Source of the DNA: Adlercreutzia caecimuris B7
Lineage (GTDB): Bacteria; Actinomycetota; Coriobacteriia; Coriobacteriales; Eggerthellaceae
DNA: 64,000 nucleotides
Assembly: GCF_000403355.2 (NCBI RefSeq)
Contig: NZ_KE159646.1
Span: forward strand, 2,159,561-2,223,560
Direction of reading: 5' to 3'
Made by a program: the position numbers and the translations under genes. Positions 1 to 64,000 of this stretch are shown in pieces; the first letter of the stretch is position 1, and each line of letters starts with the position of its first letter. The notes beneath the pieces are model-generated. The model saw only the letters and a list, made by a program, of their open reading frames with translations, had not been told where the DNA came from and did not search any database.

Positions 1-191
1 TGCAACAACTCTTCCACCCACGTCTCCTTCACACGGCCCGCCCCCATCGGATGCGAGCGATTGCGACGGCGCGCTCCATCGCGCCAGTTTTCCAGTGCAA
101 CGCAGTATGGAACCCCCATGAGCGCCCTGGGTAAGCCGTAGGTAAAGGGAAGGTAAAGTTTTTCTGCGCAAGCGTCGCCACGCTGCGCCCC

Positions 192-221
192 AAAGCAAAA
201 AGGCGGCTCCGAAGAGCCGCC
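192..221 (-). terminator. Rho-independent terminator of the first flavoprotein gene
   Basis: Read on the minus strand, an 8-bp perfect stem (GGCGGCTC/GAGCCGCC) with a 4-nt loop is followed by TTTTTGCTTTG. It lies about 70 bp beyond the flavoprotein stop codon and is correctly oriented for it. The rest of positions 1-290 holds no gene I can support. A GTG near position 33 on the minus strand could start a gene running off the left edge, but only about ten codons are visible. Confidence 0.7.
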
Positions 222-290
222 CAGGGGGAGGGCTTATGCGCCAAATACCTGCCTCGATGCCATCTGTCTTAGTTGATTTCGGCGACGTTT

Positions 291-2231
291 CTAGCCCAAC
301 ACGCCGGCCACGACAGCATCACCGTATCCCAGGATTTGCAAACATGGCTGACCGCACACCTCACCCACGGCAAAAAGACCGGGAATGGGCCGGCCGCCGT
401 CGTCGAGCACCTTGAACCCCTCGTCGACCGTGAGGCCATCCACCGTGATGAGAACCGCCCACGTACCCGGTGAGGCATAGAAGGGCCCATCGACGATGGG
501 CGCGGTTTCCTCGAAGTAGGTTCGCCCAAACTCGTCAGGCTTCCCAGCGACGCAGGCAGCGTTGTATTCCTCGACGGTCTTTTTCAGAGCATCTGCAGGA
601 ACACCGATCTGCGCCGCAAGCTCGTCGAGCGTATCTGCCCGATAGGCAAGACCGTTTTCGAAGAGCGCCTCAGCAGGCTCGCCATCGAAGTTCCTGCCAT
701 TCGGCATAATGTTGGAGTTCTGATCGCAGGCAATGATGTAGCACAACTGATCGGTCTGCTCCATGACGGCAAGAGCCAAGTCGGTTCTCTTTGCCGTCTC
801 GTTCATGAAGCGTTTGCCCTCTTTGTTGACCACCAGAGGGTTGCCCGTGTCGCCGATAATATGGCCCACAATGTGATAGTCGGGATGCGCGTAGGGGTTG
901 AGCATGACCTCGCCGCAGCTCGAAACCGACGCTCCCACTTGCTCGGCCATATCAAGGCCATCTCCAGTGTGCCCAGCGGGGGCCACCGAGTGAACGCTCT
1001 CCTCGGCATCGAAACCGTATTGAGGCTGAAGCCGCGCCAGCCACTTCGGGCTATCGGTATAGCCGCCTGTCGCCAAGATAACGCCCTTGCTGGCGCGCAC
1101 CTCGTAGGCAGTTCCGTCGTCGCACAGTCCCTTCACGCCGACTATCTTTCCGTTTTCCACAACGAGCTCCTGGGCCGAGGTGCTGAAGAGAATCTCCAGC
1201 TCAGGGAAGGCCGACTTTTCAATGTAATCTTCCAGGGCGTCGACATAGCCTTCGCCTGCGGGCTTTCCTACCGGATGGGTCGAGCGCGGCCACGAGAAGC
1301 CCATGATGCCCAACAACGGCTTTTCCAGCTCAACCCCGTGGGCCGTCACCCACTCGCAGGTATGACGAGCGGCCACCGCATCAACCGTCGTCTCGGCAGC
1401 AAGAGGGTTGCCGAAACCGACGGCACCCAGCACTGCGTAGTACTCATCGCTGTCAAAAGTTTTAGTGTTGCCCTCGGCGTACCATTTCTCGTATTGATCT
1501 TCGACAAAGGCCACGCGCTCTTCCTTGACCCCCAAGGCACGCGCCCGCTCCATAACCTCGGCGAAGAGCCTTCTCATGGGCTCGGTCGTTTCCTGCCGGA
1601 ACTCCAGGGGCGCTTCGGGATACTGAAGGCGGCCACCGGAAACAAGCATGCTGCCGCCAATGAAACCGCACTTCTCCATCACGACCACATCTGTTCCCTG
1701 CTCGGAAAGGGCGATGGCCGAGGTGAGCCCCGCAGCGCCCGCACCGACGATCGCCACCTCCGTCTCAATGATCTCCGTGGCATCCTTTTTCTCCCGCCCT
1801 GCAGCTTTTTCAAGGGCGGCCACATCGCCGCCGGCTTGGCCAATACAGTCCTTGACGGCGGACAGAATGGCCATGCTCGTCAGCGTCGCCCCGCTCACCG
1901 TATCGACGGCGAGGGACTGCAGCTCCACGATATCGGTCGCAATAGCAGCGATGGCCGCGTTGGCGATGCGCTCGGACTCGCAGTGGTTGGTCACGTCGAC
2001 AGCCTCGATAGCGTCATCGCCAACTGTCACCTCGACGGTCACGAGACTCTGCTTTCCTTGAGCCTGGGCTGTATAGGTTCCCGGCGTGAAGGAGGCGCTC
2101 TTCTCTGGCGCGGTGTTGGCCATGGGGCTGCAGCCCGTCGACCCCAAAACGAAAGCCGTCATACCTGCTGCTGCGCCCAATCGAAGGAACGTGCGGCGGC
2201 CGATAAGCCTCTCCCCGGTAGTCTCTTGCAT
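291..2231 (-). CDS. Tat-exported FMN/FAD flavoprotein reductase (fumarate/urocanate reductase family)
   Basis: Likely an extracytoplasmic reductase passing electrons from a covalently bound FMN to an FAD-site substrate. The 646-residue product starts with a twin-arginine signal (RRTFLRLGAAAG) and a Cys at the end of the hydrophobic stretch (GSTGC), so it may be a lipoprotein. Residues about 45-125 form an FMN-binding domain with the flavinylation motif SGAT, whose Thr is normally modified by ApbE. A Rossmann FAD motif (VAIVGAGAAGLTSA) begins near 160, followed by GHTGDG and KRFMNE. The C-terminal segment (CGQPCLQILGYGDAVV) differs from the fumarate-reductase active site, so the substrate is probably not fumarate and cannot be named. 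The ATG is preceded by GGAGGA. The gene follows a LuxR regulator on the same strand. The stop may come early through a frameshift: one base out of frame, the sequence continues as ARNVAEIN then stop, like a normal family C-terminus. Confidence 0.9.
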   Translation of the reverse strand: MQETTGERLIGRRTFLRLGAAAGMTAFVLGSTGCSPMANTAPEKSASFTPGTYTAQAQGKQSLVTVEVTVGDDAIEAVDVTNHCESERIANAAIAAIATDIVELQSLAVDTVSGATLTSMAILSAVKDCIGQAGGDVAALEKAAGREKKDATEIIETEVAIVGAGAAGLTSAIALSEQGTDVVVMEKCGFIGGSMLVSGGRLQYPEAPLEFRQETTEPMRRLFAEVMERARALGVKEERVAFVEDQYEKWYAEGNTKTFDSDEYYAVLGAVGFGNPLAAETTVDAVAARHTCEWVTAHGVELEKPLLGIMGFSWPRSTHPVGKPAGEGYVDALEDYIEKSAFPELEILFSTSAQELVVENGKIVGVKGLCDDGTAYEVRASKGVILATGGYTDSPKWLARLQPQYGFDAEESVHSVAPAGHTGDGLDMAEQVGASVSSCGEVMLNPYAHPDYHIVGHIIGDTGNPLVVNKEGKRFMNETAKRTDLALAVMEQTDQLCYIIACDQNSNIMPNGRNFDGEPAEALFENGLAYRADTLDELAAQIGVPADALKKTVEEYNAACVAGKPDEFGRTYFEETAPIVDGPFYASPGTWAVLITVDGLTVDEGFKVLDDGGRPIPGLFAVGEVCGQPCLQILGYGDAVVAGVLG

Positions 2232-2335
2232 TTCAATCCTCCGTCCTCATCAAGGGGCCGTCTCGTTTGGCCCCGCCCAACCATGGAAACACGGCTCTTG
2301 ACGGGGAAAATCGGGCGATGTACGGGAAATTTTTA

Positions 2336-2356
2336 CATCGGGTATTTCACCCGATG
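2336..2356. promoter_or_regulatory. Candidate operator: CGGGT dyad between LuxR gene and flavoprotein gene
   Basis: A perfect 8-bp inverted repeat, CATCGGGT-atttc-ACCCGATG, sits 13 bp past the LuxR stop codon and about 105 bp upstream of the flavoprotein start. A degenerate second copy (TCGGGCGATG) lies at 2311-2320. A related CGGGTG/CACCCG dyad occupies the same place in the second LuxR-flavoprotein locus. The regulator-binding role is inferred. Confidence 0.4.
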
Positions 2357-2369
2357 CCTTGACCTGGGA

Positions 2370-3773
2370 TTACTCGTTGATACAGTCGAGCAATTCCTGC
2401 CGTGAGTGGACATCGCATTTTTGATAGATGTGCCCGACATGCGTTGAGACCGTGCTCTTCGAGAGAGTCAGGTACTCACAAATGTACGGCTGCGAACGAC
2501 CCATGGCCAGCAGGATAAGCACGTCGAGCTCTCGAGCAGTCAGCCCCTGCCGCTCGGAAATCGCCTTGCATCGCGAGGAGACATCAGATGGCACGGCGTT
2601 CGCGTTCTCGTGCCACTCATCCGCAATTCGAGACGTAGGCCGGCCGACAATGCCCATAGTCGCAGAAACCACTGAGCAGATCAAAACAAGGGAAATAACC
2701 TGCACAATTGAGTGGTCTACATACCCAAGAGGGGTCAAGACTCCCGCAGCAAGCATGTTGCCAGCGATGGCTCCAAGGTGTGACACCGCCAGAAGAGCAG
2801 CGACCCGCGCAATACTTATATCGTAGTCGGATCGCGCCTTGCGCAGGCAATAGAGGTAGGTGACAATCCAGATCGTAATGTCGAGAACGCTTGATATCGA
2901 GCAAATTACCAGGGAGGAGACCTCGCTATCCCAAAAGTTTAGAACGAGAGCAACCGTCGCCAAGGGGCACAGCCAGCGAAATAGAGCGGCGAAGTCGGTT
3001 TTGAACGAGAAGAATACGAACCCGATGGCGCAGAGCACACCTGTCAGAGAGCCGACTATATCGGGAACCGATCGGCTGCCAACCAATTCATGTTGGGACA
3101 CAACTCCGTTCCAACTCAGCGTCACGTAGAAGAGAAACAGCGGAATGGAAATGCACACCAGCTCTCGTGCCAAGGATGAAGGAGCATTCGACGGAGCAGC
3201 CGAGGCCGCGTCTTGCTGGAATGTCTTCGGGGACTCTTTGAAAGCCAGATAGAGCATCGAGCCCGAGGCAAGGGGGGCCACTAACATCAAAATGCCGTCA
3301 AAACCTCCTGGCAGCAGAGGGGCGGCAACCGCGTAGATAAGAACAATGACCGAGGAAAGGGGCAGCGCGATTTCCGCGTCCTCGATTTTCATGCCGTTGA
3401 AAACGTCCGCCCAGAGCAGGAACATGATCGAAGACCCGATCCCAAGACCCATCGCTCCGAGAAAAGAAGCGAGTGCCGCGGGCACGCCCTCGCTTACGGG
3501 CCAGATAGAAAGAAGCAATCCCACGATATTTAAGATGATCGACGGCGCAAGGAGCTTTCTAAAGCACCGCAAGCGCGAGCCGCGAAAGACCGCCCCGCAC
3601 ACCACAAGAGTCACAATTCCCGCGATCATCCCCGCAAACCACGTGTTCCCGGTATTTATGGGGAGTCCGGGCATCTTGTGAAACAGCCCCGACCCCGCAT
3701 ATTGCGAGAGAATCTGCGCATGAGTAAAGCCAATACCGAGAAACCGCAGATGCGGAATCCTGGATCCTTTCAC
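2370..3773 (-). CDS. Membrane-bound LuxR-family transcriptional regulator (module 1)
   Basis: A 467-residue regulator. About ten to twelve hydrophobic segments fill residues about 30-385, resembling a transporter-like sensor. The last 65 residues are a LuxR/GerE helix-turn-helix (LTARELDVLILLAMGRS, then SKSTVSTHVGHIYQK). No receiver or kinase domain is present, so signal sensing presumably happens in the membrane part. This architecture is repeatedly found beside exported flavoproteins in Eggerthellaceae. The gene lies 138 bp upstream of a flavoprotein gene on the same strand and probably controls it. The start is a GTG after a weak GGGGGCAG ribosome-binding sequence. The next in-frame Met is at residue 34, so the start is moderately certain. 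The ligand is unknown. Confidence 0.88.
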   Translation of the reverse strand: MKGSRIPHLRFLGIGFTHAQILSQYAGSGLFHKMPGLPINTGNTWFAGMIAGIVTLVVCGAVFRGSRLRCFRKLLAPSIILNIVGLLLSIWPVSEGVPAALASFLGAMGLGIGSSIMFLLWADVFNGMKIEDAEIALPLSSVIVLIYAVAAPLLPGGFDGILMLVAPLASGSMLYLAFKESPKTFQQDAASAAPSNAPSSLARELVCISIPLFLFYVTLSWNGVVSQHELVGSRSVPDIVGSLTGVLCAIGFVFFSFKTDFAALFRWLCPLATVALVLNFWDSEVSSLVICSISSVLDITIWIVTYLYCLRKARSDYDISIARVAALLAVSHLGAIAGNMLAAGVLTPLGYVDHSIVQVISLVLICSVVSATMGIVGRPTSRIADEWHENANAVPSDVSSRCKAISERQGLTARELDVLILLAMGRSQPYICEYLTLSKSTVSTHVGHIYQKCDVHSRQELLDCINE

Positions 3774-3988
3774 GCCGCTGCCCCCTGCCCCCGTTACGCC
3801 GCGCCATCGAGAGGCCGCGGCGCAACTGCCCGTCGCTTTCCAAAAATGAGCGCTCCCAGTCTATCGCAAAACTGAATCGACCACGGCCTCGGGGCGCAAA
3901 AGGGCGGAAGGGGCACACCCGCCCCCCGCTCCCGTCATCCACCCCAAGAGAGGGGCGGTCCGCTTTCCCAAGCCCAGACTGCCAGACG

Positions 3989-4016
3989 CAAAAAGGGCAG
4001 CCCGAAGGCCGCCCTT
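3989..4016 (-). terminator. Terminator downstream of the chimeric pstS::nrdD gene
   Basis: On the minus strand, AAGGGCGGCC-TTCG-GGCTGCCCTT forms a stem followed by TTTTTGCGTC, 43 bp past the chimera's stop codon. The remaining sequence between the LuxR start (3773) and 4059 shows no gene. Confidence 0.6.
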
Positions 4017-4042
4017 GGAGGGATGCTTGGTTGAGTGATGCT

Positions 4043-4079
4043 CGCGAGCGCTACGGCGTCATTCCCGGTGTGACCGACC
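4043..4079 (+). repeat. Inverted 37-bp block of nrdD at the chimera junction
   Basis: These 37 bp read on the plus strand as nrdD coding sequence (R-E-R-Y-G-V-I-P-G-V-T-D) and match the reverse complement of 10289-10325 with one mismatch. The adjoining nrdD piece from 4076 onward is in the opposite orientation. The two share the 4-bp microhomology GACC at 4076-4079. Relative to nrdD, the 26 bp at 10326-10351 are missing between them. This is the pattern expected from template switching at an inverted junction. Confidence 0.85.
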
Positions 4080-4751
4080 CTCGGCAGGGGTGGCGATGAG
4101 CGAGTAGTTCATGCCGCGCTCCTGGGAGACGCGGTCGCAGTAGGAGCGCATGTGGCCCACGATCTCCAGGCCCAGGCGCTGGGCCTCAGGCGACTGGCCG
4201 TGGTGCTGGCCGGTCAGGGCCACCAGGCACTCGGCCAGGCCGATGAAGCCGGTGGTCAGGGTGCCGTGCTTCAGCACGTCGCGCTGCACGTCGGTGGGAG
4301 AGAGCTTCTCGGAATCGATCCACACGCCCTGGCCCATGAGGAACGGCGCGTTGTACACGTGCTTGCGGGCCTGAATCTCGAAGCGCTCGTCCAGCTGGCC
4401 GGTCACCAGTTGCAGCTTGGAATCGAGCAGGTCGAAGAACAGGTCGATGTCCATCTTGTCTCCATTGGCGTCCTTCTGCTCGATGCCGAACAGCTCCACG
4501 AAGGCGCCACGGGTGCCGGAGCCGTCTTCGCGAGAATACACCGAGATGGGAGCGCTGGCAGACGAGCCGCCGTCGCCGGATGCGCTGGCCGCGCCGCCTG
4601 CATCACCCGCTGCAGCCGCATCGCCGGCCGAGCCGGCCGCGCAACCCGCAAGCGCCAGTGCCAGCGCACCGCATAGGGCCACCGCTCCAACGAACGCCAC
4701 CAGACGCCGCAACCGCTGCGACAAACGAGAAGTGCCAGAGGATACTTTCAT
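4059..4751 (-). pseudogene. Chimeric ORF: PstS phosphate-binding lipoprotein N-terminus fused in frame to an internal NrdD fragment
   Basis: A 230-codon ORF made from two unrelated genes. Residues 1-100 are the start of a PstS-type phosphate-binding lipoprotein: signal peptide, lipobox (ALALAGC), Ala/Gly/Ser linker, then PISVYSREDGSGTRGAF, the usual PstS phosphate-site motif. From residue about 101 (DIDLFFDLLDSK) to about 225 (SLIATPAEG) it is an internal piece of anaerobic ribonucleotide reductase, with the DNA at 4076-4451 matching 10352-10727 at 374 of 376 positions. Five out-of-frame residues (RSHRE) follow, from the inverted block. The start is the ATG at 4751, with AAAGGAAC upstream. 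A product would be exported but should bind no phosphate and catalyse nothing. The near-identity to nrdD points to a recent event. An assembly error is the main alternative. Confidence 0.85.
4076..4451 (-). repeat. Duplicated internal segment of nrdD (copy 1)
   Basis: A 376-bp direct duplicate of 10352-10727 in the same orientation, differing at two positions that I can find (near 4152 and 4219). It supplies the C-terminal half of the chimeric ORF. Confidence 0.92.
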
Positions 4752-5050
4752 GCCATTGTTCCTTTCACGTGCGCGGGGCAGTATCCCAGAACCGCCGCCC
4801 CGCAAGGCCATTCAACTTTCGAAAGCGGCCCGCAAGGGAAGGGTCGCCTCCGTGCATCCATGATGGGCCCCGCTTCGTAAAAGAACCGAGCAACACCCGT
4901 AAAGAGTCCCCGTCAGTTTTGAAAAGCTTCGGTAAAACCCCAGCGCCAAACGCCTGAAGCGCTTACTTGACTGTCATTTGGCTCGCGCGTCAATGGCAAC
5001 TCCGAGCAGCTGCCCGGGCGTATTTCCAGGCGCCGCGCTTTCGCCGAGTA

Positions 5051-5200
5051 GATGCCAGTTGAGGGCCGAAATGGTCGGCGGCCGACGAATGCCTCTGCCA
5101 TTACGAGCCTGAAGTGGCAGAAAAATGCCAGTTGAGGGCAGATATGGCAGACCACCCTCGTTCGGCCTTACCATTTCGGGGTCGAAGCGGCATTTCCGTG
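5051..5200. repeat. Intergenic palindrome-rich repeat, copy A
   Basis: About 150 bp closely similar to 9621-9769 in the same orientation. Shared blocks include ATGCCAGTT, CGAAATGGTCG, CTCTGCCATTACG, GCCTGAAGTGGCAGAAAAAT and a final GTCGAA..GGCATTT. The TGCCA/TGGCA elements alternate in orientation, so the RNA could fold into several hairpins. No coding potential is convincing. The rest of 4752-5407 contains a GC-rich stem at 5289-5322 (GGCCGGAGCGC/GCGCTCCGGCC), possibly the phosphatase terminator, and otherwise nothing recognisable. Confidence 0.8.
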
Positions 5201-5407
5201 CCCTTCAGGCACCTTTGACATCTCTTCGGCCGCTCCGGCGTTTTTCAGATGCCGGAAAGTTACTTAATGGTGCGACTCACCGCAAGAAGGCCGGAGCGCT
5301 TGGGAGGGGACGCGCTCCGGCCAGACAGAGAGGAGAAAACAGATGAAGGGTCACGAAGAGGAGGAGAGAAATCTCGACAAGCAAGACGGCGAGGGCGACA
5401 AAACAAT

Positions 5408-7000
5408 CTAGGCGACGCCAGTCAGCGCAGCTAACTTCGCGTAGACCTCGGTGTTGTCGTAGAAGCCGTCGAAAACTTCGGCGCCAGCGCCCATGGCGAA
5501 CACGGGCACGGTAAGTCCCGAATGGGCGTAGGTGGAGAAATCGACACCCGACTTACGGTTGAGCAAATGAGTGAGAGTCACCGTGAAGGGCTCGTAGGTG
5601 CCGTAGTGGACGTACTCTTCCTGGGTCATGTCCTCCTGGTCGCCGACGCCGACGGCCACAGTTCGCTCGTAGGCCTCGCGCAGCTGCTCGTCCTCGTAGG
5701 CAGTGAGCATCAGGCTGCCCGGCTCGGCCTCGGCCGCTTGCGCGTCGGCGCCCGACGACAGCGCCGAGGCCGGCCTTTCCAACCCGAACAGTTGGGTCAC
5801 ATCTTCCATCGCCTGCTCGTAGGTTGCTCCGGCATCAATATAGCCGGCCACGTAATCGCTGTTGAATTTGGCATAGGAGATCTTCTGCCGCGCGATGTTG
5901 GCCAGGAAAGTGTCGTAGTTGGTTTCCGCATAGCCGATGGTCAAGCCACCCGTCTCGTGGTCGCCCGTCACAACGATCAGGGTCTCGTCGGGATGGTCCT
6001 CGCAGAACGCCACTGCCTCAGCCACGCAGTCTTCCAAGGCCATCACGTCGTGGATGACGGCGGCGCAGTCATTCGCATGGCACGCCCAGTCGATCTTGCC
6101 GCCCTCGCACATCATGAAGAAGCCAGCGTCGCCGTCACCCAGCACCTCGATGCCCTTGGCCACGTAATCGCGCAGCGACCACTCGTCGGCCGACGCATCC
6201 ATCGCGTAGGAAAGCGCGTCCTCGTCGGCCAGCTTCTCCGCCACAAGCAGCGCCTTGCTACCAGCCGTGACATGGGCGGCCTCGTCGTAGGTGCGCGCCA
6301 CCACGTAGCCGGCATCACGCGCCGCCTCGTACAGATCGATGCGGTTATCACTGGCGCCCGTAGGGTTGAGCAGGCCGCCGCCGGCAAAGTAGTCGAACCC
6401 GCTCGCAATAAGCTCCTGACCGATCTCGTAATAGTTCTTGCGCGACTGCTGATGAGCGTAGAAGGCCGCCGGCGTCGCATGGTTCAAATTCACGCTGGTG
6501 AGCACGCCCACCTTGTAGCCGAGCTGGCGCTTCAGTTTCTCGGCGATGGTCTCGAAGTGCTCGGAGGCGTCCGGCGACACGTTGATGACCCCGCTAGCCG
6601 TCTTGCGCCCAGAGGCAATGGAGGTGGCCGTGGAGGCGGAATCGGGGCAGAACGAGGTGCTGTCGTAGGTGTACTGGGAGCCGATGACCGGGAAGTCCAT
6701 GAAGCTCACGCGCCCGATGGTCGGTTCTTCCCCGCCCTGCTGGGTGCCGTTGAAGTAGGCTGTTGCCTGAATTTGGGGGTAGCTCATGCCGTCGCCGATG
6801 AAGAGGAACACGTACTTCGGCGTTGCGGCCGCAGAGTCCCCTTGCGCCCCGCCTTCGCCGGTGGCAGCTATGGCCACCGAACTTGGCTCGTCCGAGGAGC
6901 AGCCGAGCAGCGCGCCCATGGACGCCGCTCCCGCCAGGCCCACGGCCCCGCGCAGGAAGTTGCGGCGGGATACAAGATCCGGAATCGCATCATCTATCAT
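5408..7000 (-). CDS. phoA: Alkaline phosphatase, Tat-exported
   Basis: A 530-residue phosphomonoesterase releasing phosphate outside the membrane. The N-terminus has a twin-arginine signal (SRRNFLRGAVGLAG) ending in a lipobox-like LLGC, so it is probably a lipoprotein. Metal and catalytic motifs are in family order: FLFIGDGMS (metal Asp), DSASTATSIASG with the phosphorylated Ser after Asp, GKIDWACHANDC, VTGDHETGGL, and the late metal His in YAHSGLTVPVF. The start at 7000 is chosen because GAAAGGA lies 7 bp upstream. The in-frame ATG at 7024 has no such site. The gene stands alone between an intergenic repeat and a degraded transporter locus. The nearby pstS fragment is the only other phosphate-related sequence here. 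Control by phosphate starvation is plausible, but no Pho box was recognised. Confidence 0.93.
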   Translation of the reverse strand: MIDDAIPDLVSRRNFLRGAVGLAGAASMGALLGCSSDEPSSVAIAATGEGGAQGDSAAATPKYVFLFIGDGMSYPQIQATAYFNGTQQGGEEPTIGRVSFMDFPVIGSQYTYDSTSFCPDSASTATSIASGRKTASGVINVSPDASEHFETIAEKLKRQLGYKVGVLTSVNLNHATPAAFYAHQQSRKNYYEIGQELIASGFDYFAGGGLLNPTGASDNRIDLYEAARDAGYVVARTYDEAAHVTAGSKALLVAEKLADEDALSYAMDASADEWSLRDYVAKGIEVLGDGDAGFFMMCEGGKIDWACHANDCAAVIHDVMALEDCVAEAVAFCEDHPDETLIVVTGDHETGGLTIGYAETNYDTFLANIARQKISYAKFNSDYVAGYIDAGATYEQAMEDVTQLFGLERPASALSSGADAQAAEAEPGSLMLTAYEDEQLREAYERTVAVGVGDQEDMTQEEYVHYGTYEPFTVTLTHLLNRKSGVDFSTYAHSGLTVPVFAMGAGAEVFDGFYDNTEVYAKLAALTGVA

Positions 7001-7148
7001 GAGAAGTCCTTTCTCGGGTTTCATCGTTCAGCGAACAACTCAACGATAGATCGGCACAGTAAAGCTTCGGTAAGCCGTGAGGAAAACCTTTGAGTGCTTT
7101 TCGTAAGTTCTCGCGAGGCCCGGCTCCGGCCTCATCAAGCAGTATCTT

Positions 7149-7280
7149 TCAGTGGCCCTTGGCCATCCGCACACCCCTCTGAGGCACGGGCTTGTTCGGC
7201 TTCTCTGCCGCCGTATCGCCCGAGATGGTGGCCAGCGAGCGCTCATAGGCGTTGAAAGCCTCCGCGACATCCCCCACCAC
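7149..7280 (-). CDS. Small hypothetical ORF or C-terminal gene remnant (43 aa)
   Basis: A GTG-initiated frame with AAAGAAAGG upstream encodes 43 residues containing AYERSLATISGDTAAEKPNK and ending RMAKGH. Third-codon-position GC is high, like the neighbouring genes, which argues for real or once-real coding. The frame stays open a few codons upstream of the GTG, so it may be the tail of a lost larger gene. I do not recognise a family. Confidence 0.3.
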   Translation of the reverse strand: MVGDVAEAFNAYERSLATISGDTAAEKPNKPVPQRGVRMAKGH

Positions 7281-7395
7281 GTAACCTTTCTTTCCCGTCG
7301 TAAAAAAGAAGGGTTAGTTCATTAACCTTTCTTTTCAAGAAGAAAGAGGCGTCGAATCTGCTTTACAGCCACGCCAAAACAAAGCGAAGGCAATT

Positions 7396-7512
7396 CCTGC
7401 AATAAAAACAACGATTGAGCGAGTTGAGAGAGCCCAAAAGAGCACCTCAAGCAACATTTTAGTCGATTGAGCGAGTTTTGATACCTACGGAACTCGCTCA
7501 ATCGTCTTTTTG
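7396..7512. repeat. Nested inverted repeat with three copies of a 13-mer
   Basis: GATTGAGCGAGTT occurs at 7413-7425 and 7465-7477, and its reverse complement at 7491-7503 followed by GTCTTTTT. The outer arms extend to about 29 bp of near-perfect inversion (CCTGCA..AAAAA..GATTGAGCGAGTT on both sides). Two hairpins are mutually exclusive: 7413-7425 or 7465-7477 can pair with 7491-7503. The inner one plus the T-run resembles a plus-strand terminator. It could be an attenuator-like switch or a small MITE-like element. No gene occupies 7281-7564. Confidence 0.6.
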
Positions 7513-7564
7513 CTGCAGGAAGGCCGGAAAACTTGGAAGGGGAAGGCGTACGTAGACATGAGCA

Positions 7565-7888
7565 TCACTTCTCTGAAAGGACAGCGAGCAACGCGATGGG
7601 GACTTCGGGGGTGAGGCATTGCAGGAATGCCTCCACGGGGCAGGCGAAACCCGTTTCGGCGCGATAGGCCATAAGGGCCAGGATACCGCCGCTTGCGTAT
7701 TCGAAGACGATGCGGAATATTAGGTCTTCGGCACTCAATGGCAAGCTCTCACTTAGCTCGGGCAACACTTCTTCTAAAAGACGGCGCTTCGCGCGCTTCT
7801 GCGCGAGCGCCGCGTTGGGGCCGTTCAAAGCCGCGCAAAGCTTGTCGATACCTGGGGAATTACGCTGGACGAGACCAGGGAAGTCCAA
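7565..7888 (-). pseudogene. C-terminal remnant of a TetR-family regulator
   Basis: About 107 codons resemble the ligand-binding half of a TetR repressor (NGPNAALAQKRAKRRLLEEV, then FEYASGGILALMAYRAE). No N-terminal helix-turn-helix can be found upstream in any frame before the ABC-ATPase remnant begins on the other strand. A deletion evidently removed the front of this gene and the intergenic promoter. It was probably the divergent regulator of the adjacent broken transporter. Confidence 0.6.
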
Positions 7889-7957
7889 ATCGGCGAAGCG
7901 GCGAGGATCCAGAGTCACGCCTTCCGTGCCAGCTATCGCGCTCCCGCTGATGCCGAT

Positions 7958-8390
7958 GTGCCGGCCGTCGCCATCGACCGCGTCCAATTCCGCTACGGGA
8001 GCCCCGGCCCCCGACAGCGCAAAGCCCCCCTGGTGCTGAACAATATCTCGTTTCCCGTGGCGGCGGGCGACATCCTCTGCCTTTTGGGGCCCTCGGGCTG
8101 CGGCAAGACGACGCTCGTGAACCTCATCATGGGCGTGGACGTGCCCATCTCCGGCACCGTGCGCGTGCTGGGAAGAGGCGGCCCCTTTCCCCACGGCGCG
8201 GGAGCGCATCGCCATGATTCGCGAGGGGCGGCTGATCGCCGACGCCTCGCCGGCGGATATCCTGGCCCGCACGGGCACCAATACCCTGGAAGATGCCTTC
8301 CTGGCGCTGGAGGCATTAGGAATTCCGGAACCGACGGAGGAACCGAAAACCCCGCAACTCCGCAATCGCAAGGAGGTGCGCCATGCCTAG
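7958..8390 (+). pseudogene. Degraded ABC transporter ATP-binding subunit
   Basis: The start matches an ABC-2-type exporter ATPase (VAIDRVQFRYG) and has a Walker A motif (LLGPSGCGKTTLVNLI). After GTVRVLG the sequence jumps, with a frame change near 8180-8200, directly to the C-terminal part (ERIAMIREGRLIADASPADI). The Q-loop, LSGGQ signature and Walker B region, about 100 residues, are missing, so the product cannot hydrolyse ATP. The tail overlaps the permease start codon (ATGCCTAG), the usual translational coupling of such operons, showing the pair was once intact. Confidence 0.8.
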
Positions 8391-9540
8391 CACCCTGGCC
8401 ATCGTTCGCCGTATTCTCACGCAGTTCGCGCTCGATAAGCGCACGCTGGCGCTGCTGTTCGTGGCGCCTCTTGTGGTGCTGTGGCTGCTGTCAGTCATTC
8501 TCGGCGCCGACACCGTGGGGCCCAAAATCGCTACCGTGAACCTGCCCACCGAGTTCCAAACGCAGCTCGAGCAGATCGATGCGCGCATAACCGAGACCGA
8601 TGCCGACGAGGCAAGCGCGCTGCTGGCCGACAACGACGTGGCAGCCGTTCTGTCCATGGAAGGCGACCGCACGCTGAAGGTGGAACTGGAAGGCGCCGAT
8701 TCCCACGAAGTCGGCAGCCGTACTCGCCATATGCGCCGAAGCCTTGGGCGAGGGGCGCGGAGAGGCAGCCGACGAGATGGAAGCCACTATCGCCGATAAG
8801 CGAGCAGAAGTGGAAGAGGCCATCGACGGGGCGAACCAACAGCGCGAAGAGGCCCGAACAGCACTGGAGGGCGTAACGATCTCGATGCCCGCTGAGGCGC
8901 GCGCCGGTCTCGCCGAGGCACTGGGAGGCCTCTTCGACGACGATGCGGCGTTGAGCTTTTCAACCGAAGATCTTTCGATGAATGCGAGCAACTACCTGCC
9001 TATAGAAGACATGGAGACCGCTTACCTGCACGGCAACGAGGACTGGCGCATGTTCGATTGCTACGGGCCCGTGTTCATCGGCATCTTCCTGTGCGTGTTC
9101 ACATTCATCACCAGCGGCATGTCGCTTGTCACCGAGCGCATGGGCGGCACCATGACGCGCTTTCTCGCCACGCCGGTGAAAGCCGGGCAGATCCTCGGCG
9201 GCTACACGCTGGCCTTCGGGCTTCTGGCCTGCCTGCAATCGACCATCATTCTGTGGGTGGCGCTCACGTTCATCGGCTTTCCCAATGAAGGCAACGTGGG
9301 ACTGGTGGTGTTCACCTGCATAACCATGGCCATGGTGTCGGTGGCGCTCAGCCTTCTGGTGTCGGGCTTGGCACTACGCCGTTCCAAGTCATCCAGCTCA
9401 TTTTGTTGTTTGTCGTTCCGCAAATTCTGCTGTGTGGCGCGAACCTCGCCACCGTAGGGTTCGATCTCGCCATACTGTGGGGATCTCTCGCCCTATTCTT
9501 CACCCTGGCCGCCGCCAGTTTCCGCAAGAAGCGCGCGTGA
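8383..9540 (+). pseudogene. Degraded ABC-2 type permease subunit
   Basis: The N-terminus (FALDKRTLALLFVAPLVVLWLL) and C-terminal membrane region (YGPVFIGIFLCVFTFITSGM, then FLATPVKAGQILGGYTLAFG) are typical of ABC-2 drug/antibiotic export permeases. Two frame disruptions break it. Near 8700 one extra base shifts the frame: the other frame reads DPTKSAAVLAICAEALGEG onward. Near 9370 a second shift leads to PFQVIQLILLFVVPQILLCG and the last segment ending FRKKRA at 9540. Without the shifts it would be about 385 residues, normal for the family. With the ATPase and TetR remnants it forms one decaying exporter locus. Confidence 0.82.
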
Positions 9541-9620
9541 GCACCTTTCGCCTGCAAGATTCTCGATATTTCGAATGTGTCCAGCATTTCGAAGGCGCCC
9601 GCTTTTCGAATATCGCTCAA

Positions 9621-9769
9621 AATGCCAGTTAAGGGTCGAAATGGTCGCCGCACACAGAGACTCTCTGCCATTACGGGCCTGAAGTGGCAGAAAAATGCCA
9701 GTTGGAGGCAGGCATGGCAGAAGGGAGAATCCGCCGCTTGCCAAAGCAGGGTCGAACTGGCATTTTCTG
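9621..9769. repeat. Intergenic palindrome-rich repeat, copy B
   Basis: The second copy of the 150-bp element at 5051-5200, same orientation, roughly 75-80% identical by eye and best conserved over GCCTGAAGTGGCAGAAAAAT. It ends in GAACTGGCATTTTC, the inverse of its opening AATGCCAGTT, so the whole element can fold back on itself. Confidence 0.8.
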
Positions 9770-9785
9770 AGGAAAAGCAAGAAGA

Positions 9786-9806
9786 GGGCCGTCGCTGGGA
9801 CGGCCC
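9786..9806 (-). terminator. Probable terminator of nrdD
   Basis: A perfect 8-bp stem GGGCCGTC/GACGGCCC with a 5-nt loop lies about 50 bp past the nrdD stop codon. On the minus strand it is followed by TCTTCTTGCTTTTCC, a pyrimidine-rich but imperfect U-tract. Confidence 0.55.
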
Positions 9807-9854
9807 TAGGTGCTTGGGGTGCTCGCGAAGCTTGGGAGCTTGAGCGTGGCGCCG

Positions 9855-12197
9855 CTACTCGGCAGACTCCGGCATCGGTACTGCGTGCTTCACGCGCTGG
9901 CTCTCCTCGGCGCGCTTGGCGTCGTTGAAGCGGTCCAGGGTGCCCACCAGGTAGCCGGTGATGCGGCGGATGCGCTCGAAGGGCTGGTTGTGGGCGTCCT
10001 CCGAGCGGCCGCACTTCGGGCACACGTCCTCGATGATGCCGTTGTAGCCGCACACCGGGTCGCGGTCCACGGGGTGGTTCACGCTGCCATAGCCCATGCC
10101 GCAGTCCTTCATGTAGCGGATGACGCTCTCGAAGGCCTCCAGGTTGTCCGACGGATCGCCGTCCAGCTCGATGTAGCTGATGTGGCCGCCGTTGGTGAGC
10201 GCGTGGTAGGGCGCCTCCAGGGCGATCTTGTCGTAGGCGGAGATGTCGTAGTACACCGGCACGTGGAAGCCGTTGGTGTAGTAGTCGCGGTCGGTCACGC
10301 CGGGAATGACGCCGTAGCGCTCGCGGTCGATGCGCACGAAGCGGCCCGACAGACCCTCGGCAGGGGTGGCGATGAGCGAGTAGTTCATGCCGCGCTCCTG
10401 GGAGACGCGGTCGCAGTAGGAGCGCATATGGCCCACGATCTCCAGGCCCAGGCGCTGGGCCTCAGGCGACTGGCCGTGGTGCTGGCCGGTCAGCGCCACC
10501 AGGCACTCGGCCAGGCCGATGAAGCCGGTGGTCAGGGTGCCGTGCTTCAGCACGTCGCGCTGCACGTCGGTGGGAGAGAGCTTCTCGGAATCGATCCACA
10601 CGCCCTGGCCCATGAGGAACGGCGCGTTGTACACGTGCTTGCGGGCCTGAATCTCGAAGCGCTCGTCCAGCTGGCCGGTCACCAGTTGCAGCTTGGAATC
10701 GAGCAGGTCGAAGAACAGGTCGATGTCGCCCTTGGCGCGAATGGCCAGGCGGGGCAGGTTGATGGAGGTGAAGGACAGGTTGCCGCGGCCGGGCGTGACC
10801 TCGCGGTCGGGATCGTACACGTTGCCCATGACGCGGGTGCGGCAGCCCATGTAGGCGATCTCCGTCTCCGGGGTGCCCTTGTAGTACTGCGCGTTGAACG
10901 GCGCGTCCAGGAAGCTGAAGTTCGGGAACAGGCGCTTGGCCGAGCAGTGCATAGCCAGCTTGAACAGGTCGTAGTTCGGATCCTCGGGGTTGTAGTTCAC
11001 GCCTTCCTTCACGCGGAAAATCTGCACGGGGAAGATAGGGGTCTCGCCGGAGCCCAGGCCCTCCTCGGTGGCCAGCAGCATGTTCTTGATGACCATGCGG
11101 CCCTCAGGGCTTGTGTCCATGCCGTAGTTCACCGAGCTGAAGGGCGTCTGGGCGCCGGCGCGGGAGTGCATGGTGTTCAAGTTATGCACCAGGGCCTCCA
11201 TGGCCTGGAAGGTCTGGCGGTCGGTGTCGCGCGAGGCGTTCTTCTCGGCGTAGGCCACGATGCGGTCGGCCGTGGCCTCATCGGCGCCAGCCTCAACGAG
11301 GGCGGCCACCACGGCGGCGCGGAAATCGGCATCCATCTCCAGCGAGGCGATGGTGCCCGTCTCCTCCTCGATGCGAGCGAGGGTCTTCTCGGCAAAGTCG
11401 CGGTCGTCGGCGATGTCGGTCAGAAGGTCGATACCCTCGGCGATGTGCTTCTTGAACAGACGGCGGTAGGTCTTGCGCACACCCACGGCCAGGCCGTAGT
11501 CGAAGTCGCAGACGGACTGGCCGCCGTGCTGGTCGTTCTGGTTCGACTGGATGGCAATGCAGGCCAGGGCCGCGTAGCTGGAAATGTCGTTGGGCTCGCG
11601 CAGCACGCCGTGGCCGGTGGAGAAGCCGCCCTTGAACAGCTTGCGAAGCTCGATCTGGCAGCAGGTGGTGGTCAGGGTGTAGAAGTCCATGTCGTGGATG
11701 TGGATATCGCCCTCGCGGTGGGCCTTGGCGTAGCGCGGGTCGATGACGCACATCTCGTAGAACTGCTTAGCAGATTCCGAGCCGTACTTCAGCATGGTGC
11801 CCATGGCGGTGTCGGCGTCGATGTTGGCGTTCTCGCGCTTCATGTCGGAATCGGCGGCCTTGGAGAAGGTGATGTCCTTCAAAGTCTGGATGAGGCGAGA
11901 GTTCACGTCGCGCACGCGGCTGCGCTCGGCGCGATACAGGATGTAGGCCTTGGCGGTCTGCACGAAGCCGGATTCGATGAGGGTCTCCTCCACCAGGTCC
12001 TGCACGCCTTCCACCGTGGGGGTGCCCTCGATGGCGCCGCTCTCAAGCTTCTCGACGACCGTCGCGGCGATCTGCTCGGCGGTGGCGCGATCCTGCATGG
12101 CCGCACAGGCCTGGAACGACTTCTCCACTGCATCGGCGATCTTCTGGGGGTGGAACTCCGCCGTGCGCCCGTCGCGCTTGATGATGGTCTTGAGCAT
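9855..12197 (-). CDS. nrdD: Anaerobic (class III) ribonucleoside-triphosphate reductase
   Basis: Reduces ribonucleoside triphosphates to deoxyribonucleotides without oxygen, using a glycyl radical installed by NrdG. The 780-residue length is normal. An N-terminal ATP-cone (KRDGRTAEFHPQKIADAVEK) covers about residues 1-95 and the glycyl-radical motif RITGYLVG lies near the C-terminus. The C-terminal zinc site shows PVCGYNG and CPKCG, only three of the usual four cysteines; the expected first Cys is Asp (D-P-V-C). The ATG start is preceded by GGAAGT. No nrdG follows; the downstream sequence is a terminator and a repeat, so the activase gene must be elsewhere. NrdR-type boxes lie about 170 bp upstream. 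A 376-bp internal part (10352-10727) is duplicated in the chimeric ORF near 4.1-4.5 kb. Confidence 0.97.
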   Translation of the reverse strand: MLKTIIKRDGRTAEFHPQKIADAVEKSFQACAAMQDRATAEQIAATVVEKLESGAIEGTPTVEGVQDLVEETLIESGFVQTAKAYILYRAERSRVRDVNSRLIQTLKDITFSKAADSDMKRENANIDADTAMGTMLKYGSESAKQFYEMCVIDPRYAKAHREGDIHIHDMDFYTLTTTCCQIELRKLFKGGFSTGHGVLREPNDISSYAALACIAIQSNQNDQHGGQSVCDFDYGLAVGVRKTYRRLFKKHIAEGIDLLTDIADDRDFAEKTLARIEEETGTIASLEMDADFRAAVVAALVEAGADEATADRIVAYAEKNASRDTDRQTFQAMEALVHNLNTMHSRAGAQTPFSSVNYGMDTSPEGRMVIKNMLLATEEGLGSGETPIFPVQIFRVKEGVNYNPEDPNYDLFKLAMHCSAKRLFPNFSFLDAPFNAQYYKGTPETEIAYMGCRTRVMGNVYDPDREVTPGRGNLSFTSINLPRLAIRAKGDIDLFFDLLDSKLQLVTGQLDERFEIQARKHVYNAPFLMGQGVWIDSEKLSPTDVQRDVLKHGTLTTGFIGLAECLVALTGQHHGQSPEAQRLGLEIVGHMRSYCDRVSQERGMNYSLIATPAEGLSGRFVRIDRERYGVIPGVTDRDYYTNGFHVPVYYDISAYDKIALEAPYHALTNGGHISYIELDGDPSDNLEAFESVIRYMKDCGMGYGSVNHPVDRDPVCGYNGIIEDVCPKCGRSEDAHNQPFERIRRITGYLVGTLDRFNDAKRAEESQRVKHAVPMPESAE
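10352..10727 (-). repeat. Duplicated internal segment of nrdD (source copy)
   Basis: The segment shared with 4076-4451. It encodes DIDLFFDLLDSK through SLIATPAEGL of NrdD. Within this intact gene the flanks are continuous, so this is the parental copy. Confidence 0.92.
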
Positions 12198-12366
12198 AAC
12201 CGCTGTACTTCCTTTCGTCTGTCACGTTTCCGCGCTGTGCCAACCACAACATGCAGAAGCCCGGCAATGTTTTCCCCACTGCCAGACTTCCGAAACTCCT
12301 GAGGGGTAAACCTGCGTTTCGCAATGTTTTGCGCACATGCTTTCCACAGGTTATTCACCAGCAGAA

Positions 12367-12414
12367 CCACTATATATTGTGTTAATAGGTTCATTTGGCG
12401 GATACATATAGTAC
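12367..12414. promoter_or_regulatory. Tandem NrdR-type boxes upstream of nrdD
   Basis: CCACTATATATTGTGT at 12367-12382 fits the NrdR palindrome consensus (acaCwAtATaTwGtgt) at 15 of 16 positions. A weaker second site, core ATATAGTA, lies at about 12399-12414, exactly 32 bp (three helical turns) away centre to centre, the spacing typical of paired NrdR boxes. The surrounding 12300-12490 is unusually AT-rich and probably contains the nrdD promoter. No gene is visible in 12198-12611. Confidence 0.6.
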
Positions 12415-12611
12415 TCGCCAATGTGTTCGAGTTCAACCGAACAAGTTGTGTTTTTAGTTATTTGAAAACTACAGAAGTTTTTTCGATGAGAGGTGACGAA
12501 GCGTCAGCAGCGCAGGTTACCTTCGCGGCGGCTACTCAGATTTTCGGAATCGAAAGGACACAGCGAGCGCGGGGCCCTCAGGCGCGCCCCGCGCATGGGC
12601 CGCAGGGGCGG

Positions 12612-13538
12612 CTACTCCACCGCTACGTCCTGGCCCGCCACCGCAGCCGCGAGGACGCCGGTGTAGGCCGGCGTAGCATTCCCCGCAGCGCGGAGGAACT
12701 GCACGCCCGCGGCGCGCAGGTCGGCCGCAGCGGCCACCATGGTGTCGGGGACATAATAAGGATTCTCCGGCGTGGGGCCCTGCCGACGGTCGTTGCGGTC
12801 GCGCACCGCGAGAGTCGCCATGATGCAGAGGTCGGCGCCCTGGGTTCCGAGCGTCTCGCGTACGGTGGCGGCCAGGGCGGCAGCATCGGCAGGGGCGGAA
12901 AGCGTGGCGAATCCGGCCACCGAGGCCCCGAACTCGGCCATGACGGCCACCGCTTCGGCCAGCGTTCCCCGGCCCGAGGCCAGCGTTCCCCGGCCCGAGG
13001 CCAGCATGCCGCCGGCGGTCACGTCCACCGAGGCGAAAACCGGAGCATCGCTTACCTTGCGCAGCCCCATAAGCGCGCATTTCAGGTCATCGACTGTCGT
13101 GAAGCCATTCAGGAAGAAAGCGTCGAAATCGGCCGGGCCGAACAGACTCGCGGCGCGGGCGTACTGATCGCGGTTCTCCACAAGCGACCCCTTCGACGAG
13201 GGATCGAGCGGCAACCCGCACGGCGCGATCTCCACGAGAAGGTGCTGGGGCTTGAAACTGCGCGGGATAGCCACCGCCGCGCGAGCCAGCTTCTCGGCGG
13301 CGTCTTCCATCCCCAAAGCCGTCAGACGGGCCGGAGCGAAATCGGCCACGGGGGCAACAAGGCACTGGGGCCCCGCCGCGGTTTCCAGGCGATAGGCATC
13401 CTCGATGGTCTCGGGCTCCAACAAAACGGCGAGGGCCTGATCGCGTGCGTCCTCGATACCTTGGCGACGCAAAGCCGCCTGCACGGGAGAAGCGACAACG
13501 AGCATATCTTTGAAGAAGCGCAGGGCGATATCGGCCAT
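12612..13538 (-). CDS. Homocysteine S-methyltransferase-fold protein lacking the zinc-binding cysteines
   Basis: A 308-residue TIM-barrel protein resembling the homocysteine-binding module of MetH/BhmT enzymes. Family landmarks include APARLTALGMEDAAEKLARA (normally N-x-F-x-x-x-x-x-x-L followed by the same Leu/Gly pattern) and the late TP of the zinc motif. The catalytic zinc ligands are gone: where the family has G-x-N-C it has GFAT, and where it has GGCCGTTP it has RAAGNATP. Methyl transfer to homocysteine is therefore unlikely, and a binding or regulatory role is inferred. A 21-bp tandem duplication gives ASGRGTLASGRGTL in the middle. The start at 13538 is chosen because GGAAAGGA lies just upstream. 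No methionine-pathway neighbour is present. Confidence 0.7.
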   Translation of the reverse strand: MADIALRFFKDMLVVASPVQAALRRQGIEDARDQALAVLLEPETIEDAYRLETAAGPQCLVAPVADFAPARLTALGMEDAAEKLARAAVAIPRSFKPQHLLVEIAPCGLPLDPSSKGSLVENRDQYARAASLFGPADFDAFFLNGFTTVDDLKCALMGLRKVSDAPVFASVDVTAGGMLASGRGTLASGRGTLAEAVAVMAEFGASVAGFATLSAPADAAALAATVRETLGTQGADLCIMATLAVRDRNDRRQGPTPENPYYVPDTMVAAAADLRAAGVQFLRAAGNATPAYTGVLAAAVAGQDVAVE

Positions 13539-13840
13539 GGGAATTCCTTTCCGCAAAAGTTTTCCCATCTATGATACAGGAAGCGGTCGAAGATTTTCTG
13601 GAAGCTCTACCGAGGGCGAGCGGCACGCTGAACGGCGCAAACGGCGACTTGTTCGCCCAAGATGACAGTTCGCCGCCAAATTTGCGCCGTTCTCTTGGAG
13701 AGGCGATACACATTCTGGACGCGAAAACAAGTCTTGCTTTATTATTCGTATCAGCGATTTGGAAGTTCCCCTGCTTCCATCGCTCTGCTTCAATCCCCTT
13801 GAAAGCAGATGCGGCACTCGATGCCGCTACCCCCTCCTCC

Positions 13841-13871
13841 GGCGCGGTGAGGCACCCCTCCTCACCGCGCC
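13841..13871. terminator. Strong hairpin, possible terminator
   Basis: A perfect 12-bp stem GGCGCGGTGAGG/CCTCACCGCGCC with a 7-nt loop, followed on the plus strand by ACTTCTTTTCTC. It lies in the roughly 890-bp stretch 13539-14428, which holds no supportable gene, only this and other hairpins. Confidence 0.4.
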
Positions 13872-14030
13872 ACTTCTTTTCTCTGCGATCTTCGCTGGGG
13901 TTCGCGAGGGCTTCCTTAACGGTCTTCGCAATGACGGGCTTCGCCGCCACGACGGCGCGAACCCGGTGGCGCACCGCTGTAGCGGGGCGCACCCCTTCGA
14001 GCGATGTCGAATGCTCGCGACGATGAGCAC

Positions 14031-14066
14031 GCCGGCAGGACAGTGATCGGTCCTGCCGGCATTTTT
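14031..14066 (+). terminator. Rho-independent terminator-like hairpin
   Basis: An 11-bp perfect stem GCCGGCAGGAC/GTCCTGCCGGC with an 8-nt loop is followed by ATTTTTGC on the plus strand. No plus-strand gene precedes it closely, so it may end a small RNA transcript or be a relic. Confidence 0.5.
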
Positions 14067-14174
14067 GCTACATAGAAACTTCGCCGACGCTCGCAAGGGC
14101 CCTCAGCTCGTGCCCATCGGTCGCGCATGGTAGTTGCACAAATCGCCGCGAAATTTGCGTTGATGCATCTAATG

Positions 14175-14220
14175 AGTCGATATGTACAGGTTGATCGCGA
14201 AAAACCTGTACATATCGACT
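14175..14220. repeat. 18-bp perfect inverted repeat
   Basis: AGTCGATATGTACAGGTT is separated by 10 nt from its exact reverse complement. There is no U-tract, so a classical terminator is unlikely. The content is AT-richer than its surroundings. It is followed within 25 bp by another long palindrome. Confidence 0.8.
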
Positions 14221-14244
14221 GTTTTCGAGCATTTGGAACCCTGA

Positions 14245-14306
14245 GACCTGTGCAAATCACCCAAAAAAGTGCATCGGTGCACGTTTTGGGCCGATTTGCA
14301 CAGGTC
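14245..14306. repeat. Long nested palindrome
   Basis: Outer arms GACCTGTGCAAATC/GATTTGCACAGGTC match perfectly over 14 bp. Inside, CCCAAAA and GTGCA pair with TGCAC and TTTTGGG. Both this and the 14175-14220 palindrome contain ACCTGT at an arm end, suggesting members of one repeat family. No coding function is apparent. Confidence 0.75.
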
Positions 14307-14428
14307 AAACCTTTGCCGTATGCGAAAGAACATTCCAGTGAGCTCGGCGAATCTCACAGACCCGCCGCAACTGGGAGTGTAGGCCCCGCCGTAGCTGGCG
14401 GGCCAACTGCGACCGCAACCTCTGCGGC

Positions 14429-15019
14429 TTACTCCTCGGCGGCACACCCGCAGCCGCAGGATTCGCCGGCCGCATGATCGTGGGCACCGCAGCACTCGTC
14501 GCCGGCATCTTCCCCATCGTCCCCAGCGGCGGCGTACTTCTCGTCGATCTCGTCGGCGGCGTAGGCCACCGGCTCCTTCAGGGCCTCCATGAAATTCGGA
14601 GCCTCGCCGATGTAGGCCGGCTCGGACTCGAAGGTGAAGTTGCCATCGTCGTCGACCGTATACAGATAGGCCACGGCGTACCCCGTGTCGGCACCGGGTT
14701 GGCCGCCTTCGGCGATGATGGCGTCCTTCACACCGTCGTCAGTCTCGATGTAGCCGTCGTAGCAGAAGGCGTAGCCGCCGGCGCCGCGAGCGCCGCGGAC
14801 GTTGGCCTCGGCGGCGGTGAAGCACTCCTCGGCGTTCTCGCCGGGATGGGTTTCCAAGAACAAGTTGTCCTTCACGATAAGCGCGGTGAAAGGAACGAGG
14901 TCTTCGCCGCCTTGCAGCTTCTCCTTGCCCTCGTCCAGGGCGAACACGAGCACCCGCTCGAGCTCCTCGGGAATCTCGGGAACATCGGTGCTGTCGTTCT
15001 CGATAGTACGGTCGGCCAC
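14429..15019 (-). CDS. Hypothetical acidic protein with Cys/His-rich C-terminal tail
   Basis: A 196-residue acidic cytosolic protein of unknown function. The body (residues about 15-165) looks globular, with recurring aromatic/acidic strands (YAFCYDGYIETDDGVKDAII, AVAYLYTVDDDGNFTFESEP). The last 25 residues contain DECCGAHDHAAGESCGCGC, a likely metal-binding tail. The start is a GTG with an excellent AAAGGAGG site 7 bp upstream. The gene is monocistronic and divergent from the YhgE/Pip pair. A metal storage or chaperone role is conceivable, but nothing beyond the tail supports it. Confidence 0.75.
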   Translation of the reverse strand: MADRTIENDSTDVPEIPEELERVLVFALDEGKEKLQGGEDLVPFTALIVKDNLFLETHPGENAEECFTAAEANVRGARGAGGYAFCYDGYIETDDGVKDAIIAEGGQPGADTGYAVAYLYTVDDDGNFTFESEPAYIGEAPNFMEALKEPVAYAADEIDEKYAAAGDDGEDAGDECCGAHDHAAGESCGCGCAAEE

Positions 15020-15222
15020 GGCGGGCCTCCTTTCTCAGTTGGGAATGCGGCGCGGCGTCGTTGCCAGCACCGGCGCTCCTTGATGCATGCCCGCAGTGTA
15101 CCGCAGCTTCCTTGACTGGTCGGCCACAAGGCGTTGACAAACGGGCGGTGCGCCCCAACCAATCGATGAGGGCGAAGATAATTTTCGACAATATACTAGT
15201 AGGTCGGGAAGTCTTGGCACTC

Positions 15223-17973
15223 ATGTTCAAACGCGCGATCGCATATCTCTCCGTGATCTTCGCCATCTTCGCGCGAGACGTGAAGCGCGTTGTGCGCAAC
15301 CCCGTGGCGCTCGTCATCGTGCTGGGCATGATCGCGATGCCGTCGGCCTACGCCTGGTACGTGGTGGTGGCGAATTGGGATCCCTACAGCAACACCGCCG
15401 CCATGAAGGTGGCCGTGGCCAACGAGGACGCTGGCTGCGACAGCCCCGAGGCGGGGCGGCTGGACGTGGGGCGCAGCGTGGTGGATCAGCTGCACGACAA
15501 CCATGACATGGGCTGGGAATTCACCGATCGCGAAAGTGCCATCAACGGCGTCTACGAGGGAAAATACTGGGCGGCGCTTGTGATTCCCGAAGATTTCAGC
15601 GAAGACTTCGCCAGCGTGCTCACCGGAGATTTCACCCAGCCCACGCTGGAGTACTACGTGAACGAGAAGCCGTCGTCCATCGCGCCAAAGGTGACCGATG
15701 CGGCGGCTGCGGCTGTAGAGCGATCTATCAACGAGAGCTTCGTGAAAACCGTGGCGGAGAAGGTGGTGGGAACCACCCAAAAGACCGGTGCGGCTGCCGA
15801 GGGCAAGGGCGATGCCGCTGAGAGCAGCTTGACCAGCGGCATCAGGAGCGCGCACGACACCATAGCCGAGACGCGCTCCACCTTAGGCGAGCTCGTCGGC
15901 ACCGTAAACGGCACCCGCGAGGCGGCCCGTCGCGCCGACGGCACGCTCGCCGGCCTGCAGGGCGACGTGCCCCATCTGCTGGAGGCCGCCGGTCAATCGA
16001 AGAAGCTGCTGGCCAGCGTGCGGAGCACCGCGAACACCTACGGAACCGCGCTTTCCCAGGAAGCCACCGACGGCGCGCTGCAGCTTTCAGCCGCCGCCAC
16101 CCGAACACAGCGCGCGCTCGGCACCGTAAGAGGAGACGTGGCAGCCGCCGAGGCGGCCACGCGAGCGGCACTCGCCGCAGCCGAGACGCTGCTTGCCGAC
16201 AACCAGACGCTCGTGGACGATCTGGCAGCGCAAGCCGGTGCGGCCGGCGCCGACCCCGCCGTGGCCCAGGCGCTCGCCGAGGCACGCTCCGCCAACGAGC
16301 GCCTGACCGCCACCGCAGGCGCCCTGCGCACCGCCAACGACAACCTGGCCGCCACGGCCTCCGCGCTGGAAGACGAAGCCGATGCGCTCGACAAGGCCGC
16401 TGGCGAGGGGGCCGATGCCGCCCGCGCCACCGCGGGCACGTTCCAGAGCAGCGTGCTGCCCGACCTGACGAACAGCCTCGATGCGCTGGTAGAGGCCTGC
16501 GGAACCCTGGAAGGGGCCCTGCGCGGCCTGTCCCCGTCCCTTGACCAGGCTCGCTCACTGCTCGCGGAACTGGAGAGCACGCTGAAATCTTCGCAGGCCT
16601 CGCTAGCGACCACCTCCGATTCCCTGGCCACCATGGAGGACAACCTCGCCCGCTCGCTCACCGACCTTACCTCCCTGCAGAACTCCGCGGCCGTGAAGAG
16701 CCTGGCAGAATATCTGAAAGCCGATCCCGCCGAGATCGGCAGCTTCATGGCGGCGCCCGTGGCCCTGGACACGCAGCTTGTGTACCCCGTGAAAAACTAT
16801 GGCAGCGGCGTGGCGCCCTTCTTCACGAACCTGGCATTGTGGGTGGCCGGCTTCATTCTCATGGCCGTGGTGAAGCTGCGGGTAGATCCGGAGGGGCTGC
16901 CGAAGTTCACCGCTGTGCAGGCCTACTTCGGGCGCTGGCTGTTCTATGTGGTGTGCGGCCTGGCCATGGGGTTCGTGTGCTGCGCGGGCGACCTCGTGCT
17001 GGGCATCCAATGCGAGAGCCCGGCGGCCTTCATCGGGGCGGGCCTGCTCACCGTGTTCGTGGACGTGAACCTCATGTTCGCCCTGTCCTACGCCTTCCGC
17101 CACATCGGCAAGGCCGTGGCCGTCATCCTGCTTATCGTGCAGATTCCCGGCTCATCGGGCATGTTCCCCATCGAGATGATGCCCGACTTCTTCCGTTTCA
17201 TCCACCCGATGCTGCCCTTCACCTACTCTATCGATGCCATGCGCGAGGCCATCGGCGGCTTCTACGGGCTGGACTACTTATACGACATGCTCTGGCTGGG
17301 GCTCCTGTTCGTGCCGCTCGGCTTCTTCATCGGTTTGGTGGTGGGCCGCTCCGATTTCAACCTGAACCTCATGTTCGACGAGAAGCTCGGCGCCACCGAC
17401 CTGCTGCTGGCCGAGCCGGTCACTCCCGCGGCAAAGGCCGCCGCCAAGGGCCGCGGGCGCTTCCGCACGCGCACCCTCATCCGCGCGCTGCTGAACGCCG
17501 ACGATCTCCGACGGACGCTCACCTTACGCGCCGAGCGGTTCCGTCGCCGCTACCCCGTGCTGCGCCGCATCGGATGGGCCGCCCTCATAGCGCAGCCAGT
17601 TGTCACCTTCACCATTATGGTGCTGGTGCATGCCGACGTGAACACGCGGGTGATGATGCTCATGGCCATGGTGGCGGGCATCATCGCCGTGGATGCCTAC
17701 CTCATTGTCATCAGCTATCTGGACGCCAGCATCGCCCGCCAGCTGGCCCTGGCGAACCTGAGCGCGGCCGACCTGCAGGAAAGGGCCTCGCAGGCGGTAG
17801 GCATTTCGCCAGCCACCCTGCGAGAAGGAGACGGCGAATGCTCTGACGGAGCGAGCTCCGAGAGCGTCGAAACAGCCCCGTGGGCCGCTTCGACGAGCGA
17901 GAGCTGTCTGAGCGAATCGGAATGCCCGGCGGCTCGTTCCCGAAAAAGCCGCAAAGGTGGCGATTCCGCATGA
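15223..17973 (+). CDS. YhgE/Pip family membrane protein (first of tandem pair)
   Basis: A 916-residue member of the YhgE/Pip family (ABC-2 permease-like, related to phage-infection proteins and the EsaA-type core). A first membrane segment (NPVALVIVLGMIAMPSAYAW) is followed by an extracellular domain containing YAALVIP-type motifs (here YWAALVIPEDFSED). A roughly 350-residue Ala/Thr-rich coiled-coil stalk (residues about 190-500) and five or six C-terminal membrane spans (IALWVAGFILMAV-type onward) come next, then a further two-span tail. The ATG at 15223 starts the first conserved block; only a weak GGGAAG precedes it. Upstream in-frame starts would add 54 implausible residues. The stop overlaps the next gene's start (ATGA), so the pair is translationally coupled. 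It may export or anchor something at the envelope; the substrate is unknown. Confidence 0.88.
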   Translation: MFKRAIAYLSVIFAIFARDVKRVVRNPVALVIVLGMIAMPSAYAWYVVVANWDPYSNTAAMKVAVANEDAGCDSPEAGRLDVGRSVVDQLHDNHDMGWEFTDRESAINGVYEGKYWAALVIPEDFSEDFASVLTGDFTQPTLEYYVNEKPSSIAPKVTDAAAAAVERSINESFVKTVAEKVVGTTQKTGAAAEGKGDAAESSLTSGIRSAHDTIAETRSTLGELVGTVNGTREAARRADGTLAGLQGDVPHLLEAAGQSKKLLASVRSTANTYGTALSQEATDGALQLSAAATRTQRALGTVRGDVAAAEAATRAALAAAETLLADNQTLVDDLAAQAGAAGADPAVAQALAEARSANERLTATAGALRTANDNLAATASALEDEADALDKAAGEGADAARATAGTFQSSVLPDLTNSLDALVEACGTLEGALRGLSPSLDQARSLLAELESTLKSSQASLATTSDSLATMEDNLARSLTDLTSLQNSAAVKSLAEYLKADPAEIGSFMAAPVALDTQLVYPVKNYGSGVAPFFTNLALWVAGFILMAVVKLRVDPEGLPKFTAVQAYFGRWLFYVVCGLAMGFVCCAGDLVLGIQCESPAAFIGAGLLTVFVDVNLMFALSYAFRHIGKAVAVILLIVQIPGSSGMFPIEMMPDFFRFIHPMLPFTYSIDAMREAIGGFYGLDYLYDMLWLGLLFVPLGFFIGLVVGRSDFNLNLMFDEKLGATDLLLAEPVTPAAKAAAKGRGRFRTRTLIRALLNADDLRRTLTLRAERFRRRYPVLRRIGWAALIAQPVVTFTIMVLVHADVNTRVMMLMAMVAGIIAVDAYLIVISYLDASIARQLALANLSAADLQERASQAVGISPATLREGDGECSDGASSESVETAPWAASTSESCLSESECPAARSRKSRKGGDSA

Positions 17974-20144
17974 GAATGATCTGGGAAATCTTCTCCGGTG
18001 ACGTGCGGAACCTGTTCAAGAACGTCATCGCCGCCATTGTGGTAATGGGTCTGGCCCTCGTGCCGCCCATGTACGCCTGGTTCACGACCCTGGGCTTCTG
18101 GAACCCCTACGACAACACGGGCAATATCGAGGTGGCAGTGGCCTCTCAGGACGAGGGCTACGCCTCCGACCTGCTGCCGTCACGCATTAACGCCGGCGAC
18201 CAGGTCATCGCGAAGCTGCGGGCCAACGACAAGTTCGACTGGCAGTTCGTCAGCGCCGATGAGGCCGTGGCGGGGGTGCGCTCGGGCGAGTACTACGCGG
18301 CCCTTGTCATCCCGAAGGAGTTCTCGGCCGACCTGATGACGGTGTTCTCCGACGACATCGCCGAGCCGAAGATCGTCTACTACGACAACGAGAAGGAGAA
18401 CGCCATCGCCCAGCGCGTGACCTCCACCGGCGCAAATACCCTTCAGGAGACGATCGACGAGACCTTCACGGAAACGGTAGCGTCGGTGGCGCTGGATACC
18501 ACGAGCAGCCTCACGTCGTTTATGAGCGGCGAGGGTATCCTCGCCTATGCGCAGAACCTCACGGATCGGCTGGATGAGGCCATCGGCGAAGTGGAGGCGG
18601 CTGCCGATCAGGCCGGGGCCTATGCCGATCTGGTAGGCTCCACCGACTCGCTCGTGGCGGCCACCGGCTCCATCTTGAAGGAGGCCGCCGACGCGCCGGA
18701 CGAGACGGCGCCTTTGGTGAGCGAGGCGCGCGACGGCCTGGCAGACGCCCAGATGGGCCTGGCCAGTGCTGCAGATGCGGCGCAGAAGGCGCTCGACGGT
18801 GCCGATGCGAGCTACAACGCCGTGTCCCAAGCGGCCGATACCGCCTTCGACACTATGAAAAGCGACCCTGCGGCCGCCCGCGAGGTGCTCGCTGCCACCG
18901 CAAGCGATGTGCAGTCGCTGCAGCAGGCCTACCAGTCGATGCGCGATACGCTGGCCGCAGCCGATCCAAGCAGCCCGGCCCTGGCCGTCCTCGACCGGGT
19001 CATCGCGCAGCTAGAAACCTTGGAGGGAGGCCTGCAAGCCGCCGAGGCGGCGATCGGCAAGGACGCCGCTACGCTCGATGAGGAGCACCAAAAGGTGACC
19101 GATGTCATCGGGAAGGGGAAAGAAGCGCTCGATGCCTCGAAGGCCACCTACAACGATCAGCTGAAAGGCGAGCTCGAGAGCCTTTCAGCCAGTCTGCAGA
19201 AGGTGGGTGACGACACCTCGACCCTGGCAGCTTCCCTGCAAAGCACCGCCGCGGGTCTCGGCGACTCTACCGACTCCCTCGGAGCGAGCTTGCATGCGGC
19301 CGAGGACTCCCTGCGCAAAACGGCCGACACGCTGCGCGCCGCCGCCGGCCAGCTGACCCAGGCCCGCGACGATCTGCACCAGGCGCTGAGCGCCGGCGAC
19401 ATCGACGAGGTACGGCGCATCATCGGCAACAACCCGGCCGCTATCGCCCAATTCATCGCCGCCCCGACGAAGCTGGAGCAGCACACCGTGTACCCCATGG
19501 CCGACAACGGCAGCGCCATGAGCCCCTTCTATACGTCGCTGTGCCTGTGGATCGGCGCCATCTTCATGGTGGCGCTCATGAGCGCGACCGTCTCGCCGGC
19601 ACGCCAGCAAGCGCTCTCGAAGAAGTTCGACCGTGCGCCCCGGCCCGCCGAGCTGTACCTCGGCCGCTACGGCGTATTCGGACTGATCGGCCTAGCCCAG
19701 GCGCTTATCGTGGGGCTCGGCAACGTGTTCTTCCTCGGCGTGGAATGCGAGCATCTGGTGCTGTACCTGGCCGCCTGCTGCCTGGCTTCCGTGGTATTCA
19801 CGAACCTCGTGTATACCCTTACCGTCAGCTTCGGCAACATCGGCAAGGCCATCGCCATCATCGGGCTGGTGCTGCAGCTGGCCGGCTCCGGCGGCCTCAT
19901 GCCCGTGCAGATGCTGTCGGCGCCGCTGTTCGATGCCATCTACCCCTGGCTGCCCTTCGCCCATTCTATGCCCGCGCTGGAAGGAGCCATGGCCGGCATC
20001 TACGGCAACCAGTACCTCGTACAGATGGGCCTGCTGGCCGCCTTCCTCGGACCGAGCCTCATCCTGGGCCTCGTCCTGCGCCGCCCCGTCATGCACCTGA
20101 ACGACTGGGTGCTCGCCAAACTGGACGAGACGAAGTTCCTGTAG
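17970..20144 (+). CDS. YhgE/Pip family membrane protein (second of tandem pair)
   Basis: A 724-residue paralogue of the preceding gene, with the same order: N-terminal membrane segment (VIAAIVVMGLALVPPMYAWF), an extracellular part with YYAALVIPKEFSADL, an Ala-rich coiled-coil stalk (about 190-500), and a C-terminal ABC-2-like membrane domain (VFFLGVECEHLVLYLAACCL, GNIGKAIAIIGLVLQLAGSGG). It lacks the first protein's extra two-span tail. The start overlaps the upstream stop by four bases, with AAAGGTGG about 10 bp before the ATG. Coupled expression suggests a heteromeric complex. The stop is only 11 bp from the convergent PIN toxin gene. Confidence 0.88.
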   Translation: MRMIWEIFSGDVRNLFKNVIAAIVVMGLALVPPMYAWFTTLGFWNPYDNTGNIEVAVASQDEGYASDLLPSRINAGDQVIAKLRANDKFDWQFVSADEAVAGVRSGEYYAALVIPKEFSADLMTVFSDDIAEPKIVYYDNEKENAIAQRVTSTGANTLQETIDETFTETVASVALDTTSSLTSFMSGEGILAYAQNLTDRLDEAIGEVEAAADQAGAYADLVGSTDSLVAATGSILKEAADAPDETAPLVSEARDGLADAQMGLASAADAAQKALDGADASYNAVSQAADTAFDTMKSDPAAAREVLAATASDVQSLQQAYQSMRDTLAAADPSSPALAVLDRVIAQLETLEGGLQAAEAAIGKDAATLDEEHQKVTDVIGKGKEALDASKATYNDQLKGELESLSASLQKVGDDTSTLAASLQSTAAGLGDSTDSLGASLHAAEDSLRKTADTLRAAAGQLTQARDDLHQALSAGDIDEVRRIIGNNPAAIAQFIAAPTKLEQHTVYPMADNGSAMSPFYTSLCLWIGAIFMVALMSATVSPARQQALSKKFDRAPRPAELYLGRYGVFGLIGLAQALIVGLGNVFFLGVECEHLVLYLAACCLASVVFTNLVYTLTVSFGNIGKAIAIIGLVLQLAGSGGLMPVQMLSAPLFDAIYPWLPFAHSMPALEGAMAGIYGNQYLVQMGLLAAFLGPSLILGLVLRRPVMHLNDWVLAKLDETKFL

Positions 20145-20155
20145 ATCGTGCAGTC

Positions 20156-20653
20156 CTAGCCGCAGTGAGCGTGGGCTATCAGATCGGCCATCTCGACAGC
20201 GGTCTTCGTGGCGATATTGGCCTGGGCAGCGAGCTTCTTATCGTGGGTGACCAGGTAACGCGCCTTGCAGAGCTCGCAGGCGGCGAGCACCGAGCCGTCC
20301 TCGTAGTCGGAGGTGATTTCGCGATAGTGCCGGGTCAACCACGCTGTCCGATCGTCCATGGGAATCGAGACCGCCAAGTCGGTCATGTGCTCGACGCACT
20401 GCCAGGCGAAGTCGTTGATGGAACGCGCCGTGCTCTCGTCGACAACGCCGCCGTTTTCACGCGTAAGCTGCTTCACGTGCTTCCCTAAAATGTAGAACAC
20501 ATCTTTCACCGCGTCAGCGGGAATAGACAAATTGGCACTGTACTTCTCGGCTGTATTAATGAATTGAACAGCCGGCTCATGAAGCGGTCGATCAGGGAGA
20601 TAAAAGTCAGCCCAGATATTCTTGTCAACGACAATGGAATTCTCGCCAATCAT
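20156..20653 (-). CDS. PIN-domain toxin (putative ribonuclease)
   Basis: A 165-residue PIN-fold protein. Conserved acidic residues appear in order: the early Asp in VVDKNIWADF, a second acidic site near DAVKDVFYIL, then SDYEDGSVLAA and the terminal THDKKL. These fit a metal-dependent RNase active site. The ATG shares one base with the antitoxin's TGA (TGATG), so translation is coupled. The pair forms a type II toxin-antitoxin module. The target RNA is not predictable from sequence. Confidence 0.85.
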   Translation of the reverse strand: MIGENSIVVDKNIWADFYLPDRPLHEPAVQFINTAEKYSANLSIPADAVKDVFYILGKHVKQLTRENGGVVDESTARSINDFAWQCVEHMTDLAVSIPMDDRTAWLTRHYREITSDYEDGSVLAACELCKARYLVTHDKKLAAQANIATKTAVEMADLIAHAHCG

Positions 20654-21018
20654 CACCAAATCCCCCTTTCGACCATCTTCTCCATCTGTGCCTCGTACAC
20701 CAATTCCCTCAGTTCCTCGTTCGTTTCCGCATAATGTGAAAGCCCGTGGGAAATACCGAGAGAATTGTAAAAGTCCCTGGTCTGTGCTTGGAAGTCTAAG
20801 ATCGCTTGGACTCGCTTCTCGCCTTCGCTCACGGAGGCATCCTGCTCCGAACCGACGAGCGACTGCAGCAGGCTCTCCGACTCGTCGTCGTAGCGAGCGG
20901 CGCACTCGTAAAGCCGCCGCATGGCGTCTGACGGCGTGATGCCAAGACGGGCAAACCGCTCGTCGCCCCGCCGTTTTAGCTCCGCATCGATACGAAAGTT
21001 CATCTGCGCATTCGGCAT
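20653..21018 (-). CDS. RelB/DinJ-like antitoxin
   Basis: A 121-residue protein whose N-terminus (MNFRIDAELKRRGDERFARLGITPSDAMRRLY) is a ribbon-helix-helix of the RelB/DinJ type, expected to bind its own promoter as a dimer. The C-terminal half is charged and likely wraps the toxin. The start at 21018 is set by AGGGAGGG just upstream. Its partner is a PIN protein rather than the usual RelE/YafQ toxin, an unusual pairing. Confidence 0.82.
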   Translation of the reverse strand: MPNAQMNFRIDAELKRRGDERFARLGITPSDAMRRLYECAARYDDESESLLQSLVGSEQDASVSEGEKRVQAILDFQAQTRDFYNSLGISHGLSHYAETNEELRELVYEAQMEKMVERGIW

Positions 21019-21093
21019 AGGCCCTCCCTTGCTCGATATTGATAGCAGTATAGCATAGAATCTTCCCGATGTCGCTACGCCAAGGGAACCGCC

Positions 21094-21135
21094 GAAAAAA
21101 CGGTGCGCGAGCCCGGGGGGGGACTCGCGCACCGC
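21094..21135 (-). terminator. Terminator of the second flavoprotein gene
   Basis: Reading minus, CGGTGCGCGAG and CTCGCGCACCG form an 11-bp stem followed by TTTTTTCGGC. It lies about 95 bp beyond the flavoprotein stop and upstream of the antitoxin gene, isolating the two transcription units. Confidence 0.75.
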
Positions 21136-21230
21136 TAAGGGAAGGCTTTGGAAACCGCCGGGCTTGCGCCCCGGGCCATCACCAAGCCGCAGGGCCGGGG
21201 CGTCTCGGAGCCGCGGGGGTCGGATCGTCG

Positions 21231-22802
21231 CTAGGCGCCGGTCACGTAGGCGTGGGCGGTCTGGGCCGCGGTACGGGCGCTGTTCACACCGTGGCAGGTC
21301 ATAGAGCCGTTGATGTCGATGCCGTACATATTGTTGTACAGCATGCCGCCGTCGGCACCCACAGCGAACAGATTCGGGAAGGCCTGGTCGCGGCCGGGTT
21401 TCTTCACGCGGAACTGACGGTCGGTCTTCACGCCGCCGGAATACAGGCCCTCTAAGGCGCCGCGGATGAGGGCGCAGTAGAACGGCGGGTTCTCAATGGC
21501 CATGAGGTATTGGGCGTCCTTACCGTAGTCCTCATCCACGCCCTTGGCCACCATCTCGTTGTACTGCTTCACTTGAGCCAGGAACAGCTCCCTATCAACT
21601 CCCATGACATCAACGAGCTCCTCCAGAGTGTCGGCCTGGTAGGCATCATCTCCCGACGCCACCATATCGGCCCACAGCTGAGCGCATTCCTCGTCGCCGT
21701 CCATCATGGCCTCCAGAATCTTCGCATCGTAGATGGCCCAGCAGGTGCCGCCGGCTAGGCGCACTGGCACGTTCTGCAGCTCGAAGTTGTGGGTGTAGGT
21801 GGAGCAGGCCTCGTCGGAGAAGCGCTCGCCGTGAATATCGACCCACAGGCTCGGGCCGCCCCAGCACAGCTTGTCCCAGATGGGGCCCCAGGGGCCGGCC
21901 GAACCGATGATGTTGGTACAGCCGAACGCCGGAGCGCCGTGCTCGATGCCGCCAGCCTTGATCATCATGGTCACGCCGTCGCCATAGTGACCGGGGGTGC
22001 CAATGATGCGGATGTCGGACAGGTCGATGCCGAGCTTGGCCATGCGGTCCTCGTCCTCGCCGAAGCCGCCGGTGCCCACGATGACGGCCTTCGCGTTGAT
22101 CTTGATGGTGTCGCCGTAGGTATCGGTGGCATACACGCCGGCCACGGTACCGCCCTCGCCGAGGATAATCTCGCGAGCGCGGGTATTCAGACGCAAGTTC
22201 ACGCCGTATTCCGCCAGCTTCTTCTTCATGAAGGGGAAGTACCCGATGCCGGCCGCACCGCCCTTGTAGACGTAGTCGAAGCTGAACTCGGCGCGGTAGC
22301 GGCCTTCCTTGTACATGGCCAGGTACGCCGGATCCAGATCCTCCACGGCCTCGTACTGCACGCCGCAGTCGATGAGCCATTGCACGTTCTCGGCTGCGTG
22401 GCTGATCATATCGCGGATGAACTGCTGGTTCACCGTGTAAGACTGGGCGTCGGCCTCGTAGCGCACCATCTCGCCGAGCGTGGCCTCTCCCGAATTGGGA
22501 TGCAGCCCGTAGGCGTTGGTGCACTCCACACCAGTGCCGTTACCGCCGAGAGCCGACTGCCCCTCGATGAGCAGCACCTTATCGCCCAACTCGCCAGCCT
22601 GCACCGCTGCCGCAACACCGGAGAAGCCGCCGCCCACAACCAGGATGTCGCAGGAAATCTCCTCGGTGACCCGACTCGCCCAGTCTTCCTCTTCCTCCTC
22701 GGCGGCCAAGGCGCGCTCAGGGGCGGCCACGCCCGCCAGGGCCATCGCTGCGCCAGCCACACCAGCTCCGAACAGGAAGTTCCTTCTCGTCAACTCTGCC
22801 AT
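21231..22802 (-). CDS. Tat-exported FAD-binding flavoprotein (fumarate reductase/succinate dehydrogenase family)
   Basis: A 523-residue exported oxidoreductase. It begins with a twin-arginine signal (TRRNFLFGAGVAGAAMALAG) ending at ALAAEE. The FAD Rossmann motif is at about residue 52 (DILVVGGGFSGVAAAVQAGE), with an internal GTPGHYGDG and HGERFSDE, and the C-terminal FAD-contact segment NLFAVGADGGMLYNNMYGID. It lacks the FMN-binding domain of the first flavoprotein, so electrons must come from a separate carrier. The active-site segment near the C-terminus lacks the Arg pattern of fumarate reductases, so the substrate is unknown. It is the last gene of a LuxR-lipoprotein-flavoprotein series on one strand. 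Confidence 0.92.
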   Translation of the reverse strand: MAELTRRNFLFGAGVAGAAMALAGVAAPERALAAEEEEEDWASRVTEEISCDILVVGGGFSGVAAAVQAGELGDKVLLIEGQSALGGNGTGVECTNAYGLHPNSGEATLGEMVRYEADAQSYTVNQQFIRDMISHAAENVQWLIDCGVQYEAVEDLDPAYLAMYKEGRYRAEFSFDYVYKGGAAGIGYFPFMKKKLAEYGVNLRLNTRAREIILGEGGTVAGVYATDTYGDTIKINAKAVIVGTGGFGEDEDRMAKLGIDLSDIRIIGTPGHYGDGVTMMIKAGGIEHGAPAFGCTNIIGSAGPWGPIWDKLCWGGPSLWVDIHGERFSDEACSTYTHNFELQNVPVRLAGGTCWAIYDAKILEAMMDGDEECAQLWADMVASGDDAYQADTLEELVDVMGVDRELFLAQVKQYNEMVAKGVDEDYGKDAQYLMAIENPPFYCALIRGALEGLYSGGVKTDRQFRVKKPGRDQAFPNLFAVGADGGMLYNNMYGIDINGSMTCHGVNSARTAAQTAHAYVTGA

Positions 22803-22924
22803 GGTATATACCTCTTTTCGATTGAAGCGTTTGGTTTACATGAACGGGGCAGATCCGGCAGTGCCGGCACGCCTCGTCGTCGGCGATTCCGGGCAAACGG
22901 CGCCCGATATTCCGACCTGAGCGG

Positions 22925-23374
22925 CTACTTGAAGTCGCCGTCGGCGTAGGTGATGGTCTGCCCGTCGACTACCGCCTCCAGGGCATCGATGCGGTACATG
23001 TTGTCGGTTACGTTCTCGTGGGTTGCCGCAATCTCAGCGCCAGCAAATTCGGTGACGGTCACCTTCATGGTGATGCTCTCGATATCGAAGCCGGTCAGCT
23101 CCTCGAGCGAGGCCAGATAATCAGCGAACCGGGCGTCGTCGCTCGAGATGGTCAGGGGGCTCTCGTCGGCCGTCACATCCCAATCGACGAGGGTCATCTC
23201 GTTGGTGGCCGTCTTCACCAGGGTCTTGGTGGTCATGGTAACCGGATCGGTGCTCGCCATGGACGTGCCGCCCTCCGAAGGCTCGGCGCATCCCGCCAGC
23301 ATCCCAGCGGATAAGGCCGCAACCAGCGCCAGCGTGCTCAGCAGAGCCGTTTTCCTACCTGTCAGTCCTCTCAT
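22925..23374 (-). CDS. Small lipoprotein in flavoprotein module 2
   Basis: A 149-residue predicted lipoprotein: signal peptide (KTALLSTLALVAALSAGM) with lipobox LAGC, then a mostly beta-rich domain (VTMTTKTLVKTATNEMTLVD, later VTVTEFAGAEIAATHENV). The start at 23374 follows a strong AAGGAGGAAGGA. It lies between the LuxR gene and the flavoprotein gene, all on the minus strand with gaps of about 120-140 bp. It has no CxxCH haem motif and no SGAT flavinylation motif, so it is not an obvious electron carrier. A substrate-binding or docking role is inferred from position only. Confidence 0.72.
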   Translation of the reverse strand: MRGLTGRKTALLSTLALVAALSAGMLAGCAEPSEGGTSMASTDPVTMTTKTLVKTATNEMTLVDWDVTADESPLTISSDDARFADYLASLEELTGFDIESITMKVTVTEFAGAEIAATHENVTDNMYRIDALEAVVDGQTITYADGDFK

Positions 23375-23476
23375 GATGATCCTTCCTCCTTGGTCTGCCG
23401 CCCCCTCCATTCGGCTCATGCGAGCATGGGCGACACCGCTATTGAACGCCAAGGAGGCTGGAAGGATTTCGCCCCC

Positions 23477-23507
23477 AACGGGTGTTTTTCGCCATAATCA
23501 CCCGATT
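23477..23507. promoter_or_regulatory. Candidate operator: CGGGT dyad after LuxR gene 2
   Basis: AACGGGTG and CACCCGATT are inverted around a 14-nt spacer, 11 bp past the LuxR stop and about 100 bp upstream of the lipoprotein start. The half-site and its position match the dyad at 2336-2356 in module 1. I see no equivalent in module 3 (31423-31558). Confidence 0.35.
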
Positions 23508-23517
23508 GTAATGAGGC

Positions 23518-25032
23518 TTACCGTCCGCTCTGGGCGGGGACGGCGGAGCTATCGGCAGTATGCACCAGATCGAGCAGCTCTTGACGGTCGTGCACGTCGA
23601 GCTTCGTATAGATATGCCGGATGTGGGTCTTCACCGTATTGGCCGAGATGCACAGATGGTCGGCAATATAGGGACCGCTACGGCCGGCCACAAGCAGGGA
23701 GAGCACATCCACCTCGCGCGTTGAGAGGAAATAGCGGTCCGCAATCGCATCGAGCGCCGTCGGCAGGGTCATGCCGGAGGCATCGGGCTCCCCGGATAAG
23801 GGGAGCGGCGCGCACCGCTCGTCGGGGCCGGAGCCTCCGGCAGCCTCATCATCCGCAGCGAATCCGTAGTCGTTGCCGCCAAGATTCTCCACCACGCCGC
23901 GATCGCGCAGCAGCAAATACATGACCAGGAGCATGACGACAACGCCCAAGCCGGCATTTGCCACCGCGACAACTTGGGGAGTGCCGCCCCAGGGGATGAA
24001 CGTTCCCAGCAGAATTCCCAGCTGATCCACCGCCTGCACCACACACACGGTACGCAGCACGGGAACGCCGCTGCCGTGGTTCATTCCCACGATAAGCGCC
24101 CAGATGAGCAGATCGAAACAGACGTAGCCCGCCAGGAACAGCAGCTGCATCGCAGGTACAGCCGCCGCCGCGCTCACGATAAGGCTCGCGGCCATAATGA
24201 GCAAGGCGGCGCTGAAGATAGACTGCGGCCGCCACGAATAGCGCACATACCCCACGAGAACCGCGGCGCTTACTACCGCACGTACCACCAACCCGCTGTA
24301 GGCGTCGAAGGGCCCGTTGCCCGTTACCTCGATAGTCTGGGCGTTCACCATGCCAAAGGCTGCCGTAACCGCCAATACGACGAGCAGAAAGGTGCGATTT
24401 ACTCCCCAAGGGCGCGCAGAAGGCCGTCGCGGAAGGGGCCCGACGGGACGCAGCACGCCGGCAAGCGAGGTGCGGTTGGCCGCCCGCGCCAGATACACGC
24501 TGAAACTGAGAGACGAGAGCAGGGGCAGCGCGGCAATGAGCACGATAGACGCCCCCGGCACCAGAAACACCGCCAGCAAAATGATCACGATGTTCATGGG
24601 CAGCGCGGCGGCAATGTGAATGAGGGCGTTCGTCGTTCCCTGGCAGGTGGCCACCGCGCCCACCACAGCGATGCCGACGCCCTCGAACACGCCCACGACA
24701 ACACCGGCGGCGATCAGCGCCAGCGGGGAAGACGCAGCAGCGCCCGCGAACAACAGCAACGTGCCGCCCGTTCCCGTCGCGAATGCGAGAGCCGCGAAAC
24801 CGCGCACACTCACCAGCGTCTGGCGTAGCCGCGCGCTCACCGCCGCGATGCCCAGCACCACGACGCTCGTCGCGAACGACACGGCCATGGGCTCCATGGG
24901 CATTTCGGCGCCAGCAGCCCAGAAGACCGCAGGACCGAACACAACCACGTCGAGCCACGACCAGAAAAACGACGACACCAGCAACGCCGCCGGGGAAATG
25001 TTCCCGACGAACCGATTCAGTAGCTGTTCCAC
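23518..25032 (-). CDS. Membrane-bound LuxR-family transcriptional regulator (module 2)
   Basis: A 504-residue regulator with about twelve hydrophobic segments over residues 10-385, a short acidic linker, and a C-terminal LuxR helix-turn-helix (REVDVLSLLVAGRS, then SANTVKTHIRHIYTK). The start is a GTG preceded by GGGGAGGG at short spacing. It precedes the lipoprotein and flavoprotein genes on the same strand and is their likely regulator. The similarity to the other two regulators here is confined mostly to the DNA-binding domain, consistent with different signals. Confidence 0.88.
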   Translation of the reverse strand: MEQLLNRFVGNISPAALLVSSFFWSWLDVVVFGPAVFWAAGAEMPMEPMAVSFATSVVVLGIAAVSARLRQTLVSVRGFAALAFATGTGGTLLLFAGAAASSPLALIAAGVVVGVFEGVGIAVVGAVATCQGTTNALIHIAAALPMNIVIILLAVFLVPGASIVLIAALPLLSSLSFSVYLARAANRTSLAGVLRPVGPLPRRPSARPWGVNRTFLLVVLAVTAAFGMVNAQTIEVTGNGPFDAYSGLVVRAVVSAAVLVGYVRYSWRPQSIFSAALLIMAASLIVSAAAAVPAMQLLFLAGYVCFDLLIWALIVGMNHGSGVPVLRTVCVVQAVDQLGILLGTFIPWGGTPQVVAVANAGLGVVVMLLVMYLLLRDRGVVENLGGNDYGFAADDEAAGGSGPDERCAPLPLSGEPDASGMTLPTALDAIADRYFLSTREVDVLSLLVAGRSGPYIADHLCISANTVKTHIRHIYTKLDVHDRQELLDLVHTADSSAVPAQSGR

Positions 25033-25070
25033 AAGCCCTCCCCTTGCAGCAGTCCCCTTGAGCTCGCGTC

Positions 25071-26012
25071 CTAGTCGCGCTCCCCCGGCTGGCGGACGGA
25101 AATCTCCTGGGACTTCACCGACACGCGGGAATTGGGGGGCACCGAGAAGGTGACGAAGGTGGAGCCGGCGATGACCGAGCCCTCGCCGATGACGGTCTCG
25201 CCGCCGAGCACGCTGGCGTTGGAGTAGATGGTCACGTTGTCCTCGATGGTGGGGTGGCGCTTCACGCCGGCCAGGCGCTGGCCGCCGCGGGTGGAAAGGG
25301 CTCCCAGGGTAACACCCTGGTACAGCTTCACATGCTCGCCGATGACGCAGGTCTCGCCGATAACCACGCCCGTGCCGTGGTCGATGAAGAAGTAGTCGCC
25401 GATGGTCGCGCCGGCACCGATGTCGATGCCGGTGGACGAATGGGCGATCTCGGTCATCACGCGGGGGATGATGGGCACGCCCAGCTCATAGAGCACGTGC
25501 GCGATGCGGTACACGTAGATGGCGTACAGGCCCGGGTAGGTGAAGATGACCTCCTCCTTGGAGCCCGCGGCCGGGTCGCCGTCGTAGAGCGCCTGCACGT
25601 CAGTGAGCAGCGTGCGCTGAATCTCGGGCAGGGCGTCGAAGAACTTCGTGCAGATGTCGGCCGTCTGCTGGCAGATGGTGTCGGAGGTGCAGCCGCCGCA
25701 CAGGTGGTTGCCGCTGCCGATGAGGTCGTCGCGCTCGTCGGAGGTGTAGGTGAGCGCCAGAATCAGCTGTTGGCGCAGCACGCTCTCGATATCGATGAGG
25801 GTCTGGCCGATGAAGTAGCTGGGGCTCGTGGAGGGCGAAAGCATCTCGGGGCCGAAGTAGCCGGGAAACAGCACGCGGCGCAGCTCGGTGATGAGCCCCT
25901 TGATAGCCGTGCGGCTGGGGAAGCGCCGTCCCGGCTTCGTGAAGAAGATCTCGTCCGCCTCGTAGTTCTTCTCGATAGCGGCGACGATGCGCTCCAGGTT
26001 GTCTCCGAACAT
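25071..26012 (-). CDS. cysE: Serine O-acetyltransferase
   Basis: Makes O-acetylserine from serine and acetyl-CoA, the first step of cysteine synthesis. The 313-residue length fits the larger EpsC-type enzymes of anaerobes. The N-terminal half is helical, and the C-terminal left-handed beta-helix shows hexapeptide repeats (TGIDIGAGATIGDYFFIDHG with the catalytic DHG, VVIGETCVIGEHVKLYQGVT). The start at 26012 is fixed by GAGGAGG 5 bp upstream. No cysK is adjacent. A Cys-rich stretch (CGGCTSDTICQQTADIC) in the middle is notable. Confidence 0.93.
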   Translation of the reverse strand: MFGDNLERIVAAIEKNYEADEIFFTKPGRRFPSRTAIKGLITELRRVLFPGYFGPEMLSPSTSPSYFIGQTLIDIESVLRQQLILALTYTSDERDDLIGSGNHLCGGCTSDTICQQTADICTKFFDALPEIQRTLLTDVQALYDGDPAAGSKEEVIFTYPGLYAIYVYRIAHVLYELGVPIIPRVMTEIAHSSTGIDIGAGATIGDYFFIDHGTGVVIGETCVIGEHVKLYQGVTLGALSTRGGQRLAGVKRHPTIEDNVTIYSNASVLGGETVIGEGSVIAGSTFVTFSVPPNSRVSVKSQEISVRQPGERD

Positions 26013-26238
26013 AGGGCCTCCTCGCAGATCGGCGGCACGGGCCGCCTTCCCAGGCGGCCGTCCGCGGTTTTCGATAGGATAGCAGAAAGGCGACGGTTCG
26101 CCGCTGAACACAGCGGCCGGGGGCGAAAGGGCTACTATCGAAGGCAAAGATACTAGATGCTCGTTCGACGCCGAATCGCAGCCCGCGCACCTGGCGTCTT
26201 TGCCTCGCACGGAAGCCGGCCATGCGGCTTCCCAAGCC

Positions 26239-26274
26239 AAGCAGCCCCGTTGCCTTCGCTCGCCGGGGCTGCTT
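26239..26274. terminator. Bidirectional terminator-like hairpin
   Basis: An 11-bp perfect stem AAGCAGCCCCG/CGGGGCTGCTT with a 14-nt loop, followed on the plus strand by GCATTTTCA. It lies just past the stop of the minus-strand MFS gene. Confidence 0.45.
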
Positions 26275-26289
26275 GCATTTTCACGAGAC

Positions 26290-28269
26290 CTACTTCCCCT
26301 CCTCGCAACCGCAATCGCACTGCTTCTCTTCCACGCACTCGTGCTGGCCGCTCGGCCCATCGCCGCAGTACACGGCGCGGTCGGGGTTGCCGGCCAGATA
26401 GGCGGCCATGGAGTACTGGGTGATGTCGCTGCGGTTGATGATGCCCACGATGTGGCCCTCTTCCAGAACCGGCACCTTCTTCAGGTGATTCTCGGCCAGC
26501 ACGCGGCACACGTCGGTCAGGTTCGCGTGCACGCTCACACATATGGGGCTCGCAGCACCGATCCCGCTGGCGCGCATCTGCATCACCTTCGCCAGCTTCT
26601 CGTCGTAGCCCTCTTCGTCGGGAACCGTGCGGTTGATGAGCACGATAGGATCGGTAAACGAGCTACGGCGCGGGCTCAGGCGCTTTAGAATGTCGCCGTC
26701 GGAGATGAAGCCCACCGGCTCTCCCGAAGCGTCTACGATGGGGGCCGCCGAGATGTTCTTCTCCACGAACAGGCGCATGGCCTCTTCCACGGTAGCCTCC
26801 TGGGAGAGCGAGTACACGTCGGTCTTCATGATGGAGGTGAGCAGCGACTTGCGCGTGCCGCCCTCATCCACGGCCGCCTCCTCGCCGGGCTTGTCCTTCA
26901 CGAACATAATGGTCATGACCAGGCCCACCAAGCACAGCAGCGTGCACACGAGGAACGCCGCGTTGATGCCGAGCATGGTGCCCTGGGCCGCGCCGAGGCC
27001 CGGCGTGGCGAAATTCTGCACCTGGGTGGATACGGCGATGATGATGGCCGTGCCGAGGGAGCCCGCCACTTGGCGCAGGGTGTTGTTCACCGAGGTGCCG
27101 TGGTTCATCACCTTGTTGTCCAGGGCATTCATGCCCCAGGTGGTAATGGGCATATTCACGAGAGCCATGGAGAACATGCGCACGGTGTACACGATCGTGA
27201 GGTAGATAATGCTCGACGTGAGGTTCAGAATGGCGAAGGCGAAGGTGGTGAGCGTCAACAAACTCATGCCCACGATGGCCATGCGACGCGGGCCGTGGCG
27301 GTCGAACCACTTGCCGGCGATGGGGTTCATAACGCCCATGAGGATGGCGCCGGGCATGAGCACGAGGCCCGACACCGTAGCCGACAGCCCGTGGAGCGAC
27401 TGCACGTAGATGGGCATGAGGATGCCGGCCGCCAGCAGGGCCCCCTGCACGAGCATGCCGATGATGGTGCCGATAAGGAAGCGGCGGTTCTTCAGTACAT
27501 CAACCCGCAGCATGGGGTGGGGCAGCCGCGTCTGGCGGATGAAGAACCACACCACCCCGACGATGCCGACCGCGGTGGTGGCCACGGGCACCAGGGTCAG
27601 TCCCGCCGAGCCCAAGGCCGAGAAACCGTAGAGCATGAGCCCGAAGCCCAGGGTAGATAGAACCAGCGACAGCGGGTCGAGCACCGAATCGCCCTTGTTC
27701 GCCGGGGCCTTGTTGTCCACGAGGAACAGCGATGCCGCAATGATGACGAGCGACAGCGCGAAGATGATGTAGAACAGGATGTGCCAGTCGGCCTGATCGA
27801 TGACGAAGCCCGCCACCGTGGGGCCGATAGCCGGCGCGAAAGCGATCACAAGGCCGAAGATGCCCATGGCCGATCCGCGGCGATCCACGGGAAACACCAG
27901 CATGAGCACGGTCATAGTCACGGGCATGAGGATGCCGGCGCCCATGGCCTGCACGAGACGACCGCCCAAAAGCACCGGGAAGTTCGGGCCGACGCCCGCC
28001 ATAAGCGTGCCGACAGCAAAGGTGGCCATGGAGAACACGAACAGCTTGCGCGTGGAGAAACGATCCTGCAAAAATGCCGTGATGGGAATCATGATGGCGT
28101 TCACCAGGGTGAATCCCGTGGTGAGCCATTGGGCCGTGGACTGGTCGACGGCCATTTCCACCATGATGGACGGCAGCGCCGGCGTAACCAGCGTCTGGTT
28201 CAACACGGTAACGAAGGCGCCGAACACCAGCACCGCCAACATCAGCCATTCCTTGCGGGACAGTTTCAT
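26290..28269 (-). CDS. MFS (DHA2-type) multidrug exporter fused to a CBS-domain pair
   Basis: A 659-residue fusion. Residues 1-480 are a 14-span drug:H+ antiporter of the DHA2/EmrB type, with GRLVQAMGAGILMPV as the motif-C-like segment and a large central loop. Residues about 495-630 are two CBS domains (MKTDVYSLSQEATVEEAMRL, then ICVSVHANLTDVCRVLAENH), which usually bind adenosine nucleotides and gate activity. The tail is Cys-rich (CVEEKQCDCGCEEGK), a possible metal site. MFS-CBS fusions are unusual. Nucleotide-controlled export is inferred. The gene is monocistronic, divergent from the CNNM gene across 366 bp (28270-28635) in which I see only leader sequence. Confidence 0.88.
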   Translation of the reverse strand: MKLSRKEWLMLAVLVFGAFVTVLNQTLVTPALPSIMVEMAVDQSTAQWLTTGFTLVNAIMIPITAFLQDRFSTRKLFVFSMATFAVGTLMAGVGPNFPVLLGGRLVQAMGAGILMPVTMTVLMLVFPVDRRGSAMGIFGLVIAFAPAIGPTVAGFVIDQADWHILFYIIFALSLVIIAASLFLVDNKAPANKGDSVLDPLSLVLSTLGFGLMLYGFSALGSAGLTLVPVATTAVGIVGVVWFFIRQTRLPHPMLRVDVLKNRRFLIGTIIGMLVQGALLAAGILMPIYVQSLHGLSATVSGLVLMPGAILMGVMNPIAGKWFDRHGPRRMAIVGMSLLTLTTFAFAILNLTSSIIYLTIVYTVRMFSMALVNMPITTWGMNALDNKVMNHGTSVNNTLRQVAGSLGTAIIIAVSTQVQNFATPGLGAAQGTMLGINAAFLVCTLLCLVGLVMTIMFVKDKPGEEAAVDEGGTRKSLLTSIMKTDVYSLSQEATVEEAMRLFVEKNISAAPIVDASGEPVGFISDGDILKRLSPRRSSFTDPIVLINRTVPDEEGYDEKLAKVMQMRASGIGAASPICVSVHANLTDVCRVLAENHLKKVPVLEEGHIVGIINRSDITQYSMAAYLAGNPDRAVYCGDGPSGQHECVEEKQCDCGCEEGK

Positions 28270-28635
28270 CTTCTACCTCGTCTGCTACTCGTCTCTTGCG
28301 CGCGCTTCGCCATATGCGTTCTGTGGGGCCGGCCTACTGTACCACTGCAAGGCCCCGCGTCGCCGCGAACCGCGCCGAACGGTTGCGGGGCTGGCAACTT
28401 GCCCGCAGTCCTTTGGGAGCTCTGACTTAAAAGCCGAACCGAAGCGCCAGAGGACGGAAGGGCCGCGACCAGGCGGGAGAAAAGCAACAACACTATGAAA
28501 GTTCACGGTAAAGCGGTGTCAGTTCAGCGGATGCGGCGGGAAATCGCCTAGGATATGTCCCGTAATTTAGTCGACGGATAGGGGCTCTTCCAAAAGGGAA
28601 GCGGCCTGAAATCCACCGAAAGGGTGCATGACGGT

Positions 28636-29946
28636 ATGTATACCGCACTTTGCTTGTTGCTCGTTGTCCTGTTCCTGCTGATGAACGCGTTTTTCGTTGT
28701 GGCCGAGTTCGCGCTGGTGCGCGTGCGCCGCAGCCAGATCGATATGGCCGTGGCCGAAAAGCGCCGCGGGGCCGAGGCGGCCCGCGATGTGACGACCCAC
28801 ATCAACGCCTACCTGTCCGCCTGCCAGCTGGGCATTACCCTGGCCTCCCTGGCCATCGGCTGGCTCGGCGAGCCGGCCGTGTCCGCCGTGCTGGAAGGCC
28901 CGCTGCTGGCCCTGGGCCTGCCCGAAGCCGCCATCCATCCCATCTGCGTGGCCGTGGGCTTCTTCATCGTGACAGCCCTGCACGTGGTGGTGGGCGAACT
29001 CATCCCCAAATCCTTCGCCATCTTCTCCACCGAGAAGTACGCCCTGCATACCGCCGGGCCCCTGCGCGTGTTCTACCGCATCACCTACCCCATCATGGTC
29101 ATCTTCAACGGCGTGACCAACGCTGTGATGAAACTCTTCGGCCATGATCCGGCCGACGAGCACGAGGTGTACACCGGCGACGAGATCAAGCTACTCATCG
29201 ACGAGTCCACGGAGAACGGCCTTATCGACCCCGAGCAGAACGAGTTCGTAGACAACATCTTCGATTTGGGTGACAAGGACGCCGAGGGCATCATGACCCC
29301 CCGCACCGACGTCATCTGCCTGGACACCGAGGACACGCTGGAGGAGAACCTTGATCTCATTCGCCAGTACAAGTACTCCCGCTACCCCGTGTGCCACGGC
29401 TCGAAGGACCACATCGTGGGCTTCGTGCACACCAAGGACCTCGTGGACACAGCGCTGGACACGCCCATGAGCGAGTGGAACGTTCGCGAGCTGCCCGCCG
29501 TGCCCGAGAGCATTCCCATCGCGAAGCTGCTGGAAACCATGCAGGAGCGCTGCACGAAGATCTGCGTGGTGGTAGACGAGCACGGCGGCACGGCCGGCAT
29601 CGTCACCATGAGCGACATCATGGAGCAGATCGTGGGCCGCATCGACGACGAGTACGTCCACGACACCGACGACGACGTGGAGGAGCTGCCCGACGGCACC
29701 TACCAGATCAACGGCACCCTGGCCATCAACGACCTGGTGGAGCTGCTCGGCTTCGAGCCCGAGGAAGCCGACGAGGTGGAAACGGCCGGCGGTCTGCTGC
29801 TGAAGCTGTTCGACCGCATTCCCGCCGAGGGCGACGTGGCAGTGCTGGAGCATCGCGGCACCAAGGTGACCTTCACCGTGCTGTCCATGGACCGTCTGCG
29901 CATCGACCGCATCTGCATGGCCATCGACCGCCCCGACGAAGAGTAG
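28636..29946 (+). CDS. CNNM/CorC (HlyC/CorC) family membrane protein with CBS domains
   Basis: A 436-residue transporter-associated protein, probably involved in Mg2+/Co2+ export. An N-terminal DUF21 membrane domain (four hydrophobic segments, residues about 1-185, with AEFALVRVRRSQ and VVVGELIPKSFA) is followed by a CBS pair (about 205-330, MTPRTDVICLDTEDTLEENL) and a C-terminal CorC/HlyC domain (about 345-425). A GTG at 28624 is also possible, but AAAGGG sits directly on it and is better spaced for the ATG at 28636. A stem pair GGGCGGCCC/GGGCCGCCC at 29948-29992 follows the stop. Confidence 0.92.
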   Translation: MYTALCLLLVVLFLLMNAFFVVAEFALVRVRRSQIDMAVAEKRRGAEAARDVTTHINAYLSACQLGITLASLAIGWLGEPAVSAVLEGPLLALGLPEAAIHPICVAVGFFIVTALHVVVGELIPKSFAIFSTEKYALHTAGPLRVFYRITYPIMVIFNGVTNAVMKLFGHDPADEHEVYTGDEIKLLIDESTENGLIDPEQNEFVDNIFDLGDKDAEGIMTPRTDVICLDTEDTLEENLDLIRQYKYSRYPVCHGSKDHIVGFVHTKDLVDTALDTPMSEWNVRELPAVPESIPIAKLLETMQERCTKICVVVDEHGGTAGIVTMSDIMEQIVGRIDDEYVHDTDDDVEELPDGTYQINGTLAINDLVELLGFEPEEADEVETAGGLLLKLFDRIPAEGDVAVLEHRGTKVTFTVLSMDRLRIDRICMAIDRPDEE

Positions 29947-29992
29947 CGGGCGGCCCCGAGAGCTTCGTATCCGGGCGGTCTTCGGGCCGCCC

Positions 29993-30021
29993 TTCGACCG
30001 AGCGACGGCCCCATGTATAAT
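29993..30021 (+). promoter_or_regulatory. Sigma-70-type promoter of LuxR gene 3
   Basis: TTCGAC at 29993-29998 and a perfect TATAAT at 30016-30021, with a 17-bp spacer, 43 bp upstream of the TTG start of the LuxR gene. Confidence 0.6.
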
Positions 30022-30063
30022 GTCCCCGTATGATCGAGGGCCACAACAAGGAGGGACATACCG

Positions 30064-31422
30064 TTGCAGCGCAATCACGGGCGGTGGCTCGGCAGAAATC
30101 TCCTGATAGCTGTGGCGGGTATCTCCGCCCTTCTGGCGGCCCAGTCATTTGAGGCGCCCTGCGAGATTTCCTGGTATCTTCCCCTGGGACAAGGCAGCGT
30201 ACCGGCGACCATTGTAGACGTAGCCGTCGCCTCCCTCGTTTCTTGCGCTTTGATCATCGCGGGCAACCGAGGGGGACGCGCACTCGCGAGTGTTCCCCTC
30301 GCCATAGCAAGTGCCTCATGCTGCCTAATGGGCCTGGCCATGCAAGGCACGGGAGAGCCCCTCTCCATCTTTGGACTCATCCTCATGTCTGCCGGGGGAA
30401 CCGTTCTTCTCTTCTGCTGGCTGGCGGCAGTCTGTGCCCAGCGCGATATCGGCATTGCCGAGCTGATGATAGAGGTCGAGGTGCTCGCATCGGCGGCGGC
30501 GATTCTCCCCTCGCTTCTGCCTGCGTCATGGTGCCAAGTCCTCGCCGGCATGAGCGTGGCAGCCTCTGCGGTGGCACTTTGCCTCATCCAGCGACCCGCG
30601 CCTTCCGCATCGGAGGCCGAGCGGTCTTTTACCCTCGAGCCGTCTTCGCTGGCGAAAATCCTCTGCAGCTTCTTTGTTATCGGACTGGTGGTGGGATCCT
30701 TGCAGTACTCGGTCTTCCTGCAGCAGGCAGAAGGCGAGATGTTCCCCGTCATCATTACCGCTATATCGCTCGCACTCGTGCTCTGGCTCTTTAACCGCGG
30801 GCGAGACTTCAATCTGTCGGTATGGACGAAAGTGGTTGCGACCCTTTCGCTGGTCGCTCTTATCTTAGTGCTGTTCTCATCGACTCTCACCTACCTTGCC
30901 TACGTGTTGGCCGGCATCGCATACTCTCTTTTGGAATGCGGCGCCCTCTACATGGGATTGCTCCTGGGGCGGCTGTATCCTGGTACTCGTGTGAGAATCT
31001 TAGCCACTGCCTGGTGTGTGGGGACTTTAGGGTCCCTCCCCCTGCTGGCTTCCGCTTTTTTCGGACCCCACATCGCAAGCAGGGTCGCCATGCTCTTCAT
31101 GGCCCTTCTGCTCGTCGTGGCATCCATTTGGATTCTGGAGGATCGAACCATGTCGCTGCTGTTGTCCGCAAGCGGCGGCGCGAAGCTCACCTCGCTCTCG
31201 GGTCGTCCCCTTGAATCATTCAGCGACAGCATGGGCCTGACTACTCGCGAACGCGATGTATTCAATCTCTATATCGTCGGACGAAGCGCCCCCTACATTG
31301 CAGAGAAGCTCGTAATCAGCGAGAGCACGGTGAAATCTCACCTGCAGCACATCTACACCAAATGCGGCGTCCATTCGCGCCAAGAGCTTATCTCGCTCGT
31401 TGAAACGACCTCGAAGGAATAA
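30064..31422 (+). CDS. Membrane-bound LuxR-family transcriptional regulator (module 3)
   Basis: A 452-residue regulator with about twelve hydrophobic segments (residues 10-365) and a C-terminal LuxR helix-turn-helix (TRERDVFNLYIVGRS, then SESTVKSHLQHIYTK). The start is a TTG with AAGGAGGG at good spacing. It is followed after 136 bp by a Tat-exported flavoprotein gene on the same strand, repeating the arrangement of modules 1 and 2. Confidence 0.88.
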   Translation: MQRNHGRWLGRNLLIAVAGISALLAAQSFEAPCEISWYLPLGQGSVPATIVDVAVASLVSCALIIAGNRGGRALASVPLAIASASCCLMGLAMQGTGEPLSIFGLILMSAGGTVLLFCWLAAVCAQRDIGIAELMIEVEVLASAAAILPSLLPASWCQVLAGMSVAASAVALCLIQRPAPSASEAERSFTLEPSSLAKILCSFFVIGLVVGSLQYSVFLQQAEGEMFPVIITAISLALVLWLFNRGRDFNLSVWTKVVATLSLVALILVLFSSTLTYLAYVLAGIAYSLLECGALYMGLLLGRLYPGTRVRILATAWCVGTLGSLPLLASAFFGPHIASRVAMLFMALLLVVASIWILEDRTMSLLLSASGGAKLTSLSGRPLESFSDSMGLTTRERDVFNLYIVGRSAPYIAEKLVISESTVKSHLQHIYTKCGVHSRQELISLVETTSKE

Positions 31423-31558
31423 ACCGCCTGGTCAGATGGTTGTCGTACTTTTCGTATAGGGTGCTTTTTCTTGTATTTCATACGTTTCTCCTGTTTTCCA
31501 CGGCTTCTCAATGCGGTGACATAGGTGCTGTCCTGATACACGACAAAAGGAGGGTACC

Positions 31559-33268
31559 GTGACGATGAAGGATTTTGGGAAGAAGGGAACGCTCAGCCGC
31601 CGAAGCTTTTTGGCAGCGCTCGGGCTGGCGGGCGCTTCAGCTGCCGGCGCAGGCCTCGCCGGCTGCGCCCCGAAGCAGCCAACCGAGGCAGCTGGCGACG
31701 ACCAGACCGCCCTCGCTGACACTGGCACCCTGGTGGAAACCGACATCCCCGAGGACAAGATTATCGAGACGGTTGATTGCGACGTGTGCGTGGTCGGCCT
31801 GGGCGTGGCGGGGGTAGGAGCCCTGCGTTCTGCCGCTGAAGGAGGACTCAAGGTAGTCGGCGTCGAGAAGGGCAGCAAGCCCAGTGCTCGCTCGAACATG
31901 TTCGCCGCCTTCGGCACCGAGAAGACGCGCTCCATCGGAATCGAGGACATCAGTCCCACCGAGGTGGCCAACGAGCTCATGACGCAAATGTCGCATCGCG
32001 CAGACTATCGCATAACCACGAAGTGGCTGAAGAACTGCGGAGAGGCTTTCGAGTGGTACACCTCCGCATACGACGGACTCCTGTGGCTCGGCATGGAAGA
32101 CGAGCTTCCCGAAGATCCTAGCCAGTTGTTCGTCTGCGCCGATACGCTCACGAGCGGCATCTACCGCTTCGGCATCGACCATGAGCGCCTCTTTGCCGGA
32201 TGCTGCTGCATCAGCGGAGGAGACGAGACCCATACGCCCATTCTGCAGGCCAATGTCGATGCAGCCGTGGCCACCGGCAACGCGCAGGTGCAATTCTATT
32301 CGCCAGCCGTGAAGCTCGAGACTGCTGACGGCCAGATAACCGCCGTGATCTGCCGCAATGATGAGGGCGAGGGCTACACGCGCTATCGTGTCTCCAAGGG
32401 CGTGGTGCTCGCCACGGGCGGCTATTCCCACAACGAGAAAATGCTGGGGCAGTATGCTCCGTGGATTCTGAAGAACCAGGACAAATTCCTGTTCTCATAC
32501 GAGGTGACGGATCACGACGGCAACCCCGCCGATACCGGCGACGGCCAGCAGATGGGCATGAACGTCGGCGGCCACCTGGACGTGGGACCCCATGCGGTAA
32601 TGGCTCATATCCTCCAGTTCGGCCAGGAGTTCTTCCTGCAGGTCAACGAGCACGGCGAGCGCTTCACCAACGAGGACCTCAGCATGACCAATATCGCTAA
32701 GGTCATGCAGAACCAACCAGGCAGCAAGGTTTTCCAAATCATAGACAGCCATTGGCCCGAGCAGTACCCGATGCTTGACGTGATCATGGCAAATATTCGC
32801 AGCTACGGCGACGGAGAGGGCTTTTCGGCCCAAGCCGACACGCTCGAAGAGCTCGCCTCTCAGCTGGAACTCAGCGCCGATGCCACCCAGAATTTAACCG
32901 CAGCGGTCGCGCGCTACAACGAGCTGTGCGAAAAAGGGGTCGATGAGGATTTCGGCAAGGCAGCAGAGAAGATGTTCCCCGTGGTCGATCCTCCCTTCTA
33001 CGCGATCACCTACGATATGCTCAAGCACACGTCGGTGGAAGATGTGAGCTGCATGCGACTGCTCGTTACCATGGGCGGCCTCGTAACCGACGACAATGCT
33101 CGCGTGCTCAACGACGACATGGAGCCCATTCCCGGCCTGTTTGCCGTTGGCAACGTGCAAGGCGGACGCTTCGTGGAGGACTACCCCTTCACGTTGTCGG
33201 GAGCCAGCCACGCCGCGGCCCTCACCTACGGGTATCTGACGGGCAAATATCTCGCCGAGCAGGCTTAA
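31559..33268 (+). CDS. Tat-exported FAD-binding flavoprotein (module 3)
   Basis: A 569-residue exported reductase of the fumarate-reductase flavoprotein family. Features: twin-arginine signal SRRSFLAALGLAGASAAG with lipobox LAGC, FAD motif DVCVVGLGVAGVGALRSAAE (about residue 72), NEHGERFTNED, and the C-terminal GNVQGGRFVEDYPFTLSGAS segment characteristic of the expanded Eggerthellaceae group. No FMN domain and no haem motif, so it needs an external electron donor. The GTG at 31559 has GGAGGG at 5-bp spacing; an ATG two codons on is less well placed. The substrate cannot be named. Confidence 0.92.
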   Translation: MTMKDFGKKGTLSRRSFLAALGLAGASAAGAGLAGCAPKQPTEAAGDDQTALADTGTLVETDIPEDKIIETVDCDVCVVGLGVAGVGALRSAAEGGLKVVGVEKGSKPSARSNMFAAFGTEKTRSIGIEDISPTEVANELMTQMSHRADYRITTKWLKNCGEAFEWYTSAYDGLLWLGMEDELPEDPSQLFVCADTLTSGIYRFGIDHERLFAGCCCISGGDETHTPILQANVDAAVATGNAQVQFYSPAVKLETADGQITAVICRNDEGEGYTRYRVSKGVVLATGGYSHNEKMLGQYAPWILKNQDKFLFSYEVTDHDGNPADTGDGQQMGMNVGGHLDVGPHAVMAHILQFGQEFFLQVNEHGERFTNEDLSMTNIAKVMQNQPGSKVFQIIDSHWPEQYPMLDVIMANIRSYGDGEGFSAQADTLEELASQLELSADATQNLTAAVARYNELCEKGVDEDFGKAAEKMFPVVDPPFYAITYDMLKHTSVEDVSCMRLLVTMGGLVTDDNARVLNDDMEPIPGLFAVGNVQGGRFVEDYPFTLSGASHAAALTYGYLTGKYLAEQA

Positions 33269-33279
33269 ACGGCGCCATT

Positions 33280-33316
33280 TTGGCGCGCGGGACCCTCAGA
33301 ATTTTCCGCGCGCCAA
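33280..33316. repeat. GC-rich inverted repeat after flavoprotein 3
   Basis: TTGGCGCGCGG and CCGCGCGCCAA pair perfectly over 11 bp with a 15-nt loop, just past the flavoprotein stop. No T-tract follows. Confidence 0.6.
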
Positions 33317-33341
33317 TCGATCCCTCTGGCCCAAACAGTAA

Positions 33342-33380
33342 AGAACCCCGGCCTGGGCAAAGTGCCGGGGTTCTCCCTTT
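33342..33380. terminator. Bidirectional terminator between convergent genes
   Basis: AGAACCCCGGC/GCCGGGGTTCT, an 11-bp perfect stem with an 11-nt loop, is followed by CCCTTTTCC on the plus strand and by TTACTG on the minus strand. It sits between the convergent flavoprotein and amidohydrolase genes. Confidence 0.65.
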
Positions 33381-33450
33381 TCCGCTGACTGGTTCCACTA
33401 TCGAAAAGCGTAAGCCGCCGGAGTAGCTCCCCTTGAGGGCCATCAGAATT

Positions 33451-34242
33451 CTAGGACTCCTCCCCGATAAAACGCATGGCGCTCTTCCAGGTGATGGCCT
33501 CAAACTCCTCGGGGGTGAAGGGCATGGCCGCCAGCATGCGATACTCAGAGGCGGGGCTCCACATAGGGAAATCGCTGCCGAACATGACACGGTCGGGCCC
33601 ATAGGCACGCACCAGTTCCACCGTGCGACGGGGCCCGAGGAACTCCAGGGCGCTGGAGGTATCCACGAAGCAGTTCTCGTTTTCCAGGTACTCCAAGGCA
33701 TAATCGAAGATGGACCAGCCGCCGAAGTGGGCCGCATCCACCTTCAGGCGCGGGAACGTGCGCAGAATACGCTGCAGCCGGCGCGGGTGCGAGTAGTCGT
33801 AACGGTAATCTCCCGTGTGGATGACGATGGGCAGCCGGCCCTCGATCACCTCGTACAGCCGCATGAGCCGCGGGTCGTCCATATTCACCATCTGAGTATC
33901 GGGATGAATCTTCACGCCTTTCAAGCCCAATTGAATAGCGCGGTCGATCTCCCCTTCTACGTCCGCATAGTCCTGGTGCATAGTGGCAAAGCCGATGAAC
34001 TCGGGATGCATGAAGCACTGATCGGCAATGAACGTGTTGATGGTCTCCACCTGACCGGGAGACGTGGCCACCGAGTGCACAATATGATGGGTGATAGGCG
34101 TACCCTCGCAGGCTGCGAGCAAAGCCTCGGACGAGGCCACAGGCGCAGCCATATCCACATGATAGAAATCGCCGACGGCATCCGACGCCTTTGAGGCGAT
34201 CTTCGCGGGGTAGATATGGGAATGGGCATCAACAACCGGCAT
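33451..34242 (-). CDS. Amidohydrolase family (TIM-barrel) metal-dependent hydrolase
   Basis: A 263-residue amidohydrolase-2-type protein. Metal ligands are all visible: VVDAHSHIY (HxH) at the N-terminus, GVKIHPD, VIHTGDY, VDAAHFGGW and FGSDFPMW. Relatives include decarboxylases and lactonases acting on small carboxylates or aromatics; the substrate is not predictable. The ATG at 34242 is preferred because GAAGG is 9 bp upstream; it abuts the other ATG at 34251. It is monocistronic and convergent with flavoprotein gene 3. Confidence 0.85.
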   Translation of the reverse strand: MPVVDAHSHIYPAKIASKASDAVGDFYHVDMAAPVASSEALLAACEGTPITHHIVHSVATSPGQVETINTFIADQCFMHPEFIGFATMHQDYADVEGEIDRAIQLGLKGVKIHPDTQMVNMDDPRLMRLYEVIEGRLPIVIHTGDYRYDYSHPRRLQRILRTFPRLKVDAAHFGGWSIFDYALEYLENENCFVDTSSALEFLGPRRTVELVRAYGPDRVMFGSDFPMWSPASEYRMLAAMPFTPEEFEAITWKSAMRFIGEES

Positions 34243-34361
34243 GGGAGACATCCTTCGACGCGAGCCTTATTTTCCCTATTGTAAGGAAGGGAGAGCTGCG
34301 GAAAAATGACCAACCTGCTCATTCTGTTGCCAAAATCAGCGAACGGCACTAGGAAAACCAA

Positions 34362-34383
34362 ATGGCGGAGGAGGAGGGATTCG
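34362..34383. repeat. Partial duplicate of the tRNA-Ser(CGA) 3' end
   Basis: About 22 bp (TGGCGGAGGAGGAGGGATTCGA) match the CCA/acceptor/T-arm end of the tRNA-Ser at 34532-34553 in the same orientation. The following bases diverge. A second T-arm-like piece (AGGGTTCGAATCCCC) is near 34456-34470. These look like remnants of a duplicated tRNA gene or of an integration event. Confidence 0.6.
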
Positions 34384-34531
34384 ACGCGCCTTCGCCTTCG
34401 GCGAACTCGCGGGGGCCTCGCTCCGCTCGACCCGAAACTGCCCACTGGGCAATTTCGCCTTCGCAGGGTTCGAATCCCCGACCACTTAGCGACCACTCGG
34501 GCCAATTGCGTACCATTTGACCAGGTAAAAC

Positions 34532-34624
34532 TGGCGGAGGAGGAGGGATTCGAACCCTCGTCACCGGGGTTACCGGTGAAACGGTTTTCGAGACCGCCGC
34601 ATTCAACCACTCTGCCACCCCTCC
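34532..34624 (-). tRNA. tRNA-Ser (anticodon CGA)
   Basis: A 93-nt class II tRNA with encoded CCA. The acceptor GGAGGGG pairs with CTCCTCC (one G-U), and a long variable arm is present. The anticodon loop CTCGAAA gives CGA, reading UCG. The T-loop GGGTTCGAATCCC is canonical. Confidence 0.95.
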
Positions 34625-34691
34625 GCATGGGGTGATGCGCCATGATGGGGCGCTATAGCGAAGCGAGCCTTAACGGCTCGCGAATTAACTC

Positions 34692-34783
34692 TGGCGGAGA
34701 GGCGGGGATTTGAACCCCGGATACGCTTTTGGCGCATACACGATTTCCAATCGTGCTCCTTCGGCCAGCTCGGACACCTCTCC
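34692..34783 (-). tRNA. tRNA-Ser (anticodon GGA)
   Basis: A 92-nt class II tRNA with encoded CCA. Acceptor GGAGAGG/CCTCTCC, anticodon loop TTGGAAA giving GGA (reads UCC/UCU), long variable arm, T-loop GGGTTCAAATCCC. It lies 67 bp upstream of the other tRNA-Ser on the same strand. Confidence 0.95.
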
Positions 34784-34874
34784 ACATAGCCTTGCTTCGC
34801 ACAGGCGAAGTGTTTAAGAAGTATAGCGCAGCAGCGCCGCCCACTCAAGAAGTTTTTTCATCACCATCGATGAA

Positions 34875-34910
34875 ACAAAAAGAGCGCCCGCCACAACTCG
34901 GCGGACGCTC
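34875..34910 (-). terminator. Terminator of the parvulin-type foldase gene
   Basis: On the minus strand, GAGCGTCCGCC pairs with GGCGGGCGCTC (one mismatch), followed by TTTTTGTTTC, 24 bp past the stop codon. Confidence 0.75.
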
Positions 34911-34934
34911 CGTTCGGAACAATAGAAGGGAGGG

Positions 34935-36305
34935 TTACTCGGTCGCGCCTTCCGCAGGCTGCTGGGAGGCACCGCTGCCAGCTGCATCGCCATCAGCGGC
35001 ATCTCCCTCGGCGGCCTGCTGGCCGTCTCCCTGAGCGCCGTTCTCCATCTGCTGGGCAGCCTCGTCAGCTTCTCCCTCGGCGCCCTCGGCGCCCTCTTCA
35101 ACACCCTCGGCCACGGGGGCTTCGGCAGTACCATCGCTTTCGCCCTGAGCCGCATCGTCGCCGCTATCGCTTGCAACCGGATCGATGTCAACCGGGTTGC
35201 CATCCTCGTCAACCGCCGTAATGCCCGTGCCGTCGTCCTTCGACTCGTCCTTCGGGAAGTTCGCCATATCGACGTAGTAGGGAAGCCCCTCGGGCATATC
35301 GTTCACCTTGATATCGGCGGCCTCGCGCTGGCCCTCGAGCCATGTGTAGTAGGCCTGGCTGTCGTTCTGGGCCTCGCTCATAGAGCGCACTGCCTCCTGG
35401 AACTCCTCGGGAAGGTCAGAGAGTTTCTCCAAGGTTTCCGGGGCCTCGTACACGTCCGTGCACTTGATGATGTGGATGCCGTAGCTGCTGGTCACCAGAT
35501 CGGACACCTCGTCCTTACCCAGCTCCTTCAAAGCGGTAGTGTATTCGGTCACCAGGTTGTTCAGGCTGTCCCAGCCCACGTTGCCGCCATCGCCCGAAGT
35601 GCCGGTGTCCTTCGAGTACTCTGCTGCAGCGGCGGCAAAATCGAGCTCGCCGGACTTGATCTTGGCGAGCACCTCTTTGGCAGTGGCCTCGTCGCTGGCG
35701 TCGAATAGGATGTGCGAGCTCTTTCGAGAGCCGTCGTAGCTAGTCTTGTAGGTCTGGGCCAGGGTAAGCAGATCTTCGTCGGTCGGCTCGGCGGCATCTT
35801 CAGCCACCTTCTCCTTCAGCAGCTGGGTTTCCAGCGTGAGGGCGATGTTCTCGCGGTACTGCTCTTCGGTCATGCCCACCGAGTTGAGGGCATTCGCCCA
35901 AGCCTCGTCGGAGTCGTAATTGGCACGCATGGAGTCAACGTACTGGCTCACTTCGGCCTCATCGGCGTGAATGTCCAGACTCTCGCTCCCCTGCTTCACC
36001 AGCTCCTGATCAACGTATCCGTCGATCATCTCCTTGCGAACGCTCTCGGGGGTGTAGTCGTTCTCGGCCAGCCACTCGCCCCAGGCTTGCTCCTCGGTCA
36101 GACCCATCTGGGCACGAATGTTCTCCACTGCTGTGGTAATCGTGTCTTCCTGAATCTCGGTGCCGTTAACGGTAGCGGCCACGCCGCCCGTATAGGTAGA
36201 ACCGGTGCCGTCGGTGCTCGCCTCAGAACAACCGGCAACGCCAACGGTGCACACAGCGGCCAGTCCGAACACGGCAATCGACTTGGCAAAGGACAGCTTC
36301 TTCAT
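34935..36305 (-). CDS. Exported peptidyl-prolyl isomerase/foldase (SurA/PrsA-like lipoprotein)
   Basis: A 456-residue envelope foldase. Signal peptide with lipobox (VCTVGVAGC), a SurA-like N-terminal helical chaperone region (about 35-200), and one parvulin rotamase domain (about 210-320, SSHILFDASDEATAKEVLAK through SSYGIHIIKC). A roughly 110-residue acidic, Ala/Glu/Gly-rich low-complexity tail ends the protein. The tail is unusual for the family and may span the wall. The start at 36305 is set by GGGAAGG 5 bp upstream. It probably assists folding of secreted proteins such as the surface proteins encoded at 42-50 kb. Confidence 0.88.
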   Translation of the reverse strand: MKKLSFAKSIAVFGLAAVCTVGVAGCSEASTDGTGSTYTGGVAATVNGTEIQEDTITTAVENIRAQMGLTEEQAWGEWLAENDYTPESVRKEMIDGYVDQELVKQGSESLDIHADEAEVSQYVDSMRANYDSDEAWANALNSVGMTEEQYRENIALTLETQLLKEKVAEDAAEPTDEDLLTLAQTYKTSYDGSRKSSHILFDASDEATAKEVLAKIKSGELDFAAAAAEYSKDTGTSGDGGNVGWDSLNNLVTEYTTALKELGKDEVSDLVTSSYGIHIIKCTDVYEAPETLEKLSDLPEEFQEAVRSMSEAQNDSQAYYTWLEGQREAADIKVNDMPEGLPYYVDMANFPKDESKDDGTGITAVDEDGNPVDIDPVASDSGDDAAQGESDGTAEAPVAEGVEEGAEGAEGEADEAAQQMENGAQGDGQQAAEGDAADGDAAGSGASQQPAEGATE

Positions 36306-36469
36306 ACATACCTTCCCTCTAGGCGACTGGAACTGCCAGCTTCGTTTCGCGCCTGCGTTTTGACACAGTTCCAGATGATTTCGAACCGCATTTTCCCATG
36401 CAAGGGCGCAAGGTAACAACCGCCGCACAATTTGCCCACTTTTGATTCACGGTTCGTCAATTACAAAAA

Positions 36470-36515
36470 TGACAAACCCCACGTCAATGCTGAGTAAATG
36501 ACATGGGGATTGTCA
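36470..36515 (-). terminator. Terminator of typA
   Basis: Minus-strand TGACAATCCCCATGTCA pairs with TGACGTGGGGTTTGTCA with two mismatches over 17 bp and is followed by TTTTTG. It lies 43 bp past the typA stop codon. Confidence 0.7.
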
Positions 36516-36558
36516 GGTAATTCCAGATTTGTGCGACCCGCGGGCCGAACCAAAACGA

Positions 36559-38370
36559 CTACTTCTTCGAGGCCTTCTTGCGGTCGGTGGCAGAAAGCAG
36601 GCGCTTGCGCAGGCGAATGGACTGCGGGGTCACCTCCACCAGCTCGTCGTCCTCGATGTACTCCAGGGCCTCTTCCAAGGTGAAGGTGATGGGAGGCGTC
36701 AGCTGAATGGCCTTGTCGGCAGAACTGGAGCGCTGGTTGCCGAGAGACTTCGTCTTCTCGACGTTCACCACCATATCGCCTTCTTTGGCGGACTCGCCCA
36801 CGATCATGCCCTCGTAGCACTCATCGCCCGGGCCCACGAACAAACGCCCGCGCTCCTGCAGGGTGTCCAGAGCGTAGGCCACGGCCTTGCCCGTGGACAT
36901 GGCGATCATGCCGCCGTTCTTGCGACCGGCCATCTCGCCGGAATAGGGGCCATACTCCTTGAAGTGGTGGAACAGCATGGCCTCGCCGCGGGTGGCATTC
37001 AGAATACGAGTCTTCAGACCCATGGTGCCGCGGGAGGGAATGCGGAAGGTGAGGTGCGTCATGGTCTCATCGGAAGACATGTCCTCCATGATGCCGCCGG
37101 CGGTGCCCATGACCTCGATGGCCTTGCCCGCGTACTCGTTGGGCACGTCCACCGTGGCTTCCTCGATGGGCTCCAGCTTGCTGCCATCGGCAGCAGTCTT
37201 GTACACCACGCGGGGGCGCCCCACCTGGAACTCGAAGCCCTCGCGGCGCATGGTTTCCATGAGCACCGACAGGTGCAGCACGCCGCGGCCGGCCACCTCG
37301 ATGCCGGTCTTGTCCTCCAGCTCGTTGATGCGCATGGAGATGTTGCTCTCCTTCTCGCGCATGAGACGTTCCTTCAGCTGGCGGCCGCCCACGATCTCGC
37401 CTTCGCGACCCACAAGCGGGCTGGAGGAAGCCTCGAAGACAACGGCCATGGTGGGCTCTTCCACGGCGATGGGGGCCATTTCCACCGGGTTGTCGGGACA
37501 GGTGATGACGTCGCCGATATCGGCATCCTCGATACCGATGACAGCCACGATGTCGCCGGCGTCGGCAGCAGTCACTTCAGCCTTGCCGAGATTCTCGAAC
37601 GTGTACACCTTGCGGATCTGGGCGCGGCGCTCGGTGCCGTCGGCCTTCACCACGAGCACCTGTTCCTTCTCGTGCAGCGTGCCGCTGACCAGGCGGCCGA
37701 CACCGATGCGGCCCTCGTAGCTGGAATGATCCACCGTGCACACCTGCAGGGCCACCGGGCCATCGACGTCCACCTCGGGAGCGGGAATCTCGGAGAGGAT
37801 GGTGTCCAGCAGCGGCACCATGTCCATGTTGCCGTCATCGGGGGCCAAGCGCGCGTAGCCGTTCACAGCCGAGGCGTATACCACGGGGAAGTCCAGCTGC
37901 TCGTCGGTGGCACCCAATTCCACCATGAGGTCGAACACCTTGTCCACCGCGCCTTCCGGATCGGCGTTGGGGCGGTCGATCTTGTTCACCACCACCACGA
38001 TGCGCAGGCCGCGCTCTAGAGCATGGGACAGCACGAAGCGGGTCTGGGGTTTGGGGCCCTCGTAGGCATCAACGATGAGCAGGGCGCCGTCGGCCATGTT
38101 GAGCACGCGCTCCACCTCGCCGCCGAAGTCGGCATGGCCCGGCGTGTCGATAACGTTGATCTTCACACCCTTGTAGTTGATGGAAATGTTCTTGGAGAGG
38201 ATGGTAATGCCGCGCTCGCGCTCCTGATCGTTGGAGTCCAGCACGCGCTCTTCCACCTGCTGATTGTCGCGGAACACGTGCGACGCCCACAGCAGGCGGT
38301 CCACCAGGGTGGTCTTGCCGTGGTCAACATGGGCGATGATGGCAACGTTGCGGATGTTCTCTTGCTTCAT
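36559..38370 (-). CDS. typA: Ribosome-associated translational GTPase TypA/BipA
   Basis: A 603-residue EF-G-like GTPase binding the 70S ribosome and helping ribosome assembly and stress responses. GTPase motifs are complete: [10 protein letters not shown] (G1), RGITI (G2), [16 protein letters not shown] (G3), NKIDRPNA (G4). Domain II, domain III/V and the BipA-specific C-terminal domain ([20 protein letters not shown]) follow at normal length. The ATG is preceded by AGGAAAGAAG. It stands alone on the minus strand. Confidence 0.97.
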
Positions 38371-38550
38371 AAATCTTCTTTCCTATTCGTTTTAAGGCGG
38401 AGAAATTATAGCGCTTTGCGGGGACTATCGGGGATGACTGCCGCAGACGGCACGGGGACGACAACCGCGGGCGACCGACGTCAGACAACCGGGCGCGGCG
38501 GCTAGGCCCGCGAGAAAGCGTTCGGGCCAACGGGCAGGAAGGGGAAACGG

Positions 38551-39168
38551 CTATTCGTCGAGCAACGCTTCGTACTCCTTGCGCTCCTCGGTCAGCTTTT
38601 CCAAGTGGGCGTTTAGGGTGTTCAAGCTCTTCTGGGCCCCCACTGCCTGCACGATGCCCCAGATGGTAGCCGGTATGGCAATAGCCGCAATGAACCCGAA
38701 GATGCCGAAGGGACGGCGGATGGTGAAGAATGCGGCCACGGCGCCGATTCCGGCCATCATAAGACCGTTGCGCCGCTCGTCGGTAACCGTGTCGCGCTGG
38801 GCCACCAGCTGGGCGCGGGCAGCGGCGATGCCGGAGAGACGGGCCTTTATCTCGGCTTCGGTAACGTACTCCACCTCCACATCGCCTTCGGTTTCCGTCC
38901 ACGAGCGAGCAGCTGCACCGGACGACGAGGACGAGGGCGACGAGCCGGAGCGCCGGGAACCCCGCGGGCCGCCGGAGCCCGAGCTGAGCAGGTCATAAGC
39001 CTCCTGCAGGCGCTTGAACTGCTCGGTAGCACGACTTTGCAGCTTTTCGTTGCCCGCGAACTTATCGGGGTGCAGAATCTGCACCGTTTCGCGATAGGCG
39101 ATTTTGATATCGTCGGCAGTGGCATCATCTTCCAGGCCGAGTATGTGGAGCGCTTCGTTTCTGTTCAT
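38551..39168 (-). CDS. J-domain protein with membrane anchor
   Basis: A 205-residue co-chaperone-like protein. An N-terminal J domain (residues 3-65) contains the HPD motif (ILHPDKFAG) needed to stimulate DnaK ATPase. A Gly/Ser-rich linker (68-90) follows, then a charged segment and a hydrophobic pair (about 135-170, GLMMAGIGAVAAFFTI, FGIFGFIAAIAIPATIWGI) before a C-terminal coiled coil. It lacks the Gly/Phe and zinc domains of DnaJ, so it is a specialised recruiter of DnaK to the membrane. Confidence 0.88.
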   Translation of the reverse strand: MNRNEALHILGLEDDATADDIKIAYRETVQILHPDKFAGNEKLQSRATEQFKRLQEAYDLLSSGSGGPRGSRRSGSSPSSSSSGAAARSWTETEGDVEVEYVTEAEIKARLSGIAAARAQLVAQRDTVTDERRNGLMMAGIGAVAAFFTIRRPFGIFGFIAAIAIPATIWGIVQAVGAQKSLNTLNAHLEKLTEERKEYEALLDE

Positions 39169-39385
39169 GCGGGCATCCTAGCACGGGTGAGGGAAGTCGG
39201 AAGAGGGCGCGGGGCATCCCGCAAGAAATGAGCGGATACAGCAACGCGCTGCAACGGGGAGCGCAGCGAGGCAGGGCGGCAGAAGCCGGAAACGCGGCAC
39301 CGCCTCCTTCCACGAGCCTTCCAGCAACTGCACGAAGGGGCGGTATAATGGGCCGACCAACCACCCTTCCCTCGAAAGGACTGCC

Positions 39386-40090
39386 TTGAGCCGCCCCCTC
39401 GGCGTTACCGCGTTCAGCTTGAAGATAGCCGCTATCGTTGGCATGACCGCAAACCATATTGCCAACGTATTCGGCACACTACTGCCGGCGGGATCCATGG
39501 TGGCGCTCTACTCCCTCGGCGGCCTGACGTTCCCCATCATGGCTTACTTGCTGTGCGAAGGATACCGCCACACCTCCAACGTACGCCGCTACGCCATGCG
39601 GCTCGCTACGTTCGCTGCGATCTCGCAGGTTCCCTTTTCGCTTTTGTTCGGGGCGATGGGCAACGTGCTCGTCACGCTACTCATCGGGCTCGGTCTGCTT
39701 TGGGCAACCGATCACATACCCAACGTGGCCCTACGCGTTCTGACCATTGCCGCCGGCATCACCCTCAGTAGCCTATGCGATTGGGGCATCATCGGCCCGA
39801 TTGTGATCCTGCTGTTCTGGCATTTAAACGATCGGCCGCGCGGATCGGCGCTCACTATGCTCGTGGCCGGCCTTGCCCTCGGGCTGCCAGCGCTCTCATG
39901 GGCCGTCACCGACCCCTCCGCCCTTTCTTTGGGAGTTCTCGGCTACTATACTGCCGGCTTCGGCCTGGCTACTATCCTCATCGCGAACTACAACGGGCAA
40001 CGGGGCCGACCCATGAAGTGGTTCTTTTACGCCTATTATCCAGCTCACCTGCTGGCACTCTGGATCGCGAAGTTTCTCCTCGGCCTTTGA
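39386..40090 (+). CDS. TraX-like integral membrane protein
   Basis: A 234-residue protein with about eight membrane segments. It resembles TraX, the acetylase of F pilin, and related membrane acyltransferases: early ALKIAAIVGMTANHIAN-type segment (here SLKIAAIVGMTANHIANVFG) with conserved His, LCEGYRHTSNVRRYAMRL, and the C-terminal KWFFYAYYPAHLLAL with a Tyr-Pro-x-His motif. The start is a TTG with AAAGGA 5 bp upstream. There are no conjugation genes nearby, so in this lineage it likely modifies a surface molecule. Confidence 0.85.
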   Translation: MSRPLGVTAFSLKIAAIVGMTANHIANVFGTLLPAGSMVALYSLGGLTFPIMAYLLCEGYRHTSNVRRYAMRLATFAAISQVPFSLLFGAMGNVLVTLLIGLGLLWATDHIPNVALRVLTIAAGITLSSLCDWGIIGPIVILLFWHLNDRPRGSALTMLVAGLALGLPALSWAVTDPSALSLGVLGYYTAGFGLATILIANYNGQRGRPMKWFFYAYYPAHLLALWIAKFLLGL

Positions 40091-40098
40091 AGGCCTCG

Positions 40099-41076
40099 CT
40101 ATGCAGAAATGGATCCTATTTCCCTCTGCAATTGCTCCCGAGCATCCGCGTCAGTAGCCGCACGATGCGCGTCTTCGGTACGACCGGCCTCCATGAGCGC
40201 AGCTATAAGGGCAGCCAAACGGCTCTCTCCCTCCTCAATACCAGCAGAAAATCCTTCGGCACGGCCCTCAGCGAGACCCTCGGCGAGACCCTCGGCACGG
40301 CCCTCAGCGAGACCCTCGGCGAGACCCTCGGCACGGCCCTCAGCGATACCCCGAGCGCGGCCTTCGGCGAGACCTCGGGCCCGACCCTCAGCCCGGCCTT
40401 CGGCGATGCCTTCCTCAATAGCAATACGCTTCTGGATCTCCATATCCCTTTCCCAAGTAAGCAATTCCACCTTCTCCCTTCTCCACACCTCATCGTTATT
40501 GGCCGCAATCACCGCTTCGTTGATTTTCCTCACCAACTTATCGGTGCCAGCATCGCCTGTCATAACGTAGTGTAGCAGGTTCCGCAGGCTCCCTTGCGGA
40601 AGCGAGCGCCAAGCAGGAGCCGAAAGAACAATCCACGTGAATCCGTGATCCAGCACGACACCACCACTTTCTGCGCAGGTCATGTCAAACGTATACACAG
40701 GCAAGGAACAGCCGAATGGATCGCATGTGCAAATGAAGATTATGAAGCACGGCGGGAGCTTCTCGTACTCCTCGCCACGATGAAGCGAAAGGGTGTCTAT
40801 CGAGCCTTGGTAGTACCTGAGCCGACGGCCGAGTTTCCCCTTTCTCGATGTCTGCATTTCGATGTCATAAACCTCGTTATCGGTTTGGACAAACGCGTCA
40901 AGCCGCACTCCGTGACTCGCGAACGACGGCCTAATGTCTCGTTCGGCAATCACATGCTCGACTTGGCTTACGGGACGATCCAAGATCACTTCTAGAACCT
41001 CCCGGCAGAGAGAGGCGTCCATCATAATCCTGTCGAACATCGGCCAATCGCAAAACTCGAGCATTCTGTCTTTCAT
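40099..41076 (-). CDS. Rpn/PD-(D/E)XK nuclease family transposase-like protein
   Basis: A 325-residue protein of the recombination-promoting nuclease/PD-(D/E)XK group. The N-terminal 230 residues carry the family motifs (LDAFVQTDNEVYDIEMQTSR, the D...E-x-Q nuclease core; and FIIFICTCDPFG). Residues about 235-290 are an imperfect run of E-G-R-A/E-G-L-A units (12-nt DNA repeats at about 40260-40410), a coiled-coil hallmark of this family that varies in copy number. ATG start with GAGGAGGG upstream. It is a DNA-nicking or recombination-promoting enzyme, often mobile-element related. No inverted repeats were found at its ends. Confidence 0.85.
   Translation of the reverse strand: MKDRMLEFCDWPMFDRIMMDASLCREVLEVILDRPVSQVEHVIAERDIRPSFASHGVRLDAFVQTDNEVYDIEMQTSRKGKLGRRLRYYQGSIDTLSLHRGEEYEKLPPCFIIFICTCDPFGCSLPVYTFDMTCAESGGVVLDHGFTWIVLSAPAWRSLPQGSLRNLLHYVMTGDAGTDKLVRKINEAVIAANNDEVWRREKVELLTWERDMEIQKRIAIEEGIAEGRAEGRARGLAEGRARGIAEGRAEGLAEGLAEGRAEGLAEGLAEGRAEGFSAGIEEGESRLAALIAALMEAGRTEDAHRAATDADAREQLQREIGSISA
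40260..40410. repeat. 12-bp tandem repeats inside the Rpn-family gene
   Basis: On the plus strand, units such as CTCGGCGAGACC and CTCGGCACGGCC alternate about a dozen times, encoding the EGxA/EGL repeats on the minus strand. Such short in-frame repeats are prone to slippage. Confidence 0.85.
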
Positions 41077-41208
41077 TTTCGTTCCCTCCTCTAGTCGCTA
41101 CGAGGGGAGCATACCTCCGCAAAACCGTTAAACGATGCCCAGAATGTCGCGATTTGAGCCGTCCCGGAACCGCCGTCTCATCCCGCAGTCCTTTTCAGCA
41201 TGAAACAG

Positions 41209-41241
41209 AAAGGAGAGCGCCTCTGGGGCAACTCTCCTTTC
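41209..41241 (-). terminator. Terminator of the broken surface-protein gene
   Basis: A perfect 10-bp stem GAAAGGAGAG/CTCTCCTTTC with a 13-nt loop, followed on the minus strand by TGTTTC. It marks the original end of the surface gene whose remains lie upstream. Confidence 0.5.
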
Positions 41242-41382
41242 GATGCAGAAACAACGGTCGCTCGCACACGATCTTTCAAACAGGAAGTCCCGCTTTTAAG
41301 CGGCGTGCGCTGCAACAGCGCCAGCTCATTTTCGCCGCGGTCGGGTACCACCAGGCCGCTTTCGGGGTTGTAGATGATGCCA

Positions 41383-42055
41383 TCACCCACAAACGCCAGA
41401 CGCATCTTGGCGCGGCGCTTGCTCTCGGCCCACACGAGTCAGGCTCAAGCGGCGGCGCACCACGATCACAGCATAGAGCGCCGTGACGACGATGCCCAGC
41501 AGCATTACCCAGTGAATCCAGCAATGAGGCTCATCGAAGGCTCCCAAGGGGTTGTCCTCATCGGCAATCTCCTCGGTCTCAGCCAACGGCGTGCGCTCGC
41601 CGGGCGCGGCGGCCTGCGGGGTGGCGTCGTCCTCGATAACCTCGGGCGCGTTCACGGGCGTCGTTGCCACGGGGGTAGCCGCCGGAGCCGGCGTGACCAC
41701 CGTAGGCGTGACAGCTGCCGACGTTGGCGCGGACGCAGCTTACGCCGAGCGAGTCGCCTGCCACAAGACCCTCGACAGAGCCCGTCAGCGCCGGATCAGC
41801 GGCGCCTGCGAACTTGGAGGCATCGTCTACCGTCATAGACACCCTTGTAGGGAGCAATGGAGAACTCGCTCGTATCGCGCTTATAGCGAATATTGACAAA
41901 CGTCGAGTCATCCGCTGCAATCTTCTCTTGGCTGAAGGATTCAGCAAAGAATCCCTCGTACTTCTTCGGGGCAGCCTCGGTATCGGCGCATTGTCAAAGT
42001 TCTTTTTTGAACGAAATAGAGGCAAGCGGCTCTTTTCGCAACATCTGCGTCGTCG
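41383..42055 (-). pseudogene. Degraded cell-surface protein (MBG-like repeat plus C-terminal anchor)
   Basis: Pieces of one surface protein in different frames. From the 5' side: KYEGFFAESFSQEKI..FSIAPYKGVYDG, then after a frame change TVDDASKFAGAADPALTGSV (an MBG-type repeat), then after a gap and another frame change a Thr/Pro/Ala-rich stem (APAATPVATTPVNAPEVI), the motif ADEDNPLGAF, and a membrane anchor (CWIHWVMLLGIVVTALYAVI) with RRR. After SLTR another shift leads to WAESKRRAKMRLAFVGDGII. No start codon or signal peptide can be placed, so the 5' part is lost. It is the third surface gene in this locus, next to the signal peptidase. Confidence 0.72.
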
Positions 42056-42075
42056 GAACGAGACTGATAGCCAAC

Positions 42076-42666
42076 CTAGTGTCGCGCTAGATTGGAAATA
42101 ACCGTACCGATGATGGTAAGGGCGGCGCCCATGAGCACGATCCAGCCGAGGACGAACTTCCCCGGCAGAGATCCCAGCGCCAGAATGAAGTAGCCAATCG
42201 CCGGCACACACCCCATCGCACGACCAATAACGTTGTCGTATAGAGCCGGATGCGCGTCAACGCCGTCGTTGGCATCGCCCCGCGTAATAAGCTCGCGTGC
42301 CTCAGGATCATTTTCCTCAACACGGTGGATAACAACGTCCCCGTTGCGCCAGAACACAGCGATATCGCCCGGCACCAATTCCTCTGCAGAAAACGGCTCG
42401 GCATATACCAGACCGCCCACCGGCAACGTGGGTTCCATGGAACCGGACACAATGGCGTAGGACTGAAGCCCCATGAGACGCGGCACCAGCGTCGCACACA
42501 ACGCAAGAGCCAAAACGACGCCGAGCAGAGCCGCACCGAGAAACGAGCAGAGGTGCGCCACCACCCGCAACCGCCGCAGACGGCGTTCGACGCCGCGCGA
42601 AAAATCATCCGGCGCCTGCGCGGATGCCCGAGACGAACTCGATATGTTGGCGGCTGATTCGCTCAT
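42076..42666 (-). CDS. sipW: Signal peptidase I, ER/SipW type
   Basis: A 196-residue membrane peptidase that removes signal peptides from secreted proteins. Two membrane spans (about 35-65 and 155-190) flank the catalytic part: SGSMEPTLPVGG with the nucleophilic Ser and GDVVIHRVEE, where His replaces the usual bacterial Lys. Ser/His signal peptidases of this type serve dedicated substrates such as TasA or pilins. The start at 42666 is the first plausible Met; no strong ribosome-binding site precedes it. Position beside large secreted surface proteins suggests they are its substrates. Confidence 0.88.
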   Translation of the reverse strand: MSESAANISSSSRASAQAPDDFSRGVERRLRRLRVVAHLCSFLGAALLGVVLALALCATLVPRLMGLQSYAIVSGSMEPTLPVGGLVYAEPFSAEELVPGDIAVFWRNGDVVIHRVEENDPEARELITRGDANDGVDAHPALYDNVIGRAMGCVPAIGYFILALGSLPGKFVLGWIVLMGAALTIIGTVISNLARH

Positions 42667-42734
42667 AAGCGATATTTTACGATGGTTCCTGTCTGTTTTC
42701 TCATTCTGATATGGTCTTTTACGCGACAAAACAT

Positions 42735-42769
42735 AAACGCGCGAAGCCCTTGCGGACCTCGCGCGTTTT
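42735..42769 (-). terminator. Terminator between the adhesin and signal peptidase genes
   Basis: AAACGCGCGA/TCGCGCGTTT arms with a 14-nt loop, followed on the minus strand by ATGTTTTGTC. It suggests sipW has its own promoter or depends on read-through. Confidence 0.5.
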
Positions 42770-42805
42770 CAGCTCCTCTTGCCGTTTTCGAACGACAGGA
42801 ACCTG

Positions 42806-45800
42806 CTACTCGTTCGAAGCGGAATCCTCACCGGCACGGCGGCGACGCACCGCCACGATCACAACGATCAGAGCCGCCAGAGCCACCAGCGCAATGCCCA
42901 GAATCGGCAGCATGTCGCCGGTCTTGGCAAGCAGGGTGTCCTTGTTGGGCTTCTCAGTCGTCGACTTCTCGCGCTCGATGGTCTCGGTCTCCTCGGCATC
43001 CAGCATGGTGTCGTACAGCGCGATCGTGTTGTCGCTCAACTCGGCGTTGCCGTTCTCGGTGCCCTTGGTGATGGACACGTTGCCGTAGTCGTCGATAACG
43101 AACTCCACGTCATTGGCCAGGCGATACTGATTCGGCGCCTCAACCTCACGCAGCAAATAGGTGGTACCGACATTCAGGGTCTTCTCCAGCTTCTGCGGAG
43201 CCTTGCCCGATGTCCAGCTTGCAATCTCCTTGCCGGACTCCTTCTCAAGGATAATCAGCTTGGCACCTTCAACCCACTCGTGGGTGCGCGTGTCCAGCTT
43301 GTTCACCTCGAGAGTCGTCACCTCGTCGTACACACCGCCGTCCTTGTCATAGGTCAGCAGCACGTTGCCATCGGCGCTGTAGCCAGGCTGCGTTTCGGTA
43401 TCGGCCGCAGCCTCGTTGGCAGCCTCGGTGTCAGCCTGGGCCGCCGGCGCGTTCTTGGCCTGCATGGTGCCGGAAACCTCAGCCTGAACCGCAGCATCGT
43501 CGGCGGCGACCTCGGGCAGATACTTCGAGTCGGTGTACTGCAGGGTGTAGCCGTTAGCCGAGGAGGCATCCTCAACCAGGTAGAAGTAGGAGCTGCGGAA
43601 CTCGCTCACGGTATGGCCCGCCGGAGCTGCCGTCTCCTTGAAGTAGTACAGGTTGTTAGTGGACAGGCTCACGTTCTTGTAGGTGATCCAGCCGCCGTCC
43701 TCGGAGGTCGCCTCAGCCAACCAGATGTCGCCCTGGGCGTTCTCGTTCACCATATACAGACCGTAGGTGGCGCCCACCAGGCCCTCGTTACGATCGGATA
43801 CGCTGGTCTTGCGCACCTGCAAGTCCATCGAGCGCGTCTTGTTGGTAATCGTCGGATGCCAATCGGGGTTCAGCTTCGACATATCGCCGATGTTGCCCGG
43901 CTGTGTGTCGAAATCGGTGTACTGCTCGTCGTAGCGCACGTTCTTGCTGGCAGCCTTGTCCCAGTAGCCGTAGTACATGTCGGTACACACCAAACGGCCC
44001 GTGGCTTCATCCTGTTCGATAACCGTGGTGAAGGTGATCACCTGATCGCTGTACAGAACGGACTGGTCGTTCATACCGCCCTTGCTGGTGTCCTCGATAA
44101 CCCGGTAGTAGTAGGTGCCGGGCTTCGTGTAGGCCAGGCAGCTGGGGTTCTCCAGGTCGCCGGACACGTTGTTCGCCTTATCGAAGTCCACCATGCCGAA
44201 CTCGTCGTTGGTGGTGGCGGAAATGACCGTGCCCTCGGTGTCGTTGTAGTTGGCTACCTCGATCAGCTTGAAGGCGAACTCACCGGACTTGATGGCGCGG
44301 CCCTCAAGGTTTTTGATGATCTTCGGGTCCACATAGCACACCTGATCCACCGGCTCACCGCTGGCTGCATACACGCTGTAGCTGGCAGCGCTGATCATGC
44401 CGTAGGTATCGGTGTTGTAGAACGCCGGGCTCTCGCCCTCCGGCATCGGGTTCAACGCGGAGTGGATGTCATCCGCATAGTACAGCACTGTCCCGTCGGC
44501 CTTTAGGTTGCGGGAGTTCTTCTCATCGAGTGTAACGCTCACCTTGACGACATAGGCCGTGGTGTCCTTGGCAGCATCATCACCATCTTCGGTTACCAGG
44601 TAGTAGTGATCGCCCACATCATTCTGGAAGCCCTCTCCATCACCCTGCTGCTCATAGGCAATCTCCGGGAATTCGATGGAGGCATGGTTATCCTTAAATT
44701 TTGCACCCGAAAGCGAAGCCGGCCACTTCTGAAGATTGTCGTTCGTGACGAGCACGTTCTCCAGAGGCTCGCCCACTTCGGGGACACGCTCGATCTCCTG
44801 CATAGTGAAGCTGCAGTCACCCGGTGCGCCCAGACCGTAGAAGAACTTGTCGGCCTGGAACTGCCAAGAACCCTTGGGGGTGGCAACGTTATTAAAGACA
44901 ACGCCCATCTCATCGGAAACTTCCTGCAGCTTCCGGGAATCGGGGACGGTTTTGTACACAACTTTGCTCGTGCTCAAGCTGCGACCATCCTCAGCCAGAG
45001 TGGTAGTGATTTTCACGAGATAGGCCGTGGGGTCATACACGACTCCGGGCGTAGTGCCAGCCTGTTCGGCAATAGCGTACCAGTGAGTCTCCTCAGCGGC
45101 TTTGGGCTTGTAATTGAGCGTGAACGTCCCAGTGTTTTGCTCCGATTTGGAGGTGGAATCATCCACGTCGACAGTTACGCTTTCCTTGCCCTCATTCGCG
45201 AGTGCACCCAAGTCGACACCCTCGACAAGAGCCGGCTTATCGAGGTCGGCCACAACATTGGAGATGCCTTCAGTAATCTCATTGAGCTTAAAGGTGAATT
45301 CACCCGCACCAATACCATCGGCGATCTTCGTCACCGGAATCTCCGCAGAAGCCGTCAGATTCAGGGTGTTGGTTACCGTATCGGTATTTGCGCCATTAAT
45401 CTTAATGCTGCCCGGAGCAACCGTGGTTGCATAGGTGGTGGTTGTCAGAGAGCCATAGGTCACACTGCTTTTCTCTACATTCAGCTGAACCTTGACTTCG
45501 GCCCCTTCGCCAATAGATGACGTATAGCCGTCTTTCTTCTCCTCTGTCAGAGTAAAGGTCTTCTCTCCCGAATCCTTAAGACCAGGAAGATTAGTGAATT
45601 TAATCTTCCCCTTTTCGTTGCTGCTTGCCTTGTAGCTATCTCCCGTTGCCTTGTCAGTCAGGACAAACGAGAACGTCTCCCCTTCCTGAAGGCTCAGCTT
45701 TTTGCCAGTGATCCCGCTGACAACTTCCTTGTTGAAAGACAGCGTATAGCCGTTGATAATTTCTTCCTTCTGGGGGAAATCACCGAAGTGCAGCGTGCCG

Positions 45801-47593
45801 TTGCAAGCGATGCCGCCTCCGTGAGTTGAGCTCTCGTTGTCCTCAATGATAACGGTGCGCGCTATCCCAGACTTATCCTCTTTAGCGGTGCTTGTCAGGC
45901 AAAGGGTGGCGTCATGGATCTCGTAGTCTTCATTTACAGGGATGGCAATAGGAGCGGCTGTCCAACTCTGGGTCCCATCAGCTGCATTTTCGGAGACCGT
46001 CTTACCGTTTACTTTGTTTGCCGCAATACCGGCAATGAAGCCGTTCCAGGCAATTTCCTTGCCGTTTTCATCCTTGGGATGGCTCTTGAGGTTCGTCGCT
46101 GCGATAAAGCTTGCGTAAGTGCAGTAGAAGTCTTTTGCAAGACTGCTGTCAAACTCGCCCTTCGCGTAGTTGCCTGGAAGGAGATTGTAGCCGTCGTTTC
46201 CGTAAGGCAGACTATCAGTACTTTTGTCAGTCAATACCGGAATTTCATCCTTGGCCAGGCCCTGGACAAGGAAGTCTCCCGAGGGAACTTTCATACCCGT
46301 ATGCGTTAGCGAATCGGGCATGTTGAACTTCAACCCACTGTTTTTGGGACCGACTCCACCCAAGGCTTTATTGTCATATACCGCGGCACCGTTTTGCATC
46401 TTGCCGATGCCAATTTCCGCATGAGGGCACCCGGCAACGCCGCCGCCGAGGCCTTCCGCTTTATTAAGAGTAATACGAGCAGACTCTATCCTCAGAATAC
46501 CGTCGTTGTTGATATAGATACCGCCGCCGCCCCAGTCGGTCGTAGTGGCAGTCTTGTTCCCTTTAATGGTCGCAGCGGTAATCTCCCCATAGCCGCGACT
46601 CCCGTTGCCCGTTTTGCCGTTCCAGTTACCCCAGGTAAAAATACCGCCACCCTCGTGCTTGGTAGCAGTGTTTTCCAGAATGGAACCACCAGACATGGTG
46701 AAACCACACCGGTAATCAATGAAAATGCCACCGCCTGCCTCAGCGGTGTTGCCGGAAACGGTTCCACCCCTAAATTCGAGTGACGCATTTTTTTCCTCAC
46801 TGTTACCCTGCGCGCGACAGACATGAATGCCGCCGCCAACTTCATTCCATATAACCCATTTGTTTTTATTAGGGATGCTTCGGCCAGTGCCACCTGTAAC
46901 AGTCGGCCCCGAAGAAACACCATCCTTTATTTCACCAAAGACGAGTTTCGATCCTTTGCCCTCGACAACAATAACCGAGCCCTGGCCCTCCTCGCCGTAG
47001 CCGATGATCGTTCCGCTCCCCTTGATGGTGAGCGTAGCGCCGCCGGTCACCTTGATATCGCTTTTGAGAGTACCGTTAACGGTAAGAGTGTAGCTCTTAC
47101 CGTTTCCGCTGAAGGTCAGCGGACCGTTAGTATTGGTAACCTCTTCACCAGCTTTAATCTCATGGTCAGAATTTCCGACGAGGTCTTCACTTCGCGTGGC
47201 GTTCTTCTCATCTGGCTCCTCGGCAACAACGGCAATGCCCTCGTCGCTCTGGGGCGCGGCCTCATCGTCTTCGGGTTCTTCGCCAGGGACTTCTACTTTA
47301 TGGGACACCATCTCGACGCCGTCGATGGTGACGACCTCGTCTTCGGCGGCCTCATCACCCTCGGCAGACTCGGCGCCTTCTTCGGAAGGCGCGGCATTTT
47401 CTCCATCTGCGGCGACTTCCTCGCCTTCAGTGGCAGCGTTCTCGCCCGTTTCGGCAAGGGCGGTCTCGTCGGCAATGTCGTCCTTCGACCCGTAGGCGAT
47501 GCTGATCTGCGGGACGAGAGCGACAACGAGTAGGATCGACAGCGCGATTCCCAAGAATTTGATGAGCGGTTTGTTCTGCAGCAGCTTGGTCAT
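42806..47593 (-). CDS. Large LPxTG-like surface adhesin: beta-helix plus pilin-type domains
   Basis: A 1595-residue cell-wall protein. Signal peptide (about 1-35), acidic low-complexity spacer (40-140), and a parallel beta-helix (about 150-440) with recurrent GGGI motifs (EVGGGIHVCRA, WGGGGIYINND). A series of Spy0128/FctA and Cna_B type pilin domains follows (about 560-1500; for example FSFVLTDKATGDSYKASSNE, GEFTFKLNEITEG, KYYxV-like TYYYRVIED, LYYFKETAAPAGH), which commonly form isopeptide cross-links. The end is a sortase-type signal with LLAKTGD in place of LPxTG, a membrane span (MLPILGIALVALAALIVVIV) and RRRR. ATG start with GGGAGGAGG. It follows the MucBP protein gene by 15 bp, an operon. 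No sortase is encoded in the window. Likely host or mucus adhesion. Confidence 0.9.
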   Translation of the reverse strand: MTKLLQNKPLIKFLGIALSILLVVALVPQISIAYGSKDDIADETALAETGENAATEGEEVAADGENAAPSEEGAESAEGDEAAEDEVVTIDGVEMVSHKVEVPGEEPEDDEAAPQSDEGIAVVAEEPDEKNATRSEDLVGNSDHEIKAGEEVTNTNGPLTFSGNGKSYTLTVNGTLKSDIKVTGGATLTIKGSGTIIGYGEEGQGSVIVVEGKGSKLVFGEIKDGVSSGPTVTGGTGRSIPNKNKWVIWNEVGGGIHVCRAQGNSEEKNASLEFRGGTVSGNTAEAGGGIFIDYRCGFTMSGGSILENTATKHEGGGIFTWGNWNGKTGNGSRGYGEITAATIKGNKTATTTDWGGGGIYINNDGILRIESARITLNKAEGLGGGVAGCPHAEIGIGKMQNGAAVYDNKALGGVGPKNSGLKFNMPDSLTHTGMKVPSGDFLVQGLAKDEIPVLTDKSTDSLPYGNDGYNLLPGNYAKGEFDSSLAKDFYCTYASFIAATNLKSHPKDENGKEIAWNGFIAGIAANKVNGKTVSENAADGTQSWTAAPIAIPVNEDYEIHDATLCLTSTAKEDKSGIARTVIIEDNESSTHGGGIACNGTLHFGDFPQKEEIINGYTLSFNKEVVSGITGKKLSLQEGETFSFVLTDKATGDSYKASSNEKGKIKFTNLPGLKDSGEKTFTLTEEKKDGYTSSIGEGAEVKVQLNVEKSSVTYGSLTTTTYATTVAPGSIKINGANTDTVTNTLNLTASAEIPVTKIADGIGAGEFTFKLNEITEGISNVVADLDKPALVEGVDLGALANEGKESVTVDVDDSTSKSEQNTGTFTLNYKPKAAEETHWYAIAEQAGTTPGVVYDPTAYLVKITTTLAEDGRSLSTSKVVYKTVPDSRKLQEVSDEMGVVFNNVATPKGSWQFQADKFFYGLGAPGDCSFTMQEIERVPEVGEPLENVLVTNDNLQKWPASLSGAKFKDNHASIEFPEIAYEQQGDGEGFQNDVGDHYYLVTEDGDDAAKDTTAYVVKVSVTLDEKNSRNLKADGTVLYYADDIHSALNPMPEGESPAFYNTDTYGMISAASYSVYAASGEPVDQVCYVDPKIIKNLEGRAIKSGEFAFKLIEVANYNDTEGTVISATTNDEFGMVDFDKANNVSGDLENPSCLAYTKPGTYYYRVIEDTSKGGMNDQSVLYSDQVITFTTVIEQDEATGRLVCTDMYYGYWDKAASKNVRYDEQYTDFDTQPGNIGDMSKLNPDWHPTITNKTRSMDLQVRKTSVSDRNEGLVGATYGLYMVNENAQGDIWLAEATSEDGGWITYKNVSLSTNNLYYFKETAAPAGHTVSEFRSSYFYLVEDASSANGYTLQYTDSKYLPEVAADDAAVQAEVSGTMQAKNAPAAQADTEAANEAAADTETQPGYSADGNVLLTYDKDGGVYDEVTTLEVNKLDTRTHEWVEGAKLIILEKESGKEIASWTSGKAPQKLEKTLNVGTTYLLREVEAPNQYRLANDVEFVIDDYGNVSITKGTENGNAELSDNTIALYDTMLDAEETETIEREKSTTEKPNKDTLLAKTGDMLPILGIALVALAALIVVIVAVRRRRAGEDSASNE

Positions 47594-47608
47594 GTCGTCC
47601 TCCTCCCT

Positions 47609-49984
47609 TTAGGCGTTCATCGAATCGGTTGCGGTCTGGTCTTCTTTCCTGCGACGACGCATCCATCCATAGAGGAAGATTCCGACGCCCACCAGAACGA
47701 TGACCCCGGCTGCCACAGCCATGGCCATAGACGAGCCAAGGGCAGTCGCGTCCTGGGCGAGACCCGAGTAAAGCGGGTTCTCATCATCTACGATGGTGCG
47801 CTCGGTCGCGGTGTCCTGCCCGGCCATGTTAGCAAGCGGATTGTCGTCGTCGTTGATGATTGTTTCGCCATCGCCGGTGCCAACACCCACGTCAATGCCC
47901 GTAGGCGCTGCGGCGTCGGCACCACCAGCATCATCGCCGCCTTCGGCAGCTTCCCCAGCTGGGGCATTCACAATAGTGGTAGCCACCGGGGCCGCATTCA
48001 GGGTTTGGGCCGGGGTGGCCGAGGGGCGATCCGTTTCCACAATCTGCGTGTGGCGGATGGTAATGTTGGCGCTCAGCTCGTCATTCACATCGCGATAGTA
48101 AATAGTGTAGGTGCGCGCGGGTGAGAACGGGGCGTGGCGGATAGCCGTCTCTTGACCGGCCAGACGCACGTAGGTGTCAGAGCCCACGGCAAAGGTTCCC
48201 TCGCCGAGAATATTCACGTAATCGTTGGAAGCAGGATCCACCGTAATCGTCTCGCTACGGAGAATCTGGCTGTTCGCGATGTTCATATACTGCACGGTAA
48301 TGTCGTAGGCCGCCTCCGGCATGTAGTCCTCGGGCACATAGTAGACATACTGCAGGACATCGGTGCCCTTTTCCAGATCCTCCCAAGCGTAGGTGATAGG
48401 CTCCATGTTGCCCGACCACGGAACCATGTTGCCTTTGCGCGCAGGCGTGTAGGTAGCCGACTGCTCGGGGGTGACCGTGTAGTTCACCTTATCAATAGTG
48501 GCACCGGTCTCACCGTTGATCTCAACAATCGTAAGGTTCACTTCCTTAGTGGTGGCCTGGGACTGATACACCGCCGTCACTGTGCGGCCGGCGGGGTACT
48601 CGCCCGCATCGAAACTGACCACGGGATCGTCTTCTGTGGATTCACTGCTCTGAGCCTGAATGGCCTCGTTGTCGTTAGAGGGATTCGTCGCAATCGACCA
48701 TGACGCGAGCGTATAGTAGCTCACACCCCAGCTGCCTTTCTCGCGGTCGGTGGTAACCTCGTTGTTGGCGGCAGCCACCGCACTCATCGAGAAGGAATTC
48801 GGCAGCGTATACTGGTAGCCCTTGCCCTTCACATCCACAGCATCGGACCACAGCAGATTGCCGTTCTCGTCCACATATTTAATAGTGACCTGATAAGCGC
48901 CAGCCTTGGCGTTTTCCACCTCCATAACGCGCACCTGCTTGGTGGCCTGCTCGGGAGTAAGAGTCACCGTGGTGCCGTTCAACCGCTGGATGACACGGTA
49001 GTAGCGTGTCTCGGCCGTACCCGTCTCGCTGTTCTCGGTGGTCTTGAAGAAGGATTTCTTGATAGCCACCTCTTTACCGGTGCCGATGTTCTCGACCAAT
49101 TCAGTGTCAACAATGTTGCCATCGGCATCCACATATTTAAGAGCACCGGAGATAGCGCCTGCCTCTGCCTGCTGGTACGAGACCACGTACTCGTTGTCAT
49201 TCTCGGCCCTCGCTACCGTAGGTTCGCCGGCAGCGTTGGTGGTATCGCACCGGAAGGCCAGGGGGTTAGCATCGGTGACATTCTTGTAGTACACCGACCC
49301 TGCGCCGATCGTGTCGGCATACTGATCCTGATCGCCGACGGTACGAATGCCCATAACCTTCCACTCTTCGGAACCATCAATCCCGACGAGCTTCGCGTAT
49401 ACCGGGCAAATCGTGCCCTCATACAAAACCGACCCACCACGCTTGGCGTCGTACACCTTCACTGTGTAGCTGGGGAAGTTGTTCGGGTCAGCGAACACCT
49501 GCTGAACCGTTCGGGAAGCAGCCTCTTTGCTGGCGGACATATCGCCGATCCTCAGCGAAACGATCTGAGCGATGCGGCTAGAGTCGGCATTGCCGGCGTA
49601 ATCAGCTGCTTCTTCGCCATCGGCATCCTGACCCTTGACGATCTGGTACGAGAAACGCGGAGCAATAAGAGAGCCGTCCTTCTCAACCTCGAGATAGATG
49701 TTCTTACCAACCCCGTTCTCAACGCGGAACAAGTCCCATAGGCCATCGGCAGCATTCACCGTCATGAAATCGACACCGTGAACCACAATTTTGTCCTGGG
49801 AATCAGCGTGAACAGCAGGGGTTTCTGCCGGAGCATCTGCCACAACATCATCGGCGAAAGCATGGCCGACAAGCTGACCGGTGCCCATGGGCACGGCAAG
49901 CGTTGCTGCCAGGGCGCAGGCGAGCATAGTGCGGCCAAGGCTCCCCTTCTTCATGGCTGCAACCGCAGTCTGACTCTTCTTCAC
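47609..49984 (-). CDS. Secreted surface protein with MucBP-like repeats and C-terminal anchor
   Basis: A 791-residue exported protein, first gene of the surface operon. It has a positively charged N-terminus and signal peptide (MLACALAATLAVPMGTGQLV, cleavage near AFADD), a globular domain (about 60-250), then repeated MucBP-like beta modules (GALKYVDADGNIVDTELV, YQVTIKYVDENGNLLWSDAV, further units to about 650). After a Pro/Ala/Gly/Asp-rich stem come two copies of a D-(D/E)-x-N-P-L motif (DDDNPL at about 712, DDENPL at about 733), a membrane span and RRRRKE. No LPxTG is present. The GTG at 49984 is chosen because AGAGGAG is well spaced; a GTG at 50008 is the alternative. Confidence 0.85.
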   Translation of the reverse strand: MKKSQTAVAAMKKGSLGRTMLACALAATLAVPMGTGQLVGHAFADDVVADAPAETPAVHADSQDKIVVHGVDFMTVNAADGLWDLFRVENGVGKNIYLEVEKDGSLIAPRFSYQIVKGQDADGEEAADYAGNADSSRIAQIVSLRIGDMSASKEAASRTVQQVFADPNNFPSYTVKVYDAKRGGSVLYEGTICPVYAKLVGIDGSEEWKVMGIRTVGDQDQYADTIGAGSVYYKNVTDANPLAFRCDTTNAAGEPTVARAENDNEYVVSYQQAEAGAISGALKYVDADGNIVDTELVENIGTGKEVAIKKSFFKTTENSETGTAETRYYRVIQRLNGTTVTLTPEQATKQVRVMEVENAKAGAYQVTIKYVDENGNLLWSDAVDVKGKGYQYTLPNSFSMSAVAAANNEVTTDREKGSWGVSYYTLASWSIATNPSNDNEAIQAQSSESTEDDPVVSFDAGEYPAGRTVTAVYQSQATTKEVNLTIVEINGETGATIDKVNYTVTPEQSATYTPARKGNMVPWSGNMEPITYAWEDLEKGTDVLQYVYYVPEDYMPEAAYDITVQYMNIANSQILRSETITVDPASNDYVNILGEGTFAVGSDTYVRLAGQETAIRHAPFSPARTYTIYYRDVNDELSANITIRHTQIVETDRPSATPAQTLNAAPVATTIVNAPAGEAAEGGDDAGGADAAAPTGIDVGVGTGDGETIINDDDNPLANMAGQDTATERTIVDDENPLYSGLAQDATALGSSMAMAVAAGVIVLVGVGIFLYGWMRRRRKEDQTATDSMNA

Positions 49985-50008
49985 TTCCGTCTCCTCTGCT
50001 TCTCTCAC

Positions 50009-50535
50009 GTTCTCCGTTTAAGCTGCATACGCGCGTACGCGCGCGAGGCCACAGCCCCAACGCGCGAACGAAACTCTCCTCTTTGATGTTTGGGGTATTT
50101 CTCCTGATGACTCCCAAACATCGTGCTGTCTTGATCGCTATTGTAGTCGGGTCAACAACCTATTGTCCAGTTGTCGATTCTTCTAAAAGCGAACAACCGC
50201 AGCGCAGGGTTTTCCCTACGATTATAAGAATAGTGAGATTTGCCTGTTTGTCAGGCGTTTTGGCAATTTGACTATCTAATGAGAGCCTAAAGATTAGGTA
50301 AGCGGTTGCCTTTTTGTTACTTTTTCGAGGGTAAACGGTAGTGGATGTAAAGAGACGGATATCGGGTAGCGGCGAATCAACGTTGCGGAAGCCCTGCCAC
50401 GAAGGTCTACTTTATCTCGACCCCGTGGGCGCGGGCGCAGACATCCTGCTAGGCTACTCCCGTCACGGGGGACTCGATTTCCAGAAGCCTCTTCACACAA
50501 GAAGCCGGGCCTTACGACCCGGCTTCTGAAATACT
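50009..50535. other. Gene-free leader region of the surface operon
   Basis: About 520 bp between the surface operon start and tRNA-Ala. 50100-50330 is AT-rich and probably holds the operon promoter. A perfect 9-bp stem GAAGCCGGG/CCCGGCTTC at 50501-50526 may terminate the tRNA-Ala transcript. No gene or known RNA is recognised. Confidence 0.4.
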
Positions 50536-50611
50536 TGGTGGAGCATAGGGGGATCGAACCCCTGACCTCAGGCTTGCAAAGCCCGCGCTCTCCCAGCTGA
50601 GCTAATGCCCC
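50536..50611 (-). tRNA. tRNA-Ala (anticodon TGC)
   Basis: A 76-nt tRNA with encoded CCA. Acceptor GGGGCAT pairs with ATGCTCC (one G-U), D-arm AGCTCAGCTGGGAGAGC, anticodon loop TTTGCAA giving TGC, T-loop GGGTTCGATCCCC. Confidence 0.96.
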
Positions 50612-50669
50612 GTGACAACACATTTTCTTCCACTACAGATGAAACAAGCCCAATTCGGGCCAGAATATA

Positions 50670-50713
50670 ATAAACGCTCCACCGGCTAACTCGGCTCACG
50701 GTGGAGCGTTTAT
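50670..50713. terminator. Hairpin between tRNA-Ala and tRNA-Ile
   Basis: ATAAACGCTCCACCG/CGGTGGAGCGTTTAT, a 15-bp perfect stem with a 14-nt loop. On either strand it ends in a TTTAT run. It may separate the two tRNA transcripts. Confidence 0.6.
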
Positions 50714-50723
50714 CGCAAAGTAA

Positions 50724-50800
<77 letters not shown>

Positions 50801-50992
50801 TTGAAAAAGTGCTTGATTATCTTACGATGAATAATGCGGTAGGTCAAGAAAAAACTTTACCGAATTGCAAAATTCATTTTCGAAGCCGCGAGCGGTAAAC
50901 ATGGGAAAATAAGAGGCAAGAAGCGCTGAAATCAGCCTTGAGCGTCAGCTCTTTTCCTCGGTAACGGCTTAAGGAGAAGCAAGGAGGTCGGG

Positions 50993-51505
50993 ATGGTTCC
51001 CCTGAAAGTACTCACCTTGGTTGTAGCGGGGCCAACACAGCCTTCAGTGCTTGTCTTGCAGCCTGTGGAGGACTCGCCGGCGGGAAAATCGCGTATTATT
51101 CCCATTTGGGTGGGGCCAACCGAAGCGGCGCAAATCGGGATGGCCCTTGAACATGTAAAGTTGGAGCGCCCGATGACCCACGATTTGTTTCTAGATGCGC
51201 TGACCAACCTGGACGCCCGCATAGACTCTGTCGTCATATACCAAGCGCGCGGGCAGGTGTTCTTTTCCCATCTGATTCTCAGCCAGGCAGGGCGGCTCAT
51301 CTCACTCGACGCACGACCGAGCGACGCCGTATCCCTCGCACTGCGCCAGGACGCGCCCCTCTACATTGAGGAAGCAGTGCTCGATTCTGCCTCGTTCCCC
51401 TTCCTGTTTCGGGGAGAGCAGCAGACCGAGGCGGAGCTGGCCGAGTTCAAAACCTTCCTCGACCATATATCACCTGAGGATTTCGGAGGTATTGAAGGAT
51501 TATAA
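50993..51505 (+). CDS. Bifunctional nuclease family protein (DUF151)
   Basis: A 170-residue DUF151 protein, a family with reported DNase/RNase activity in plants and conserved in actinobacteria. Core motifs: IIPIWVGPTEAAQIGMAL, PMTHDLFLDALTNLDARIDS and SLDARPSDAVSLALRQDAPLY, the signature R-x-S-D-A. ATG start with AAGGAGG 5 bp upstream. It is monocistronic. The C-terminal 45 residues form the usual UVR-like helical tail region without a full UVR motif. Confidence 0.92.
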   Translation: MVPLKVLTLVVAGPTQPSVLVLQPVEDSPAGKSRIIPIWVGPTEAAQIGMALEHVKLERPMTHDLFLDALTNLDARIDSVVIYQARGQVFFSHLILSQAGRLISLDARPSDAVSLALRQDAPLYIEEAVLDSASFPFLFRGEQQTEAELAEFKTFLDHISPEDFGGIEGL

Positions 51506-51508
51506 AAA

Positions 51509-51532
51509 GGGGACTAGCAGCAACTAGTCCCC
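51509..51532. terminator. Terminator hairpin after the DUF151 gene
   Basis: GGGGACTAG/CTAGTCCCC, a 9-bp perfect stem with a 6-nt loop, 3 bp beyond the stop. A-rich before and T-poor after on the plus strand; on the minus strand it ends in CCCCTTTTTATAA, so it can also serve the convergent gyrA. Confidence 0.7.
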
Positions 51533-51620
51533 TCAGTTAGTAACCCGCTCCGCCCGCTCCACGTTTACCAACGACGGGCTTTGCTAGTTTTCGCATTATA
51601 GCACACAAAGTGCGCAGCAG

Positions 51621-54416
51621 CTATTCCTCAGCCGCTTCGACATCTCCCTCGTCGCCGTCGATGTCGTCGATGGCCAAGGATCCGTCGGTGCTCTCCTCGT
51701 CCAGCAGGTCAAGCTGGTTCTCGTCGGCGGGGCCTTCCTTCTTGGCCTTCTTCTTGCCCGTGGAGGAAATGGCCACGGCGCAAACCTTGTCCTTGTCGGC
51801 CACGTTCATCACCTTCACGCCCTGGGTGGAACGGCCAAGCTCGGAGATGCCCTTCACCGGAGTGCGCACGATGACACCCTCCTCGGATACGATCATGATC
51901 TCGTCGTCGGCGCCGACGATCTTCATAACCGCAAGCAAGCCCTTCTTGTGAGTCATGGTAATGGTGTACACGCCCTGGCCGCCGCGATGGTGCTCGGGGT
52001 ATTCCTCGATCTTCGTGCGCTTGCCATAGCCCTTCTCGGTGATCACGAACAGGTCGGTGCCGGGGCGGGCAATTTCCATGCCGAGTACGTGGGCATCGGC
52101 GGGCACGTTCATGCCGCGCACGCCCATGGTTCCGCGGCCCATGGCGCGGGCCTCGGACTCGTCCCACAGAATGGCCTTGCCGGCAGAGGACACCATGATG
52201 ACCTTCTCGCCCTTGGCCACGCGCTTCACCGAGATGAGCTCGTCATCGTCCTTCAAGTTGATGGCGATGAGCCCATCGCGGCGAGTGCGGTCGTACTGGT
52301 CCATGGAGGTCTTCTTCACGTTGCCCTGAGCCGTGGCGAACATGAGGAACTCCTCGGCGGGAAAGTCCTTCGTGGCGATGACGGCCGAGATGGACTCGCC
52401 CTTCTCCAAAGGAAGCAGGTTCACGATGGCCGTGCCGCGGGCATGGCGGCTGGCCTCGGGAATCTCGTACACCTTCAGGCGATACACCTTTCCCTTGGTG
52501 GAGAAGAACAGCATGTAGGAGTGGGTGGAGGCCACGAACAGGTGCTCCACAAAGTCGGCGTCCTTCAGGTTCACGCCCTGCATGCCCTTGCCGCCGCGCT
52601 TCTGCTGGCGGTAGGTGCTCACGGGCAGGCGCTTGATGTAGCCGGCCTTGGTCATGGTGACGACCATGTTCTCCTCGGCGATGAGATCTTCCACCTCGAT
52701 ATCCTTCGCCTCACCGGTGATGCGGGTGCGGCGGGGATTGCCGTACTTCTTCTTGATCTCCAGCAGCTCGTCCTTGATGACCTGCTTCAGCAGGCTCTCG
52801 TCGGACAGGATGCGCTTGTAGTAGGCGATCTTCTCGCGCAGCTCGGCCAGCTCTTCCTCGATCTTCTCACGCTCCAGTCCGGTCAGGCGGCGCAGGCGCA
52901 TCTCCAAGATGGCGTTGGTTTGCTTCTCGGAGAGCCCAAAGCGCTCGGTCAGGCGCGCGGCGGCTTCCTTATCCGTTTGGGACGAGCGGATGATCTGGAT
53001 GACCTCGTCGATGTTATCCAGCGCGATGATGTAGCCCTCGAGGATGTGCTCGCGCTCCTCGGCCTTGGCCAGCTCGTAGCGGGTACGACGGGTGACGACG
53101 TCCTTCTGGTGCTCGATGTAGTAGTGGAGGATCTCCTTGAGCGACAGCACGCGCGGGGTGCCGTTCACCAGGGCCAGCATGTTGGCGCCGAAGCCCACCT
53201 GCAACTGGGTGTGCTTGTACAGCTTGTTCAGCACCACCTGCGGAATGGCGTTGGACTTCAAGTCGATGATGATATCGATGCCCTTGCGGTCGGCAGCGTC
53301 GTGGATGTTGCTGATCTCGGGCAGCTTCTTGTCGCGCACGAGCTCGCCGAGCTTCTCCAGCAGGCGCTTGCGGTTCACCTGGTAGGGAATTTCCTTCACC
53401 ACGATAGAGGAGCGGCCGTTCTTCTTCTCCTCGATCTCGCACTTAGCGCGGATGGTCATGTTGCCATGGCCGGTCTCGTAGGCATCTAAAATGCCCTTCT
53501 TGCCCATGATAAGGCCGCCCGTGGGAAAGTCGGGGCCGGGCATGACGGCCATGAGCTCCTCGGTGGTGCACTCAGGGTTGTCGATCATGAGGCAGGTGGC
53601 ATCGATGGTCTCGCCCAAGTTGTGGGGCGGGATGTTCGTGGCCATGCCGACAGCGATGCCGTTGGAGCCGTTGACCAGCAGGTTCGGGAAACGGGCCGGC
53701 AGCACCGTGGGCTCTTGCAAGCTCTCGTCGTAGTTGGGCTGGAAATCAACGGTTTCCTTGTCCAGGTCGCGCAGCAGCTCCATGGCCGGCTTGTCCAGGC
53801 GGGCCTCGGTGTAACGCATGGCGGCGGCGCTATCGCCGTCGATGGAACCGAAGTTGCCGTGGCCGTCGATCAGCGGCAGGCGCAGGCTAAAGGGCTGGGC
53901 CAGGCGCACCATGGTGTCGTACACAGCGCTGTCGCCATGGGGATGGTACTTGCCGATCACGTCGCCGACGGTACGGGCCGACTTCATGTGCGGCTTGCTC
54001 GGCGTGTAGCCCGATTCGTTCATGGCGTACAGGATGCGGCGGTGCACCGGCTTCAGGCCGTCGCGCACGTCGGGCAGGGCGCGGGACACGATAACGGACA
54101 TGGAATATTCCAGGAAGGAGGTCTGCATCTCCTTGCCGAGAAACGCCGCGCGCACCGTGGTTCCCTCGCCGCCGTTGGCCCCCTCGATGATAGAGCCGTG
54201 GGGGTTCGGCATGTCCACCATCATAGAGCGAGCGCGCTCCTCCTCGGAAACGGCGTGCTCCTCATCCAGGGTGGAAGAGGCCGAGGCAATCTCGGCATCC
54301 TCGTCGCCCTCGTCGTCGGTGTCGACCTCTTCGGCCAGGTACAGCGCGTCCTCTTCGGCGGCCTCTACCCCGGACTGCTCGTCGGCGTCGAAGTTCTCGT
54401 CTTCAAAATCTGCCAT
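51621..54416 (-). CDS. gyrA: DNA gyrase subunit A
   Basis: A 931-residue breakage-reunion subunit that introduces negative supercoils with GyrB. About 80 extra acidic residues precede the conserved start ([19 protein letters not shown]). The active Tyr is in [10 protein letters not shown]. The quinolone region reads [13 protein letters not shown], with the sensitive-type Ser and Asp. The GyrA box QKRGGKG and the six-bladed C-terminal DNA-wrapping domain follow, ending in an acidic tail. It lies 11 bp after gyrB, in one operon. Confidence 0.98.
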
Positions 54417-54427
54417 TTAGGTTCTCC

Positions 54428-56386
<1,959 letters not shown>

Positions 56387-56538
56387 CTACATAGAAAATG
56401 CGCCCGATGCGAGCGCTGACTGAACGTCGATTATATCATGGCTAACCAATCAAACATACCGTTGTTTCAAAAAGAGGTCTGAGAATGGCTTGTATGGCGC
56501 TGTTTAAGGGGTAGTTTTAATCTCTTATGGGGAAAATA

Positions 56539-57678
56539 TCATATTTCCACTGCCTGCGGTTTGTAGGGCAGCTCAACCACGTTTGCGCGGGAAAGCATAT
56601 TTTCGTCGAAATAATCAAGGTTCGCAGTAGTGATAAACGTTTGGCTTCCCCGCTCCATCGCCTCCACCAGTGCCTCTCGGCGCCGGCCGTCCAGCTCACT
56701 CATCACATCATCAAGAAGAAGCACGGGCTTCTGATCGAGGATTTCCTCGATCACTGCCGCCTCGGCGAGCTTGTAGGCGAGCACAATGGAACGTTGCTGG
56801 CCCTGACTCGCATACAGTGAGGCGTTCTTTCCGTCAAGGAGAAAGGTGATTCCGTCGGCGTGGGGGCCAACAAGAGCGCGAGCACGACGACGCTCCTCGG
56901 CCGCGCGCGCCTCGAGCGCCGCAGATAAAGAAGCGCGGGCCTCGTCACGCGTGAAGGTTCTTGCTCGAACCCCATCACACAATGAGTCAATGTCAGCTGA
57001 GGCCCACGAGGGAGCGTATACCGTCTCAAGCAGCTCGCGGCCACCCGATATCTGCCGATACTTCTCGCTCATTGGGCCCTGCAGGCGAGCAAACAGCGCG
57101 GCACGGTAGCACGTGAGCTGCGCGCCCACTGTAACGAGCATCTCATCAATAGCGGCGACCAGCGCCGAATCGGCATCGTCCTTCAAGAGTCGATTCTTAT
57201 GCCGAACCACCTTCTCGTAGTCGCGGCGAACCGTGTGAAAATTCTTGTTCACCTGCGATCCCAGTGTATCTACCGCCGTCCGGCGCGCCGTCATCGGCCC
57301 TTTCACCAACTCTAGGTCGTCAGGGGTGAAGATGACTGAGGGAACGAGCCCTTTCAGATCCGCCGAGCGCTTTGCCTTGCCGTTGAGACGGTACTTTCGC
57401 GCCTTTTCATCTAAAAGCAACTCGACGGTCAGGTCGCGATTGCCGTCAGATACCCGCGCCTCCAAGCGCGCTGAGTCGCAGCTATGGCGAATCAGGTGCT
57501 CGGCGGTGCTATGGCGAAACGATGTCAGCGCAGTAAGCAGCTGAACCCCTTCGACAATATTGGTCTTTCCGATTCCGTTCTCCCCGACGAACACCGTGAT
57601 GTCTCCCAGGTTCGATAGATGCAGCTGGTCGTAATTGCGAAAATTCCGAAATGTCAGCTGCTCCACTCTCAGCGACAT
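56539..57678 (-). CDS. recF: DNA replication/repair protein RecF
   Basis: A 379-residue SMC-like ATPase that loads RecA at gaps. Walker A (FVGENGIGKTNIVEG), ABC signature (ASQGQQRSIVLAYKLAE), Walker B (KPVLLLDDVMSELD) and the late D-loop/His region (QTFITTANLDYF) are all intact. It starts 84 bp after dnaN and precedes gyrB, the usual origin-side order. Confidence 0.97.
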   Translation of the reverse strand: MSLRVEQLTFRNFRNYDQLHLSNLGDITVFVGENGIGKTNIVEGVQLLTALTSFRHSTAEHLIRHSCDSARLEARVSDGNRDLTVELLLDEKARKYRLNGKAKRSADLKGLVPSVIFTPDDLELVKGPMTARRTAVDTLGSQVNKNFHTVRRDYEKVVRHKNRLLKDDADSALVAAIDEMLVTVGAQLTCYRAALFARLQGPMSEKYRQISGGRELLETVYAPSWASADIDSLCDGVRARTFTRDEARASLSAALEARAAEERRRARALVGPHADGITFLLDGKNASLYASQGQQRSIVLAYKLAEAAVIEEILDQKPVLLLDDVMSELDGRRREALVEAMERGSQTFITTANLDYFDENMLSRANVVELPYKPQAVEI

Positions 57679-57762
57679 TTCTCAGCCGATCTTCCGTTGG
57701 AATGACTGAGGCAAAGGGCAACTCCACAGATGACAAGGAAGCGTTCCACGTGAAACATATTC

Positions 57763-58863
57763 TTAGGAAATGCGCACCGGCATGACGAGATAGAGGAAAT
57801 TCTCGGGCGCGAGGGCGCGGAAGATGCCGGGCTTGAGGGAAGATTGCACCTCAAGGTAAACCTCGTCAGTGGCGATGGATCCGAGGCCGTCCAGCACATA
57901 GGCATAGTTGAAGGCAATTTCCACATCCTCACCCTCCACTGTACAAGCGAGAATCTCCTGGGCACTACCCACATCCTGAGAGGCGGCGGTCAGCTGCGTG
58001 GTCTGGGAGGCAGCATTCAAATCGAATCGCACCGGCGAAGCGTTCGAGCCGAGCAAGGAAGCGCGGCGCACACTAGCCACGAGCTTATCCACTTCAATAG
58101 TAGCGCGCGTCGTATAGGAGTCGGGCAGAAGCTGCTTGTAGTTGGGGAAATTACCCTCAATGCGACGATTGATGAACACGGTATCCTCGCATGTCACCAC
58201 AATCTGATTGTCAGCCAGAGCGAGGGAGACGGGAGATTCGGTCTTGGGCAGCGATGCAATCTCCGAAAGGAACGAACCCGAGATGACCGCCTGGAACTCG
58301 TCGGCTGTCGCGTCGGGCAGGGCAGCATCGGTGATGGCAAGCCGATACGAGTCGGTCGCCACCATGCGCAGCACCCCGCCTTCCAGGGTGATGAGCACAC
58401 CGGTGAGGATGGCGCGACTCTCGTCTTTCGACACAACACGCGATACGCGCTTCACCATCAAGGAGAACTGCTGGAACGGGATCTCAATACGCTGATGAGT
58501 CTCCACGCGGGGGAAGCCGGGGAAATCCTCGGCATTCAGCGCACGGATGGAGAACGACGAGGTGTCGCAGGTAATAAACGCCTGATCTTCGGTGGCCTCA
58601 ACATGAACGGCGGCGTCAGGCAAGTTCTTCACAATCTCGGAGAACAGCTTGCCCGGGACTACCGTCCGCCCCTCCTCCTCGACAAGCGCTGCCACAGAGT
58701 ACTGGATAGAGAGCTCCAGGTCGGTCGCCTGCAAAACGATCTTGTCACCTGTCGCCTCGATGAGGATGCCCGACAAGACCGGCAAAGTTGAACGGGTCGA
58801 CACACCCTTCAACACGATCGAGAGGGCATTGGCAAGCTCGGTGCGGTTGATACTCAGCTTCAC
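57763..58863 (-). CDS. dnaN: DNA polymerase III sliding clamp (beta subunit)
   Basis: A 366-residue ring subunit of three similar domains (about 1-120, 130-245, 250-366) that tethers polymerase to DNA. Landmarks: MKLSINRTELANALSIVLKG, STLPVLSGILIEA, VVPGKLFSEIVKNLP, the hydrophobic cleft MVATDSYRLA, and the C-terminus YLVMPVRIS. The GTG start at 58863 has AAGGAAAGG upstream. It is the first gene of the leftward dnaN-recF-gyrB-gyrA block and faces the origin. Confidence 0.97.
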   Translation of the reverse strand: MKLSINRTELANALSIVLKGVSTRSTLPVLSGILIEATGDKIVLQATDLELSIQYSVAALVEEEGRTVVPGKLFSEIVKNLPDAAVHVEATEDQAFITCDTSSFSIRALNAEDFPGFPRVETHQRIEIPFQQFSLMVKRVSRVVSKDESRAILTGVLITLEGGVLRMVATDSYRLAITDAALPDATADEFQAVISGSFLSEIASLPKTESPVSLALADNQIVVTCEDTVFINRRIEGNFPNYKQLLPDSYTTRATIEVDKLVASVRRASLLGSNASPVRFDLNAASQTTQLTAASQDVGSAQEILACTVEGEDVEIAFNYAYVLDGLGSIATDEVYLEVQSSLKPGIFRALAPENFLYLVMPVRIS

Positions 58864-59642
58864 GACAGAACCTTTCCTTGGAGACGGGAAAATGCACACC
58901 ACCGTAGTGATCTCACGAGAGTAAAGTGGCGATATTATACCGCTGCGCTTGCCGACTGCAGCATTCAAAGAAGAGGTTCCTCGGCAGAAGCATGGGCGCA
59001 CACCAACGTGTCGATCACCCTCGTGGAGGGACGAAGCAAAGTTTCCACTTACCCAATGGTGGAAACTGTGGAAAACTCCACCTTTTCCCAGAACGAGGCG
59101 GGGGATGCGCGGTTTTCAACCTCAGTGGAAAACATCCTTCCTTGCCCACAGCAGCTAAAGAGCCGTTTAGAACCTTCTAAACCCACTTATAAAACCACCT
59201 GTGATCAGGTAAAATATATTCTCTTCATATTCAGGGATCGAAGTCTCATACCAATGTTCGCTCTTTACCCACACACTCTCTAAACGAGAGGAACTTCCTG
59301 TCAGATTCAACCAGAAAAGACAAGTTATCCCCTTTTGTCAAGAATTTTCTTCAAAGTTTTTCACCATGATGTCCTTTGCTCTCCCTCTGAGAATCCCCTT
59401 TTATTCAATGTTTTCCACTTTCGTTGAATTTTTTGTTCATAACTATGAATCTTGGTGAAAAACGCAGGTGAGTTATTGAAGAGTTTTCAACAAATACTGA
59501 ACTAATGGTGGATTATTCACCACTGGCCATGAAAACAGCTGATAAGTTGCGTGCATTGCCTTGAAACACGGTACAATGGCGGTGAATTTCTTCCGAAAAA
59601 CATTGAATACGAAACGGACACCACGGAACGAGATTGAACACC
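58864..59642. other. oriC: Probable chromosomal origin of replication (oriC)
   Basis: A 779-bp gene-free, AT-rich region between divergent dnaN and the GHKL protein gene. DnaA-box-like 9-mers (consensus TTATCCACA): TGTGGAAAA 59067, AGTGGAAAA 59124, TTATCCCCT 59325, TTTTTCACC 59357, TTTTCCACT 59411, GGTGAAAAA 59454, TTATTCACC 59513. None is a perfect Escherichia coli box; the common form here is TT(T/A)T(C/T)CACC/T. AT-richest parts are 59205-59250 and 59330-59450, candidates for unwinding. Assignment rests on gene context and box density. Confidence 0.75.
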
Positions 59643-60734
59643 ATGGAAACAAAGCCCCCTTCGCAGAGCCCCAACGCCCCCTTCGACTATTCGTTCGTCG
59701 ATACGGTGGGAAACATCGCTATCTACGACGACCTGCTCAGCGGCCCGCGGGTCGTCAAAGTGCAACCGGCGGACACGGCAACTTACATCGAGTCTCTCGC
59801 CAGCGGAATTTACGAGTACGCCCGCGAGGCTGGGGGGTCTATCCCTTATACGGTCATCCGCGAGGTGTCGGAGAACTTCATTCACGCTCAATTTAAGGAA
59901 GTGCTCGTCACAATCCGAGATCATGGTAACACCATCAGTTTCGCCGACCATGGGCCTGGCATCCCCTCGAAGGAGAAAGCCCAGATGCCCGGATTCTCCT
60001 CCGCAGTTGAGCCGATGCGAAACTACATTCGCGGAGTAGGATCGGGGCTCCCCATCGTGCGGGAGTATCTCGAATCCTCTCACGGAACCATTACTATTGA
60101 GGACAATCTGGGGACGGGGGCCGTCGTCACGATCAGCCTCGCCCGAGGAGCCGACGAGGAGCTCGAGGAGCCCTTCGACAAGAGCGGCCTCGGCCGGCAA
60201 GATCCGTTCCAAGCTCCAATCCAGGCTCCGATGACCCCCTACGGTGCGCCGCAGGCCGGTGTGCCCATTCCGGAAGCCAGCGGCAGCGTGTTCCCCGCGC
60301 AAACAGTGGCGCCGGCCTATCCCTATAGCGCGCCGGTCACTTGCCCGCCGACATCTCCCTACCCCGCAGCGGGCAATCCCTATGGCACGGCAGCGGCGCA
60401 GCCTTACCCCCAGGCCACCTACCCCCCGACCGCTGGACAACCCTACGGTGCGGCACCCTACCCCGCACCCTACCCCCCTTACGGCAGCGCGCCGGCTTAC
60501 GGCCAGGCGCCCCCAATGCCCGCACCGGCGCTGAACGAGAAGGAGCGACTGTATTTGAAGATGCTCGCCTCTGAAGGGCCGCTCGGACCCACCGAGATGG
60601 CGAAGCTCACTGACGGCAAGCCAAATACCGTATTCTACGCCTTCGAACGGCTCGAGCAAGCGGGGCTGATTCAAAAGATGGGCAAGCAGCGATCGCTGAC
60701 GCCCTACGGCCAGCAGGTAGCCCAGAACCTGTAG
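59643..60734 (+). CDS. GHKL ATPase-domain protein with Pro/Tyr-rich linker and C-terminal winged helix
   Basis: A 363-residue protein. Residues about 45-165 are a complete histidine-kinase-like ATPase fold: N box IREVSENFIHAQF, G1 FADHGPGIPS, G2 RGVGSGLPIVREYLE, G3 GTGAVVTISL. There is no phospho-acceptor His domain. Residues about 185-290 form a low-complexity Pro/Tyr/Ala/Gly linker (YPYSAPVTCPPTSPYP and similar). The last 70 (LNEKERLYLKMLASEGPLGP through PYGQQVAQN) look like a MarR/wHTH DNA-binding domain. It sits between the origin and dnaA, 84 bp before dnaA and co-directional. A role in origin or dnaA control is inferred. The ATG at 59643 is preferred; a TTG at 59634 is possible. Confidence 0.8.
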   Translation: METKPPSQSPNAPFDYSFVDTVGNIAIYDDLLSGPRVVKVQPADTATYIESLASGIYEYAREAGGSIPYTVIREVSENFIHAQFKEVLVTIRDHGNTISFADHGPGIPSKEKAQMPGFSSAVEPMRNYIRGVGSGLPIVREYLESSHGTITIEDNLGTGAVVTISLARGADEELEEPFDKSGLGRQDPFQAPIQAPMTPYGAPQAGVPIPEASGSVFPAQTVAPAYPYSAPVTCPPTSPYPAAGNPYGTAAAQPYPQATYPPTAGQPYGAAPYPAPYPPYGSAPAYGQAPPMPAPALNEKERLYLKMLASEGPLGPTEMAKLTDGKPNTVFYAFERLEQAGLIQKMGKQRSLTPYGQQVAQNL

Positions 60735-60818
60735 CAACGGCCCGAGCGTTTGTTTTTGCTAGAATAAACTGCACGCGTCTTGCCAAGCAGGCAGACAGCA
60801 ACGGTAAAGGGAACAAGT

Positions 60819-62483
60819 ATGGACAGCGAGAAACTCAATGAACAGTGGAGGGCCATCAGCGCCCAAGTGAGCTCTTATGCCGACATGGACGCCTCCCAGG
60901 TGAGCGCCTTTTTCTCGCGTCTCGAACCCCAGGCTATGAGTGACTCCTTCCTCATGTTGACCGCCGACAACGATTTCATCAAGTCGTGGGTCGAACAGCA
61001 TTACGTCGAGCCCATCCAACGAGCGCTGCGCGACTTGACGGGCGTTCAGTTCGTCGTGGCCGTAGCAGTGGACCCGACCCAAGAAGCCCGAAAAGCCGCA
61101 TCGGCAACCGTAACCGCGCCCGCCGCCGGCAACGCGGCTACGGCACCGGCGGCAGGTGCGGTTACGACACCGGTAGTGCCCCCCGCCCCGCCCGCAACGG
61201 GCGCGGCCGCAACACCGGCAGTGCCCCCCGCGCCGGCGCCGGGCCAGGCAGGGGCGCTTGGGCGGGCAACACCCCTCCCACCCTCTTCCCCTATGGGCAC
61301 CGCTCCGCTGTCGACAGCCCCCCAACCTTATATGCCCCCCTACGATGAAGCGGCCGTGATCGACCATTACTCTCCTCAACCAGCGCCAGAAGCCGCAACA
61401 GGGGGCGCCTCAAGACCCAGCTGCTCCACTTCCTCGTTGACCTTCGGCAACTTCGTCATTGGGGATTCAAACCGCATGGCCTACTCCATGGCCGTCGAGG
61501 TAGCCGAATCCCCTGGCCGCAGCCCGCTGAACCCCCTGTTCATCTATGGAAAGAGCGGATTGGGCAAAACTCATCTCATGCGGGCGATTCAAAACTACAT
61601 TGAGGAAACACGGCCGGGCATGCGCACGGTGTACGCCGACTCGGCCGACTTTCTCTCCAAGCATGTCGAGGCGGCGCGGGCTCACGACCGAGAGAAATCG
61701 AGTTACAAGGATTTCAAGACCTACTACGAGGAAGCGGACGTACTGCTGATCGACGACGTACAGTACCTGCAGGGGAAAACCCAGACCCTCGATATCGTCT
61801 TCCAGCTGTTCAACACCCTCACCGCCCAGGGGAAGCAGGTTGTCCTCTCGGCGGATCGCATGCCGAAGAACATCGGCATCGACGAGCGCTACTATTCGCG
61901 TTTCTCCGCTGGCGGAGTGATTGACATCCAGCCACCCGAGATCGAAACGAAGCTCGGAATTGTCAAATCGTTCGCCGACGAGTACAGCCGGAGCGAGGGG
62001 TTGGGCAACTTCACCCTGGCCAGCGATATCCAGATGTACATCGCCGAGAATTCGAGCTCCAACATCCGCGAGTTGAAAAGCGCCGTCACCAAGGTCATCT
62101 ACCAGATGATGCTGTTCAACCGTGCAGACATGACCGTCGAGGAAGTGCGCACGCTCCTGGAGAATCACTTTTCGGGGGGACCGTCGCGGAACCTCTCCAT
62201 TGAGGACATCCAGCGTGCTGTTGAATCGTTCTTCAAGGTGAGCCGAAGTGACCTCGTGGGCCCGAAGCGTTCCCGATCGGTCGTGTACCCACGTCAGATC
62301 GCTATCTACCTATGCCGGCAGCTCCTCGATCTGCCCTATAACGATATCGGAAAGAAGTTCAACCGAGACCACTCCACCGCCATGCACTCGGTAGCCAGCG
62401 TCGAGGAGATGCTGAAGGACAACCGAGGCGTGCAGGAGGAGATTGAGGCACTCCAGAAGATCATTAGCGAATACAGTGAGTAA
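60819..62483 (+). CDS. dnaA: Chromosomal replication initiator DnaA
   Basis: A 554-residue initiator that binds DnaA boxes and melts the origin. Domain I is residues 1-85, domain II is a long Ala/Pro-rich linker (about 85-205), domain III is AAA+ with Walker A (FIYGKSGLGKTHLM) and Walker B (VLLIDDVQYL), and domain IV ends with the DnaA signature NRDHSTAMHSV (slight change from the usual DHTTVMHA). The ATG at 60819 follows AAAGGGAAC. It reads away from the origin in the same direction as rpmH, opposite to dnaN. Confidence 0.98.
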   Translation: MDSEKLNEQWRAISAQVSSYADMDASQVSAFFSRLEPQAMSDSFLMLTADNDFIKSWVEQHYVEPIQRALRDLTGVQFVVAVAVDPTQEARKAASATVTAPAAGNAATAPAAGAVTTPVVPPAPPATGAAATPAVPPAPAPGQAGALGRATPLPPSSPMGTAPLSTAPQPYMPPYDEAAVIDHYSPQPAPEAATGGASRPSCSTSSLTFGNFVIGDSNRMAYSMAVEVAESPGRSPLNPLFIYGKSGLGKTHLMRAIQNYIEETRPGMRTVYADSADFLSKHVEAARAHDREKSSYKDFKTYYEEADVLLIDDVQYLQGKTQTLDIVFQLFNTLTAQGKQVVLSADRMPKNIGIDERYYSRFSAGGVIDIQPPEIETKLGIVKSFADEYSRSEGLGNFTLASDIQMYIAENSSSNIRELKSAVTKVIYQMMLFNRADMTVEEVRTLLENHFSGGPSRNLSIEDIQRAVESFFKVSRSDLVGPKRSRSVVYPRQIAIYLCRQLLDLPYNDIGKKFNRDHSTAMHSVASVEEMLKDNRGVQEEIEALQKIISEYSE

Positions 62484-62535
62484 GCGGTGCGTAGAAGGCG
62501 AATTCACACTGGAAAGGGTGGGCATAACTCCGGTT

Positions 62536-62544
62536 TTATCCACG
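62536..62544 (+). promoter_or_regulatory. DnaA box downstream of dnaA
   Basis: TTATCCACG, one mismatch from the consensus, lies 53 bp beyond the dnaA stop in the 406-bp gap before rpmH. It could be a second origin half or an autoregulatory site. The rest of the gap, apart from the rpmH promoter, shows nothing else recognisable. Confidence 0.45.
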
Positions 62545-62821
62545 ACGGGAAAGAGGGCGACGGGCCGGATTTCCCAAAATAGTGGATTGCAGGTACAGGA
62601 AACGAACGGGTTTGGCACATACTGTTTCCTTGATCGACCTGCGAGAACAACAAGTTCTCAGCCAATCCACCATGCTTATTACCACCACTATCCTTTTAAG
62701 AAAGAAAAGGAGCAAAAGCTATCCCTCTCGATGTGAGTGTTCGGGTAAGGTGGAAGACGTTACATCGACACGTTCGCCGACGGGGTTTAATAGCCTTTAC
62801 GATTTCACCGAGAGTTCCCCG

Positions 62822-62849
62822 TTGACAGGGTTTGTCTGTGGTATATAAT
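62822..62849 (+). promoter_or_regulatory. Strong sigma-70 promoter of rpmH
   Basis: TTGACA at 62822-62827 and TATAAT at 62844-62849, both perfect consensus, with a 16-bp spacer, 40 bp before the rpmH start codon. Expected to drive rpmH-rnpA-yidD-yidC. Confidence 0.85.
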
Positions 62850-62889
62850 TTGAAAGCTATTCTTTGAACCATGAAAGGGAAAGAAAACA

Positions 62890-63024
62890 ATGAAACGCAC
62901 CTATCAACCGAACAAACGCAAGCGCGCCAAGTGCCACGGCTTCCGTGCCCGCATGTCCACCAAGGGCGGCCGCGCTGTTCTCGCTTCCCGTCGTGCTAAG
63001 GGGCGTAAGCGTCTCACCGTCTAA
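62890..63024 (+). CDS. rpmH: 50S ribosomal protein L34
   Basis: A 44-residue basic ribosomal protein ([14 protein letters not shown] through [10 protein letters not shown]), full length and typical of the family. It begins the rpmH-rnpA-yidD-yidC operon; GGGAAAGAAAA precedes the ATG. Confidence 0.98.
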
Positions 63025-63038
63025 GGAAGAAATCAGGC

Positions 63039-63422
63039 GTGGAAACTATCACCTCCAGCACTGAAATCTCCCAGCTCTTTTCCTCTGGTAAGCGGATCAA
63101 GACACCGTATGTGACGTTTATCGTAGGAGAGCGGGCCTCGGACACACAACGAGGTGCAGACGAGCAACACGACCAGTGCGGTCGTGTTGCTTTTATTGCA
63201 GGAAAGAAGTTGGGCAATGCAGTGTGGCGCAATAGTGCTAAACGGCGTATGCGTGCCCTCTGCGGCGAGATGGGGGGTCCCTGGCCGGGAAAAGACGTTA
63301 TTTTTCTCGCGCGGGGAGCAGTGTGCAGGGCGTCTTATCAGGATGTTTCACGAAGCTGCGAGCAGGTGCAGCGCCGATTGGAATCCTGTAGGGAGGACCG
63401 TGCCCATGAAGAAGGTCGTTGA
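63039..63422 (+). CDS. rnpA: Ribonuclease P protein component
   Basis: A 127-residue protein subunit of RNase P, which matures tRNA 5' ends. The RNR motif region reads [19 protein letters not shown], and [16 protein letters not shown] is the N-terminal RNA-binding strand. The start is a GTG at 63039, 14 bp after rpmH, with AAGGAAGA upstream. Its 3' end overlaps yidD by 17 bp. Confidence 0.95.
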
Positions 63423-63648
63423 GGTTGCAAAGAAGGTTCCGACCTTATTCGCCGTAGGCCTCATCATGTTCTACCGTATGGCTATATCCCCCCTGCTTCC
63501 GCCTGCCTGCCGGTTTGTTCCTACCTGCTCGGAATACGGCCTGATCGCTTTTAAGCGCTATGGTTTCCGCAAAGGGTTTGTGCTGACGGTGAAACGGATA
63601 CTAAAATGCCGCCCCGGCGGCCCCTGCGGATACGATCCCGTGCCGTAG
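63406..63648 (+). CDS. yidD: Membrane protein insertion efficiency factor YidD
   Basis: An 80-residue small membrane-associated protein that aids YidC-dependent insertion. The signature [19 protein letters not shown] and [13 protein letters not shown] are intact. The ATG at 63406 overlaps the end of rnpA and follows GGGAGGA. A GTG two codons upstream is an alternative start. Confidence 0.95.
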
Positions 63649-63677
63649 GTCGTCGGATTAAGAAGGGTTGAAACACT

Positions 63678-64000
63678 ATGTGGGATATCTTCAAGGACTG
63701 GATCTTCGATGTCATTCAGTTCTTCTACAATTTCTGCCATGACTGGGGCCTCGCGATTATCATCGTGACGATCATCTTCCGCATCATTGTGGCCCCCCTG
63801 ATGCATAAGCAGGCGAAGTCCAATTACGCTATGCAGAAGGTTCAGCCGAAAATCCAGGCTCTAAAGGATCGCTTTCCCGATGACCCCACGCGCCAGTCTC
63901 AGGAGATGCAGAAGATCTACGCCGAGATGAAGTTCAACCCTCTTGCTGGTTGCTTGCCCATGTTGCTGCAGATGCCGATCTTCATCGCTTTGTTTCAGGT
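63678..64000 (+). CDS. yidC: Membrane protein insertase YidC (5' part, cut by window end)
   Basis: The first 107 codons of YidC/Oxa1, which inserts membrane proteins. An N-terminal region with a membrane span (LAIIIVTIIFRIIVAPLM) is followed by the cytosolic helical hairpin (KVQPKIQALKDRFPDDPTRQ) and the start of the conserved NPLAGCLPMLLQMPIFIALF span. ATG start with GAAGGGTTG upstream, 29 bp after yidD. It continues beyond position 64000. Confidence 0.95.
   Translation, partial: MWDIFKDWIFDVIQFFYNFCHDWGLAIIIVTIIFRIIVAPLMHKQAKSNYAMQKVQPKIQALKDRFPDDPTRQSQEMQKIYAEMKFNPLAGCLPMLLQMPIFIALFQ

Follow-up and report, generated by a model that had tools for sequence, protein, structure and literature searches.

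Several described systems share parts with the protein studied here. DIP2311 (3lmm), which we take to be a COG2865 member with the layout AlbA_2, HATPase_c_4, winged helix, combines a GHKL ATP-binding fold with what is presumably a winged helix-turn-helix (wHTH) following it. The N box of SpoIIAB follows the E-xxx-N pattern, which is found in those GHKL enzymes whose Glu serves as general base. In the regulator Csa3, a ligand-sensing domain precedes a C-terminal wHTH. With respect to initiation control, the systems available for comparison are Hda/RIDA, SeqA, YabA, Soj, and SirA; to our knowledge, control of the replication start is largely unknown outside a few model bacteria.

Here, we analyze a GHKL-wHTH gene that adjoins dnaA in a stretch of 64,000 nucleotides from Adlercreutzia caecimuris B7, called the window below. 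An earlier note on the window, made from the sequence, had proposed that the gene encodes a GHKL ATPase with a Pro/Tyr-rich linker and a C-terminal wHTH and without a phospho-acceptor domain, that it lies between oriC and dnaA, and that no described replication regulator is known to have such an architecture. In the available passages of PMC4255298, the actinobacteria-specific genes discussed are absent from Coriobacteriales, and the GHKL-wHTH gene goes without mention.

A GHKL domain and a winged helix in one protein encoded beside dnaA

Gene names read from translations place gyrA, gyrB, recF, and dnaN on the minus strand (51621-59001), and beyond an AT-rich gap the plus strand carries the GHKL-wHTH gene, dnaA, rpmH, rnpA, yidD, and yidC. 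The stop of the GHKL-wHTH gene is separated from the dnaA ATG by 84 nt. Both neighbors encode long Pro/Ala-rich stretches (60144-60527 in the GHKL-wHTH gene and 61100-61260 in dnaA, read from translations). No RNA element of Rfam was matched in 56000-64000. A defense or phage origin of the gene was considered and rejected; PHROGs and PADLOC gave weak, generic GHKL or wHTH matches only.

Table 1. Features of the GHKL-wHTH locus and their positions in the window
Feature	Position	Strand	Basis or remark
AT-rich intergenic region, dnaN (-) to gene (+)	58867..59642	.	Probable oriC and promoter region
DnaA-box-like site TTTTCCACA	59067..59075	-	Pattern match
DnaA-box-like site TTTTCCACT	59124..59132	-	Pattern match, placed by reading
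DnaA-box-like site TTTTCCACT	59411..59419	+	In 12-nt block 59410-59421, identical in 8/8 genus members
DnaA-box-like site TTTTCAACA	59484..59492	+	Pattern match, placed by reading
Imperfect palindrome GGTGGATTATTCACC	59507..59521	.	Weak candidate operator; 8 genus members
Block AAACACG-n-TACAAT	59564..59577	+	Probable -10 region of operon promoter
GHKL-linker-wHTH gene	59643..60734	+	363-aa protein, ATG 59643 to stop 60734; ORF, translation, orthologs; alternative TTG start 59634
GHKL ATP-binding domain, residues 23-167	59709..60143	+	Pfam HATPase_c, AF2 domain model, fold matches
N box, residues 74-84 (EVSENFIHAQF)	59862..59894	+	E74, N78, H81 invariant in 99/99 sequences
G1 box, residues 102-106 (DHGPG)	59946..59960	+	D102, G104, G106 in 99/99
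G2 box, residues 131-136 (GVGSGL)	60033..60050	+	G131, G135 in 99/99; G133 in 98/99
Pro/Ala/Tyr-rich low-confidence linker, residues 168-295	60144..60527	+	Composition, pLDDT
C-terminal wHTH, residues 296-363	60528..60731	+	Relatives' Pfam matches, AF2, superposition
Predicted recognition helix, residues 327-339	60621..60659	+	AF2 helix; clade-wise conservation
dnaA	60819..62483	+	Probable operon partner; ATG 60819, with a TTG in frame ahead of it at 60780

The domain search proposed in the earlier note returned HATPase_c (PF02518) on residues 69-166 with an E value of 1.1e-11 and 45.5 bits, over the cut-off of 26.4. The same model matched 35/35 family members at E≤0.01 and scored over its cut-off in all eight distant relatives scanned. 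Ten residues (E74, N78, H81, D102, G104, G106, G131, G135, G148, and G159) are invariant in 99/99 nonredundant sequences (135 minus 36 redundant), and the same ten GHKL columns are invariant in 59/59 sequences of alignment A2, which overlaps the 99-sequence set. A further conserved motif, (R/N)-x-A-x-Y-D ... P, marks the N terminus of the domain. An N box with invariant E-xxx-N speaks for true ATP turnover rather than a dead fold. Modeled alone with AF2, the GHKL domain reached a pLDDT of 81.9 and a pTM of 0.80, and histidine-kinase catalytic domains took the top Foldseek ranks for the full model and for the domain alone. The second, transducer domain of GHL enzymes such as GyrB, MutL, and Hsp90 is lacking; a low-confidence linker and the wHTH follow the GHKL domain instead.

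The full-length AlphaFold model, built with 35 sequences (mean pLDDT 71.7, pTM 0.47), has a moderately confident GHKL domain and a confident wHTH (block-mean pLDDT 92-98 for residues 301-363) with the low-confidence linker between them, where block means are mostly 44-55. The 128 linker residues include 32 Pro, 24 Ala, 12 Gly, and 12 Tyr; across the 99 sequences, linker length ranges from 9 to 227 aa with a median of 25. The C terminus of the window protein scored 20.6 bits with Pfam MarR, under the cut-off of 24.6, and the domain superposes on MarR-family chains with Z about 13 and an rmsd of 0.9 Å over 68 residues. Among 35 relatives, HTH_IclR matched 28 and MarR 26 at E≤0.01. Of the eight distant relatives, four (L112, L121, L128, and L140) had a wHTH over cut-off (TrmB, IclR, HTH_5, or DeoR), three (L117, L051, and L100) had one under cut-off only, and L144 had no wHTH match at E≤0.001. 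Together, the Pfam matches, the AlphaFold model, and the relatives bear out the architecture proposed at the outset. In one ortholog (L101:5989-6669), the frame leaves the family after the GHKL domain and holds no wHTH, which could reflect a frameshift, an assembly error, or a real loss of the wHTH.

The predicted recognition helix is conserved by clade. Among 35 sequences not belonging to the window's order, its residues are S 94, T 94, A 85, Y 82, and R 100%, and in 12 sequences of Coriobacteriaceae/Atopobiaceae a T-W-S-R pattern is present in 100%. The window's own group, Eggerthellaceae-and-other (47 sequences), has a variable helix, and the helix of family f42 (5 sequences, counted apart) is different. 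Near-fixed residues within clades predict a conserved DNA target for each such clade.

Comparison with described GHKL and winged-helix proteins

When the Foldseek candidates were realigned, DIP2311 was the best structural match to the GHKL domain (Z 14.6, rmsd 3.6, 155 residues), with the next best at Z 10.9; a second realignment gave Z 15.1. In Foldseek's own ranking, 3lmm stood 33rd for the model and was absent from the best 50 for the domain alone. The GHKL fold is common to both proteins. Unlike the layout that we assume for DIP2311, the window protein has no AlbA_2 match at E≤10, and AlbA_2 is absent among the 25 of 33 families listed for 35 members. It also gave no match to the HATPase_c_4 presumed for the DIP2311 type, having canonical G1 and G2 boxes and a PF02518 match instead, and its gene lies beside dnaA. 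A search of its own genome with PF13749 found five other HATPase_c_4 places, four of them over cut-off, and the GHKL-wHTH gene was not among them. These five places (L183-L187, C1 2046195-2476134) all fall within about 260 kb of the locus in a 2.95-Mb genome. The family profile gave the five proteins 25.1, 25.0, 6.8, 4.9, and 0.5 bits; most of the score came from the wHTH, and two of the proteins were faintly similar in the N box. Because these scores are low and come mostly from the wHTH, any kinship with the HATPase_c_4/DIP2311 kind is remote. With regard to the earlier note's remark on architecture, GHKL plus wHTH is not entirely new, as DIP2311 is presumably a precedent. No description of a dnaA-paired GHKL-wHTH gene and no experiment on a family member was found in the literature searched, which comprised neither subscription papers nor preprints.

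SpoIIAB and RsbW share with the window protein a compact single GHKL domain (fold Z 10.4-10.9). SpoIIAB 1tid aligned with Z 10.9 and an rmsd of 3.0 over 123 residues, tied with histidine kinases (Z about 10). The window protein differs from this group in its extra wHTH and in having no known sigma partner; PF13581 (HATPase_c_2) had no match in it at E≤10, and a search of its own genome with that model gave two other places only. With histidine-kinase catalytic domains, it shares the HATPase_c fold and motifs, but it carries a DNA-binding domain and, as had been claimed, no phospho-acceptor domain: HisKA/DHp had no Pfam match in it at E≤10 and was not among the families listed for 35 relatives. 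The only invariant His is H81, inside the N box. The wHTH fold is that of MarR, IclR, and TrmB proteins, here fused to a GHKL domain, and in the AF2 monomer model no dimerization helices accompany residues 296-363, the only ordered part there. CARF-wHTH regulators such as Csa3 gave weak matches through the wHTH part only, and CARF is not a GHKL fold.

The gene adjoins dnaA in all informative loci

The survey covered 126 distinct loci after removal of ten duplicates; a Flavobacterium locus with a weak match (L104) was excluded from all counts, and L101 was included here and excluded from the alignments and the oriC count. Seven loci end too soon to be informative, 3-368 bases downstream of the gene and with no dnaA on them. 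Three of the seven (L112, L115, and L117) are chromosome-sized contigs that end there, and their records probably begin at dnaA. In the remaining loci, dnaA adjoins the gene in 119/119, on the same strand in 117. We conclude that the linkage between the gene and dnaA is far beyond chance.

From the stop of the gene to the open frame holding dnaA, the distance is at most 544 bases in 117/117 same-strand loci and at most 90 in 102/117. The estimated gap to dnaA itself has a median of 43 nt (≤20 nt in 43/117 and ≤150 in 107/117), and in 39 loci outside the window's order it ranges from -53 to 82, with 27 at -4 to +20 and five at -4; these gaps follow a simple start-codon rule, and single values may be off. 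The 39 loci lie mostly outside the class, with a few within it, such as L049, L051, and L059. From this spacing, we infer that the gene and dnaA form an operon. Open frames of at least 50 aa in the gap were looked for in the two inverted loci described below and in the 15 same-strand loci whose distance to the dnaA frame exceeds 90 bases; seven (L036, L073, L075, L076, L090, L097, and L099) had one, and there may be a small gene between the GHKL-wHTH gene and dnaA in these.

In two loci from Coriobacteriia/Coriobacteriaceae MAGs, dnaA adjoins the gene and is inverted (L097:7521-9008 and L099:7075-8565), and co-transcription is therefore not obligatory. On its far side, the gene is flanked by dnaN in some genera, the window's included, and by rpmH-rnpA-yidC in most other loci.

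The flanks of the block formed by the intergenic region, the gene, and dnaA are swapped between these two arrangements (51621-63998; L062-L103). The first has dnaN-recF-gyrB divergent from the block; the second, which is that of most other loci, has rpmH-rnpA-yidC divergent and dnaN after dnaA.

The family extends beyond Coriobacteriia and can be lost

Within the class, orthologs were found in 341/396 genomes at E≤1e-8, in 294/314 good genomes, and in 127 of 153 genera. In a phylum sample searched with the family profile at E≤1e-12, 161/396 genomes matched. Strong matches (E 5.3e-37 or lower) numbered 157, of which 119, counted from the listing, fall outside the class; four weak ones (G459, G499, G545, and G654), with E values from 9.1e-13 to 5.5e-14, were tallied separately. 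The family thus extends beyond Coriobacteriia, within Actinomycetota. Families f30, f35, f36, and f47 had no member among the 161 matches at this threshold.

Of the 55/396 class genomes without an ortholog match, 20 were examined for dnaA. In 17 of these, dnaA was absent too (E≤1e-20), so that the origin contig is probably missing. The other three (G161, G226, and G329), all of one genus, have dnaA, and a profile search found no ortholog within 10 kb around it; eight other members of this genus are listed with the gene. We conclude that some genomes can do without the GHKL-wHTH gene and that its function is not always needed, since these three genomes keep dnaA without it. In the loci of these three (L150, L151, and L152), whose genus belongs to Eggerthellaceae, rpmH and dnaA stand without an intervening GHKL gene, a natural loss. 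Mean p-distances over 52 loci (0.61 for the GHKL-wHTH protein, 0.58 for DnaA, and 0.63 for DnaN) show that the protein diverges about as fast as these core proteins.

Origin region and promoter

Of 25 DnaA-box-like sites in 264 kb of chromosome, 4 lie between dnaN and the gene, in the 59-kb bin, which is the densest 1-kb bin; the cumulative GC-skew minimum of the same stretch falls at window position 62389. Because of box density and skew minimum, a placement of the gene between a putative oriC and dnaA is reasonable for the window. Across 77 loci, near-duplicates included, the density of DnaA-box-like sites was 3.55 per kb upstream of the gene (254 sites, 71.6 kb), 0.20 per kb within the gene (14 sites, 71.4 kb), and 2.33 per kb in the dnaA-dnaN gaps (41 sites, 17.6 kb; 1.52 per kb without L111). 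In the 50 loci countable on both sides, the number of sites was higher upstream than downstream in 43, equal in 4, and lower in 3. The upstream stretches compared are, however, the longer ones, and some take in rpmH/rnpA coding sequence if only rnpA or yidC was found. Since the dnaA-dnaN gaps are also rich in such sites, not every locus has its obvious origin upstream of the gene. In L111, which we presume to be Rubrobacter-like, the 525-base dnaA-dnaN gap holds 15 sites versus 3 upstream of the gene; this cluster probably makes that gap the origin, with the gene on the opposite side of dnaA. The absence of conserved linkage in relatives, which the earlier note had named as refuting its reading, was not observed, since every informative locus keeps the linkage. 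Given the L111 cluster downstream of dnaA, the constant partner of the gene is dnaA rather than oriC.

A genus footprint of eight sequences had its best-kept blocks at 59410-59421, 59564-59577, and 59507-59521. In the second of these, which we take as the probable -10 region, TACAAT is identical in 8/8 genus members and AAACA-G in 8/8, with its C in 7/8. A consensus promoter scan found no promoter at 59001-60900. In the palindrome at 59507-59521, the left half is conserved better than the right, and because of this poor right half we keep it as a weak lead only. Upstream k-mers in four clades were dominated by DnaA-box-like sequences, and once these were masked, no k-mer stood far above shuffles across clades as a candidate operator. 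A strong "motif" (ATGAAGCGTAC) in Coriobacteriaceae/Atopobiaceae was dropped, as it reads as the start of the rpmH coding sequence.

Discussion

On the sequence evidence, the GHKL ATP site is intact, a winged helix is present, and adjacency to dnaA is near obligate. From these features, the reading that we favor, and to which we give an even chance, is that the protein would be an ATP-gated DNA-binding regulator of the dnaA operon, of initiation, or of both, in many nonmodel Actinomycetota. The GHKL-wHTH protein would act as a dimer, in which ATP binding or hydrolysis in the GHKL domain would shift the seating of two tethered winged helices on DNA. The DNA bound would be the promoter/origin region upstream of the operon, and dnaA expression, and possibly also access of DnaA to that region, would be tuned to the ATP state of the cell; the main effect could be on dnaA transcription or directly on initiation. 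The elements of this reading, from co-transcription and dimerization to ATP-gated binding of DNA and an influence on initiation or dnaA expression, could as readily hold as fail. In favor of an ATP-gated regulator, we count the survival of the linkage when the other flank is swapped (dnaN versus rpmH), the short gaps to dnaA, the near-fixed recognition-helix residues within clades, divergence at a rate close to that of DnaA and DnaN, and the density of DnaA-box-like sites upstream of the gene compared with inside it (3.55 versus 0.20 per kb). Counted against it are the lack of a cross-clade k-mer after masking, the loose recognition helix in Eggerthellaceae-and-other and the different one in f42, the loss of the gene in three genomes, the inversion of dnaA in two loci, the frame departure in L101, and the many DnaA-box-like sites in dnaA-dnaN gaps.

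Strict adjacency and, outside the window's order, very short or overlapping gaps are also typical of gene pairs whose products interact, and the GHKL domain might accordingly act on DnaA or the initiation complex, remodeling or inhibiting it, with the wHTH bringing the protein to the origin. The invariant E74 and N78, which suggest real ATP turnover, would fit such a partner of DnaA. Distances between the proteins track DnaA across the 52 loci (Pearson 0.70), but they track DnaN better (0.82; DnaA with DnaN, 0.69), and the correlation with DnaA is for this reason no sign of a specific interaction. We hold a direct partnership with DnaA to be unlikely. An ordinary transcription factor of an unrelated regulon, placed beside dnaA by inherited accident, would agree with the failure to find an operator upstream of dnaA and with the fact that the gene can be lost, and operon position need not mirror a regulator's target. 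However, adjacency in 119/119 informative loci from many families, with the flanks exchanged, is hard to explain without selection, which makes an accident of inheritance distinctly unlikely.

A fold near that of SpoIIAB (Z 10.9 over 123 residues) and of histidine-kinase catalytic domains (Z about 10), together with the HATPase_c match over cut-off, would suit a protein kinase resembling SpoIIAB/RsbW or histidine kinases, with some partner as its substrate and the wHTH as a docking module. This is quite improbable in our estimate: no phospho-acceptor domain is among the Pfam matches, PF13581 did not match the gene in its own genome, and the flanking genes identified, which were the genes searched for, are dnaA, dnaN, recF, gyrB, rpmH, rnpA, and yidC.

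Returning to an ATP-gated regulator, the gene is kept beside dnaA across many branches of Actinomycetota and is therefore a promising candidate regulator, so far undescribed, of DnaA or the replication start. That the protein is an ancient replication control, a second ATP-sensing switch that many Actinomycetota beyond the best-studied groups encode with DnaA and that sets when or whether the origin fires, is plausible, though we rate it somewhat below even. If it is, the mechanism of initiation control would be unlike Hda/RIDA, SeqA, YabA, Soj, or SirA. If ATP gates DNA binding, the energy state of the cell would be linked to the supply of DnaA by a mechanism that we have not found described. 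Several sampled families (f30, f35, f36, and f47 among them) gave no match at 1e-12, and the gene may therefore have to do with how origin layout differs across the phylum. Found beside dnaA in Eggerthellaceae as well as in other classes of the phylum, the gene offers a concrete, testable entry point to the control of initiation.
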